A program made the translations under genes and the position numbers. From the NCBI GenBank assembly GCA_902606965.1, contig CACLIK010000006.1, forward strand, positions 1-45,625: DNA of 45,625 bases. Direction: 5' to 3'. The first letter of the stretch is position 1; every line of letters begins with the position of its first letter. The stretch is from an uncultured marine group I thaumarchaeote. GTDB lineage: Archaea > Thermoproteota > Nitrososphaeria > Nitrososphaerales > Nitrosopumilaceae. A model generated the notes under the pieces. That model was given only the letters and a program-made list of their open reading frames with translations, was not told the DNA's origin and ran no database searches. This document shows positions 1 through 45,625 of this stretch, one piece after another.

Positions 1-2
1 TA

Positions 3-1235
3 CTTGGTGGCCCTGAAGATAAACTTCGTTTTCAAATTCTAGTTGAAGACGGAAATAAGGTTCTAAAAGGACAAATGGATGTAGGTACACTTGCTCCTGA
101 GCCCATGGGTGGTACTGTTAGCACCAACATTATGAAATACACATCTGTATACAAAAATTCCATAACATGGCTTTCTTCATTTGCAACTGCACCAACTGAT
201 CAGCCTGGTAAAGGACCAAAGGCATTCATGAAACCATCATGGGGCAAGATTGCAAACATAGGTGGCGAACAAGTAGCACCAATAGGAACTGAATCCACAA
301 CAGTTCCAGCAGGTCAATTTGATACAATTCTTATTGGTTGGAAGAGTGGTGGCGTAACAAGTCATATTTCCGTTGTTGATGAATTTCCTTTCCCAGTAAA
401 AGCAAGTACTTGGGTTCAGGTTACTGAAGGAGCATCTCCACAGGAGTACAGATTTGCATTACATGAATACAAACAAAATGTAACATCAAACCCATTTGCA
501 GGTATTGAGGATACTGAAGAAAAAAAGAAAGGATCTAATTGTATTACTAATTATGAGATGGTAAAAATTTATGAAAACACAAACACAAACTCGATGGTTG
601 TTAACATACTATATGGTCCAGAAAAACCTAGAATCGGATGTGAAATCGAATGGGTTCTAGAATTTAAGAAGACATTCTCTACTGACTTGTTTGAAAATCA
701 GGTGCATTATGATATTTGGCAAGTTGATGATAACACAGCAATGTTATCTTCTGCAGCTAAAGATGAAGGACATGAAAAGTTATTTTCGACATCAGGAAAA
801 GTGCATATGTATTGGGCTCCACAAGTAGAGCCTGGATTACATAAATTCGCTGTAATAGTTTGGGGTACAGGTCCGCTATACAGTGTAGATGGTGCAAAAT
901 TTGGATACATACCTTTTGATATTGATCTTCAGGGTGGAGGATCTACATCTGTACAAACAGATACTTCTATCCCTGATTGGATTAAGAACAATGCAGGATG
1001 GTGGTCAAGCGGATTGATTGATGACGCCTCTTTTGTTTCTGGTATACAATGGCTCATTTCAACTGGAATTGTTAACGTTCCTCCTACTGAACAAGGTGCA
1101 GATGGAGGCACAAATGTCATACCAGACTGGATTAAGAACAATGCAGGATGGTGGTCAAGTGGTCAGATTCCTGACTCAGCTTTCGTTTCAGGATTACAAT
1201 GGCTGATATCAAATGGCATAATGACAATCTCATAA
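3..1235 (+). CDS. Secreted/surface protein with two C-terminal Trp-rich repeats (5' end outside window)
   Basis: The frame is open from the left edge (LGGPEDKLRF...), so the ATG at 75 in the ORF track is probably internal and the true start lies outside the window. The visible part has a long beta-rich region of unrecognised family and then two copies of a roughly 38-residue repeat, PDWIKNNAGWWSSG followed by F-V-S-G and an aliphatic tail. The same repeat occurs in the genes at 4799-5485 and 9589-10545. No catalytic motif is visible. Export is inferred from the repeat, because its relatives in this window carry signal peptides; the signal peptide of this one would be upstream. Function is unknown. 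The repeat assignment is sure; the rest is not. Confidence 0.8.
   Translation, partial: LGGPEDKLRFQILVEDGNKVLKGQMDVGTLAPEPMGGTVSTNIMKYTSVYKNSITWLSSFATAPTDQPGKGPKAFMKPSWGKIANIGGEQVAPIGTESTTVPAGQFDTILIGWKSGGVTSHISVVDEFPFPVKASTWVQVTEGASPQEYRFALHEYKQNVTSNPFAGIEDTEEKKKGSNCITNYEMVKIYENTNTNSMVVNILYGPEKPRIGCEIEWVLEFKKTFSTDLFENQVHYDIWQVDDNTAMLSSAAKDEGHEKLFSTSGKVHMYWAPQVEPGLHKFAVIVWGTGPLYSVDGAKFGYIPFDIDLQGGGSTSVQTDTSIPDWIKNNAGWWSSGLIDDASFVSGIQWLISTGIVNVPPTEQGADGGTNVIPDWIKNNAGWWSSGQIPDSAFVSGLQWLISNGIMTIS
969..1232 (+). repeat. Two Trp-rich protein repeats (W-repeat) at the C terminus
   Basis: Copies at about 969-1085 and 1119-1232 encode I-P-D-W-I-K-N-N-A-G-W-W and a downstream F-V-S-G-[IL]-Q-W-L-I-S. 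The DNA of the two copies differs at many positions, so they are older than the pair at 5231-5466. Confidence 0.85.
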
Positions 1236-1279
1236 CATAATTGTTAAAATTTGGCTAAAATTCTCTGAATATTGAAAAA

Positions 1280-1639
1280 TTGACTGGTCTATTCCATAAA
1301 CCAAAAAGAAACCTTCGAAAGCTAATCAGGCGGGGTGACTTTGAAGAGGCAATAGCCTTGGGAAATAGTATGGAAGAAAAATACCAATATGATCCAGACT
1401 TTATTTTTATTATGGCAAGCGTATTCTACATTCTGCAGGATCCAAAAAAAACCCTCCAATATATTGACCGTGTTCTAGCAATCAATGAGTATGATACTGA
1501 TGCACTTGGTCTCAAATTACGTGTGCACCAGCATTTTAAAGAAAATGCCAAAGTTATAGAATGCTGTAAAAAAATTCTAGAGGTTGATTCTGATGCATAT
1601 GATGTCAGAGACATTCTCAATGAATTGGAAAGAAAATGA
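1280..1639 (+). CDS. Small TPR-repeat protein
   Basis: This 119-residue protein has alternating amphipathic helices with a tetratricopeptide-like pattern: an N-terminal basic stretch (KPKRNLRKLIRRG), then helices around FEEAIALGNSMEEKY, FIFIMASVFYILQDPKKTLQYIDRVLAIN and a third unit ending in NELERK. TPR proteins are scaffolds for protein-protein contacts; no partner can be named. The start is TTG at 1280. A TATA-like TTAAAATTT centred near 1249 is about 31 nt upstream, and the other nearby TTG at 1272 runs straight into a stop. It stands alone between a plus-strand secreted protein and a convergent minus-strand gene. Confidence 0.75.
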   Translation: MTGLFHKPKRNLRKLIRRGDFEEAIALGNSMEEKYQYDPDFIFIMASVFYILQDPKKTLQYIDRVLAINEYDTDALGLKLRVHQHFKENAKVIECCKKILEVDSDAYDVRDILNELERK

Positions 1640-1646
1640 CATTACG

Positions 1647-2162
1647 TTAATTCTTGCCTTCCTGCACATCTTTCATTAAATACACATTTTCTAAAAGCCA
1701 ATCACAGAATTCTGTTACTTTCTCTGTAAATTCATACCATACGTGCAAAGAATGCGGTAGAATGTCAATCCTATCCTCCTTTCTTCCTGCTTCGTTTGCT
1801 GGACCCAGAAATACCTTTACACCTTCCTTACCCTCATACATGTAAGCATCCTCCATTTCTACATCTCCAAAAATTTCCTTTGCTTTTTCTTTGATTATAC
1901 TACGCTTAATTGGAAAATTTGTCTTTTCCATATCCACAATAATGCTCAAGTCTTGTTTTCCATACATGTCAAAATTTTCTATTTTTCCTCTATGTGGAAA
2001 ATTTACTAATAGTTCAATATCGTATTTTTTCCCAACTTCTTTTCCGATATCTCCTATCTTTTTGTACGCAATTGCAGGTTGCTTTTTTAATAAAATCATG
2101 ATTTGTGGCAGATTTGATTTTAGTTCCTTTTGCAGATCTTTTGTGATTATTGTGAAGATCAT
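1647..2162 (-). CDS. Conserved hypothetical protein
   Basis: I do not recognise this family. The ORF track begins at 2219, but a minus-strand TATA-like AATATAT at 2184-2190 lies 25 nt before an ATG at 2162, so I take the leaderless start there (MIFTIITKDLQKEL, about 171 residues). The protein looks soluble and charged, with an N-terminal helical part and a C-terminal alpha/beta part (KYDIELLVNFPHRG, LSIIVDMEKTNF, EDRIDILPHSLHVWYEF). It has no signal peptide or membrane segment. It is divergent from the gene at 2234, and the shortened start leaves about 70 bp for two promoters. Confidence 0.65.
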   Translation of the reverse strand: MIFTIITKDLQKELKSNLPQIMILLKKQPAIAYKKIGDIGKEVGKKYDIELLVNFPHRGKIENFDMYGKQDLSIIVDMEKTNFPIKRSIIKEKAKEIFGDVEMEDAYMYEGKEGVKVFLGPANEAGRKEDRIDILPHSLHVWYEFTEKVTEFCDWLLENVYLMKDVQEGKN

Positions 2163-2233
2163 ACGGAAATTATGTATTATTGGAATATATTGATTGAGAT
2201 TGGGTTTTTTAATAATCACATCCTCTAGAGTTT

Positions 2234-2878
2234 ATGGCAATGCCATCGGATGATAGTTTTGTACCTGATGATGAGAATCAAGAGCGTGCTCCCAATGTAG
2301 ATAGTTATAGAATTACCTGTATTGATTTCATAGAGGATATTTCACATGACTATCTAGCTTGGGTAGATCGTTACAAGCTACCGGAGGAAGAGGACAAAAA
2401 ACGGCGAGGTGGGATAGCATCTATCATTGAACGAACCAATGAATGGATTGCTAAAGTTCCACAAACTTTCAAGGCTGTAGATGTAGTAATGAATGACGGA
2501 ATACAAAAGATGGCAGAGGCTACAGCTGGAAAACCAATTCAGATTGGTGTATTTGTGGATAAGAAATCAGGCTATACTTTAGCAAAGCCTGGAATTATTG
2601 ATGTAAATGTCAAGGCTGCGGGTAGAGATAATAACAAAACAAAGATTGGACTGCATACAAAGGACCAAAGATTTAGAATCGAATCTACTGGTAAAGCATT
2701 CTTTGATGAATCTAGTATTCCAGAAGAAGAATCAGATCTTTTGGATGTAAATTTGAAGCTAAATGCTACAGAATGTAAACAACGTGATGTCATATCATTC
2801 ACCGTTATTGTGAGCGAAATGAAGGATGGAATGGAGATTGATCGACGTGGAGTTAGTACCGTTATTCACATAGTTTAG
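2234..2878 (+). CDS. Conserved hypothetical protein, probably thaumarchaeal-specific
   Basis: The 214-residue product has an acidic N terminus (PSDDSFVPDDENQERAP), a helical middle and a beta-rich C-terminal half (IDVNVKAAGRD, DVNLKLNATECKQRDVISFTVIVSEM) that could be a small immunoglobulin-like sandwich. No signal peptide or transmembrane segment is visible. A T-rich TTTTTTAATAAT sits about 25 nt before the ATG at 2234, which supports leaderless transcription. It is divergent from the gene at 1647-2162 and convergent with the SHOCT protein at 2888. I cannot assign a function. Confidence 0.7.
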   Translation: MAMPSDDSFVPDDENQERAPNVDSYRITCIDFIEDISHDYLAWVDRYKLPEEEDKKRRGGIASIIERTNEWIAKVPQTFKAVDVVMNDGIQKMAEATAGKPIQIGVFVDKKSGYTLAKPGIIDVNVKAAGRDNNKTKIGLHTKDQRFRIESTGKAFFDESSIPEEESDLLDVNLKLNATECKQRDVISFTVIVSEMKDGMEIDRRGVSTVIHIV

Positions 2879-2887
2879 TTTTTAGAA

Positions 2888-3316
2888 TTAGATTTTATCA
2901 AGCAGTTGTTTCTTCTTTGTCTGAAACTCCTTATTACTAATAATACCAGCCTTTTTCAACTCGCCCAGTTTTTTGATCAATTCCACATTATCTTCAGAAG
3001 ATCTAATCATGCGTTTTGCCTTGGTGATCTTTTTTGATACTGTCTTTCTTGCTTCCGCCTTGACTTGTTTACTTAGTTTAAGACCTCTTATCTTTGCCAT
3101 CTTACCAATTTTTTGACCCTTCTCCTTTGCTTCACCTATTGATTCCAAAAGTTTGTCTACAAACTCATCATCATTTGGTTGGAAACGTCTTTGAAATTCT
3201 TTAATGACAAGAACAGGATATGGTGTCCATTCTACAGCATCGTAAAACTGCTTGATCTGACTATCTGGAAGTGATTTTAGGTATTTGATAAGATGTTTCT
3301 CAGACTTGTTGTCCAC
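2888..3316 (-). CDS. Basic helical protein with C-terminal SHOCT motif
   Basis: The 142-residue protein is mostly helical and lysine-rich. Its last 30 residues (LKKLGELKKAGIISNKEFQ, then KKKQLLDKI) match the SHOCT pattern, a short C-terminal helix pair found at the ends of many otherwise unrelated proteins and thought to mediate oligomerisation or binding. The middle (KAEARKTVSKKITKAKRMIR) is strongly basic and might contact nucleic acid or membrane; this is inference. A second SHOCT-ended protein is encoded at 21384-22361. Confidence 0.7.
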   Translation of the reverse strand: MDNKSEKHLIKYLKSLPDSQIKQFYDAVEWTPYPVLVIKEFQRRFQPNDDEFVDKLLESIGEAKEKGQKIGKMAKIRGLKLSKQVKAEARKTVSKKITKAKRMIRSSEDNVELIKKLGELKKAGIISNKEFQTKKKQLLDKI

Positions 3317-3361
3317 ACCTATGTTTCTCGTTCAAGTTATTAATAATGATCTAAAAGCTAT

Positions 3362-3658
3362 TCATGCCTTTTGCCATGCCATAAATCCACCTTCAAGATT
3401 CTTCACATTGAATCCAGCCTTGGCTAATTCATCAGCAGCAATGTTTGCACGGTATCCTGATGCACAAAATGTGCAAATCTTTTTTTCTTTAAGATCATCA
3501 ATCTTTCCTTGTTTGACATTTCGTATAGCCAAACCTAACGGCATATGAGTTGAACCATCAATCGTACCATTAGCAAGTTCATCTTGTTCTCTTACGTCTA
3601 TTACAATAAATTGGTCAAGTGTCTGTTTTAGTTCAGATGCACTGATTGTATCTACCAT
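3362..3658 (-). CDS. Single-domain rhodanese (sulfurtransferase-like)
   Basis: The protein is one rhodanese domain of about 98 residues: an N-terminal ISASELKQ strand-helix, the conserved FIVIDVREQDEL region, and the active-site loop C-A-S-G-Y-R with the expected catalytic cysteine. Such proteins carry persulfide sulfur or act as thiol-based phosphatase-like modules; the substrate is unknown. The ORF track starts at 3667 (MAAMVDT). I prefer the second ATG at 3658 because it lies about 25 nt from the TATA-like box at 3679-3688, which seems to be shared with the divergent radical SAM gene at 3705. The 9-bp start difference is not certain. Confidence 0.88.
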   Translation of the reverse strand: MVDTISASELKQTLDQFIVIDVREQDELANGTIDGSTHMPLGLAIRNVKQGKIDDLKEKKICTFCASGYRANIAADELAKAGFNVKNLEGGFMAWQKA

Positions 3659-3678
3659 AGCAGCCATAGTTATACTTG

Positions 3679-3688
3679 ATATATTAAT
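3679..3688. promoter_or_regulatory. Shared TATA-like box between divergent rhodanese and radical SAM genes
   Basis: GATATATTAA reads as a TATA-like element on both strands. It is about 22-25 nt from the ATG at 3705 (plus) and about 25 nt from the ATG at 3658 (minus). Confidence 0.5.
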
Positions 3689-3704
3689 TCATCATACTAG
3701 TAAT

Positions 3705-4763
3705 ATGACGAGGGAAGCTATCCTTTACGAAAAAAGACCTAATGGCAAGGTTTTGTGTACGGCATGTGCTAGATATTGCGAGATAGGAAAAGGACAGATT
3801 GGCCTTTGCGGTATACGAGGAAATGAAAATGGTAAGCTTGATCTTTACGTTTATGGAAAAGTTATTGCTGGTCATGTAGACCCAATAGAAAAGAAACCCG
3901 TTATTCATTATAATCCAGGCAGCAAGATTTTCTCAATTGCAACTACTGGATGTAATTGGCTTTGCAAATATTGCCAAAATTCTGACATCAGCCAGAGGCG
4001 GAAAGTAGAGGGTGTTGACATGACACCGGAACAGGTTGCAAATACAGCTGTTGATCATGGAGCAGATGGAATAGCATACACCTACAACGAGCCTTCAATA
4101 TTCATTGAATTTGCACGTGATTGTGGTGTTGCTGCAAGAAAGAAAGGACTCTTCAACATTTTTGTCTCAAATGGATATGATACTCCTGAATCAGTAAAGA
4201 TGATGGATGAATTCTTGGACTGTATCACTATTGACTTCAAAGGAAGTGCAGAGCCTGACTTTACAAGAAAGTTCATTGGTGTGCCGGATCCTCAGCCAAT
4301 ATTTGATACTATTTTGGAAATTAGGGACAAGACAAAGATTCACACAGAGATTACAGATTTGATAGTTCCACAAGTTGGTGATAATCTTGAGCATGCAAGA
4401 AAGCTTGCAAAGTTTGTGTATGATCAACTAGGTCCGGAAACTGTAATTCATTTTCTACGATTCCATCCTGATTATAAAATGATGGAGTATCCCGCTACGC
4501 CAGTAAAGACTTTGGAAAAACATTATGAAATTGCGAAAAACGAGGGACTCAAGTATGTATATCTTGGAAATGTTCCAGGTCACCCATGGGAACACACCTA
4601 TTGTGCAGGATGCAACGAAATTGTCGTAAAAAGATTCGGCTTTGACATTCAGGAATGGCATCTTGACAAGAATAACAAATGCAAATTCTGTGGAAATCAG
4701 ATACCAATAACTGGTTCACTAGCCAAAGATTACAAGCAGGAACGATTCCAGTTTGTGGTTTAG
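3705..4763 (+). CDS. AmmeMemoRadiSam system radical SAM enzyme
   Basis: This 352-residue protein has the radical SAM cluster motif C83-NWL-C87-KY-C90 that binds the 4Fe-4S cluster and S-adenosylmethionine. Four cysteines precede it (CTACARYC and GLCG), and a C-terminal zinc-ribbon-like pair follows (CAGC and CKFC). This layout is that of the PflA-like family known as the AmmeMemoRadiSam radical SAM protein, named because it co-occurs with Memo and AMMECR1. Both partners are in this window, at 10619-11455 and 11445-12035, but about 6 kb away and on the other strand. The reaction catalysed is not established. It is preceded by a TATA-like box shared with the divergent rhodanese and followed by an independent secreted-protein gene. 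Confidence 0.92.
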   Translation: MTREAILYEKRPNGKVLCTACARYCEIGKGQIGLCGIRGNENGKLDLYVYGKVIAGHVDPIEKKPVIHYNPGSKIFSIATTGCNWLCKYCQNSDISQRRKVEGVDMTPEQVANTAVDHGADGIAYTYNEPSIFIEFARDCGVAARKKGLFNIFVSNGYDTPESVKMMDEFLDCITIDFKGSAEPDFTRKFIGVPDPQPIFDTILEIRDKTKIHTEITDLIVPQVGDNLEHARKLAKFVYDQLGPETVIHFLRFHPDYKMMEYPATPVKTLEKHYEIAKNEGLKYVYLGNVPGHPWEHTYCAGCNEIVVKRFGFDIQEWHLDKNNKCKFCGNQIPITGSLAKDYKQERFQFVV

Positions 4764-4765
4764 AA

Positions 4766-4776
4766 AAATTATAATT
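4766..4776 (+). promoter_or_regulatory. TATA-like box of the W-repeat gene at 4799
   Basis: AAATTATAATT is centred about 28 nt before the ATG at 4799, consistent with a leaderless transcript. It immediately follows the radical SAM stop codon. Confidence 0.5.
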
Positions 4777-4798
4777 CCCGTAGATTTTTTCACAAATA

Positions 4799-5485
4799 AT
4801 GAATTATTCACTTTTTGTTATTACAGGATTGTTTGTCATAGGGTTTAGCTTTTCTTCGGTTTATGCACATGTAACAATTGAAGTTGGTCCTTATGAGATC
4901 GAGGTAGGATGGCTTGACGAACCTCCAGTTCTAAATAATCTAAACGCGATAACCATAAGCATTAAGGAACCTGGAGATGTTGAGGGTGCTTACATGGGTG
5001 TAGCTAACGCATTTAGAAATTTGGACGCAACTGTGATTTCCGATGGAATTTCTAAATCACTTGATATTCAAGCTGGTAAGTATGCCGCGGAATACTATGG
5101 AGAGATAATTCCTACAAACATAGGTCAAGTAGAAGTCAAACTAGTTGGAGAAATTAATGGAATTGAAGTTGATGAAATAATTCGAATAGAAGATGTTGAG
5201 ACTGGATCCGCAGACACTGTAATTCCACGATGGATAAAAAATAACGCAGGATGGTGGGCTGATGGCCAAATTCCAGACTCTGCATTTGTCAAAGGAATTC
5301 AGTTTCTGATCAAGGAAGGAATAATGATTATACCACCTACTGCGCAGGAAACAAGTTCAGGATCATCGGAAGTTCCAGACTGGATAAAAAATAACGCAGG
5401 ATGGTGGGCTGATGGCCAAATTCCAGACTCTGCATTTGTCAAAGGAATTCAGTTTCTGATCAAGGAGGGGATTTTCGATGTTTGA
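4799..5485 (+). CDS. Secreted protein with two near-identical Trp-rich repeats
   Basis: The 228-residue product starts with a clear signal peptide (MNYSLFVITGLFVIGFSFSSVYA). A beta-rich domain of about 110 residues follows (VTIEVGPYEIEVGWLDEPPV...), whose pattern recalls exported copper-handling or immunoglobulin-like domains, though I see no set of copper ligands. Two W-repeats (WIKNNAGWWADGQIPDSAFV) form the C terminus. The two repeats are identical over 86 bp of DNA, unlike those in the neighbouring genes. Its own promoter at 4766-4776 makes it a separate transcription unit, followed after about 40 bp by a membrane-protein gene. The molecular role of the repeat is unknown to me; surface location is inferred from the signal peptide. 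Confidence 0.85.
   Translation: MNYSLFVITGLFVIGFSFSSVYAHVTIEVGPYEIEVGWLDEPPVLNNLNAITISIKEPGDVEGAYMGVANAFRNLDATVISDGISKSLDIQAGKYAAEYYGEIIPTNIGQVEVKLVGEINGIEVDEIIRIEDVETGSADTVIPRWIKNNAGWWADGQIPDSAFVKGIQFLIKEGIMIIPPTAQETSSGSSEVPDWIKNNAGWWADGQIPDSAFVKGIQFLIKEGIFDV
5231..5466 (+). repeat. Perfect 86-bp direct repeat inside a CDS (5231-5316 and 5381-5466)
   Basis: The two 86-bp blocks begin TGGATAAAAAATAACGCAGG and are identical at every base, third codon positions included. Their offset is exactly 150 bp (50 codons), so the reading frame is kept. Both sides diverge at once (CCACGA versus CCAGAC upstream; A versus G downstream). Confidence 0.97.
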
Positions 5486-5524
5486 ACCACTTTCATTATA
5501 TGCTATTTTTGATGGAATCTCATA

Positions 5525-5908
5525 TTGTCAAAATACTCTTCATTAGTGGATAACAAGCCAACGCTTCTTACTTTGGTGATAATTGGTGTAGTTGCTGCAT
5601 TATCCATTCCTGTGCTTATACCACATTTCGGTCATGGAACTCATATTTTTCATCTCTTGTTGCATACGGGAGGAATTATCTTAGCCGTCTTCCTAACAAT
5701 TTTGGGCATCAATGCATATTCAAAGATAAAGACAAAAAAACTTGCGATTACATCTATAGCATTTTTTGTATTTGCTATTGCAGAAATAGTCTCATTATTA
5801 GACGCAACTACTGTACATTATTACAACATACCTGGGTATGAAATTGCACACATGCTTATGATTGGCATGATTGGAATTTTTGCATACGGTATATTTAGGG
5901 GTGATTAA
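5525..5908 (+). CDS. Small four-helix integral membrane protein
   Basis: The 127-residue protein has four hydrophobic segments (LLTLVIIGVVAALSIPVLI, LLLHTGGIILAVFLTILGI, LAITSIAFFVFAIAEIVSLL and AHMLMIGMIGIFAYGIF). Several histidines lie at helix ends (HFGHGTHIFH, TVHYY, EIAH), so metal or haem binding is conceivable but unproven. The start is TTG at 5525, with a TATA-like TTATATGC about 28 nt upstream. The winged-helix gene begins 3 bp after its stop, so the two are almost certainly co-transcribed, and a cupredoxin follows. A link to copper or redox sensing is inference from this neighbourhood. Confidence 0.75.
   Translation: MSKYSSLVDNKPTLLTLVIIGVVAALSIPVLIPHFGHGTHIFHLLLHTGGIILAVFLTILGINAYSKIKTKKLAITSIAFFVFAIAEIVSLLDATTVHYYNIPGYEIAHMLMIGMIGIFAYGIFRGD
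5897..5906 (+). promoter_or_regulatory. Shine-Dalgarno site supporting a TTG start
   Basis: AGGGGTGATT closely matches the complement of the archaeal 16S 3' end (AGGAGGTGAT). It overlaps the upstream stop codon and lies about 6 nt before the TTG at 5912, favouring TTG over the ATG at 5921. Confidence 0.6.
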
Positions 5909-5911
5909 GAA

Positions 5912-6418
5912 TTGTGGGATATGGCTAGACCAGAACTAATTTTAAAGACAATCGAAAAAAACCCAGGTATTAGGTTCCGTGAGATCATGGATGAATTAGA
6001 GTTAAAGAACGGCACATTAAGCCATCATTTACAAAAATTGGAACGAGAATCAGTCTTACGAGCAGAAAGGACACCTCGAGTAGCAAGATTCTATCCTCTT
6101 TCTATAAATGAAGCAGAAATTCCAATTATCGCAAGGTTAAGGCAGGAAACACCACGTAGAATTCTACGCTTATTGTTGGATGTAGATGAGGTAAATTTCT
6201 CTGAAATGTTCTTGAGGATAAAAAGATCACCTGGTACAACATCACGTTATGTCACTGAATTAGTTAATGATGGTATTATCAAAGATAGGTTTGAGAATGG
6301 AAAGCGATTTTTTTCACTTCCAGACAAGAACACTGTTAATGAGTTAATTTCACAGTATCATCCAGATTTGATGGATAAAACAATTGAAAACTATGCAGAT
6401 GTTATTTCATCTCTTTAA
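5912..6418 (+). CDS. Transcriptional regulator with two winged-helix domains
   Basis: The 168-residue protein has two winged-helix units. The first, at about residues 4-65, is typical of archaeal MarR/ArsR-like regulators: ILKTIEKNPGIRFREIMDEL, a recognition helix around NGTLSHHLQKLERES, and a wing RAERTPRVARFYPL. The second, at about 85-150, contains RRILRLLLDVDEVNFSEMF and SPGTTSRYVTELVNDGIIKD. No obvious ligand domain or metal-binding cysteine cluster is present. It is 3 bp downstream of the membrane-protein gene and 73 bp upstream of the cupredoxin, so the membrane protein and cupredoxin are the simplest candidate targets. That regulatory link is inference. Confidence 0.85.
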   Translation: MWDMARPELILKTIEKNPGIRFREIMDELELKNGTLSHHLQKLERESVLRAERTPRVARFYPLSINEAEIPIIARLRQETPRRILRLLLDVDEVNFSEMFLRIKRSPGTTSRYVTELVNDGIIKDRFENGKRFFSLPDKNTVNELISQYHPDLMDKTIENYADVISSL

Positions 6419-6491
6419 TGTAAAAAGTAAGCATATTTTTGATCACTGTACCAATCAGGTTATATTACTCAATTTAAGGAATTAATCTAAA

Positions 6492-7385
6492 ATGCAGAAG
6501 AAAATGTATACATTATTTGGTTTACTCGCTATCTTTTCAATGATAGCTGTAGCACCACCTGCATTTGCAGATCATGCATCAGTCACAGTGACAAACGCAC
6601 CAGGATCATCAACTCCGGGATGTGAAGCAACTGATGATTGCTTTATTCCAAGTACAGTTACAATCGATGTAGGCAGTGAGGTCATTTGGGAAAATACTGA
6701 CAACGCAGCTCACACAGCAACATCTGGTACACCAGCTGATGGACCAGACGGAGTTTGGGACAGTAGCTTGATGATGGTTGGTGGAAGTTATTCTAAAATG
6801 TTTGATGAAGCAGGAACATATCCTTACTTTTGCATGGTTCACCCATGGATGGAAGGAACTGTAATTGTTGAAGCTGAGGATGACCATGGTGATGACCACG
6901 GTGAAGAAATGAGTCACAGTGACGACATGGGACATGATGAGAAGGCAGAGATGGGACATGGTGACGACATGGGACATGGTGATGATCATGGTGGAATAGA
7001 AGATCTATCTGACCAGTTTACAGCATCAGTTACGTCTGGTGTAATTCATCACATTGGCGCAAACTCTGACGACGATACATTACTTGTTCACTTATTCGAC
7101 ACTACTGATGACGGCGAACTTAAAATTACTCTAAACGAAGATATCATAACTCCATTTGATGACGGCACATACTTTGTACTTGTAGACAACGAAGAAGTTG
7201 ACTTTGAACAAATGGGAAACACTGTACATGTTGAATATTGGGCAGGCGCTGAGAGAATCGAAATAGTTGGAAGTCATGTAGTTCCAGAATTTGGAACAAT
7301 TGCTATGATTATACTTGCAGTAGCAATAGTAAGCATCATTGCAATAACTTCAAAGACAAGAATTTCTCTAACTCCTAAACTCTAA
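6492..7385 (+). CDS. Exported cupredoxin (plastocyanin-like) with His/Met/Asp-rich linker and PEFG-CTERM anchor
   Basis: Residues 1-27 are a signal peptide ending AFA. A plastocyanin-like domain follows with type 1 copper ligands H74, C114, H117 and M120 (AAHTA and YFCMVHPWM). Residues about 130-170 form a linker with many DDHG, MGHGDD and MSHS units that should bind Cu or other transition metals. A second beta domain occupies about 172-262. The C terminus, VVPEFGTIAMIILAVAIVSIIA followed by basic residues, is a PEFG-CTERM signal processed by thaumarchaeal archaeosortase-like enzymes. Copper proteins of this kind carry electrons outside the cell in ammonia-oxidising archaea, where c-type cytochromes are scarce. 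A TATA-like TTATATTA lies about 29 nt upstream. Its last four bases overlap the convergent flavoprotein gene. Confidence 0.92.
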   Translation: MQKKMYTLFGLLAIFSMIAVAPPAFADHASVTVTNAPGSSTPGCEATDDCFIPSTVTIDVGSEVIWENTDNAAHTATSGTPADGPDGVWDSSLMMVGGSYSKMFDEAGTYPYFCMVHPWMEGTVIVEAEDDHGDDHGEEMSHSDDMGHDEKAEMGHGDDMGHGDDHGGIEDLSDQFTASVTSGVIHHIGANSDDDTLLVHLFDTTDDGELKITLNEDIITPFDDGTYFVLVDNEEVDFEQMGNTVHVEYWAGAERIEIVGSHVVPEFGTIAMIILAVAIVSIIAITSKTRISLTPKL

Positions 7386-8722
7386 GTATTTTTCAAATAG
7401 GATATTATTTTTGGGTGACACAGAATTGAGCTGTGTGCAGCTGAATCAGTTCCAATTCCATAACTAACAGTGGAGTCACCAACAAAGAAGAGTCCTTTGA
7501 CTTGAGATACCTCGTGTGGCATTTTATTTTTCCAAACCAATCCTGGTTCTTTCACAACTGATTCCACTAAACTCCAAGCCTTTGGTCTGTCCCACAACAA
7601 TACTTGTTGAAACTTTGGATATATTGATGACAATTCTTCCTTCATCTTTGTAACAACTTCTGCAATTTTTTGTGAATTCTTTGCATCATCAGAAGATACT
7701 GGTGTACCGACTATCATAAGGTGCTCATCAGGTGGAGAAACAGATGGTGTAATGTTTGAAATGAAAAAGATCCCCTTGCATACATAGTCTTTTCCTACAG
7801 GAAACACAACTTGTCTTGAATCAATTTTTTCTGAGAGTGCAAAGTGTACTTCGATAACTGATGTAGTTTTGTTTAGTCTGTTTGTCGATTCTATAAATTT
7901 CTGATCAAATACTCCATTGTCAAAGAGCTGGTTTATTGCAAGATATGCTGGAAAAGTGACGACCACACAATTACTGGGAACAAATTCTCCATTTGTGAGG
8001 GTAATTCCTTCAACTTTGCCATTTTTCACCTCGATTTTTTTTATTGATGTATTCAAGTTCAACTCAGAACACTTACTGGTGATATATTCAGCAAACACTT
8101 TTGAGATTTTGTCATATCCACCCATGTCTGGATATGCAAACTCGCTTGTTCCACCCTTAAACGGATTAGCACGTATGATTGTGCGCGCAAATTCGCCCAA
8201 TGATATATGTTCTGGAACATCTGCAAACGCGAGAATACATACAGCATCAAAAAAATTTCTTGATTGTTCATCTAGTTTTTTTGTTATGTCCGTAAGTGGA
8301 ATTTCATCGAGTTCTTCTGTTTTTTCTATACTTGTAAATGCCATAGGTAACAAAACTCTAAGAAGTGAAAGTCTACTTCGGAATGGCAGCAGTGTCATCT
8401 GTAAAATGTCAACAATTCCCTTTGGATACTTGTGAAATCCATTTCCGTCATAAAACGCAATATCAGAAACACTTGCTAGTTTAAGTTTCGAAACTATGTT
8501 TAGTTTTTTAAGAATCTCATAAATTTTTGATTTTTTGTAGAATGGCATTATGTGAAATCCATTGTCTAAAATATGTCCATTATACAATGATGTGGCAGTT
8601 CTGCCACCCACTTCCGAAAATTTTTCAAAAACTTTACACGATATGTTTTCATTCACTAGTAAGGCAGCAGTTGATAGCCCACTTACACCAGCACCTATTA
8701 TCAGTACTTTAGAAGACAACAC
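7382..8722 (-). CDS. CrtI/amine-oxidase-type FAD-dependent oxidoreductase
   Basis: The N terminus has the FAD-binding Rossmann motif (KVLIIGAGVSGLSTAALL, then an acidic strand end and VGGRTAT), and the C terminus has the second FAD motif (VKGLFFVGDSTVSYGIGTDSAAHSS). The 446-residue length and motif order fit the phytoene desaturase/protoporphyrinogen oxidase/amine oxidase superfamily. The substrate cannot be read from sequence; carotenoid or another isoprenoid is plausible. The start is GTG at 8722, and its G is the last base of the upstream TAG stop (TAGTG), so it is translationally coupled to the B12-binding gene. It is the third gene of the operon that begins at 10545. Confidence 0.88.
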   Translation of the reverse strand: MLSSKVLIIGAGVSGLSTAALLVNENISCKVFEKFSEVGGRTATSLYNGHILDNGFHIMPFYKKSKIYEILKKLNIVSKLKLASVSDIAFYDGNGFHKYPKGIVDILQMTLLPFRSRLSLLRVLLPMAFTSIEKTEELDEIPLTDITKKLDEQSRNFFDAVCILAFADVPEHISLGEFARTIIRANPFKGGTSEFAYPDMGGYDKISKVFAEYITSKCSELNLNTSIKKIEVKNGKVEGITLTNGEFVPSNCVVVTFPAYLAINQLFDNGVFDQKFIESTNRLNKTTSVIEVHFALSEKIDSRQVVFPVGKDYVCKGIFFISNITPSVSPPDEHLMIVGTPVSSDDAKNSQKIAEVVTKMKEELSSIYPKFQQVLLWDRPKAWSLVESVVKEPGLVWKNKMPHEVSQVKGLFFVGDSTVSYGIGTDSAAHSSILCHPKIISYLKNT

Positions 8723-9576
8723 TAAGAATCCTTTTTCTTGATCATTCCTTGAATTGTTCTGGACAATTCAGATAGAGAAGATGTATCCATAACCGTAACA
8801 TCATGAAATGAGTTTCCATCTTGTAATGCTTGTCCACCAATTACAATGGGTATTTTGAATTTTTGTAGATTCTTGATCAGTATGTCACATGACCTGAGAT
8901 GATCTTTTAATGTGACCGAGATTAAAATCAAATCAGGTTTTTTCTCTGAAATGTGGCTAATTATTGACTTAGATGGAGCAGAAGGTGCCAAGTTGATCAC
9001 GTCATAACCATTTAACGAAAGATACGTTTCCATCATAAAACACGGGATTGCATGATATTCCCCATCAGGTGTACAGATGAGGATTGTTTTTCCTTTACTT
9101 TTCGCTTTTGGCTTAGTGCCTATCTTTTCAATTAGATGCATTGCGGTATTACTCGCAATATGTTCATCTCCGACGTCAAGTTTTTTTGCATCCCATAGTT
9201 CTCCTATCTGATACATTGCTGGTCGTAAGACATTATCATAAAAACTGGCTACAGATGTTTGCTTTGTAAAATCAGTGTAAATTGACATGGTATTTTTCAA
9301 ATCACCAGCCAGCAAGAATTTACGCATATTTTGCCTAGTTTTGGTTAGATATTTCTCACGTTTTTTAGTGTCTAATTGCCTGTTAGATGACAAAAACGAT
9401 AGGACAGATGGATCATTTCTATATTCATCTGGAATGTTTTCTAAAGTGACATCTGATGTTTTTCCTAAATACTTGATAGTTTGTTGCTCAGATGTTTTCT
9501 TTTTTGAATTCCACTTACTTTTTACAAGATAAGAATACGATTCATTCTTAACAATTTTAGAACGAAGGAATACCAT
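8722..9576 (-). CDS. B12-binding sensor-like protein with CarH-type W-x9-EH motif
   Basis: The 284-residue protein has three parts. Residues 1-75 form a basic beta-hairpin-like region (SYSYLVKSKW...QQTIKYLGKT) resembling the N terminus of some IS1634-type transposases. Residues about 80-150 form a four-helix cap with W128, nine residues, then E138-H139. Residues about 163-280 form a Rossmann-like B12-binding domain with DGEYH, H175 being the candidate lower axial ligand. In CarH photoreceptors the cap has W-x9-EH and the ligand histidine falls about 46 residues after the Trp; here it is 47. The MerR DNA-binding domain of CarH is absent. The gene lies 12 bp after the W-repeat gene (AAGGAAA-type ribosome site) and overlaps the flavoprotein start by one base. 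Alternative: an ordinary methyltransferase corrinoid protein, but the sensor motif argues against it. Confidence 0.85.
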   Translation of the reverse strand: MVFLRSKIVKNESYSYLVKSKWNSKKKTSEQQTIKYLGKTSDVTLENIPDEYRNDPSVLSFLSSNRQLDTKKREKYLTKTRQNMRKFLLAGDLKNTMSIYTDFTKQTSVASFYDNVLRPAMYQIGELWDAKKLDVGDEHIASNTAMHLIEKIGTKPKAKSKGKTILICTPDGEYHAIPCFMMETYLSLNGYDVINLAPSAPSKSIISHISEKKPDLILISVTLKDHLRSCDILIKNLQKFKIPIVIGGQALQDGNSFHDVTVMDTSSLSELSRTIQGMIKKKDS

Positions 9577-9588
9577 TTTCCTTCTTGT

Positions 9589-10545
9589 CTACTTCACCGT
9601 TAACTCTAATGGTAGATTCAAGTTTCCAAATGGTTCAGTGATTTTTAGAAAATACTCACTGGATGCATCATAGTTCCATCTTTCCAAGTGTTTTTGTGCA
9701 GGAGGTCCAAATGAGAAATCAATTGAAGCAATGACGTCAGGCTTCATTTCTAATCTGCCAGCGGTAACAGTATTAGTAGAATATGGCCAGTCCTTTTTTC
9801 CATCAGTGATTGTGTAATTACATGCAACTGCACCAGTACAGAATATTGAGTGATTTTTGCTATCAGTATTGTGTACTACAAATGTTATGAACAAATTTGA
9901 ATTTCCATCAGGTGTAATTATTACTTGAGATGGAGTATAGTAATAATGCACGGGTCCAACCACATACTTTTTAGAACCCATCATGTATTCAACGCTCTCT
10001 AGCAGATCCTTGAACTCATTTTCACACAAGAAAACTTCTGAAGCCTTGTCATATTCCTGGCACTTTGCAAGCTCTGCTTTCACTTGATTATATTTTGCAG
10101 TTAACGTAGAATCAGAACTTGATGGTGCAGCTGTTGGTGCTGCCATTGCAGGTGCTGCCTGCTCAGCTTGTGGAACTGTCATTATTCCAACTTTAATGAG
10201 ATGTTGAATAGCATTTACAAAGTCATCATCAGAAATTTGATTTCCTGCCCACCAGCTGGCGGTATTTTTAACCCAACCAGGTATTGTTGATTCTGCAGTT
10301 CCAGAAACTGCAGTGGTTGGAACTTCTATAATGTCATTTGAAACAAGCCATTCAATGCCTGAAACAAACGAACCATCGTCAATAATTCCATCAGCCCACC
10401 ATCCTGCGTTATTTTTTATCCAGTCCGGAACACAAACTCTGCAATCAGGTGGTGCATAGTTGCTTGATGTTGATACTTGTGCAGAAGCAATTGGTATCAC
10501 AGCAACTGCTGCTAGTAAAGCAAGTAATGGAATTACTTTATTCAT
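9589..10545 (-). CDS. Secreted W-repeat protein, first gene of the B12-sensor operon
   Basis: I take the start at ATG 10545 rather than the ORF-track 10566, because the TATA box at 10567-10577 is centred 27 nt upstream and would lie outside the message. This gives MNKVIPLLALLAAVAVIPIASA, a clean signal peptide. Two W-repeats follow (VPDWIKNNAGWWADG and IPGWVKNTASWWAGN), then an Ala/Pro/Ser-rich linker and a C-terminal beta domain of about 150 residues with several cysteines (AKCQEYD, FLCENE, IFCTGAVACNY) that could form disulfides outside the cell. The C-terminal domain is not one I can name. Twelve bases separate its stop from the B12-binding gene, so they are probably one message. Confidence 0.82.
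   Translation of the reverse strand: MNKVIPLLALLAAVAVIPIASAQVSTSSNYAPPDCRVCVPDWIKNNAGWWADGIIDDGSFVSGIEWLVSNDIIEVPTTAVSGTAESTIPGWVKNTASWWAGNQISDDDFVNAIQHLIKVGIMTVPQAEQAAPAMAAPTAAPSSSDSTLTAKYNQVKAELAKCQEYDKASEVFLCENEFKDLLESVEYMMGSKKYVVGPVHYYYTPSQVIITPDGNSNLFITFVVHNTDSKNHSIFCTGAVACNYTITDGKKDWPYSTNTVTAGRLEMKPDVIASIDFSFGPPAQKHLERWNYDASSEYFLKITEPFGNLNLPLELTVK
10180..10450 (-). repeat. Two divergent W-repeats of the secreted protein
   Basis: The first copy (about 10335-10450) reads VPDWIKNNAGWWADGIIDDGSF. The second (about 10180-10295) reads IPGWVKNTASWWAGNQISDDDF. The second copy is the most divergent of the six W-repeats in the window. Confidence 0.8.
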
Positions 10546-10566
10546 GTAGCATACTGGCGCCACCAC

Positions 10567-10577
10567 TATAATATAAA
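10567..10577 (-). promoter_or_regulatory. TATA box of the W-repeat/B12/flavoprotein operon
   Basis: On the minus strand this reads TTTATATTATA, a strong archaeal TATA box. It is centred 27 nt before the ATG at 10545, consistent with leaderless transcription of the first gene. Confidence 0.7.
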
Positions 10578-10580
10578 CTG

Positions 10581-10610
10581 GTGCTAACTTTACTTACTAG
10601 TGCTAACTAG
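10581..10610. promoter_or_regulatory. Candidate operator: two GTGCTAACT direct repeats and an inverted repeat
   Basis: GTGCTAACT occurs at 10581-10589 and 10600-10608, 19 bp apart. The second copy sits in a short inverted repeat, CTAGT-GCTA-ACTAG, at 10597-10610. Relative to the minus-strand operon this is immediately upstream of the TATA box, in the BRE and upstream-activator zone. The binding protein is unknown. Confidence 0.5.
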
Positions 10611-10618
10611 CAAATAGA

Positions 10619-11455
10619 TCAGACAAAAATTATCGATGCATAACCAACAACTGAGCTTTTGTCACCTGAAATGTCACCACTGGTGGCATATTTCAGCAGT
10701 TTTCCCTCAGTAGCACCAAGTTCCTTACAGGCAATCATGGTAGACGCTATCGCACCATATCCACATGCAGTCACATGCTTTTCATACAAAACTTTGTAAA
10801 ATTCATCAACGTCCAGCTTCAGAATCGGTTCAATCAGTGCCATGTCTTGTTTATGTGCAAATTCATTTTCTTCGTAATGCGTAAAATCAGATGAACCAAT
10901 CAACAAGACATCCTTTTTTTTGGCGAGTTCTGCAATTGCGGAGCCCACTTGTGTTGCTGTTTTTTGTTCTTGAGTAATTAGAGAGACAGGAAGTATCTTC
11001 ATTTCATTAGGAAATGTTTCTTGGAGTATAGGGATCTGCACTTCAATACTGTGCTCTTTTGAGTGAGAGAAAGAGTCAAGTTCCAATATACCTAGATACT
11101 CTCTTAGTTCCAATGCAGATTCCGAATCAACTTTAACCAAACCAAGTGGAGTCTTCCAACTAGAATCAACCATGGACGCAACATTTTGTCCAATTCCGTA
11201 GTGATTAGGGCCAGTAATTATTGCTAGTTTGCTTTTAGACAATGAGATTGCATAGAATGAGTGGCAGGCAACAGGACCAGAATAGACGAATCCTGCATGT
11301 GGGCATATCACACCGTAAATCTTTTGTTCAGAATCTGTCGGTGGTATTTTACCAGGACCAAATTCATGCAAAAAGCATTCATGTATGAGATCTTTTAGTC
11401 CCTTTTCATCTCCAGGATAAAACGTTCCAGATACCGCCGGCGTCCTAACTTCCAT
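10619..11455 (-). CDS. Memo-family protein (AmmeMemoRadiSam component)
   Basis: The protein starts MEVRTPAVSGTFYPGDEKGL, the usual Memo N terminus, so I take the ATG at 11455 instead of the ORF-track 11494. It has the family landmarks CPHAGFVYSGPVACH, GPNHYG, HSIEVQIP, IGSSDFTHYE and ACGYGAI. These include the His/His/Cys set that binds a metal in Memo proteins related to extradiol dioxygenases. At 279 residues it has typical length. The start overlaps the end of the AMMECR1 gene by 11 bp, so the two are translationally coupled. The biochemical role of the Memo-AMMECR1-radical SAM trio is not settled. Confidence 0.92.
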   Translation of the reverse strand: MEVRTPAVSGTFYPGDEKGLKDLIHECFLHEFGPGKIPPTDSEQKIYGVICPHAGFVYSGPVACHSFYAISLSKSKLAIITGPNHYGIGQNVASMVDSSWKTPLGLVKVDSESALELREYLGILELDSFSHSKEHSIEVQIPILQETFPNEMKILPVSLITQEQKTATQVGSAIAELAKKKDVLLIGSSDFTHYEENEFAHKQDMALIEPILKLDVDEFYKVLYEKHVTACGYGAIASTMIACKELGATEGKLLKYATSGDISGDKSSVVGYASIIFV

Positions 11456-12035
11456 TGGTTTCCTCCTTGTATACAATCCCCTCAAACTTTTCAATTTTCA
11501 CTTTTTCATTTTTCCAAGTATTCTTTTCCAACCCAGCCTTTTCACATGTATGCTGGAGAAATTCTTCCACATTCCAACCATATTCGACAGGAACTTGCGG
11601 CAATAGCAGACCTGATGAAAAAGAGTTTCTTATGATCAGACCATCCCTTCCAACTTTGATCTTCTCCAAGTATTCCATAGGATCAGTTACAGTGATCTCA
11701 ACTGGTGGTGTGAGAACGGTTACTTCAAACACAATGCCATTCAGCTCATTTGTTTTTACTGGTGAGAATCTTGGGTCCTCTGTGGCTGCAGCAATTGCTG
11801 CATCTATTATTCCATGAGATAGTTTTTTGTCAGGCATCGGAAATCCGATGCAGCCTCGTAATCCATCAGCGTTGTTTAAGGTAACAAACACGCCTGCATT
11901 AAAAGAGAATTTTTTCTCACGTTCTGATTCTAATTTCATTCTCTTACCATTTGAAAGAAATTCAGTAACAGCCATTCGTGCAGTCTTGACCAAGAAAACC
12001 CCATCTGAATCAGATAATTGGGTATCTTCAGGCAT
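11445..12035 (-). CDS. AMMECR1-domain protein
   Basis: The 196-residue product contains the hallmark motif LRGCIG (in NNADGLRGCIGFPMP), and further AMMECR1 features such as AAIAAATEDPRFSPV and PVEYGWNVEEFLQHTCEKAGL. It spans the full single-domain length of archaeal homologues. A TATA-like TTTAATACA is centred about 23 nt before the ATG at 12035. It is the first gene of a two-gene unit with Memo and overlaps it by 11 bp. The domain's function is unknown; co-occurrence with a radical SAM enzyme suggests a modification pathway. Confidence 0.93.
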   Translation of the reverse strand: MPEDTQLSDSDGVFLVKTARMAVTEFLSNGKRMKLESEREKKFSFNAGVFVTLNNADGLRGCIGFPMPDKKLSHGIIDAAIAAATEDPRFSPVKTNELNGIVFEVTVLTPPVEITVTDPMEYLEKIKVGRDGLIIRNSFSSGLLLPQVPVEYGWNVEEFLQHTCEKAGLEKNTWKNEKVKIEKFEGIVYKEETNGS

Positions 12036-12094
12036 ATATCATCAACCCAATTGTATTAAAAAAACATTAAATTTTACAAATTATTCTTTAACAC

Positions 12095-12301
12095 ATGCCA
12101 GAACCAATTATGGCAATAGCCGCGTTAGCTGTAATCACTATAGCATTGATAGGTCAGGCTATTGAAATGCGAAAGATACGTGTGAGAACGCATGGCGAGG
12201 ACTCGATAGGCAGCCCAAACATATTCTTGGATAAAAGAAATTTCAAATGGTATGGAATGATTGTTGTAGGATTTGGTTTAGCATATGCAGCGCAGTTTTA
12301 G
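12095..12301 (+). CDS. Small membrane protein with two hydrophobic segments
   Basis: The 68-residue protein has one helix near the N terminus (IMAIAALAVITIALIGQAI), a charged middle (EMRKIRVRTHGEDSIG) and a second hydrophobic stretch at the C terminus (WYGMIVVGFGLAYAAQF). A TATA-like ACATTAAATTTT is centred about 26 nt before the ATG, which supports a real gene despite its size. It converges on and overlaps the next gene by 4 bp. I do not recognise the family. Confidence 0.65.
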   Translation: MPEPIMAIAALAVITIALIGQAIEMRKIRVRTHGEDSIGSPNIFLDKRNFKWYGMIVVGFGLAYAAQF

Positions 12302-12606
12302 TTATAATCCACTTCTAAAACTACTCTGGGTTCATTCGCACGTTTTTCATCATCATACTTTAATTGAGATATTTTCTTGCAAAGAGAATCATCACTGACC
12401 AAGCTAGCCTTTCCAGCAAAACTTTGTCCATCAAATTCTATTTTTACATCTGGATTTTTTTGCGCATTCTTCAACCAATCACTGTTTGTATTTCTTCGTG
12501 AGAAGTACAACTTTCCCTCATGTTTGACGGCAAGAAGCCATACCCTATGCGTCTTTCCAGTATCCCTACCCTTTGTTTCTAAGATTGCCTTAAACCTCAT
12601 TCTCAA
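12298..12606 (-). CDS. F420-dependent nitroreductase-like split-barrel protein
   Basis: The 102-residue protein has the small split beta-barrel pattern: ETKGRDTGKTHRVWLLAV, GKLYFSRR, DWLKNAQKNPDVKIEFDG and a final strand RVVLEVDY. This resembles the deazaflavin (F420)-dependent nitroreductase/DUF385 group and more loosely PPOX proteins. Thaumarchaeota make F420, so an F420 or flavin cofactor is plausible; the substrate is unknown. It starts 4 bp after the Trm1 stop and is probably transcribed with it. Confidence 0.65.
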   Translation of the reverse strand: MRMRFKAILETKGRDTGKTHRVWLLAVKHEGKLYFSRRNTNSDWLKNAQKNPDVKIEFDGQSFAGKASLVSDDSLCKKISQLKYDDEKRANEPRVVLEVDYN

Positions 12607-12610
12607 TCAT

Positions 12611-13753
12611 CTATGATAGTAATTTTAGAATTTCATCAACCCTGCAATCCGTTCTGAATCCAGTTGGATTAAGCGAAGTTGGACTTGCTACAAATCCAGC
12701 GTCTTGGAGTTTTTCAATCATATTTTTCATTTTGAGCGGAGCCTTTTGCATTTTTGATGCAATTTCATCAAGTGTATAATATGTTGCTGGCATTTCTGAT
12801 TCTAGAATACATTTTTCTAAGATTTTTTCACATCTCTTATCCACTGTAAGCTTTGGAAGCATTTCATTCATTTTCATTACAAATTCTTTTTCAAACAATG
12901 GTCCTATCCATAATGGTCCAGCAACTTCTAGCTTAGAATTACAAATATTACAAATCTCTTCCTGTTTCATAATAGCTTTTCTGCTTCCACATGATTTGCA
13001 ATGTATGATATATCCAAGCTGCTCCTTTTGTTCTGGCTTGTTTAAAATTTTAAGATACGTCCTGTAATAGTGCATGTCATGTTGCACAAACTGTGGAATT
13101 ATCTGAATATCTAATCTTCCTGCAACATATTCCAAGCAGCCTAGGATTAGTCTAATTGCAATTTCGTTAGAGTATTCTGTTTTTATTGGCACGCCATGGT
13201 ATTTTCTTTGGCATGATCTTTTTGACAGCCCATGTAATACCTGCAAGTCTGTAGCAGTAACTGACAGCATACCACCATGCATTGTGGCACGAATCGCACA
13301 GTCAAAATATTTTGTTGGTGAGCCAAAAGGATCAACATCCACAATCGAACCCCTCATGCCTTTCTTCGAGTAAGATCCAAAAAACTGGCATATCTCTTTC
13401 TCAGATGTTTCAAGATTTGAAATCTCATTTAGTTTCATGGAATCCAGTGCAATGTCCAAGCCTTCAGAATTGATATCATTAGTCACAACCGCTTCCACAT
13501 CTGTAATTTCATTTGCAACTCTGAGTGATCTGGCACCAAGACCAGCTAACCCGTCTAGGAATATTTTTGGCTTGTCAAAATTTTCCCAAAAAGCAGAATA
13601 GGCTAAAATTGAGAAATCACGGTTCAATTTGGCAGCAGGGTTGAAAAAAGCGGGTTCCTTTGGTGGAACTTTCTCATCTAGTGATTTTTCTGGAACAAGA
13701 ATTTTTGTTGTACCCTCCGTTATCTCTACTAGTTTTTCTTCTGTTCTTTGCAA
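12611..13753 (-). CDS. trm1: tRNA (guanine-26) N2-dimethyltransferase Trm1
   Basis: The 380-residue protein has the Trm1 signature: an N-terminal EGTTKILVPE and FFNPAAKLNRD segment, then the SAM-binding fold with DGLAGLGARSLRVANE, the catalytic-site motif VDVDPFGSPTKYFD and SVTATDLQVLHG. A cysteine-rich zinc segment (CKSCGSRK and CNICNSK) and a C-terminal helical domain follow. It methylates G26 of many tRNAs using SAM. The start appears to be TTG at 13753. It is divergent from RNase HII across a 47-bp promoter region and leads a probable operon with the split-barrel gene. Confidence 0.95.
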   Translation of the reverse strand: MQRTEEKLVEITEGTTKILVPEKSLDEKVPPKEPAFFNPAAKLNRDFSILAYSAFWENFDKPKIFLDGLAGLGARSLRVANEITDVEAVVTNDINSEGLDIALDSMKLNEISNLETSEKEICQFFGSYSKKGMRGSIVDVDPFGSPTKYFDCAIRATMHGGMLSVTATDLQVLHGLSKRSCQRKYHGVPIKTEYSNEIAIRLILGCLEYVAGRLDIQIIPQFVQHDMHYYRTYLKILNKPEQKEQLGYIIHCKSCGSRKAIMKQEEICNICNSKLEVAGPLWIGPLFEKEFVMKMNEMLPKLTVDKRCEKILEKCILESEMPATYYTLDEIASKMQKAPLKMKNMIEKLQDAGFVASPTSLNPTGFRTDCRVDEILKLLS

Positions 13754-13800
13754 TAGTTCTCTTGAATTCTTTTTACCTATAACGGTTAATACTCCTAAAA

Positions 13801-14439
13801 ATGAAAAACCGTATGCAGATTTGTGGAGTTGATGAGGCAGGAAGAGGTTCCATGTTGGGTCCCTTGGTTATAGCAGGCATTACCATATCCAAATCAAAAA
13901 TCAAACTATTGAAAAAATTGGGTGTACGAGATTCAAAGAAGCTCTCACCTGCGGCAAGGGAATATCTTTACAAGAAAATCATTGAGACGGTTGATGACTA
14001 TCATGTGATAAGAATTCCTCCGCGGGTAATTGACAAGAGTGTTGCAAATCATTCGCTGAATCATCTGGAGGCGAAATATATGGCAAGGGTGATATCCAAA
14101 CTTTCTCCATCAACCGCATTTGTAGATTCATGTGATGTAAATTCCAAAAGATTTGGAAAAGAGATTTCAGAACTTACATCAAACACGAAGATAAGATCAT
14201 ACCATCACGCAGACAGTAAATTTGTTACAGTCTCTGCTGCGTCAATACTTGCGAAAGTTTCTCGGGATAGGGCAATAATGAGATTGGGAAAAAATCATGA
14301 TATAGGAAGTGGTTATCCATCAGATCCGAAAACCAAAATGTTTGTAAAAAAATCATTACGAAGAAATCATGACATGCCTTTTCTGCGAAAGAGTTGGAAG
14401 CCTGTGCAAATCTTAATGAAAAAAAGAAAATTATCCTAA
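13801..14439 (+). CDS. rnhB: Ribonuclease HII
   Basis: The 212-residue enzyme shows the RNase HII active-site blocks CGVDEAGRGSMLGPLVIAG, FVDSCDV and HADSKF, which supply the acidic metal-binding residues. It cleaves the RNA strand of RNA-DNA hybrids, including single ribonucleotides in DNA. A TATA-like CTATAAC is about 24 nt before the ATG. The last 9 bp overlap the convergent fibrillarin gene. Confidence 0.96.
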   Translation: MKNRMQICGVDEAGRGSMLGPLVIAGITISKSKIKLLKKLGVRDSKKLSPAAREYLYKKIIETVDDYHVIRIPPRVIDKSVANHSLNHLEAKYMARVISKLSPSTAFVDSCDVNSKRFGKEISELTSNTKIRSYHHADSKFVTVSAASILAKVSRDRAIMRLGKNHDIGSGYPSDPKTKMFVKKSLRRNHDMPFLRKSWKPVQILMKKRKLS

Positions 14440-15102
14440 AGACGTAGCTATTACTATCGCATGATCCTTATCATATGGATGCAGGTCAATTGTTTGCCTG
14501 ATCTGAAATAGTGACTCAAGTTTCTTTGTTTCATCTTCAATTACTCTCTTTGGCTCTTTTGTCACATCTATACTTCTGGTTTTTATGATCAAAAATAAAT
14601 AGCCACCAGATTTTAGATATAATTTACAATTTTCAATAGCTATGTCTGTTTGATCTGGCTGTGCAATGTCTACATATACAGCATCAACTTTCTTGTAAAC
14701 AGAAAAAAACTCTTCTGGTTTTCTTGCATCATGAATAATTGGCACAATATTTTTTCTATGCGATGCTACCCTATCTAAGAAATCTCTAGCTACTCTGCTT
14801 GCGTGTTCAATTCCAAAGATAATTCCGCTTTGACCAACCATATCAGAAATATGACTAATTGTAGTGCCAGTTGATACCCCAAGATACAAGACATCAGATT
14901 TTTCTATGAAAGGAAAGTCTTCTAGCCCATTCATTATGGCAGCAGCCAGTTTGCTTCTGAAGGGATTCCATATTCTACATTCAATTCCCTGATGTTGTAC
15001 AAGCTTTTCATTGTAAACCTGATTTCCAGGTACCAAATTTACAGTTGCTAATTTTTCTTCTCCATCTACCTGAATCCAAAAAAATGGTTTCTTATCTACC
15101 AA
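14431..15102 (-). CDS. flpA: Fibrillarin-like rRNA/tRNA 2'-O-methyltransferase
   Basis: The 223-residue protein begins with the beta domain of fibrillarin (LVPGNQVYNEKLV, IECRIWNPFRSKLAAAI) and continues with the SAM fold (VLYLGVSTGTTISHISDMVG, VDAVYVDIAQPDQ, GGYLFLIIKTRSID). It is the catalytic subunit of box C/D RNPs, which methylate ribose on rRNA and tRNA at sites chosen by guide sRNAs. The start overlaps the end of the Nop5 gene by 11 bp, as expected for coordinated synthesis of the two core partners. Confidence 0.96.
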   Translation of the reverse strand: MVDKKPFFWIQVDGEEKLATVNLVPGNQVYNEKLVQHQGIECRIWNPFRSKLAAAIMNGLEDFPFIEKSDVLYLGVSTGTTISHISDMVGQSGIIFGIEHASRVARDFLDRVASHRKNIVPIIHDARKPEEFFSVYKKVDAVYVDIAQPDQTDIAIENCKLYLKSGGYLFLIIKTRSIDVTKEPKRVIEDETKKLESLFQIRQTIDLHPYDKDHAIVIATSLG

Positions 15103-16291
15103 AACTCATCCTTTTTCTTTTCGTGAATCGTCCTGATTTTTTTCTTCTTACTTTTGGTTGAGGTTTTGATTCTTTTACTACAGGCTCCTTGTACTTCTCG
15201 CCAATTTCCTTTACTCTAACGTTTAGTTTTTCCAGAAGTGTTTGATTCAAACCTCCTCCATAGATATCAACCCTTGAGGCGATAGCAGCTTTTGCGGCTA
15301 CTGCTCTCGCAATCTTTCCTCTTTGCCATTTGGGTGCTGCATGAACAGTTGCATGCTGGAAAAGAATTCCATGTTTGGGTGGGTTTGCGCCAGTTTTCAA
15401 GGAACGAAACAGTGCTTTTTCTGCACCCAAAATTTGAATTGTGCTTGCAGGCATAGTAGCCAATCGCTTTAAGCTTCCAGCATGTGCCAAAATTCTTGCT
15501 CCAACTGTGGTTCCAAGAATAGCAGAGATGTTTGGCGCTTGTTCCTTCATTTGTTCTTCAACATGTTCCTCAATATTTTTTCTAAGCTCAAAAAGATTCA
15601 AAATCTGTTTAGCCAAAGATTCAACCATCGTAAAATTTTTTTCCGAAATATTTCCGCCCCTACTTTTTTCTTTTATCAAACAAAGCATTTCGACTTTGTC
15701 CTTAGAAAATCCAGCATTTTCAAAATCTTCTTTTGAAATATTTTCTCGTTTACCTGATAACACTATTTGTGAATATCCGTTTATGCTATCAATTAAATTA
15801 TCAAGCTCTGGAAAGTGTAAACCATACCATTCTCGTAGTCTAGAACTAATACTGTTTATGATCTTGTCAGTTTCATCTAGCGTGTTTATAGCCTGAATAA
15901 GATGAAGATCTGGGCTTTGTGAAACCTCAGTTACTTTAGATGATGAAAGTTGTGTGGCAAACTCGCGTAGTTTTTCCATTGCATCATTTTCATCATTTGC
16001 AAGCCCTGAATTTACCAATAGATTTGTCTTGGTTGACTGTATGTCATCCATTTGCTCGTTATCCATTAATTGCACATCAATAGATTTTTTTTTCAAAATA
16101 TCCAGTAAGCCATGATTATTTACAGTTGTTACTTGACCACTTGCAAGAAATTTTCCTATTTCACTAAGTCTTGATTCACCTTTTTTAACTGCAATATATT
16201 CTTCGACTGGATTTTTAAAAGGAAACATTTTCAAACATTTCTCGTCATCAAAGACAACAATTCCTAGCTCTGTAAGGATAGTTGAATACAT
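15092..16291 (-). CDS. nop5: Nop5/Nop56-58 box C/D RNP core protein
   Basis: The N-terminal domain binds fibrillarin, the middle is a coiled coil, and the Nop domain carries GTTVGARILAHAGSLKRLATMP and PKHGILFQHATVHAAPKWQRGK, which contacts L7Ae and the sRNA. The C terminus is lysine/arginine-rich (RRKKSGRFTKRKR). I choose the ATG at 16291 (MYSTILTELGIV) over the ORF-track 16315, because the TATA-like CATTAAAAAG region on the minus strand (16313-16324) is about 27 nt away and overlaps the longer start. It is the first gene of the nop5-flpA operon and is divergent from pyrD. Confidence 0.95.
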   Translation of the reverse strand: MYSTILTELGIVVFDDEKCLKMFPFKNPVEEYIAVKKGESRLSEIGKFLASGQVTTVNNHGLLDILKKKSIDVQLMDNEQMDDIQSTKTNLLVNSGLANDENDAMEKLREFATQLSSSKVTEVSQSPDLHLIQAINTLDETDKIINSISSRLREWYGLHFPELDNLIDSINGYSQIVLSGKRENISKEDFENAGFSKDKVEMLCLIKEKSRGGNISEKNFTMVESLAKQILNLFELRKNIEEHVEEQMKEQAPNISAILGTTVGARILAHAGSLKRLATMPASTIQILGAEKALFRSLKTGANPPKHGILFQHATVHAAPKWQRGKIARAVAAKAAIASRVDIYGGGLNQTLLEKLNVRVKEIGEKYKEPVVKESKPQPKVRRKKSGRFTKRKRMSFGR

Positions 16292-16379
16292 AACAAATAT
16301 CGACTTTGTCCTCATTAAAAAGTTAACAACAGAATTTGATAATCAACTGTTATATGAGAATAAAATCAAACTATTCAAA

Positions 16380-17291
16380 GTGAAATCCAATCTCTCAACT
16401 TCAATTGGGACTCTGACTCTTGAGAGGCCTACTATTCTTGCATCTGGCATATTGGGCATATCACTTAATGTTTTTGAGCGGTTACATCGTGCTGGAGCTG
16501 GAGCCGTTGTTACAAAGTCATTAAGTAAGGAACCATGGGATGGCTATGCGAATCCAACAATCTTTAGTGTAAAAGGTGGAGGTTGGTTGAATGCAGTTGG
16601 ATTATCAAACCCCGGAGCACCAAATTTTGCAAAAACGATTTCTTCAAACAAAGACGTTCCAATAATAGTTAGTCTAGTTGGATCAGTGGAAGACGATTTT
16701 GATTTTATGGTAAAACAATTTGAAAACTGTAAGGTTTCAGCCTACGAATTGAATCTATCATGTCCACATGTGGCTAAGGTTGGTCTAGAGGTTGGCGACG
16801 ATGTTGATCTTGTGGAAAAAATTATAAAAAAAGTAAAATCACTTACTGACGTACCTGTTATAGCCAAAGTAGGTTTAGGCACTACAAACTATCTGGATAC
16901 TGTAAGTGCAGCATGTGAAGCAGGAGCTGATGGTATTACTGCTATTAACACCATACGTGCAATGGCAATCAATGTTGAAACTAGAAAGCCAGTACTAAGC
17001 AACAAAATCGGTGGTTTGTCTGGAACTCCAATAAAACCAATTGCTGTTAGATGTGTTTATGAGATTTCATCCAAGTTTGATGTTCCAATAATTGGATGTG
17101 GTGGTATTTCAACATGGGAAGATGCTGTAGAATTTATACTTGCAGGTGCGTGCGCTGTACAGTTTGGTAGTGTATTGGGTGAGCATTGGACAGAAGTTTT
17201 TGCTGATATAAATAGCGGAATTCAAAATTATATGGAACAAAATGGATATTCAAGTATAGGTGAGATGGTTGGACAAGCAAAGGAATCCTAA
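16380..17291 (+). CDS. pyrD: Dihydroorotate dehydrogenase, class 1B catalytic subunit
   Basis: The 303-residue FMN enzyme shows VTKSLSKEPWDGYANPTIF, LNLSCPHV with the catalytic cysteine typical of class 1 enzymes, VPVIAKVGLG, GLSGTPIKPIAVRCVYEI and the FMN phosphate region GCGGISTWEDAVEFILAGA. It oxidises dihydroorotate to orotate in pyrimidine synthesis. The class 1B form needs the PyrK electron-transfer partner, whose gene follows after 10 bp. The start is GTG at 16380, with a TATA-like TTATATGAG about 27 nt upstream. Confidence 0.96.
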   Translation: MKSNLSTSIGTLTLERPTILASGILGISLNVFERLHRAGAGAVVTKSLSKEPWDGYANPTIFSVKGGGWLNAVGLSNPGAPNFAKTISSNKDVPIIVSLVGSVEDDFDFMVKQFENCKVSAYELNLSCPHVAKVGLEVGDDVDLVEKIIKKVKSLTDVPVIAKVGLGTTNYLDTVSAACEAGADGITAINTIRAMAINVETRKPVLSNKIGGLSGTPIKPIAVRCVYEISSKFDVPIIGCGGISTWEDAVEFILAGACAVQFGSVLGEHWTEVFADINSGIQNYMEQNGYSSIGEMVGQAKES

Positions 17292-17301
17292 CAGTCATCA
17301 T

Positions 17302-18087
17302 ATGTGTACGATCGAAAAAATTATTGATGAAACACCAACTGTACGCACTTTGATCTTCTCTGACCAAATACTATCCAAAGTTTTACCTGGTCAGTTTGCA
17401 ATGGTTTGGATACCAGGCGTTAACGAGATACCTATGAGTGTGATGATCACGCAAGAAAATGGTAAAGCTGCATTTACAGTTAGGAAAAGAGGTGAATCGT
17501 CAACCGGAATGTATAATCTTTCTGTAGGTGATTACATTGGAGTTCGTGGTCCATATGGAAACTGTTTTGATATCAAAGATGGCAAAATATTGCTAGTTGG
17601 TGGTGGAACTGGATTGGTTCCTTTATTGCGGCTGATAACTTTCTGCAATACTTCACATGATATCACATTACTCATTGGCTCAAAGACAAAGGAAGAAGTT
17701 TTTTTTGAAGATCTGGCAAACAAGATACTTGAAAAAAATAAACATCAAGTAATTGTGGTTACAGAAGATGGTACGTATGGAAAAAAAGGCTTTGTTACTG
17801 ATGTATTAGAGGAATTGATTGGTGAGAATGATTTTAATGCAGTTTATACCTGCGGACCGGAACTTATGATGTACAAAACAGTAAATTTGGCTAGATCAAA
17901 GAAGATTTTTGTTCAAGCAAGCCTTGAACGCATGATGAAATGCGGAGTTGGGATCTGCGGAAGCTGTTGCATTAATGAAGATCTGGTGTGTAGGGATGGC
18001 ACTGTTTTTGATGGGGATCATTTGATACAAAATGAAGAATTTGGTCATTATCAAAGAGCAAAGTCTGGAATATTAGAGGAAATATAG
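17302..18087 (+). CDS. pyrK: Dihydroorotate dehydrogenase electron-transfer subunit
   Basis: The protein has a flavodoxin-reductase-like FAD domain (LPGQFAMVWIPGV, RGPYGNCF), an NAD-binding domain (ILLVGGGTGLVPLLRL, YTCGPELMM) and a C-terminal 2Fe-2S cluster (MKCGVGICGSCC and a later VCRDG). It passes electrons from PyrD to NAD or another acceptor. I start it at the ATG 17302 (MCTIEKIIDETPTV), just after the pyrD stop at 17291; the ORF-track start at 17260 would overlap pyrD and adds no conserved sequence. Confidence 0.94.
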   Translation: MCTIEKIIDETPTVRTLIFSDQILSKVLPGQFAMVWIPGVNEIPMSVMITQENGKAAFTVRKRGESSTGMYNLSVGDYIGVRGPYGNCFDIKDGKILLVGGGTGLVPLLRLITFCNTSHDITLLIGSKTKEEVFFEDLANKILEKNKHQVIVVTEDGTYGKKGFVTDVLEELIGENDFNAVYTCGPELMMYKTVNLARSKKIFVQASLERMMKCGVGICGSCCINEDLVCRDGTVFDGDHLIQNEEFGHYQRAKSGILEEI

Positions 18088-18137
18088 GTTCACACTCAAA
18101 AGGTTTAAAATAAATAACTTAATTCGGTCGTTAGCGT

Positions 18138-19865
18138 ATGCCAAGCCCAAAAATTGTTTTAACTGCAGATAGGACATTAATGTCATTATATCGTGGACTT
18201 TCTTTAGCTACATTTTTTGGATGTGCGCCAGCGCTTGATCCAAATCGTGATAAAAGCAGTATTTGGTACAAGCTCTTAGGAAACCAAGTAACACCAAAAG
18301 TTTTGTTTGATTTTATTTGTAACTATGCACCTCATGAAAACGGTAGAGCAAAATATGCTCCATACGGTTTACGGAAAGTAGAGGCTGGGTTACTCCGTGA
18401 TGGTTTCAAGCGAGAAGATGTAGTCGTTGCTCACCCCGACCATATTGAAAAGTTCATTGGACCTGAAACTGAAGTAGTTGGAACTCATGAAATGGATCCA
18501 CTTGGAATGGGACCAGTAACTATGACTTTCACATACGGAAGAAGGCAAATGTCTTACGATGAATATTACTGCCGTGAGTTACATCAACGAATCAATGCAG
18601 CAAAGAAAAAGACTGGCAGTCATGCAAAGGTTATTGCGGGTGCTTCTGGAACTTGGCAGTACAATTATGCACCAGAAAAAATTGAAGAGTATGGTCTATA
18701 TGCAATTTTAGAAGGTGAACTTGGTGGAATTGCTCCGGAAATAGACGGACATGCAGGCAACTTCTTTAACTATCTAATTGATGGTCAATTTGAAAATATG
18801 GACCCTTTCAGAAAAAAGAAGGACTTCCAAGTTAACATTAAAGAGTTTAAACGCGGTGACAAGACACTTCATGGAAGATTTGTCAACTTTTGGGATAGAC
18901 CAGATCTAGATGATATTCCAGAAATTGTTGAACCAACTATGCATGGTATGATAGAGGTGATGCGTGGATGTGGTAGAGGTTGTAAGTTTTGTGACGTTAC
19001 ATTAAGATCATTAAGATATTATTCTCCTGAAAAAGTGAAAAAAGAAATTGAAGTGAACATCAAGAAAGCTGGAATCGATAGGGCTTGGGTTCACAGTGAT
19101 GACATTTTTGTTTATGGATTGGATCCTACTACTACAAAAAATATGGAACCAAACCGTGAAGCTCTTGAGGAACTATTTACTGCAATTATGTCTACTGGTG
19201 TTAAACATACTAATCCAACTCACGGAACACTTGCAGGTGCGATTGCAGATGAGAGGTTAATTCCAAACCTATCAAAAATAATCAATGCTGGTCCTAGTAA
19301 TCTTACAGGTATTCAATGCGGATTTGAGACTGGAAGCATAAGGTTAATTGAAAAATACGCAGACAGAAAACTTGCTCCATACCAAGCGGAGGAATGGCAT
19401 TGGGTTGTCAAAGAGGCTGTTAAAACCTTAAACGAGAACTATTGGGTTCCGGCATTCACATTGATCATGGGTCTAGATAACGATGAAACACCTGAGGACG
19501 GATGGGAAACAATTAGGCTCATCAATGAGCTTGAACAAGAACAACCTGATTCCATGTTTACAACTACCCCCCTAACGTTCATTCCAATAGGCTTACTTGA
19601 GAAATCTGAGTTTTATGATATGGGCAATGATTCAGATCCAACACAATTAGGTGTAATGTACAAGACTTGGCAACATAATTTCAAATATGGAATTAAGAAG
19701 TTTATGACAAAAACAGGTCAACGTGGATCTTTTAGACGAACTGCATTTAACGGATTAGCCAGAACTCTGGGAGGTGTCCCCCTTGGTGCTATGGAAAGGT
19801 TTGCAAGAAGAAAGGGCAGAGAGCATGAAAGAGTACTTGAAAAGATCAAGGCACAATACTGGTAA
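18138..19865 (+). CDS. B12-binding-type radical SAM protein of unknown reaction
   Basis: The 575-residue protein has an N-terminal domain (PKIVLTADRTLMSLYRG... and DVVVAHPDHIEKFIGPETE) that looks like a divergent B12-binding Rossmann fold. A radical SAM core follows, with C-GRG-C-KF-C near residue 280 and a strand that could pair with SAM (LTGIQCGFETGS). The C-terminal part is rich in Arg/Lys. Related archaeal proteins of this size are annotated as Fe-S oxidoreductases; some B12-type radical SAM enzymes act on tetraether lipids or other unreactive carbons, so a lipid role is possible but unproven. A TATA-like GGTTTAAAATAAA lies about 32 nt before the ATG. It is followed by eS30. Confidence 0.85.
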   Translation: MPSPKIVLTADRTLMSLYRGLSLATFFGCAPALDPNRDKSSIWYKLLGNQVTPKVLFDFICNYAPHENGRAKYAPYGLRKVEAGLLRDGFKREDVVVAHPDHIEKFIGPETEVVGTHEMDPLGMGPVTMTFTYGRRQMSYDEYYCRELHQRINAAKKKTGSHAKVIAGASGTWQYNYAPEKIEEYGLYAILEGELGGIAPEIDGHAGNFFNYLIDGQFENMDPFRKKKDFQVNIKEFKRGDKTLHGRFVNFWDRPDLDDIPEIVEPTMHGMIEVMRGCGRGCKFCDVTLRSLRYYSPEKVKKEIEVNIKKAGIDRAWVHSDDIFVYGLDPTTTKNMEPNREALEELFTAIMSTGVKHTNPTHGTLAGAIADERLIPNLSKIINAGPSNLTGIQCGFETGSIRLIEKYADRKLAPYQAEEWHWVVKEAVKTLNENYWVPAFTLIMGLDNDETPEDGWETIRLINELEQEQPDSMFTTTPLTFIPIGLLEKSEFYDMGNDSDPTQLGVMYKTWQHNFKYGIKKFMTKTGQRGSFRRTAFNGLARTLGGVPLGAMERFARRKGREHERVLEKIKAQYW

Positions 19866-19909
19866 TCAAATATCCAAATACATAAATTCGAACAATTAGC
19901 CGATTTATT

Positions 19910-20092
19910 ATGCCAACACACGGTTCGCTTACTAAAGCAGGAAAAGTTAGAGGTCAGACACCAAAAGTAGAAGGCCGTAAACGTGTAGGCACTTCATCTA
20001 GCCTTCGAAACAAAAGTAATTTTAAGAAACGATTTATTCTAACTCGAGTTCCTGGTCAAAACAAACCTGGACGAAGAAGACGAAGGCGTTAA
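19910..20092 (+). CDS. rps30e: 30S ribosomal protein eS30
   Basis: The 60-residue basic protein has the eS30 pattern HGSLTKAGKVRGQTPKV near its N terminus, then RFILTRV and an Arg-rich tail (GRRRRRR). It is a small-subunit protein shared by archaea and eukaryotes. The TATA-like TACATAAATT is about 30 nt upstream. It sits between a radical SAM gene and radA, each with its own promoter. Confidence 0.93.
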   Translation: MPTHGSLTKAGKVRGQTPKVEGRKRVGTSSSLRNKSNFKKRFILTRVPGQNKPGRRRRRR

Positions 20093-20150
20093 TCTATACC
20101 AATTTTTGACTTTTAGATAAAAGTAATAAAAGAACAAACTTAAGTATGGG

Positions 20151-20167
20151 TACCGTACTATACGGTA
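20151..20167. promoter_or_regulatory. Inverted repeat TACCGTA-CTA-TACGGTA touching the radA start
   Basis: Two perfect 7-bp arms separated by 3 bp end one base before the radA ATG at 20169. Depending on whether the TATA element is AAGTAATAAA (near 20126) or TTAAGTAT (near 20143), the repeat lies at the transcription start or in a 17-nt leader. It could be an operator or an RNA hairpin that hides the start. Confidence 0.55.
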
Positions 20168-20168
20168 T

Positions 20169-21254
20169 ATGGAAGATTTAAGATTAGATAGTTTACCTGG
20201 TGTAGGTCCAGTAACCACAAAAAAACTCAGTGATGCTGGCATACACAACATAATGGATCTCATAGTACGTGGACCAGTAGAACTATCAGAAATTTCAGGC
20301 ATGGATAAGGATACATCAGCAAACATTGTAGAAAAAGCCAGACAAGCTTTGGTTGAAGGAGGACTGTTAGCCAAAGACTTTGTTAGTGCAACAGAAATTT
20401 ACAAAAGACGACAAGAAATTGGAAAGATAACTACTGGTACAGAATGTTTAGATTTGTTACTCGACGGTGGACTTGAAACACAGGGATTGACTGAAATTTA
20501 TGGTGAGTTTGGATCTGGTAAAACACAATTTTGCCATACAATGTGTGTAACTGTTCAAAAACCAAAAGAGGAAGGTGGATTAGAGGGAACAGTATTGTAT
20601 ATTGATACAGAAAATACATTTAGACCAGAAAGGATAGTATCCATTGCAAAAGCGCATGGAATGGACCCAGAAAAGACTCTTGATAGAATCATTGTAGCAC
20701 GTGCCTATAATAGCGCTCACCAAACGCTAATTTTAGAAGAGGCAAGCCAAATGATTCGAGAAAATAATGTAAAATTACTTGTTGTTGATTCAGCTGTAGG
20801 TCTGTTTAGATCAGAATATCTAGGCAGGGGAACACTTTCAGTACGTCAGCAGAGACTAAACAAATTTGTTCATTTACTAGTTAGAATTGCAGAGACATAC
20901 AATTGTGCGGCACTTGCTACAAACCAGGTCATGGCATCACCTGATGTATTCTTTGGCGACCCAACACGTCCAATAGGCGGTAATGTGGTTGCTCATACAA
21001 GCACATACAGAATATATCTCAAAAAGTCAGGCAAGAAGAGGATAGCAAGAATGGTCGATAGCCCACATCATCCAGAACAGGAAGTTATCTTTGGTCTGGG
21101 CGAGGCTGGTGTCATAGACCCTGATTCTGAGACAAAGAAGAAGACTACAAAGGCAACAAAATCAAAGGCAGAACCAGAAGTAAAGGCAGAACCAGAAACT
21201 GATTCTGTTGATGCAGACGCAAAAATTGAAGATATCCCTGAAGATTCTGAATAA
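20169..21254 (+). CDS. radA: DNA repair and recombination protein RadA
   Basis: The 361-residue recombinase has an N-terminal helix-hairpin-helix domain (LPGVGPVTTKKLSDAGI), Walker A (GEFGSGKTQ), Walker B (VKLLVVDSAVGLFR) and the L2 region (TNQVMASPDVFFGDPTRPIGG). It forms filaments on single-stranded DNA and drives strand exchange. After the core, about 45 residues form a Lys/Glu-rich tail (TTKATKSKAEPEVKAEPE...) ending in IPEDSE, longer than in many archaeal RadA proteins and probably disordered. A perfect inverted repeat lies directly before the start codon. Confidence 0.97.
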   Translation: MEDLRLDSLPGVGPVTTKKLSDAGIHNIMDLIVRGPVELSEISGMDKDTSANIVEKARQALVEGGLLAKDFVSATEIYKRRQEIGKITTGTECLDLLLDGGLETQGLTEIYGEFGSGKTQFCHTMCVTVQKPKEEGGLEGTVLYIDTENTFRPERIVSIAKAHGMDPEKTLDRIIVARAYNSAHQTLILEEASQMIRENNVKLLVVDSAVGLFRSEYLGRGTLSVRQQRLNKFVHLLVRIAETYNCAALATNQVMASPDVFFGDPTRPIGGNVVAHTSTYRIYLKKSGKKRIARMVDSPHHPEQEVIFGLGEAGVIDPDSETKKKTTKATKSKAEPEVKAEPETDSVDADAKIEDIPEDSE

Positions 21255-21276
21255 GTATTTACTCAAGACGCTTTTG

Positions 21277-21292
21277 TCCCATGTAAGGGACT
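21277..21292 (+). other. Small hairpin downstream of radA
   Basis: GTCCC-ATGTAA-GGGAC forms a 5-bp stem in the 129-bp gap between radA and the next gene. The rest of that gap shows no ORF or RNA gene that I can support. The hairpin may be chance or may protect the mRNA 3' end. Confidence 0.25.
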
Positions 21293-21383
21293 CCAATACC
21301 TGTGTTACTGCATTGAACTAGTTAAGTTTTGATCAGACTTATCTGAAAGCACGCGATCCTCATAGATGGAGTTCAGGTAGATC

Positions 21384-22361
21384 ATGGGAAAAGAAATTAA
21401 CATTCAACCACTTGAAGGTCTGCTTTTCGACCCCACAAAAATTTGGAATGAGCCCTGTGGAATTAATAATGTTGAATGTAAAACAATCAAAGAAATAGAA
21501 GACACAAACACACTCTACTTTTATTGTTTTGAACTAGGGAACGTTCTTGTATTTTATCATAAAGGTAAGCTCAGAAGTAATAATTTACTTGAACTTCCTA
21601 TATCTGATATTATTTCAATCAAAGCGGGCAGTGAGAAAAAAAGGATTGGTAAGAAATGGATTATGACAATTAAAGCTGCAGGCGATACAATTGTTATCCA
21701 GGCTGGGGAAGAGCAAGTCAATGCTTTTAAAGGCATGTTGGATGCACAAAAAGAAAAACAGGAGTTAGCTAAGAAAACAAAAAAAATAACACTAACTTCT
21801 GGCGGTTCCACAAAGACCGTGACTATAAATCCATATTCTCCAATTGCACAGGATGGTGAAGAATCAATTTTTTCGCTCACTACTGAGTCACTAGGATTCT
21901 TAGTTACAAATTATCGAGTTTTTTCAAATGTTTTCTATGGTGATGGTCTTTTCCAATCCTTGACACATGGAGAATATGAGGATGTTATTGCAAGAAATGT
22001 AGAAAAACGAAGGGAAGAAGATATTGTCGGCGGTGTAAACGCTAGATCATCCCTTTGGAATCTTGTACAAAAAGAAGTTGATATATCTTACAATGAATCA
22101 AGGCATCATGCATCTTCTACTGAAACTGAAGTAGGTGACATTGTTTTCATGAATGACGGCAAACAAGTGATGATTTGGCAAAACTTTCCAGACCCTAACA
22201 GTTTAGTTAAAATCATCAATTCTGCCAAGGCTCATTTTAAGATAGCACCAACAGCTTCACCATCAGGAGGAGAAGATCCAATCAAGGCATTAAAGTTGAG
22301 ATTCGCAAAGGGCGAAATTACAAAAAAACAGTTTCTAGAAATGAAAAAAATATTAGAATAG
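21384..22361 (+). CDS. PH/GRAM-like protein with C-terminal SHOCT motif
   Basis: The 325-residue protein appears to have two beta-rich modules of the bacterial PH/GRAM-like type (FYCFELGNVLVFYHKGKL...ISIKAGSEKKRIG and ESIFSLTTESLGFLVTNYRVF...). The last 30 residues (DPIKALKLRFAKGEITKKQF) form a SHOCT motif. Such combinations are known in archaea and bacteria, but their role is unclear. There is no signal peptide or membrane segment. The stretch VNARSSLWNLVQKEVDISY may be a loop of the second module. Function is unknown. Confidence 0.65.
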   Translation: MGKEINIQPLEGLLFDPTKIWNEPCGINNVECKTIKEIEDTNTLYFYCFELGNVLVFYHKGKLRSNNLLELPISDIISIKAGSEKKRIGKKWIMTIKAAGDTIVIQAGEEQVNAFKGMLDAQKEKQELAKKTKKITLTSGGSTKTVTINPYSPIAQDGEESIFSLTTESLGFLVTNYRVFSNVFYGDGLFQSLTHGEYEDVIARNVEKRREEDIVGGVNARSSLWNLVQKEVDISYNESRHHASSTETEVGDIVFMNDGKQVMIWQNFPDPNSLVKIINSAKAHFKIAPTASPSGGEDPIKALKLRFAKGEITKKQFLEMKKILE

Positions 22362-22468
22362 GATAAATTGTTGTACGCTGTCTTCATAAAAAATTGAGTT
22401 TTCGCTATGTGATGTTAGCGTAACTTATTCTGAGGCTATACTCTGTGGAAATACTCTTGAATAATTAA

Positions 22469-23581
22469 TTAGAATTTAGTGAATGTTTGTAATTTCAATC
22501 CGTCTTTCAATTTAACATTTACCAGCAGTTTGCTGGTGTCCGGATTAAACTTTTTTGGAACTGCAAAATCAGACCAATCAAAAATCCTGTAGAACTGTTC
22601 TTTTCCATTTGCGATAATTATCATGATTTTCACTGTACCTTGTTTTTTTGTCTTTTCGATTCTATCGTAATTGACCACCTCATTAGTTTGAAAACCAAAA
22701 CTGTTCTTCAGTTTACTGCTAGACTGAAAATTTCTATTTTTTACGTCAAAACAGTAGTATTCTTTTCCTTTCTTGCAAAATATATCTACAAAAGTAGGAG
22801 CCCGATACCCCATTGCATAATAGTATTCATCATTCTTTATTTTTTCTATTCTCCATTCTCCAGTTGTGCACCAGGAGGAGTCTTTCTTAATGGATTCTTG
22901 TTCTCTCTGTATCATTTCTTTTTTGAAGGCTTCAGGTATAGTTTGTTTGCCTAAAATTTTTGTCAGTATCTTTTGGAGTTTGGTTCTCTCATCAATTTTT
23001 TCGTTTCTTTGATCATTATATTTATTCCATTCACTAATTAGCTCATCTCGTCTATCTTCTTCGACTCTAGTCAACGGTTCTGTGCGTGTGCTAAGATCAT
23101 GAAGCCGTCGAATTTTTCCTCCAATACGCACTTCCGTCATTTTTGGTACTAACTTTTTCTTATCAACTCCTGTCCGCACACGCTGAGACTTATCTCTGAT
23201 TACATGTCCTTGTTTTGTGGTGGTGTTGTATAACGGCAAGTTATTTTCTTTATGGTGTGAGAATATTAGACTTGCACTTTCAGCTTCATATCCACACATA
23301 ACACATTGATATTGTGGACCGTTGTATTGTACAGTATCTACATATTCGGTCCTATAGCCTAACTCCCAAAGTTCATCTTGTATCTCAATAAGACGGCGAA
23401 TTTGAAGCAAGGAGGCTTGATTTTCCTTTTTTATTCTTGTAGCACCGGCAAGTTCGCGTTCTTCTTTTGCTTTTGCAGGTGCATATACAATTTCAAATCC
23501 TAATTTTTTTAAGATGTTATATGCCTTAATTTCAGCATCATGACCCTCCTTTCTTGGATCTATTTTCCTTTTTTTATCCAA
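22469..23581 (-). CDS. PD-(D/E)XK-like nuclease candidate with zinc-binding insertion
   Basis: The 370-residue protein starts with an EGHDAEIKAYNILKKLGFEI helix typical of the first element of restriction-endonuclease-like folds. Near the C terminus, D266 and D279-V-K281 (VDIFCKKGKEYYCFDVKNR) match the D...(D/E)-x-K catalytic pattern. Between them lie over 200 residues with a possible zinc site, C93-VM-C96 ... H109-H110 ... H126, which could also be read as an HNH-like knuckle, and a long coiled coil. No methyltransferase is adjacent. It is flanked by another unknown minus-strand gene, suggesting an accessory patch. Restriction or repair activity is inference. Confidence 0.6.
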   Translation of the reverse strand: MDKKRKIDPRKEGHDAEIKAYNILKKLGFEIVYAPAKAKEERELAGATRIKKENQASLLQIRRLIEIQDELWELGYRTEYVDTVQYNGPQYQCVMCGYEAESASLIFSHHKENNLPLYNTTTKQGHVIRDKSQRVRTGVDKKKLVPKMTEVRIGGKIRRLHDLSTRTEPLTRVEEDRRDELISEWNKYNDQRNEKIDERTKLQKILTKILGKQTIPEAFKKEMIQREQESIKKDSSWCTTGEWRIEKIKNDEYYYAMGYRAPTFVDIFCKKGKEYYCFDVKNRNFQSSSKLKNSFGFQTNEVVNYDRIEKTKKQGTVKIMIIIANGKEQFYRIFDWSDFAVPKKFNPDTSKLLVNVKLKDGLKLQTFTKF

Positions 23582-23619
23582 TAGTTCAGATTACGTGTTT
23601 ATAGAATATGAGCTTGATC

Positions 23620-23982
23620 TTAGTGATTCAATGCCATTCGTCTTTGAAATTCCTTATCAGATATTGATCCAATCTTTTCTTCATAAGAAAACCATTGTGG
23701 ATGTTTCAATTTAATCATCTTTTTTCTTTTTCGTGACCATATCTTATCAGATAAGAAACAAACTTCATTTTTGCTGAAAATCTTCTCTAAAATGTCTGAT
23801 CTTGTTATGTATGCAAATCTGTTTGGACATAGACCAAACCCACAATATTTTACTTCATTAGAATTTGCATTTCGTATCTTATGTGGATGACCTAAAATGC
23901 CTTCCTTATGTTGTAATTTTGTAGCTGACCATATTTGTTTTCTAGCCATCAACAAAAGTTTATCATGTGTTACAGCAGGCAC
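23620..23982 (-). CDS. Hypothetical protein in accessory patch
   Basis: The ORF-track start at 24015 lies inside a strong TATA box (minus-strand TTTATATATTC, 24001-24011), so it cannot be the real start. A GTG at 23982 is 24 nt from the box centre and gives a leaderless message (MPAVTHDKLLLMARKQIW, about 120 residues). The protein is basic, with cysteines in YCGFGLCPNRF and a C-terminal WFSYEEKIGSISDKEF segment. I do not recognise it. It lies 38 bp upstream of the nuclease-like gene, on the same strand, so the two may be expressed together. Confidence 0.55.
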   Translation of the reverse strand: MPAVTHDKLLLMARKQIWSATKLQHKEGILGHPHKIRNANSNEVKYCGFGLCPNRFAYITRSDILEKIFSKNEVCFLSDKIWSRKRKKMIKLKHPQWFSYEEKIGSISDKEFQRRMALNH

Positions 23983-24000
23983 TTTACATTTACCTTTCAA

Positions 24001-24011
24001 GAATATATAAA
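24001..24011 (-). promoter_or_regulatory. TATA box of the hypothetical gene at 23620-23982
   Basis: TTTATATATTC on the minus strand is a near-ideal archaeal TATA element, centred about 24 nt before GTG 23982. Confidence 0.6.
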
Positions 24012-24117
24012 CCACTAAAATTCTAAGGTTTTTTTAATTTTTGATCGTATCTATTACAAAATTATTCTAAAGACTTTCTCTGTAGTATTAAAATAGGGTC
24101 ACAAGTCATATTCTGAT

Positions 24118-24417
24118 ATGACTACTAAGAAACCATCTGGTCGTTCTCATGGATTTAAGCATAAATCCAGATCTATTATGACAAAGAATGAACCAAGGGG
24201 TGTTTCATTTCTATTACGTGAGTATCATGAAGGTGATAAGGCGCTAGTGATTATTGATCCTAGACAGCATAAGGGATTGCCACACAGACGATACCATGGA
24301 AAAGTTGGTACAATAAACAAGGTAGAGAGAAGAAGTGTTACTCTTGACATTAAACTTGGCAAGAAAACCAAAACCTTAATCACAAGATTTGATCATATCA
24401 AACCATTCGGTGTTTAA
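24118..24417 (+). CDS. rpl21e: 50S ribosomal protein eL21
   Basis: The 99-residue basic protein matches eL21: SHGFKHKSRSIMTKNEPRG, the strand ALVIIDPRQHKGLPHRRYHG, KVGTINKVERRSVTLDI and a closing RFDHIKPFGV. It is a large-subunit protein of archaea and eukaryotes. An ATTAAAATAG box lies 27 nt before the ATG. It opens the conserved archaeal run eL21-Rpo4-DUF655-KsgA. Confidence 0.96.
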   Translation: MTTKKPSGRSHGFKHKSRSIMTKNEPRGVSFLLREYHEGDKALVIIDPRQHKGLPHRRYHGKVGTINKVERRSVTLDIKLGKKTKTLITRFDHIKPFGV

Positions 24418-24420
24418 TTT

Positions 24421-24747
24421 ATGGAAGAAGTTGTAAAGAAACAAATGATATCTCTACCTGAAGTCAAAGAGATACTATCAAAAGGTGACCCAGAGTCTAT
24501 GGATCAAATTCAGCGTTGGACTCATGACTATGTATCAAAGTTTTCAAAGATTGACCCAAAGGCTGCCAAGAAAATGAAACAGGAATTAATCAAACAATGT
24601 AATTTAACTGAAGAGGAAGCAGTTGAAATTGTCAATATTCTACCCAGATCATTACCAGAATTACGTTCATTCACTTTTGGATGGAAGAAACTGATTCTAT
24701 CAGAAACACTGGAAAAGATCCTCAAAATAATTGATGAGAACTCGTAA
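24421..24747 (+). CDS. rpoF: RNA polymerase subunit Rpo4 (F)
   Basis: The 108-residue protein has the Rpb4-like HRDC-type helices, KKQMISLPEVKEIL and the conserved LTEEEAVEIVNILPRSLPELRSF, ending in LEKILKII. Rpo4 pairs with Rpo7 to form the stalk of archaeal RNA polymerase. Its start is 3 bp after the eL21 stop, so it is co-transcribed. Confidence 0.94.
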   Translation: MEEVVKKQMISLPEVKEILSKGDPESMDQIQRWTHDYVSKFSKIDPKAAKKMKQELIKQCNLTEEEAVEIVNILPRSLPELRSFTFGWKKLILSETLEKILKIIDENS

Positions 24748-24752
24748 ATTTT

Positions 24753-24759
24753 AGGTGAT
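24753..24759 (+). promoter_or_regulatory. Shine-Dalgarno site of the DUF655 gene
   Basis: AGGTGAT fully matches the 16S anti-SD complement and lies 5 nt before the TTG at 24765, which decides for TTG over the ATG at 24771. Confidence 0.6.
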
Positions 24760-24764
24760 TAATT

Positions 24765-25331
24765 TTGGAGATGGGGAATACCCAACTAAGAAAGTATGAG
24801 GAATATGCGTATGTTTTGGACTACAAATCACGTGGAAAATCAACCACAGTTCGTGGCAGAACAGGAGTAATTATAATTGCCCTAGGAGAAGAGAGACTTA
24901 CATTATTAGAGATACTAGGAATCGAGAATTCAACATTTGACATTGGTGAGAGAATATACATTGGAAAGGAAGGACGAACTAAAGTTCAATCAGTGTTAGG
25001 AAAGATGGATTATGTTAAAACTCCCGAGTCAGCAAAAACTGAAATTCCAAAAATAGTAGAGTTAATTGTAACAACAAACGAGAAAAAGTTTGTAGATTAC
25101 ATAAACAACGCACAGCCTCTAACACCAAGAGTTCATGCACTTGAGCTGATCCCAGGTATTGGGAAAACGTACATGAATGTCATATTAAAAGAGAGAGAAA
25201 ATAAACAGTTTGAAAACTATAATGATATAGAAACACGCGCTGGCTTGAAGGAACCGATTAGACACTTGACACAAAGAATAGTAGAAGAGATTTCAGGAGA
25301 AGCAAGAATGAATCTCTTTGTTAAGCGATGA
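24765..25331 (+). CDS. DUF655 protein with helix-hairpin-helix
   Basis: The 188-residue product has the DUF655 N-terminal part (EEYAYVLDYKSRGKSTTVRGRTGVIIIALGEERL, GERIYIGKEGRTKVQSVLG) and a C-terminal helix-hairpin-helix (ELIPGIGKTYMNVILKERENKQFENYNDIETR), so it probably binds RNA. The gene is linked to rpoF and ksgA in most archaea, which suggests a role in ribosome formation; the exact role is not established. The start is TTG, supported by the Shine-Dalgarno site. It overlaps ksgA by 4 bp (ATGA). Confidence 0.92.
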   Translation: MEMGNTQLRKYEEYAYVLDYKSRGKSTTVRGRTGVIIIALGEERLTLLEILGIENSTFDIGERIYIGKEGRTKVQSVLGKMDYVKTPESAKTEIPKIVELIVTTNEKKFVDYINNAQPLTPRVHALELIPGIGKTYMNVILKERENKQFENYNDIETRAGLKEPIRHLTQRIVEEISGEARMNLFVKR

Positions 25332-26026
25332 ACAAGCGTAAAAAACTGGGGCAGCACTTTCTGAAATCAAAAACTATTGCAAAATCTATTGCCTCTAATG
25401 CAAAAATTACAGAAAATGATGTTGTCCTTGAAATAGGAACGGGACATGGAATTTTAATCCCATACATATGTAAGAATGCCAAGAAGGTCTATTCAATAGA
25501 AAGTGATGAGAATCTATACAGTTCAGCAAAATCAAATTTTGATTACTCAAACCTAATTTTAGAACGCGGAAATGGGTTCAAGTCAAACCACGATTTTTCA
25601 ATTTTTATTTCTAATCTTCCATATTCAAAAAGTAGATTTGCCATAGAATGGTTATTACAGAAAAAATTCTCCCGCGCAATTATCATGGTACAGATGGAAT
25701 TTGCTGAGAAATTGCAATCAAAAGAAGAGCATAAATCAATATCAGTTTTGGCGAATTATGGATTCAGGATAAAATTTCTTATGAATGTAAAAAAATCAAA
25801 TTTCACGCCAGTGCCAAAGGTAGATTCCACAGTAATTCTGTTGGAAAAAAAGAAGGTAGTATCCAAGGAATTGATTTCAACAGTTAACAAGATTTTTTCA
25901 TATAGGCGGAAAACTTTGCAAAATATTTTAAAACAATTTAATTTAAACACAACTTCCAAAAAACGTTTGGATGAATTATCCGGAGATGAGATTATAAAAA
26001 TTGCACAAAAAATTGTTAGAAGCTGA
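25328..26026 (+). CDS. ksgA: 16S rRNA adenine dimethyltransferase KsgA/Dim1
   Basis: The protein opens with KKLGQHFLKSKTIAKSIA, the classic KsgA N terminus, then the SAM motif VLEIGTGHGILIPYI and the catalytic NLPYSKS. FTPVPKVDSTVI is the late conserved block. At 232 residues the C-terminal domain is shorter than in bacterial enzymes. It dimethylates two adenines near the 3' end of 16S rRNA in late small-subunit assembly. The ATG overlaps the DUF655 stop. Confidence 0.94.
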   Translation: MNKRKKLGQHFLKSKTIAKSIASNAKITENDVVLEIGTGHGILIPYICKNAKKVYSIESDENLYSSAKSNFDYSNLILERGNGFKSNHDFSIFISNLPYSKSRFAIEWLLQKKFSRAIIMVQMEFAEKLQSKEEHKSISVLANYGFRIKFLMNVKKSNFTPVPKVDSTVILLEKKKVVSKELISTVNKIFSYRRKTLQNILKQFNLNTTSKKRLDELSGDEIIKIAQKIVRS

Positions 26027-26543
26027 ACCATATCCTCCTTCTGAAGATACATTCTTTTTAGCTGATCATATTAAAGACGAAAAGGGGAAATCTGCTTTAG
26101 ATATTGGTGCTGGCTCAGGTTATCTCTCTTCCATTCTAGAGAAATCATTTTCCCTAGTTGTTGGAACAGATCTTCTTTTCAATGTTTTGAGAAAACAGGA
26201 TTATCACACAGCAAATAACATATGCTGTAATGGTGCAGACGTCATAAATCATCAGTTTGATCTTATTGTTTGCAATATGCCATACCTAAATACAGAGAAT
26301 ATTTCAGATGTCAGAACCGATGGAGGAAAGAATGGATTAGAAATTCCAATGAAAATTATTGATTCAGCTAAATCATGTATAAAGCCAAAAGGAAAATTTA
26401 TCTATGTTACTTCATCGCTTTCTGATTTTAAAAAATTGATTTCCTACACAAAACTCGCGGGATTTGATGTGGGCATACTTGCAAAAAAGAAATTATTTTT
26501 TGAGGAGCTAATACTTGTTCGTGGTATTAGATTACTTTCTTAG
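26001..26543 (+). CDS. HemK2/Mtq2-like methyltransferase with NMPY instead of NPPY
   Basis: The 180-residue protein has YPPSEDTFFLADHI, the SAM motif ALDIGAGSGYLSSIL, and CNMPYLN where protein-glutamine methyltransferases of the Mtq2 type have NPPY. The later GKNGLEIPMKIIDSAK and GKFIYVTSSLSD blocks also fit Mtq2, which in eukaryotes methylates release factor eRF1 with the small partner Trm112. The start is probably TTG 26001 or TTG 26013, overlapping the ksgA end by 14-26 bp. The P-to-M change in the catalytic tetrapeptide is unusual. The 3' end overlaps the convergent dehydrogenase by 12 bp. Confidence 0.85.
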   Translation: MHKKLLEAEPYPPSEDTFFLADHIKDEKGKSALDIGAGSGYLSSILEKSFSLVVGTDLLFNVLRKQDYHTANNICCNGADVINHQFDLIVCNMPYLNTENISDVRTDGGKNGLEIPMKIIDSAKSCIKPKGKFIYVTSSLSDFKKLISYTKLAGFDVGILAKKKLFFEELILVRGIRLLS

Positions 26544-27566
26544 TTTTTCCTTTGCCAGAGAAGCTATTTCATCAGTCATCTGAGATGTGCTTGCACTTCC
26601 TCCAATGTCAAAAGTAATTGTCTTTCCATCATTGATCACATCTTCAGTAGCAGAGAATATTGCGTTCTTTATGTCTCGTTCACCAAGGTACTCAGCCATC
26701 CAAGCTCCAGCAAGAATGGTGGCAGTTGGATTTACTTTGTTTTGACCCTTGAATGATGGTGCACTTCCATGTGCAGCTTCAAACATGGCATAGGAATCTC
26801 CCATATTTGCAGAATAAATTAATCCTATAGAACCAACAATTCCTGATGCCAGTTCAGAGATTATGTCCATGAAAAGATTAGTGCTTATCAATACAGAATT
26901 ATTGAATTGCTCAGGATTGACAACTAGCTGCTGAGCCATATTGTCAATGTAAATCTCCTCTAGTGCAATTCCGGGATTTTCCTTAATGCAGTTCTCCATT
27001 TCATTCCAAAATATTCCGTCAGTTTTTTTCAATATGTTACGTTTTGTGATAGCAACCATTTTGGTTAGATTGTATTTTTTCGCCCAGTCAGCAGCAGATA
27101 AAATGAATCTTCTACAGCTATTCCTAGTAATCTGGCGTATCGCGATTGCAGAGTCATCTGATATTTGAACCTCAACACCACTGTACAGCCCTTCAGTTGC
27201 TTCCCTAAAGCAAACAAAATCCAAGTTCCTATTTGGTGTTAGTCTTTCATACGTCTTAATTGGTCTAACATTAGAGAACAATTCAAATTTCTGACGAAGT
27301 GTTACAGCTACACTTCTTGGAGCACCTGGTTTTGGTATGGTTGTAGTTGGACCCTTAAAGCAAGCATCTGTTTCCTTTAGTGTTTCCATGGTCACATCGG
27401 GAATGTATGATTTATCTTTGGAACCATTTTTTTCCCATTGCTCCGAACCAGCCTCGCAGTTAATGATTTCCATCTGTGTATTACATTCCTTTAGGACGTG
27501 TAGCATTGAATCTACAACTTCTGGCCCAATGCCATCTCCCTTGATAATTGCTGTTTTTTTCGACAA
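26532..27566 (-). CDS. Isocitrate/isopropylmalate dehydrogenase family enzyme
   Basis: The 344-residue protein begins KTAIIKGDGIGPEVVDSML and contains the family motifs FKGPTTTIPKPGAPRSVAVTLRQ, EATEGLYSGVE, AITKRNILKKTDG and AAHGSAPSFKGQNKVNPTATILA. It is a metal- and NAD(P)-dependent beta-decarboxylating dehydrogenase. The APSFKGQNKVNP segment is closer to isocitrate dehydrogenases than to NAD-dependent isopropylmalate dehydrogenases (which have an Asp after AP), so isocitrate is slightly favoured, for the oxidative side of the cycle or 2-oxoglutarate supply. Substrate and cofactor are unresolved. Confidence 0.88.
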   Translation of the reverse strand: MSKKTAIIKGDGIGPEVVDSMLHVLKECNTQMEIINCEAGSEQWEKNGSKDKSYIPDVTMETLKETDACFKGPTTTIPKPGAPRSVAVTLRQKFELFSNVRPIKTYERLTPNRNLDFVCFREATEGLYSGVEVQISDDSAIAIRQITRNSCRRFILSAADWAKKYNLTKMVAITKRNILKKTDGIFWNEMENCIKENPGIALEEIYIDNMAQQLVVNPEQFNNSVLISTNLFMDIISELASGIVGSIGLIYSANMGDSYAMFEAAHGSAPSFKGQNKVNPTATILAGAWMAEYLGERDIKNAIFSATEDVINDGKTITFDIGGSASTSQMTDEIASLAKEKLRK

Positions 27567-27675
27567 GATGCCATGATCTAGTGTTTTAATTATTTATTCC
27601 TACCTTCAAAATTTCTTGATTTGTTGAATTTGTATTACATTAACTGTTTAAAACATATAATTCATTTTTTACAAT

Positions 27676-28419
27676 ATGGAGATTGTTCAATTATCAGACC
27701 TTCATGTAGGTTCACAATTTCGTGAAGCAGCATTTCAAAAAGTAATTGATGAAATTAACTCATTAAAGCCTGAGGCTGTCGTAATAACCGGAGATCTTAC
27801 TAATGAAGGATTAATAGAACAATATGAAAAATGTAAAAATCTAATTTCGCAAATAGATGTTGAGAAGATAATTGCAATTAGTGGAAATCATGATTATAGA
27901 AATACAGGATATTTGTTGTTTAAGAAATATTTTCCATTTAGGACTGAAAATGAATTAGGAGATGATACAGTACTTGTAACTCTTGGTTCAGCTAGACCAG
28001 ATCGTGATGAAGGAGAAATTGGACATCATCAAAACCTGTGGCTTGAACGAACTTTGAAAAAATATGATGACAAATTAAAGATAGTAGCAATGCATCATCA
28101 TTTGATTGCAATTCCAGATACTGGCTCTGATAGATTGACGGCAATTGATGCAGGCGATGTACTACGAACTATTCTAGATTCTAATGTGAATTTAGTTCTG
28201 TGTGGTCATAAGCACCGACCATGGATTTGGGATTTTAATACATTATCAATTGCGAATGCTGGTACTGCTTCATCAGAAAGAGTTCGTGGATTCTTTGAAA
28301 ACTCGTATAATATAGTGAATATTGATAATGGAACTTTTCGAGTTGATCTTAAAATTGTTGGTGGTAAAAGAATGCCATTACGAGATATTGTAAAAAACTA
28401 CACACAGATAACAGATTGA
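27676..28419 (+). CDS. Calcineurin-like metallophosphoesterase
   Basis: All five motifs of the superfamily are present: QLSDLHVG, VVITGDLTNEG, ISGNHDYR, MHHHLIAIPD and CGHKHRPW, which bind two metal ions. The 247-residue single-domain form resembles CpdA-type cyclic nucleotide phosphodiesterases, but the substrate cannot be told. GTTTAAAAC centred near 27649 is about 27 nt before the ATG. It is a single gene before tRNA-Ser. Confidence 0.9.
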   Translation: MEIVQLSDLHVGSQFREAAFQKVIDEINSLKPEAVVITGDLTNEGLIEQYEKCKNLISQIDVEKIIAISGNHDYRNTGYLLFKKYFPFRTENELGDDTVLVTLGSARPDRDEGEIGHHQNLWLERTLKKYDDKLKIVAMHHHLIAIPDTGSDRLTAIDAGDVLRTILDSNVNLVLCGHKHRPWIWDFNTLSIANAGTASSERVRGFFENSYNIVNIDNGTFRVDLKIVGGKRMPLRDIVKNYTQITD

Positions 28420-28468
28420 AATTTATTCACGTTATACTAATTAACTGAATTCATTTAGCAACAAACAT

Positions 28469-28552
28469 GCGGGGGTCGCCTAGCCTGGTAGGGCGTGGGA
28501 TTGCTAATTCCATGTTCGCAAGAACACGAGGGTTCGAATCCCTCTCCCCGCG
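28469..28552 (+). tRNA. tRNA-Ser (anticodon GCU)
   Basis: The 84-nt sequence folds as a class II tRNA: acceptor GCGGGGG with TCCCCGC, anticodon stem TGGGA/TTCCA around loop TTGCTAA with anticodon GCT at the centre, a long variable arm TGTTC-GCAA-GAACA, and T arm GAGGG-TTCGAAT-CCCTC. The discriminator is G, as in archaeal tRNA-Ser. CCA is not encoded. No intron is visible. A TTTTT run follows immediately and may end transcription. Confidence 0.95.
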
Positions 28553-28595
28553 CTTTTTCAATTAAATTTAAAAGTACGTTGATATAGTTTTCATT

Positions 28596-28757
28596 ATGGG
28601 ACGAAGAAAAACACAAAAAATTATTAAAACTGGCCCAAAGAATGTAACCACTGGTATGTGCCCAGAATGTAACACCATTGGTAGAATATTCATCATAGGT
28701 CAAGTTGGTCAAGAACGTGCAAAATGTCAGAAATGTAATAAAGAATTTGATCTTTAG
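28596..28757 (+). CDS. Small zinc-ribbon protein (53 residues, below ORF-track cutoff)
   Basis: ATG at 28596 opens a 53-residue frame starting MGRRKTQKIIKTGPKNVTTG and containing two Cys pairs, CPEC and CQKC, spaced about 20 residues apart, the pattern of a single treble-clef or zinc-ribbon module. The basic N terminus suggests RNA or DNA contact. AT-rich ATTAAATTTAAAAG sits upstream as a likely promoter, about 30 nt from the ATG. It lies 43 bp downstream of tRNA-Ser. I do not know the family; such small CPxC proteins are common and mostly uncharacterised in archaea. Confidence 0.75.
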   Translation: MGRRKTQKIIKTGPKNVTTGMCPECNTIGRIFIIGQVGQERAKCQKCNKEFDL

Positions 28758-28812
28758 ATTTTATTACAAATTAACCCATAACTTTTTAAGTCAATTTTAA
28801 TTTTTTAATTAT

Positions 28813-28983
28813 ATGTCATCAGATTCTGAAACTGTTTATGATAGAATTGCTAAGCTTGAAGATGAGGTGGCTGCATTGAGAAGTGAAATAGATTTTCTAA
28901 AACGTGCCTTACGTAATGAAATAGCACGTCATGAAGTAAAAATGGCAAAGAAAGGTACAGAAGTATCTTCACTTATAGATTAG
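28813..28983 (+). CDS. Small coiled-coil protein (56 residues, below ORF-track cutoff)
   Basis: ATG at 28813 opens a frame starting MSSDSETVYDRIAKLEDEVA, followed by heptad-like ALRSEIDFLKRALRNEI and a charged end (VSSLID). It is almost entirely a predicted coiled coil. A TATA-like AATTTTTTAATTATATG precedes it. Its last 11 bp overlap the convergent SirB1-like gene. Function is unknown, but the clean frame and promoter argue that it is real. Confidence 0.65.
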   Translation: MSSDSETVYDRIAKLEDEVAALRSEIDFLKRALRNEIARHEVKMAKKGTEVSSLID

Positions 28984-29800
28984 ATTTTTCTCTCACGCTT
29001 TTAATTAATTCTAGAATAAAATCCGCATCGTCTGCCTCTGGTTGTAGTTCCAGATATTTGTTGAGTAGGGGAAGTGCTTTATCATAACGCAGAAGTCGTT
29101 CTTCTAAAATACCCTTATCTCTAATCTCCTCAGGGGACTCTGGCTGCATTCCTAAAATCATATCAGTGCATTTCATTGCACTATCATACGCATACGATTG
29201 TGTGTATGCATTTTTCAGATTTCTTAGTAATCTAGTCAAAAGTTGTTCGGTTGTTGCCTCGTTTAGATACTCGGGAACAAATTCAACACCATCACCAAAA
29301 TTCCTATCCAAAATCTCTTCTAAGTTCTCAATAGTTAGTAGTCTACCACGATAAAATGGGTCCAAAATTATCTCGTTTTTGTATTTGACAATTACATGAC
29401 CAGGGAAACCCACAATCTTCAGATCAAGTCCTATATTCTTGGCTGCTTCTACATATATTATGGATAGAGTGATTGGTATACCAGTTTTTTTGTCTAGTAC
29501 TGTGTTAAGAAAACTATTTCCCGGATCGTAATAATCTTCCTCAGCTCCACAAAAACCAAGCTCATCAAACAGATACTCGTTGAGTATCGAGATAAGATAC
29601 GTAGGATTTTTGACTCCACTTATTTTCATCCTTATGGAATTTCCAATTTCATTGATTCTCTCTACGTATTTTGCTATATCTAGATCATGGTATTCTAAGA
29701 TCTCTGCCAGTTTTAGACACTTCTCAATCAAGTTGTAGTTTGGATTTTTAGAAAAAGCAGTCCACTCAGAAACAAATGGATCAAAACGTTCTGTGGACAA
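28973..29800 (-). CDS. SirB1-like transglutaminase-fold protein with TPR tail
   Basis: The 275-residue protein has the SirB1/UPF0162 core: LISILNEYLFDELGFCGAEEDYYDP, NTVLDKKTGIPITLSIIYVEAAKNIGLDL, VGFPGHVIVKY and ILDPFYRGRLLT. The Cys-His-Asp set (C in GFCGAE, H in PGHVI, D in LDPF) suits a transglutaminase-like fold, though enzymatic activity is not shown for the family. A C-terminal TPR-like segment (YDKALPLLNKYLELQPEADDA) follows. It lies 11 bp downstream of the next minus-strand gene and is probably co-transcribed with it. Confidence 0.85.
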   Translation of the reverse strand: MSTERFDPFVSEWTAFSKNPNYNLIEKCLKLAEILEYHDLDIAKYVERINEIGNSIRMKISGVKNPTYLISILNEYLFDELGFCGAEEDYYDPGNSFLNTVLDKKTGIPITLSIIYVEAAKNIGLDLKIVGFPGHVIVKYKNEIILDPFYRGRLLTIENLEEILDRNFGDGVEFVPEYLNEATTEQLLTRLLRNLKNAYTQSYAYDSAMKCTDMILGMQPESPEEIRDKGILEERLLRYDKALPLLNKYLELQPEADDADFILELIKSVREKSNL

Positions 29801-29811
29801 CGCACTTTGTA

Positions 29812-31008
29812 CTACTTAATTCTATTTAGATATAGTTGTGGATCTTTTAACTCTCTTGTATTGGGAGGATCTTTGATTAGTTTCAAGAATGTGTCCTTGC
29901 CATATATATCGAATACACTCTGTGTAAATTCCTTACCAATGCTCTTCTTTACGCTATAGTCGGAATAATTTGTGCCCACAAATGTTGTAAGATAATTTTG
30001 AAAATCGTCATCATCTTTTAGTATTTGCTGCACGACAAACTCTGCCATACCTTCCATAGTTGTAAATATTGCATGCTGTGCTTGAATTGGTTTCAACCAT
30101 CTTTTGTAAATCTCTTCAAGTGATGGAATCAACTCTGAGATCTTAGGATCAATTTCAACATGTGTGTATGTCATAACATCAGGTCCCATAACATTTGTAA
30201 TGAAATTGTCTGGATTTAGCATGAAAAACAGATTTGCCTTCTTTGCAACTTGGAATTCATCTGGAACAAGTTGTAATTGTAGGTATTCAGTAAGCTGAGT
30301 GACAGTTTTGTCATCCAATTCGAGTATAGTTTTTGCCAATTCCTCGTTTATTGTATTAACACGCATGACAGCATCAATATTCAATCTGTGAAGATTATCT
30401 TGTACAGAATGAATAATCTCTTCCAAAATAGTCATCTTCATAGCTCCAAAATAACCAGATTTTACCGACTCTGCGTTAGATTCGTATGGTTGACCCTGCT
30501 TGTACAGAATTATTCTTGGGTAATCATCCAAGATAAACCTGTTAAGGTAGATCTTTGAATCAAGGTAGTCACCATACGTAGTTGATATCTTTGAGATGTA
30601 TGATTTTACATAAGTCGAATAAACCAAGAATTTTGTTGTATCCTCCTTAATTAATTCAGAAATTGTTTCAAGATCATTTTTTGCAACAGCGTCAAATAAC
30701 TTATCCACATATTCCCGTCCATTCTTCGTGAATACTTTTCTTCCTTTCAACTGCTTAAATTCCTCAAGTTTTAGATATTCAACCGATAACTGCTTGGAAA
30801 CTTCTAATCCCATGTATTCATTCACTCTTTGAACCAAGTCTGCAAAGAATTTTTGTGAAACACTTTCAATGTCATCAAATTTTACAGTAAAGTTTCTATC
30901 CTCTTTGATCTTTTTTGCAAGTTCCGCAATTACTTTTTCCTCATCAATTTCAACCGAAAGCTGACCCATCAATGCTTCAGCAAATTCATCAAACTCTGAC
31001 ATGTGCAC
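29812..31008 (-). CDS. Conserved hypothetical protein, upstream of the SirB1-like gene
   Basis: The 398-residue protein is largely helical and acidic, with no signal peptide or membrane segment. It has no motif I recognise; the stretch FTTMEGMAEFVVQQILKDDDDF, the HVEIDPKISELIPSLEEIY block and the repeated long helices are its main landmarks. The start may be the second methionine (MSEFDEFAEALMGQL). It is likely to be conserved in related archaea, given its operon position and lack of degeneration, but I cannot suggest an activity. Confidence 0.7.
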   Translation of the reverse strand: MHMSEFDEFAEALMGQLSVEIDEEKVIAELAKKIKEDRNFTVKFDDIESVSQKFFADLVQRVNEYMGLEVSKQLSVEYLKLEEFKQLKGRKVFTKNGREYVDKLFDAVAKNDLETISELIKEDTTKFLVYSTYVKSYISKISTTYGDYLDSKIYLNRFILDDYPRIILYKQGQPYESNAESVKSGYFGAMKMTILEEIIHSVQDNLHRLNIDAVMRVNTINEELAKTILELDDKTVTQLTEYLQLQLVPDEFQVAKKANLFFMLNPDNFITNVMGPDVMTYTHVEIDPKISELIPSLEEIYKRWLKPIQAQHAIFTTMEGMAEFVVQQILKDDDDFQNYLTTFVGTNYSDYSVKKSIGKEFTQSVFDIYGKDTFLKLIKDPPNTRELKDPQLYLNRIK

Positions 31009-31045
31009 TCGATCGACAAAAAACTCAATTTAACATTATCTGTAG

Positions 31046-31141
31046 TGCCGGGGGTGGGTTTCGAACCCACGACCTCCAGATTATGAGTATTGCCCTTCTT
31101 TGGAGAGGCTGGCACTCTAGGCCAGGCTGAGCTACCCCGGC
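31046..31141 (-). tRNA. tRNA-Met (elongator, CAU) with non-canonical intron
   Basis: On the minus strand the acceptor GCCGGGG pairs with CCCCGGC, the D stem is GCTC/GAGT and the T arm is GTGGG-TTCGAAA-CCCAC. The anticodon loop CTCATAA holds CAT. A proper anticodon stem (CCAGA/TCTGG) forms only if 20 nt are removed between positions 30 and 31. The mature length is then 76 nt with discriminator A and no encoded CCA. GCCGGGG marks an elongator rather than the initiator tRNA-Met. Confidence 0.92.
31089..31108 (-). other. 20-nt intron in tRNA-Met at position 30/31
   Basis: The minus-strand segment CCTCTCCAAAGAAGGGCAAT interrupts the 5' strand of the anticodon stem (CCAG | intron | A). The canonical archaeal site is 37/38, but CTCATAATCTGG is continuous here. 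GCCT can pair with GGGC as part of a possible bulge-helix-bulge; I could not confirm the full motif. Confidence 0.8.
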
Positions 31142-31162
31142 ATAAGTACGCGTGAATTTCTT

Positions 31163-31381
31163 ATGCAATTAAATGATTTGTTCAAAAATATATTCTTGGA
31201 AGTTATAAGAAAATTAATGAATTTTGACGAAAAGGATAAGCAGATACAGAAGAAGATTGATTGGATTGCAAGCCAGATTAGAGAGACAAAATTTGAACTT
31301 CACAGACAGCATCAAGAACTTGAAGATGCCCTTAAGGAGCAAGAGAAGTTACGAGAACAAAAAATGAAAACAAAACAGTGA
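31163..31381 (+). CDS. Small coiled-coil protein
   Basis: The 72-residue protein is a single charged helix: after an N-terminal LFKNIFLEVIRKLMNF segment come heptads (QIQKKIDWIASQIRETKF, QELEDALKEQEKLREQ) and a Lys-rich end. The start could also be the internal ATG at MNFDEKD. It lies 22 bp past the tRNA-Met 5' end, on the opposite strand, and converges on the topoisomerase gene with a 1-bp gap. Unknown function. Confidence 0.6.
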   Translation: MQLNDLFKNIFLEVIRKLMNFDEKDKQIQKKIDWIASQIRETKFELHRQHQELEDALKEQEKLREQKMKTKQ

Positions 31382-31382
31382 T

Positions 31383-33083
31383 CTAATATTCCTTTGAAAT
31401 GTCATTCCATTTTGAGTTGATATCTTTTACCCACAGAAATTTTTTCTGTAATGCAGAAGTGTAAAGCTTTTCCCAATCTGCATCCACTTCGTCAGTCCAT
31501 GTTTTGAAAATCCTTGGGTCAATATAATTTCTGAGTGATGTTCCAAGATTATAGTCCCTTGTTTTTTCTGAAAGACTTACTTGAAGTTCCAACTTTTCAA
31601 TTCTTTCAATATGTTTTATCTTTCGATTTTTTATTGTGGTTTTTATTTTTTTGATCCTTTCCTTTTGCTTTTCTTTCAGTTTTTCAGTTTTTACAACCTT
31701 AGATTCTGCTTTTTTTAACAACTCCTGAGTTGCCTCCCATGGTTTTGTTTTTTCCGCAGTTTTTAGCGTATCTCTCTTCTTTTGTAATGACGCTTCAAAG
31801 TTTTTTGGAATGGTTCTTTTATGATTACACATAATGGCTGCATCCAGATTTGCTAATTTTGCATGGAATAATTTTTTCATATTAGATTCAGATTTAACAT
31901 CTGCATGTTCACGAAGGTATTTTGTGACAACCCTTGAGGCTAGGTATGTTCTAAAGACCTTCGCAGAAAGACCCTTGACTATTGTTGAATAATAGGCATT
32001 AACATGCCTAGACGTAATGCCATCGAAAATCTCTTCATTTTCTTTTTTATTTGAAACAAACTCTTTCAGATTGTCATAAAATTGCTTATCTTGACCCTGT
32101 GCTGGAATCGTTTCCTTCCATCTGACACTATCCTTACCAAGAAAATCAAATTCAATTACATTGTTAGCAAGTTTGATATGTTCCTTTCGTAATGTAGTAG
32201 CACCTACAGTGTCTGCCTCGTCAGGATCTTTTTCATCACCAACTCTCATAGCAGTGCGATAAATCAAATAGCATGCAGTAGCTATTCTTTTATTTTTTTG
32301 TTCTTTGTCTTGCATGTCCTTAACAATATGTGTCTTGACATTTTCAATTTCTCTTGACAAGTTTTTTGCTTTGTCATACTTTGCTTGGTCTCTTTCCTGT
32401 TTTATTCCAGCAGTATCAGCTAACCAAACATATTTTCGTTTTTGGGTAAGAATATCCATCCAACTTGCCACCCACATAGAATCTCTGTCATGGACAATCT
32501 TGCCCCATTTTCCTTCAGGAATTTTTGCTTCTTTACCTAGATTGAGAGTTACATCTTTAGCTGTAGCACGTGGTTTGTATCTACCCCGCATTGGATGTTC
32601 ACCCCTGCCCATAAAAATTCCTGGTGGCTCTGCCATGTAATTGCCCAGTTCCACTTCTTTTCCATCCATAATCGCTTTTCCATACTTCTCCTTCATCTTC
32701 TCACGAATTTCCTTTCGTTTTAACGCTAGAGCCTTCTTTTCTTCTTTTGTCACCAATTCTTTTTCTTCTTTTTCTTTGTCTACTAGATTATATGCTTCAG
32801 AAAAATCAATATCAGTATACTGTAGACCACTAAATTTTTTGTCAAGTGTTTTGGTAAAATCTGTTACAAAATTTTTCTGAAAGATTGGATCCTCTACGTA
32901 TTTTTCTGTCATACCAGGTTTTGGTGCATCCTTCTTTTTTGCCCACTGATAGATCATTTCTTCTTGAAGTAAATCAAGTAGAATGTTTTCTCCTTTGATC
33001 TTTATCTTGATTCCCTTGGACTCAAAGTCTGGAGGGAAAAGTATTCCGTTATGTTGTAATGTTTTCCATTTCATAGATTTCAC
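31383..33083 (-). CDS. DNA topoisomerase IB (eukaryote-type)
   Basis: The 566-residue protein follows eukaryotic topoisomerase I: an N-terminal core starting KWKTLQHNGILFPPDF, EPPGIFMGRGEHPMRGR, the active-site region TAMRVGDEKDPDEADTVGATTLRKEHI, SRHVNAYY and FRTYLASRVVTKYL, a coiled linker, and the C-terminal catalytic block LGTSLRNYIDPRIFKTW with Tyr about 520. It relaxes supercoils by nicking one strand through a 3'-phosphotyrosine. A topoisomerase IB is a known marker of Thaumarchaeota among archaea. The start is GTG 33083, or the ATG at 33074 (MKWKTL). Confidence 0.95.
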   Translation of the reverse strand: MKSMKWKTLQHNGILFPPDFESKGIKIKIKGENILLDLLQEEMIYQWAKKKDAPKPGMTEKYVEDPIFQKNFVTDFTKTLDKKFSGLQYTDIDFSEAYNLVDKEKEEKELVTKEEKKALALKRKEIREKMKEKYGKAIMDGKEVELGNYMAEPPGIFMGRGEHPMRGRYKPRATAKDVTLNLGKEAKIPEGKWGKIVHDRDSMWVASWMDILTQKRKYVWLADTAGIKQERDQAKYDKAKNLSREIENVKTHIVKDMQDKEQKNKRIATACYLIYRTAMRVGDEKDPDEADTVGATTLRKEHIKLANNVIEFDFLGKDSVRWKETIPAQGQDKQFYDNLKEFVSNKKENEEIFDGITSRHVNAYYSTIVKGLSAKVFRTYLASRVVTKYLREHADVKSESNMKKLFHAKLANLDAAIMCNHKRTIPKNFEASLQKKRDTLKTAEKTKPWEATQELLKKAESKVVKTEKLKEKQKERIKKIKTTIKNRKIKHIERIEKLELQVSLSEKTRDYNLGTSLRNYIDPRIFKTWTDEVDADWEKLYTSALQKKFLWVKDINSKWNDISKEY

Positions 33084-33182
33084 TAGTGTAATACGACTTT
33101 GACAAAAATTGATTAAAACTGTATATCAATCTAACCACAAAAATGTCTTCAAAAATAAGTCAAGATGATATCTGTTAAAGAG

Positions 33183-34016
33183 TTATTCTCCATATAGTTC
33201 CTTTTTTAAATAATTCTCAAATTCTATGTCTGTTTTACTTTTCTTTGCTTCTAAGAACATTGATGCATCATTTCCAACAATGTATCTAGGCAATGGCTTG
33301 TCATCATTGATTGATTTAATGATTGCATCAGCAACTTCTTTTGGTGGAGTTCCCATTTCTGCCATCATTTTGACACCTGAAATCACCTTCACAGTGATAT
33401 CCTTATACGCAGTACCTGATTCTGATTTTTTAGCTAATTTGACAGGATTGAAGAAGTTTGTTTTTATCACTCCAGGTTCAATTATTATAACATCCACACC
33501 AAACGGTGACAATTCTAATCGTAAGGATTCACTTAGTCCCTCTAAAGCAAATTTGGAGCTAATGTATGCAGGCGATGCTGGAAATCCAATTCTGCCAGCA
33601 ACTGAGCTAATGTTAATTATTTTCCCAGAACCTTGCGTTCTCATTGTTGGACAAACTTCCTGAATTAATCTTATTATTGAAAAGAAATTTGTCTCAAACT
33701 GTTTTTTAAACTCATCAACAGATACATCTTCAACACATCCCCAAAGACCCCATCCAGCATTATTAACAAGAACATCAATTCTTTGTTTTTCATCAAGGAT
33801 TTTTTTTATGGCAGTTTTAATTGAATTCTCATCATCCACATCTAATTCTAAAACGTCAATTTTCAAATTCTCTTTTTTTCCTAATTCTTTAATTTTGTCA
33901 CTTTTTGTGGTGTCCCTCATTGTTGCATACGTATAATATCCCTCTCTTGCTAGTGTTAGTGCAGTTTCAAATCCTATTCCACTAGACGCTCCAGTAACGA
34001 CCGCAATTTTTTCCAT
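33183..34016 (-). CDS. Short-chain dehydrogenase/reductase
   Basis: The 277-residue protein has the classical SDR motifs: VVTGASSGIGFETAL for cofactor binding, NNAGWG, the catalytic Ser in ISSVAGRIGFP and Y-I-S-S-K with the catalytic Tyr and Lys, then IIEPGVIKTNFF. The TMRDTTKSD segment after the second strand, with Arg, suits NADP(H). The substrate is unknown. A 99-bp AT-rich gap separates it from the topoisomerase gene. Confidence 0.92.
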   Translation of the reverse strand: MEKIAVVTGASSGIGFETALTLAREGYYTYATMRDTTKSDKIKELGKKENLKIDVLELDVDDENSIKTAIKKILDEKQRIDVLVNNAGWGLWGCVEDVSVDEFKKQFETNFFSIIRLIQEVCPTMRTQGSGKIINISSVAGRIGFPASPAYISSKFALEGLSESLRLELSPFGVDVIIIEPGVIKTNFFNPVKLAKKSESGTAYKDITVKVISGVKMMAEMGTPPKEVADAIIKSINDDKPLPRYIVGNDASMFLEAKKSKTDIEFENYLKKELYGE

Positions 34017-34152
34017 GTGAATTTTTTATTATTACTATCTAATAGTTTTATGATTGAATTACACGGTAATTTCTCAATAGAGGCGTGCATGGATCTCTAT
34101 ACTATAGGAAAAACTGCGAAACGAATATTTACAATTACTATAAGCCAAAAAT

Positions 34153-34347
34153 ATGGCAAGCTATACAGGTCAAGTAGCCACAATACACAAGCAGTTTAAT
34201 GCAGCACTCAAGAGGGCTAAATCAAGACAGGCAGTTTTAAACGCCTATTGGAAACACAAAGCACAACACGAAAGACTTCTGAGACAACATCTTAAAGAAG
34301 AAATGGCTCAAGTTAACCGAGTAAAATCCAAAATCAAATATAGATAA
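34153..34347 (+). CDS. Small basic helical protein
   Basis: The 64-residue protein is very basic, with repeated helix-forming stretches (IHKQFNAALKRAKSRQAVLNAYWKHKAQHERLLRQ). AATATTTAC lies about 30 nt before the ATG and a run of nine T follows at 34363-34371, framing a complete monocistronic unit. It may bind nucleic acid, but no family is recognised. The 136 bp upstream, between it and the SDR gene, hold only promoter-like AT-rich sequence; a 60-residue ORF at 34017 there is probably chance. Confidence 0.6.
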   Translation: MASYTGQVATIHKQFNAALKRAKSRQAVLNAYWKHKAQHERLLRQHLKEEMAQVNRVKSKIKYR

Positions 34348-34362
34348 TCTCTATATTTTGAA

Positions 34363-34371
34363 TTTTTTTTT
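34363..34371 (+). terminator. Poly-T terminator after the small basic protein gene
   Basis: Nine consecutive T follow the stop codon by about 16 nt. Archaeal RNA polymerase often stops on such runs without a hairpin. Confidence 0.5.
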
Positions 34372-34407
34372 GATCAGTTATTATGTAACATGTATGTATT
34401 AACATAA

Positions 34408-35190
34408 TTGAAAAAATTGAATATTAACAAAATCTACAATAAAGATTGTATTACCGGAATGAAAACTATACCTGATGAAAAAGTAGATTTGGTTGTTACT
34501 GATCCCCCATTCGCAATAAATTTCAAGGCTAAAAAAGCAAACTACAATAGAACATCTTCACGGGTTTTATCTGGATATAATGAAATCAAAGCGGAAGATT
34601 ACTATGATTTTACAAATGCTTGGATGCAAGAAGTCTATAGAGTTTTAAAAAAATCTGGTAGCATGTATGTATTTTCAGGCTGGAATAACCTCAAAGATAT
34701 TCTTACTGCATTAGATGAGAACGGTTTCATTACAATCAATCATATAATTTGGAAATACCAGTTCGGGGTTGTCACATCCAAAAAATTTGTTACTTCACAT
34801 TATCACTGCATTTTTGTGTGTAAGGATGAAAAAAAACGTAAATTCTTTCCATACTCTAGGTTTCAGAAAGGAGATAAGACGCCAGATGGTCAGAGTCTTC
34901 ATTATAGAGATAAAGAAGACGTATGGATCATAAACCGGGAATATTGGACTGGTGATGATAAAACTCCTACAAAACTTCCTGCTGAAATAATTAAAAAAAT
35001 TCTACAATATTCAAGTGAAAAAACTGATTTAGTATTGGATCCATTTATTGGATCAGGTCAGGTAGCTGTAGTAAGCAAGATGTTAGGGAGAAAATATTTA
35101 GGATTTGAAATAGTAAAACAATACCATAATTTTGCATCCAGACGTCTTCAAAAAAATGTCTACCGATTAAAAAAAGAAATAAAGACTTGA
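34408..35190 (+). CDS. Solitary DNA methyltransferase (N6-adenine or N4-cytosine, beta class)
   Basis: The 260-residue enzyme has catalytic motif IV DLVVTDPPFAINF near the N terminus and the SAM-binding motif I LDPFIGSGQVAVVSKMLGRKYLGFE near the C terminus. This order defines the beta class of amino-methyltransferases. A target-recognition region lies between them. The start is TTG at 34408; a TTATTATGTAAC box about 25 nt upstream supports a leaderless message. No restriction nuclease is next to it (the nuclease-like gene is 11 kb away), so it is probably a stand-alone epigenetic or protective methylase. The recognition sequence is unknown. Confidence 0.9.
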   Translation: MKKLNINKIYNKDCITGMKTIPDEKVDLVVTDPPFAINFKAKKANYNRTSSRVLSGYNEIKAEDYYDFTNAWMQEVYRVLKKSGSMYVFSGWNNLKDILTALDENGFITINHIIWKYQFGVVTSKKFVTSHYHCIFVCKDEKKRKFFPYSRFQKGDKTPDGQSLHYRDKEDVWIINREYWTGDDKTPTKLPAEIIKKILQYSSEKTDLVLDPFIGSGQVAVVSKMLGRKYLGFEIVKQYHNFASRRLQKNVYRLKKEIKT

Positions 35191-35532
35191 CTATTCAGTC
35201 TGTGTTTCGTTCTTTGGCTGCCCAATCTTATCTTCTATTATTTTCTTAAGTTCTACATCAGTTTTTTTTTCATAATCTATTCCTAACTGGCTTGCCGTCA
35301 TCTCAAGTTTTTTTCTTTCATCCTTTACAGGACCAGAAACTTGAAGATTTTTGTTTGTGGTACCCTTCATTTCATTTTCAAACTGAGTTTTTGCATTGCT
35401 GTATTCACCAACTAGCCGTCCTATCTTTTTTGCCACATCAGGAAAACGGTTTGTACCAAAAAGTAGTATTAAAGCGATGAATATTATCACTATCCATTCA
35501 GTACCAATAATGTTCAACGTATATTCTAACAT
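35191..35532 (-). CDS. tatA: Twin-arginine translocase subunit TatA
   Basis: The 113-residue protein has one N-terminal membrane helix (TEWIVIIFIALILLFGTNRFP) and the FG hinge followed by the amphipathic helix PDVAKKIGRLVGEYSNA, as in TatA/TatB. The C-terminal tail is charged and probably cytoplasmic. TatA forms the channel that exports folded proteins. TatC is not in the window. Downstream the stop abuts the convergent methyltransferase gene. Confidence 0.9.
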   Translation of the reverse strand: MLEYTLNIIGTEWIVIIFIALILLFGTNRFPDVAKKIGRLVGEYSNAKTQFENEMKGTTNKNLQVSGPVKDERKKLEMTASQLGIDYEKKTDVELKKIIEDKIGQPKNETQTE

Positions 35533-35580
35533 ACAAATAATTTGTTTCTTACAAAATTAAATATTTATCTTGATTTTGCT

Positions 35581-36270
35581 TCATTTATACGCAGCAATCA
35601 TAATTGCCCCACCCATCATGTCTTTTTCAAATTCAACTTTTGTGAACTTTTCAAGAAGCATTGACTCCAGTTTTTTATTCTGTGGCCAAAGTTTGTACGT
35701 TCCATACAGGGCAGCAAATTTCAAGCCAAGCTTACCACCTGCCATATATGCTACAATCGGTAAAATCAGCTTGAGATAAAATGAAACACCAAATCTAACA
35801 ATTGCTTTATCTGGTTTTCCTAAATCAACGATGATCCACTTGCCATCGTTCTTCAGAACTCTGTGAATTTCTGCAATGGCTGTTTTTAAACTGATTGCGT
35901 CACGTAATGAATAACCAGAAAGAACTACATCAAACTGTTGGTTCCTAAACGGAGTATGCTCAAACACTCCACATGCTACCTCGGGTTTTTTTTTGAAAAG
36001 TCTGTCAGTATTTTTTATCATTTGGAGGAGAGGATCATACAGTACAATCTCCACTTTTCCATTCGTAATATTCAATGCAGTTTTTGACATATTACCAAAT
36101 CCTGAACCAGCATCAAGTATCTTATCACCATCTTGTATTCTTCCACTTATTGCTCGGTTACGATGTTCAGAATCTTTGCCTAGCGATATATACGAATTCA
36201 CTTTATCATAAACAGGAATAATTTCCTGCAATACATCAAGTACCTCGCCCCAATAGCTGCCTAAACCCAC
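35581..36270 (-). CDS. UbiE/COQ5-like SAM methyltransferase
   Basis: The protein shows the UbiE pattern VYDKVNSYISLGKDSEHRNRA, the SAM motif KILDAGSGFGNMS, FDVVLSGYSLRDA and EIHRVLKNDGKWIIVDLGKP, plus a long hydrophobic-tailed C terminus. Ubiquinone/menaquinone methylation is the family's best-known role, but thaumarchaeal quinone pathways differ and the substrate is open. The ORF-track start at 36372 would overlap psmA by 65 bp. A GTG at 36270, just past the psmA stop, gives MGLGSYWGEVLDVL and is my choice. It is probably transcribed with psmA. Confidence 0.85.
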   Translation of the reverse strand: MGLGSYWGEVLDVLQEIIPVYDKVNSYISLGKDSEHRNRAISGRIQDGDKILDAGSGFGNMSKTALNITNGKVEIVLYDPLLQMIKNTDRLFKKKPEVACGVFEHTPFRNQQFDVVLSGYSLRDAISLKTAIAEIHRVLKNDGKWIIVDLGKPDKAIVRFGVSFYLKLILPIVAYMAGGKLGLKFAALYGTYKLWPQNKKLESMLLEKFTKVEFEKDMMGGAIMIAAYK

Positions 36271-36307
36271 ACATGTGTTAATATTTTTGATATTATATTC
36301 TGTACTC

Positions 36308-37027
36308 TTATTTTGAAGAGCCGCCCACCGATTGGGCATGTTTTGCCATCTCATCAATGGATATTTTTTCAAATTGTTTAGTATCTGATTTGATCCTTGC
36401 CATTCTGATATGTTTCACACCCTTTTCATCACTCTTGAGGTTTATTGCAGAAATTGCCATTGACATGGCATCGTCCATAGACATTTCTTTTTTGTAATTC
36501 TTTTCTAAAAAGTCGGTAACTTCGTCTGAATTGCCCCCTATTGCAACTGCAGCATATGGAACATATGTACCACTTGGATCAGTGACAAATATTCTCGTTC
36601 CCTTTCTGTCTATACCAGCAATGATTAATGCTACACCAAATGGTCTAACACCCGAATATTGGGTGAATTGGTGTGATTGATCTGCCAAGTGTTTGGCAAC
36701 AGTTTCTATCTCCACAGATTCATCATAAGTTAACTTGTTACTTTGTGAGAAAAATCGTGCACTGTCTACTAAAACACGAGCATCCGGAATATATCCTGCC
36801 GCAGCAATACCAATATGATCATCCACTTGGAAAATTTTCTGTGTGATGTCTTCGACTTGAAGATCGCGTGATTTTTCTTCGACAGCTACTATAACACCAT
36901 CTTTGGATTGCAAGCCAATTGCAATCGCTCCTCTTTTGATAGTTTCAATAGCGTATTCGACCTGGTAAATTCTACCATCCGGTGAATACATTGTAGGCGT
37001 CATATCGTAGCCACGTGATGCCATCAT
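36308..37027 (-). CDS. psmA: Proteasome subunit alpha
   Basis: The protein has the alpha-subunit N-terminal signature GYDMTPTMYSPDGRIYQVEYA, then GAIAIGLQSKDGVIVAVEEK, AAAGYIPDARVLVD and PFGVALIIAGID. Alpha rings form the outer gates of the 20S proteasome. I take the ATG at 37027 (MMASRGYD) because a minus-strand CTTAAATTG centred near 37056 is 29 nt away, whereas the ORF-track TTG at 37048 would be only 8 nt from it. It is upstream of the UbiE-like gene. Confidence 0.95.
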   Translation of the reverse strand: MMASRGYDMTPTMYSPDGRIYQVEYAIETIKRGAIAIGLQSKDGVIVAVEEKSRDLQVEDITQKIFQVDDHIGIAAAGYIPDARVLVDSARFFSQSNKLTYDESVEIETVAKHLADQSHQFTQYSGVRPFGVALIIAGIDRKGTRIFVTDPSGTYVPYAAVAIGGNSDEVTDFLEKNYKKEMSMDDAMSMAISAINLKSDEKGVKHIRMARIKSDTKQFEKISIDEMAKHAQSVGGSSK

Positions 37028-37128
37028 AATATTTCGATTCGATTTCAAGTCAATTTAAGGGTTGGTTATGGAATAATCAAAATCATCGACCCGTATCTAT
37101 TAAAATATAGAATTACTTTTGATCATCC

Positions 37129-37503
37129 ATGGGAAACCAACTAGATCAATTTCTTGATCAAAAATACATTAACCTTGAGACGTACAAAAAGGATGGAACA
37201 CCAATCAAAACTCCAGTTTGGTTTGTGATTGATAATGGTCTAATCTATGTAATAACCCGTGATAGTACTGGTAAAGTTAAACGGTTAAGAAATAATTGTG
37301 ATGTCAGAATTGTTTCATGTTCATTCAAGGGCGAACCAAAAGATGAATGGGTAAAAGCAAAAGCGGAAAATATTACAGGAGACGAGGCAGATAAGGCAAT
37401 CAAACTTCGCAAAAAAAAATATGGTATGTCTGCCAGATTGATTGGTCTATTTACATCACAAAAGGGCAATCTTGTCGCTTACTCTATCAAACCAATCGAT
37501 TAG
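37129..37503 (+). CDS. PPOX-class (F420/flavin) split-barrel oxidoreductase
   Basis: The 124-residue protein matches the PPOX fold: FLDQKYINLETYKKDGTPIKTPVWFVIDNGLIYVITRDSTGK, VKRLRNNCDVRIVSCSFKG and WVKAKAENITGDEADKAI. This subgroup often uses F420H2 as a cofactor. The substrate is not known. An ATTAAAATATAG box lies about 25 nt before the ATG. A second, more distant split-barrel protein is at 12298-12606. Confidence 0.85.
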   Translation: MGNQLDQFLDQKYINLETYKKDGTPIKTPVWFVIDNGLIYVITRDSTGKVKRLRNNCDVRIVSCSFKGEPKDEWVKAKAENITGDEADKAIKLRKKKYGMSARLIGLFTSQKGNLVAYSIKPID

Positions 37504-37534
37504 AATTTTTTAGAAATTTGATTATTCAAGAGAC

Positions 37535-37547
37535 ATTTAAATATAAA
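37535..37547 (+). promoter_or_regulatory. TATA box of gdhA
   Basis: ATTTAAATATAAA is centred about 29 nt before the TTG at 37570 and supports that start without a ribosome site. Confidence 0.6.
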
Positions 37548-37569
37548 TTGGAATTAAACCTGATCCATC

Positions 37570-38844
37570 TTGACTCAGCCAGACCCATTTGATAATGCAT
37601 CAAAACAGGTTAATGATGCATGTGATGTTTTAGGGATAGATGATGAAGGAATCAGAAATTATTTGATTATGCCAAATAGATTCCTTCGAGTTAAAGTTCC
37701 AGTAAAAATGGATGATGGTAAGATTAGAGTTTTTACGGGATTCAGATGTCAACATAACAACGATAGGGGACCATACAAAGGTGGTATAAGATACTTTGAC
37801 CCTGAAGGCGGTGTTAAGTATATGGAACGAGAAGTAATGGCCCTTTCATCTTGGATGACATGGAAATGCGCTGTTGTTGATGTACCACTAGGAGGTGGTA
37901 AGGGAGGAATTTTTGTCAATCCTAAAAAAGAAAAACTTAGTGATGGTGAGATGGAAAGATTAACCAGACAGTTTGCATCTAAGATTGCCGAGGTAATAGG
38001 TCCACAGAAAGATATTCCTGCTCCAGATGTCTATACAACTGGAAGAGAGATGACACAGATTATGGATACATTTACCAAAATGAGTGGAAATAATTATTCG
38101 CCAGGAACTATAACTGGAAAACCAATTCCTGTTGGTGGTTCTCTTGCACGCAATGTTGCTACAGGTTTGGGTAATGCTTATTGTATTAGAGAAGCAGCAA
38201 AAATTTTGAATATTGATCTTAAAGGCGCTAAAGTAGTATTACAAGGATTTGGAAATGCTTCAACCTTTTCTGGTGAATATCTAGAAAAAATGGGTGCAAA
38301 ATGTATTGCAGCAAGTGATTCGAAAGGCTCAATTCTAGTTCCTGACGGATTCAAAGTTCAAGATTTGATTGATTACAAACAGAAGGAAGGTTCTGTTGTA
38401 GGTTATCCAGGTAGCAAAGAAATTTCTACAGAGGAATTGCTCACAACTGATTGTGAGATCTTGGTTCCTGGCGCACTTGAAAACCAAATCACTGCTGAGA
38501 TTGCAGAGAAATTAAAATGTAAAATTATTGGTGAAGCTGCAAACGGTCCTACTTTACCTGAAGCTGATCCAGTTCTTCACAAGAAAGGAATTTTTGTTAT
38601 ACCAGATATCTTGGCAAACTCTGGTGGTGTATGCATATCTTATTTGGAATGGGTACAAAACAACATGGGATATTACTGGACATTCGATGAAGTTGCAAGC
38701 AAGATGGAAGCTAAAATTGTCAAAGGCTTGAAGGACATGCATGACCTTTCCAAAAAACATGACATTGATAATAGAAGAGCGGCTATGGTATTAGCTGTAG
38801 AACGTGTTCTAGAAGCATTTAATCATAAAGGCATCTGGCCTTAG
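37570..38844 (+). CDS. gdhA: Glutamate dehydrogenase
   Basis: The 424-residue enzyme has the GDH signatures GFRCQHNNDRGPYKGGIRYFDP, the catalytic-Lys block WKCAVVDVPLGGGKGGI, the APDVYTTGREM loop and the nucleotide-binding VVLQGFGNASTFSGEYL. It interconverts glutamate and 2-oxoglutarate plus ammonia, so it ties ammonia, the substrate of these organisms' energy metabolism, to biosynthesis. Cofactor preference is not decided from sequence. The start is TTG. Confidence 0.95.
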   Translation: MTQPDPFDNASKQVNDACDVLGIDDEGIRNYLIMPNRFLRVKVPVKMDDGKIRVFTGFRCQHNNDRGPYKGGIRYFDPEGGVKYMEREVMALSSWMTWKCAVVDVPLGGGKGGIFVNPKKEKLSDGEMERLTRQFASKIAEVIGPQKDIPAPDVYTTGREMTQIMDTFTKMSGNNYSPGTITGKPIPVGGSLARNVATGLGNAYCIREAAKILNIDLKGAKVVLQGFGNASTFSGEYLEKMGAKCIAASDSKGSILVPDGFKVQDLIDYKQKEGSVVGYPGSKEISTEELLTTDCEILVPGALENQITAEIAEKLKCKIIGEAANGPTLPEADPVLHKKGIFVIPDILANSGGVCISYLEWVQNNMGYYWTFDEVASKMEAKIVKGLKDMHDLSKKHDIDNRRAAMVLAVERVLEAFNHKGIWP

Positions 38845-38847
38845 CCT

Positions 38848-39225
38848 CTAAACAAAATAAGACTCGTAACAAACTAACTGTTCGATAAATCGTATCTTTC
38901 CTTTCGTGATTGAAACTAACTTCTTCTTAAACAAAAGATCAATTTTTGTTCGATGTTCCAGCAACTCTATGATTTTTTTTGTCAGATACCTACCTTTTCT
39001 ATCGCCATCTAAAAGAAGAATCAGCTTACGATATTTAGCGGCTGAATCAGCAAATTTTATCATCCCATTGAACCTATGAAATTCTAAAATTTTGCCAGAA
39101 TAACCCAATTTCACTAGTGCGGCAGAGTCACGTTTTCCTTCCACAACTACCGCACAATTCTTTTGTGAATTTAGCAAATTCACGAATTTTTTCATCTCGG
39201 CTATTTCAGTTTCCGGAAATTCCAT
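38848..39225 (-). CDS. Stand-alone TOPRIM-domain protein
   Basis: The 125-residue protein is essentially one TOPRIM domain: an N-terminal helix, CAVVVEGKRDSAALVKLG with the conserved Glu, and LILLLDGDRKGRYLTKKII with the DxD motif. Small TOPRIM proteins of this type occur in archaea as DnaG-related or RNase M5-like nucleases; which applies is open. It is not the replicative DnaG, which lies at 42845. It converges on gdhA with a 3-bp gap and is divergent from the carbon-fixation synthetase, sharing an AT-rich promoter region. Confidence 0.85.
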   Translation of the reverse strand: MEFPETEIAEMKKFVNLLNSQKNCAVVVEGKRDSAALVKLGYSGKILEFHRFNGMIKFADSAAKYRKLILLLDGDRKGRYLTKKIIELLEHRTKIDLLFKKKLVSITKGKIRFIEQLVCYESYFV

Positions 39226-39272
39226 AATGGTAATAAGTTTAATATAATAACAAACTTTTTGATCGATCTACT

Positions 39273-41390
39273 ATGAACTCAATTACAAAAATTTTTGATG
39301 ATACAATAAAGACTGACCATAAAATCATTACAGAGGAGGCAGCAAAATCAATTTTAAAAAAATACAAAGTTTCAGTACCAGGATTTTCATTAGCCACATC
39401 TACTGATCAAGCAGTAAGAGATGCAAAGCGACTTGGATTTCCTCTGGTTATGAAGGTGGTCTCACCACAAATTCTACATAAAACTGACGTGGGTGGGGTC
39501 AAGATTGGTGTTGATAACACTGCTGATGTAAGAAAGACATTCAATGACATGTATGGACGACTTTCCAAAAAGAAAGGCGTTAACGTAAAAGGAATTTTGC
39601 TTGAGAAGATGGTTCCGAAGGGAGTTGAACTAATTGTTGGAATACAAAACAATCCACAATTTGGACCAATGCTCATGGTTGGTTTGGGTGGTGTTCTAAC
39701 TGAAGTTTTCAAAGATGTTGCATTCAGAATGTTACCAATTACGACATCAGATGCGAAATCAATGTTAAACGAACTCAAAGGTTCTAAAATTCTAAAAGGA
39801 TTCCGTGGAAGCAAGCCTATAGACTTGAACATGCTTGCAAAGGCTCTTGTTCAAATTGGAAAGATTGGTGTTGATAATGCTAATTACATTAACAGTATAG
39901 ATTTCAATCCTATAGTTGTCTATCCAAAATCATACGATGTGGTAGACGCAAAAATAATTCTCAACAAAGAAATTAAAAAGAATTCAATCTCACGTGCCAA
40001 GCCAAACATAACATCCATGGAGAAATTCTTTACACCAAAGTCTGTTGCACTAGTTGGCGCTTCTGCAACACCTGGAAAGATTGGCAACTCTGTATTAGAT
40101 GCTCTTGGAAAACAGGACTACAAAGGTAAAGTATATCCAATTAATCCTAAACAAAAGAAGATTCTTGGAATCAAATGTTATCCATCACTGGAAGCAATCA
40201 AGACAAAGGTTGATCTGGTTGTTGTTTGTATTGATCTTGCACACTGCGGACCTCTTATGAAGGATTGCGCAAAGAAGGGAATTCATAATGTTGTAATTGT
40301 TTCAGGTGGTGGTAAGGAACTTGGTGGAGATAGAGCAGCAATGGAGGCTGAGGTTAAACATCTGTCATTAAAACACAAGATACGAGTTATCGGTCCAAAT
40401 TGTATTGGAATGTTCAACGCAGCAAATCGTCTTGATTGTGCATTTCAAGGACAAGCAAGGATGGTTCGTGCAAGACTTGGTAACGTTGCCTTCTTCTCAC
40501 AAAGTGGAACAATGGGAATTAGTATGTTAGAGAGTGCTGATACTTTTGGTCTTTCAAAGATGATCAGTTATGGAAACAGGTCAGATGTTGATGAAGCAGA
40601 CATGATTTCATATGCAGGAAGTGATCCTCAAACCAAAGTTATTTGTCTTTACGTAGAAGGATTTGGTGATGGTAGAAAGTTTATCAATGCTGCAAAGCGT
40701 GTTATGAAAGAAAAAAAGAAACCAATAGTGATATGGAAGAGTGGACGAAGTGCAGCTGGTGCAAAGCAGGCTGCATCTCATACAGGTTCACTTGGTGGTG
40801 ATAATGCAATGATTATGGGTGCGTTTAAGCAAGCTGGAATTATCTCTGTAGATAGTTATCAAGAACTTGCTGGAGTGGCAAAGGCTTTGGCTTGGCAGCC
40901 AGCAGCAAAAGGAAACAAAGTTGCCATGTGCAGTAATGGTGCTGGTCCTATGATTGGTGGAATTGATCATTTAGAAAGATTAGGTCTTACGATAGGTAAG
41001 ATGTCCCCACGGCTTATCAAAAAAATGAAGGCTCGTTTTCCTCCAACCGTTCCTATCCATAATGGTAATCCAGCGGATGTTGGTGGCGGTGCAACTGCTG
41101 ATGACTATAGGTTTGTTATTCAGCAATTTTATGATGAAAAGAACGTGAATATTGCGATGCCATGGTTTGTATTTCAGGATGACCCTCTTGAAGAGACAAT
41201 CGTTGGTCACCTTGCTAACTTTTCCAAGAAAAGAAAAAAACCATTGTTAGTTGGAGCCAACGGAGGTCCATATACAGAAAAAATGTCCAAATTGGTTGAA
41301 AAAAAGGGTATACCGGTTTATGATGATTTAAGAACGTGGGTGGCTGCTGCATCTGCATTAGCCAAATGGGGTTCTACACGGGGTAGATAA
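39273..41390 (+). CDS. ADP-forming acyl-CoA synthetase, probable 3-hydroxypropionyl-CoA synthetase
   Basis: The 705-residue protein joins an N-terminal ATP-grasp (beta) part ([41 protein letters not shown]) to the CoA-binding and ligase (alpha) parts ([31 protein letters not shown]). The phospho-His motif ASHTGSLGG is present. It links an acid to CoA while splitting ATP to ADP. In Nitrosopumilus maritimus the corresponding gene is next to the crotonyl-CoA/3-hydroxypropionyl-CoA hydratase gene, as here, and its product activates 3-hydroxypropionate at lower energy cost than AMP-forming enzymes. The substrate is inferred from this order. TTTAATATAATA lies about 29 nt upstream. Confidence 0.92.
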
Positions 41391-41421
41391 CATTTAATTT
41401 CATAAGAGGCAGATTTTCAAT

Positions 41422-42183
41422 ATGACCAATATTACTACTCAAACTGATGATGGGATTTGCACCGTTAAGATTAACCGCCCAGAAAAACTAAACGCAATGA
41501 ATATTGATGTTGCAAAGGAGATAATTTCTACATTTCAGCAGTTAGAGAAGGATGATAATGTCAAAGTGATTATTTTAACTGGTGAGGGTGACAAGGCATT
41601 TTCTGCAGGAGCTGATATTGAATACATGTCAAAAATCTCATCAGAAGAATCTGAACGATACGCGAAATTAGGTCAAGAACTTACTGCCACTGTAGAAAAT
41701 ATAACTAAACCAACTATTGCAGCTGTTAATGGTTTCGCACTTGGTGGTGGATGTGAACTTGCAATGTCTTGTGATATAAGACTTGCATCTGACAATGCAA
41801 AGATTGGTCAACCGGAGGTAACAATAGGCATACCACCTGGTTGGGGTGGAACACAAAGGTTGATGAGAATAGTGGGAATCGCAAAAGCAAAGGAAATTGT
41901 TTTCACTGGAAAAGCAATCAATGCAAATGCAGCGAAAGAAATTGGTCTTGTCAATCATGTTTTCGAACAATCTGTTTTAATGGATGAAGCTGTAAAGATG
42001 GCAAAAACAATCGCTGCAAACGCATCTTTAGCTGTTCATATGTCAAAGACTGCAATCAATAAAGGCCGTAATGCAGATCTTGACACAGGTCTGGGTGTAG
42101 AATTACTTGCATGGAGAAATTGTTTCTCAGATCCAGAACGTGAAAAACGAATGTCGGATTTTGTAAACAAGTCTAAAAAATAG
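41422..42183 (+). CDS. Enoyl-CoA hydratase, probable 3-hydroxypropionyl-CoA dehydratase/crotonyl-CoA hydratase
   Basis: The 253-residue crotonase has [15 protein letters not shown], the oxyanion hole [11 protein letters not shown], and the catalytic block [20 protein letters not shown] and [19 protein letters not shown] with the acidic catalytic residues. In the thaumarchaeal 3-hydroxypropionate/4-hydroxybutyrate cycle one such enzyme dehydrates 3-hydroxypropionyl-CoA and hydrates crotonyl-CoA; its gene neighbours the synthetase. It has its own ACATTTAATTTC promoter starting inside the end of the synthetase gene, 26 nt before the ATG, so it can be expressed separately. Confidence 0.92.
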
Positions 42184-42265
42184 CTTCACCTAACCAATTA
42201 CAATCATTTAGTGTGTATTTTGTAGGAAAAGGTTATTATAATTTGAACCATGGAATGTTGCATAT

Positions 42266-42730
42266 ATGACTACAGAACAAAGTCACGAAGCATCTGCTGA
42301 ACATTCATGTGGATGTGGACACGATCATGGAGAATCTCATGAATCTCCAAAACCTCAAGAAGTAGTTGTCGAGTCACCACAACCTCAAACACAATCAGGA
42401 AAATTGATTACCATCACAGCAAAAGCTGCTGAGAAAATCAATGAGTTCATGGCTGAAGAAAAAGAAAAGCCAGAATTCCTTAGAATTTATGTTCAAGGCG
42501 GTGGTTGTTCTGGACTTTCTTACGGAATGGGTTTTGAGAAAACAGCAGAAGAAGATGATCTAACCATTGAGGAAAATGGTGTCAAAGTACTAGTTGATTC
42601 AATGAGTCAAGATCACCTACAAGGTGCAAACGTTGACTATATTGAAAGTCTGATGGGCTCGGGCTTCAAAATCAATAACCCGAATGTAACAAAAAGTTGT
42701 TCATGCGGCTCATCCTTTAGTACTGAATAA
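42266..42730 (+). CDS. IscA/HesB-type Fe-S carrier with His/Cys-rich N-terminal extension
   Basis: Residues about 47-154 are an A-type Fe-S carrier domain: ITITAKAAEKINEFM, QGGGCSGLSYGM with the first conserved Cys, and the C-terminal CSCGSSF pair. A-type carriers pass Fe-S clusters to apo-enzymes. An extra N-terminal segment of about 45 residues carries HSCGCGHDHGESHES, a likely metal-binding patch not usual in IscA or ErpA, followed by a Pro/Gln-rich linker. A GTTATTATAATTTG box is about 29 nt upstream. A T-rich terminator follows. Confidence 0.9.
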   Translation: MTTEQSHEASAEHSCGCGHDHGESHESPKPQEVVVESPQPQTQSGKLITITAKAAEKINEFMAEEKEKPEFLRIYVQGGGCSGLSYGMGFEKTAEEDDLTIEENGVKVLVDSMSQDHLQGANVDYIESLMGSGFKINNPNVTKSCSCGSSFSTE

Positions 42731-42733
42731 TCA

Positions 42734-42760
42734 TTTTTTCAATTTTTATTTTATTTTATT
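42734..42760 (+). terminator. Poly-T terminator between the IscA-type gene and dnaG
   Basis: Repeated T runs (TTTTTT, TTTTT, TTTT, TTTT) follow the stop codon, typical of archaeal intrinsic termination. Confidence 0.5.
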
Positions 42761-42830
42761 ATTGAAAAATAATTTTTTACCACAAGCACTTATAACTGCG
42801 ATTTTAAACTTCAGCTTATTGAATATTAAG

Positions 42831-42838
42831 GAGATGAG
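42831..42838 (+). promoter_or_regulatory. Shine-Dalgarno site of dnaG
   Basis: GGAGATGA differs from the perfect GGAGGTGA by one base and lies 6 nt before the TTG at 42845, which decides that start. This gene has a leader, unlike most here. Confidence 0.6.
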
Positions 42839-42844
42839 AATAAT

Positions 42845-43987
42845 TTGCCATACACAGGTATCGTCAAATATCACGTTAAACTATCATTTGAAGTCGACGG
42901 TCTGGTTGAGCGAGCAGACATTATAGGGGCGGTATTCGGTCAAACCGAGGGACTATTGGGTCCCGAGATGAACCTGAATGAGCTTCAGCGTGCTTCTAAG
43001 GTAGGTAGAATTGAAGTAGAAATCAAAACTACTGAAAATACCACTTCCGGTACTGCATTACTTCCAATGAGTACTGACGTTGATACTTGTGCATTAATTG
43101 CAGCTGCAATCGAGAGTATTGACAAAGTCGGTCCATTTGATTGCAAATTCAAGCTAGATGCTATTGATGACGTAAGGGCATCAAAAAAAGAAGACATTGT
43201 ACGCAGAGCAAAGGAGATCAAACAAAAATGGTCTACAAAATCTGTCAGCGAAGGTGACACTATGTTAAAGGATGTCAATGAGAGTTCAGCAGGTAAGGTA
43301 TCTGAGTATGGACCAAACAAACTTCCATGCAGTTCAGGAATTTACGATTCACCATGGATAATTCTTGTTGAGGGCAGAGCAGATATCTTAAATTTATTGA
43401 GAGCCGGTTATGACAACGCTTTAGCTATTGAAGGTGCAAAAATTGATGAGTCCATCAAAGACCTTTGTGCGAAAAAGGATAAAGTTGTAGCATTTTTAGA
43501 TGGAGACAGAGCTGGTGGATTCATCCTCAAAGAATTGAAGTCAGTTGTTAAGGTTGATTATGAGCTCCGTGCAGATGAAGGTATTGAAGTCGAGGAATTA
43601 ACTCCTCAACGTGTTGCGGATATTCTAAAGGATGTAACTGATAACTTAAAAAACCAAACTACATCGCCAAAACAAGTAAGTGAGGACGATAAACCATTAG
43701 CGGATATTACCAGCAAAATATACAAAGATCTCAATGAAACATTGGAAGCTATAGGACTTGACTCTAACAATGATCAATTGTTCAAGGTACCAATTAGTGA
43801 ACTTGTAGACAAACTATCCACACAAAGCGGAATAAAATATCTGATTTTAGACGGGATAATAACACAGAGATTGTTAGATGGCGCTAAGCAGTCTGGAATT
43901 GAATGTATTATAGGCCATAGGGTTGCCAATCTATCAAACACTGATGGCGTAACACTAAAAACATTCACCGACCTTGGCATTAGTTAA
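42845..43987 (+). CDS. dnaG: Archaeal DnaG-like primase
   Basis: The 380-residue protein has the archaeal DnaG N-terminal domain (YHVKLSFEVDGLVERADIIGAVFGQTEGLLG), the TOPRIM motifs ILVEGRADILNLLRAG and AFLDGDRAGGFILKEL, and a C-terminal domain that may bind the exosome. In archaea DnaG is found with the RNA exosome and can also make primers. The start is TTG with a strong ribosome site. The stop and the ribK start share bases (TAATG), so ribK is translated by coupling. Confidence 0.95.
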   Translation: MPYTGIVKYHVKLSFEVDGLVERADIIGAVFGQTEGLLGPEMNLNELQRASKVGRIEVEIKTTENTTSGTALLPMSTDVDTCALIAAAIESIDKVGPFDCKFKLDAIDDVRASKKEDIVRRAKEIKQKWSTKSVSEGDTMLKDVNESSAGKVSEYGPNKLPCSSGIYDSPWIILVEGRADILNLLRAGYDNALAIEGAKIDESIKDLCAKKDKVVAFLDGDRAGGFILKELKSVVKVDYELRADEGIEVEELTPQRVADILKDVTDNLKNQTTSPKQVSEDDKPLADITSKIYKDLNETLEAIGLDSNNDQLFKVPISELVDKLSTQSGIKYLILDGIITQRLLDGAKQSGIECIIGHRVANLSNTDGVTLKTFTDLGIS

Positions 43988-44664
43988 TGTCTGATCTTAA
44001 AATCCAACATATTCTCACTCTAGCAGAATTATTATCGAAAGGGGCTAGATACAACTTTGTCCAAATTACCACATCATCTCTTGGGAAAAGTATAAAAAAA
44101 TCACAACAGGCTGCCTCAAAACATATTTTGGAACTTGAAAATGATGGATTCATTGACAGAGTAATGACTGGGCGACACCTTTCTGTGAAAATTACTCAGA
44201 AGGGATATTCTGAACTTGTTAAACTTCATTCAATTTTAGGTTCCACTTTAGGCTCATCACCTTCACAATTAGAATTGGCTGGGTCAGTAATTTCTGGATT
44301 AGGTGAAGGAGCTTACTATATGGCATTAAATGGTTACACAAAGCAATTCAAAATGAAGATTGGATACATTCCTTTCCCAGGTACATTGAATGTAAAATTA
44401 AATCAGTTACAGGCAACTCAAATCATTCAGCAGTTAGATGATCTTGATAGTGTAATAATAGAACCATTTTCTGACGGGAAGAGAACATATGGTTGGGTAA
44501 AATGTTTTCATGTAACATTAAATGATTCTATTAAATGTGAATTAATACGCCTTGAAAGAACGCACCATGATAGTTCAGTTATCGAATTGATATCAAAAAA
44601 TAACTTACGTAAAACTGCTAGACTGAAAACTGGTTCTAAAGTTACGGTTAAAATTCATGCTTAA
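43987..44664 (+). CDS. ribK: CTP-dependent riboflavin kinase with N-terminal winged helix
   Basis: Residues 1-75 form a MarR-like winged helix (RYNFVQITTSSLGKSIKKSQQAASKHILELENDGFIDR). Residues about 95-225 match the archaeal riboflavin kinase (GLGEGAYYMALNGYTKQFKMKIGYIPFPGTLNVKL and the later HVTLNDSIKCELIRLERTHHD). It phosphorylates riboflavin to FMN using CTP. The DNA-binding domain suggests it may also regulate flavin genes, as proposed for other archaeal RbkR proteins. It is coupled to dnaG and faces the FAD synthase gene. Confidence 0.94.
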   Translation: MSDLKIQHILTLAELLSKGARYNFVQITTSSLGKSIKKSQQAASKHILELENDGFIDRVMTGRHLSVKITQKGYSELVKLHSILGSTLGSSPSQLELAGSVISGLGEGAYYMALNGYTKQFKMKIGYIPFPGTLNVKLNQLQATQIIQQLDDLDSVIIEPFSDGKRTYGWVKCFHVTLNDSIKCELIRLERTHHDSSVIELISKNNLRKTARLKTGSKVTVKIHA

Positions 44665-44675
44665 TCTGTACTAAA

Positions 44676-45116
44676 CTACAGACCATGAATGTCCTTTCCA
44701 TATTGTTTTTCAATTTCTGAGCTTGATAGTTCAGGAACTGGAGATTGTAATCTTACTATCTCAATATTAAGATTGATCCTCTTACATCCATCATCAATGA
44801 ATTTTTCTTGATGTACTTGATCATATCCAAGTACAATGATGCTGGGTTTTATCTCCTTTACAGTTTCAAAGATATTATCTTCATGACCAATAATGGCCCT
44901 GTCAACCATAGATAGACAGTTTACTAATTCACATCTTAATTCTTGATTATGTAACGGTGGTCTTTTTTTCATCTTCTGAGCAGTTTTATCAGTAGCAATT
45001 GCAACCACTAATTCATCACCTAGAGCTTTTGCTGCATTCAGTGTGTGTATATGTCCTGGATGAATTATATCAAAAACTCCGCCAGCTAATACAATCTTCT
45101 TTTTTTCCAAATCCAA
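44676..45116 (-). CDS. ribL: FAD synthase (archaeal cytidylyltransferase-type)
   Basis: The 146-residue protein is a nucleotidyltransferase with LAGGVFDIIHPGHIHTLNAAKALGD (HxGH motif), KRPPLHNQELRCELVNCLSMVD and VLGYDQ, followed by a C-terminal segment with SSSEI. This is the pattern of archaeal RibL, which makes FAD from FMN and ATP. The gene converges on ribK with an 11-bp gap, so the two last steps from riboflavin to FAD are side by side. A related use such as glycerol-3-phosphate cytidylylation is less likely given the neighbour. Confidence 0.9.
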   Translation of the reverse strand: MDLEKKKIVLAGGVFDIIHPGHIHTLNAAKALGDELVVAIATDKTAQKMKKRPPLHNQELRCELVNCLSMVDRAIIGHEDNIFETVKEIKPSIIVLGYDQVHQEKFIDDGCKRINLNIEIVRLQSPVPELSSSEIEKQYGKDIHGL

Positions 45117-45156
45117 ATGTCCTCATTATTTCTTCACTTTTTAACGCATCGTTAAA

Positions 45157-45625
45157 TCATATCTTCGGTTCTCTACCTTTTGCCATTCTTAGAGCATCTA
45201 CTAGACCATCTGCATAACCAATACTCAAAACTGCATTTTCATCTTTTCCTTGTTTTAGAAAATTTTCTGCATCATCAATGTATAATTTCGCATTTTCAAA
45301 AACTTCCCGAAATTCTTTTGATTCATCATAAAGCGGTTTAATTTCTTCTAATGCTTTCCTAACCATTGGAACATATCTTTCAATCATTTGTACTGATATA
45401 CTTTTGATCCTTGCTGAATTGTCTGATGGTTTATCCAAACATTCCGTTAATACATTGATAGCATCTGATTCTGTAAAATGTAATTTTCCTGGTATGATTA
45501 TGCTGTGTGGCGGTTCACCAAAATCGATTTTAAGCAGATTACTGAATTTTCCAGAGATAATTTTTTGTGTTTCAAATCCAATTCTAGATGCAATTATGGC
45601 AAACGTATCATCACTTAGAACGGTT
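45157..45625 (-). CDS. dph5: Diphthine synthase-DUF357 fusion (5' end outside window)
   Basis: The frame is open to the window edge; the ORF-track start at 45438 is an internal TTG. The upstream part reads TFAIIASRIGFETQKIISGK and then DFGEPPHSIIIPGKLHFTES, the C-terminal end of diphthine synthase (Dph5), which methylates the modified histidine of elongation factor 2. It continues without a stop into a DUF357 domain (ERYVPMVRKALEEIKPLYDES, FLKQGKDENAVLSIGYADGLVDALRM). DUF357 is a short helical domain of unknown function, usually a separate protein. The Dph5 catalytic part is not visible. Confidence 0.85.
   Translation of the reverse strand, partial: TVLSDDTFAIIASRIGFETQKIISGKFSNLLKIDFGEPPHSIIIPGKLHFTESDAINVLTECLDKPSDNSARIKSISVQMIERYVPMVRKALEEIKPLYDESKEFREVFENAKLYIDDAENFLKQGKDENAVLSIGYADGLVDALRMAKGREPKI

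Follow-up and report, generated by a model that had tools for sequence, protein, structure and literature searches.

Two head-to-tail repeats beside the TATA box of an operon in the window (the whole 45,625-nucleotide stretch analysed here, from an uncultured marine group I thaumarchaeote) belong to a promoter element whose family-wide occurrence in the Nitrosopumilaceae is firmly supported. On balance we favour the reading that the element is an operator bound by the CarH-like B12 photoreceptor of the same operon, and that photoprotection genes under its control would be repressed in the dark and relieved of that repression by light. What the analysis itself shows is the conservation of the element, its geometry and target genes, its autoregulatory placement, its linkage to and co-occurrence with the gene for the B12-binding protein, and the light-type cobalamin domain of that protein.

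Ammonia oxidation by marine archaea is inhibited by light. In the open-access literature we found no description of how ammonia-oxidizing marine archaea sense light, and no paper that deals with the motif, a thaumarchaeal B12 photoreceptor or the regulon, which does not prove that none exists. By analogy with CarH, these archaea may sense light with B12. The element offers a regulon that can be read from genomes and a concrete candidate sensor–operator pair to test, in which the sensor joins a known photoreceptor domain to a family-restricted candidate DNA-binding domain. Were the favoured reading true, it would provide an archaeal B12 regulator that responds to light, along with the operator it recognises.

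The tandem element at the operon promoter

The 9-mer GTGCTAACT occurs at 10581-10589 and at 10600-10608 (19 bp start to start), and, with one mismatch allowed, the repeat is 13 bp long (ACT[G/A]GTGCTAACT). On the minus strand, in which the operon is read, the order is TTAGCACTAG-TAAGTAAAG-TTAGCACCAG-T-TTATAT, where TAAGTAAAG is the N9 spacer. The outer (distal) half-site TTAGCACTAG lies at 10597-10606 and the inner (proximal) half-site TTAGCACCAG at 10578-10587, the latter at the BRE position and 1 nt from TTATAT; both agree with the consensus of 141 sites described below and fall in a profile match at 10571-10606. The TATA box TTTATATT occupies 10570-10577 (minus strand) and its TTAWAT core has a constant position in homologs. 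The element fills the gap between the stop codon of the upstream Memo-family gene (10619-11458, minus strand, assigned by family match) and the first gene of the operon (9589-10545, minus strand). This gene encodes a secreted W-repeat protein, for which Pfam gave no family, and is near-leaderless, with its ATG at 10545, 25 nt from TTATAT. The gene for the B12-binding protein, the candidate regulator, follows (8722-9576, minus strand; an N-terminal three-stranded β domain and a CarH-like cobalamin-binding domain), and the last gene (7382-8722, minus strand) encodes an FAD-dependent oxidoreductase (Amino_oxidase/CrtI-like by family match).

The two exact copies beside the BRE/TATA region are thus present as the sequence-only reading described them. 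Judged from the window alone they are unremarkable, as it holds 31 pairs of identical 9-mers no more than 40 bp apart (13 expected, largest simulated number 22); it is conservation across homologs that makes them significant. A dispersed genome-wide repeat is rejected: the 13-mer with up to two mismatches is not enriched in the window's own genome (45 matches against 47 in the reversed control), where the exact bipartite pattern occurs once. This genome is 733 kb in length and 63% complete, and its congeners in the collection are Candidatus Nitrosopelagicus or marine group I. The same reading had also pointed to the inverted repeat CTAGT-GCTA-ACTAG (10597-10610, no strand) and to a dimeric regulator with copies near two helical turns apart. 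We reject the inverted repeat as an operator and judge it a chance match, since TAG precedes the outer copy in 7 of 141 sites and the window has an ordinary number of 5-4-5 inverted repeats (77, with 68 expected). The element is a direct repeat rather than a palindromic site for a symmetric dimer, and its actual spacing of 18–19 bp amounts to about 1.75 turns.

Gene order around the operon is identical in the closest relative, L003 (AMMECR1-Memo-W-B12-FAD). There the stretch from AGTTAGCAC to TTATAT (38 bp) has two differences from the window, and the 25 nt from TTATAT to the ATG are about half identical. The two half-sites abutting the TATA box are kept in about 18 more homologs of the genus (roughly 35–44% protein identity), whose neighbouring genes are mostly different from those in the window. 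Conservation of the promoter extends over about 20 homologs inside the genus and about 35 outside it; Nitrosopumilus, Nitrosarchaeum and further members of the family have the element too, in many cases with one or two extra copies upstream. A third or fourth half-site is common upstream of the W-repeat gene (for example in L069, L073 and L066), and some of these face a divergent gene. Two W-repeat promoters of the same genus (L018 and L019, from genomes G013 and G010) are without the element, although both genomes have the B12 gene. Alignment of the promoter across relatives had been set beforehand as the comparison that could refute a regulatory role; the repeats are kept at the promoters of homologous operons, and the claim that they form a regulatory element at the BRE/TATA region is borne out.

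Over all fetched loci, 141 distinct sites were collected, with the consensus TTRSCACTAG occurring twice. The search pattern fixed part of the core, so per-position information content is biased; a score threshold put only weak limits on the first four half-site positions, the half-sites could lie 17–21 bp apart and the distance to the ATG was free. Half-sites lie 19 bp apart, start to start, in 93 sites and 18 bp apart in 46. The inner copy is separated from the TTAWAT core by 0–2 nt overall and by 0–1 nt in 135 of the 141, and the first ATG follows TTAWAT after 22–24 nt in 107. Because this start-codon distance is short and constant, the promoters are leaderless or near-leaderless and hence real promoters. 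Across the 141 sites the conservation of the outer copy equals or exceeds that of the inner one, a comparison partly biased by the search pattern. A pattern that includes the TATA box finds 25 sites in 31 congeneric genomes (none with the reversed pattern) and 59 in 61 genomes of the family (3 in the reversed control). The idea that the repeats arose by chance in an AT-rich promoter can safely be dismissed: comparable repeats are not rare in the window alone, but family-wide conservation, fixed geometry, the excess over reversed-pattern controls and successful prediction in further genomes refute it.

Co-occurrence with the B12 gene and the regulon

Sites and the full-length B12 protein go together in the 61 genomes: 29 have both, 28 have neither, one has sites only and three have the gene only (agreement 57/61; Fisher p = 7e-13, within-genus permutation p = 5e-5). 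A sequence profile (R1), built from 22 trimmed sites, picks out a single site in the window, and in the window's own genome a single significant one. It also finds sites near the B12 gene in two of the three gene-only genomes (G031 and G068, E = 0.003 and 1e-5), and its best E-value in genomes lacking the gene is 0.075. Among genomes outside profile building, all eight with the B12 gene have a site at E ≤ 7e-6; those lacking it (three of three congeneric genomes of genus g11 and three of three from other families) score at E ≥ 0.037, which is chance level. Two genomes depart from the pattern. G067 has the B12 gene and no element found by the profile: its version of the system may have diverged or be free of sites, or the assembly may have a gap. 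G062 has sites and no B12 gene was found in it. Nearly all genomes that lack the B12 gene lack the epimerase as well. As the module is inherited en bloc, co-occurrence ties the element to the module and not to the B12 protein alone.

The element marks a regulon made up of the W-repeat gene, the B12-binding gene, an epimerase and the FAD oxidoreductase, joined in some species by a DNA photolyase. Element-bearing genomes have from one to about ten sites, and of the 65 sites that reach E < 1e-3, 54 are no more than 20 kb away from the B12 gene; the low number of sites per genome, and the chance-level scores in genomes without the B12 gene, lead us to reject a general promoter element of these archaea. 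The promoter of the B12 gene itself carries the tandem element in most species, commonly as TTAGCACTAG-N9-TTAGCATTAG-TTATATA. Of the 61 genomes, 12 have a photolyase of the 8-HDF type, and 11 of these have sites; its gene is in a site-driven operon in L168 and directly 3' of the B12 gene in L177. Photolyases have been noted in Thaumarchaeota of sunlit waters, without this element or regulator (PMC9239080).

Genes directly after sites include those for the W-repeat protein, the epimerase and several small proteins without a family. Also directly after sites is the gene for a 61-residue protein (MAEEQEWANLLAEVFDKL..., family unmatched; L168:14072-14257 and L171:5961-6146), which heads an operon with the photolyase in L168 and with the epimerase in L171. 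A conserved Cys-rich protein of 60–78 residues (MGASCKGIC/MGRTCRGIC...) recurs in the clusters (L172:10035-10271, L177:6714-6905, L168:17228-17422) and sometimes stands right after a site, as in L172, where the FAD oxidoreductase comes next; the one copy scanned has no family match. Genes of the TFB type also lie in or beside element-bearing clusters, two in L168 called by Pfam (6196-7095 and 16329-17228) and two called by N-terminal resemblance (L173:14363-15328 and L181:216-1148). One TFB gene of L168 sits in a site-driven operon behind a 65-residue gene, and a TFB cascade is possible.

The B12-binding protein as candidate regulator

From about residue 80 onward the protein is a cobalamin-binding domain, with the motifs W128-x9-E138-H139 and E173-x-H175-x2-P-x41-S-x-T-x24-GG in the window. 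The first, the CarH-defining Wx9EH, is found in 35 of 35 full-length homologs. The second matches the spacing of the classic B12-binding motif, D/ExHx2G/P-x41-SxT/V-x22-27-GG (PMC9304148), exactly (E173-Y-H175-A-I-P178, S220-x-T222, G247-G248). A published signature of light-responsive domains consists of GxxW, EH, GxxH and GxxxP (SignatureFinder, PMC11796333). Three of these four elements (GxxW-x9-EH and GxxH) are in all 35 full-length homologs; the fourth, GxxxP, is in most Nitrosopumilus-type proteins and reads AxxxP in the window protein. Among solved structures, photocobilins, a light-responsive MerR protein and CarH come nearest in sequence and fold. CarH is also the best-scoring NCBIfam model, at 56 bits, far under its cut-off of 400 because the N-terminus is unmatched.

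The N-terminal domain (residues 1–65; 9382-9576, minus strand) is predicted to be a three-stranded antiparallel sheet with a helix (mean pLDDT 89). It is basic (rich in Lys and Arg) and the most conserved part of the protein, with 18 invariant positions of 65, and it occurs in 27 of 250 genomes of the phylum, all of them Nitrosopumilaceae. One genome, G256, has two genes with this domain (C1:749887 and C1:796079). Searches of Pfam, NCBIfam and PDB by sequence, and of PDB and viral structures by fold, returned no relative, and a MerR winged helix/HTH sought in the domain gave no match; a MerR or other known DNA-binding family is therefore rejected for the N-terminus. Its likeness to AP2/Arm-type or transposase N-terminal domains is an impression of topology which the searches do not support. 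Since the MerR domain is absent, the B12 protein is not classifiable as CarH; it may well work like CarH.

Proposed mechanism and comparison with known systems

In CarH systems an AdoCbl-loaded oligomer sits in the dark on direct repeats overlapping the promoter, from which light releases it (PMC8156234). For the archaeal element we propose likewise that repression in the dark is lifted by light, because the CarH-type domain, the repeats on the BRE, the autoregulatory placement and the photolyase target all match CarH. The repeats would be the two half-sites (TTRSCACTAG twice, 18–19 bp) of a Nitrosopumilaceae operator with its inner copy on the BRE, and the B12-binding protein would be the DNA binder, its N-terminal β-sheet domain acting as the reader in place of MerR. 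In the dark, the AdoCbl-loaded oligomer would occupy the direct repeats and block TFB/TBP. Light would break the Co–C bond and the oligomer would fall apart, allowing transcription of the photoprotection genes, of the gene for the sensor itself and of any photolyase gene present. The earlier suggestion that the regulator is a product of the operon itself holds in so far as the B12-binding protein is the best candidate; we infer its identity as regulator and its binding to the repeats from co-occurrence, autoregulatory placement and homology. Repression as the sign of regulation is suggested by the analogy with CarH, and light is the probable signal. The more specific claim, that ammonia-oxidizing archaea have a B12 photoreceptor whose DNA-binding domain is of a type not described before and that it keeps a photoprotection regulon repressed in the dark by way of a tandem BRE/TATA operator, is tentative, a serious possibility that we stop short of asserting.

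Another small protein of the clusters, such as the Cys-rich one or a factor yet to be recognised, could bind the repeats and be modulated by the B12 protein, as CrtJ is by AerR. Several conserved cluster proteins match no family, AerR-type B12 co-regulators exist (PMC9144470), and AerR (7te2) is a weaker sequence match to the B12 protein. We nevertheless think this arrangement unlikely: it is the B12 gene that is in the window's operon, where the small genes are not seen next to it, and a DNA-binding domain with a single, conserved target would be expected to look like the N-terminus of the B12 protein, basic and more invariant than the rest.

The favoured operator reading could also be wrong in its sign. 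A regulator, perhaps the same B12 protein, might bind upstream of the TATA box as an activator and recruit TFB/TBP in light or oxidative stress. The two copies stand in fixed phase to the TATA box, and archaeal activators are able to bind immediately upstream of a BRE. Here the inner copy is on the BRE itself, at 0–1 nt from TTAWAT in nearly all sites, which favours competition with TFB, and CarH proteins are repressors; activation therefore seems improbable.

We are slightly more doubtful still that a dedicated TFB paralog reads the element, with the inner copy as a specialised BRE and the TFB of the cluster setting the regulon. The inner half-site does abut the TATA box at the BRE position, and Nitrosopumilus-type genomes have the TFB genes noted above, one of them site-driven. 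Against this, the window's operon shows no TFB gene, and an outer copy of the same sequence lies 18–19 bp upstream, conserved at least as well as the inner one. Contact of TFB with DNA that far upstream of a half-site at the BRE position is not expected; the TFB/BRE class of promoters calls for a single recognition element by the TATA box, and two like half-sites are present.

The candidate B12 photoreceptor–operator pair most resembles the bacterial photoreceptor-repressors CarH/LitR. Shared with these are a cobalamin-binding domain with both CarH-defining motifs, direct repeats at core promoter elements (here a candidate operator, with half-sites abutting the TATA box at 141 sites), linkage to a photolyase and a CrtI-like FAD oxidoreductase, and placement of the regulator's own gene under the element. 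The archaeal protein differs in lacking the MerR DNA-binding domain and in matching the NCBIfam CarH model only in part. Its presumed half-sites are 10 bp long at 18–19 bp spacing, whereas in CarH operators 11-bp direct repeats stand in tandem and overlap the promoter (PMC8156234, PMC9304148), and the promoter is an archaeal one (BRE/TATA). Photocobilins (8j2w, 8j2x, 8j2y) are the closest solved relatives of the cobalamin domain in sequence and fold, but theirs is joined to a bilin-binding domain (PMC10979010); the archaeal protein has the N-terminal β domain and no bilin domain was recognised in it. With AerR/CrtJ of purple bacteria the system shares a B12-binding protein that accompanies light-related genes, which it would here control; AerR acts through CrtJ, whereas no CrtJ-like protein was recognised here. 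Finally, as in archaeal BRE/TATA promoters of organisms with multiple TFBs, the inner half-site is positioned where the BRE is read, and the element differs from these promoters in the second, like half-site 18–19 bp further upstream.
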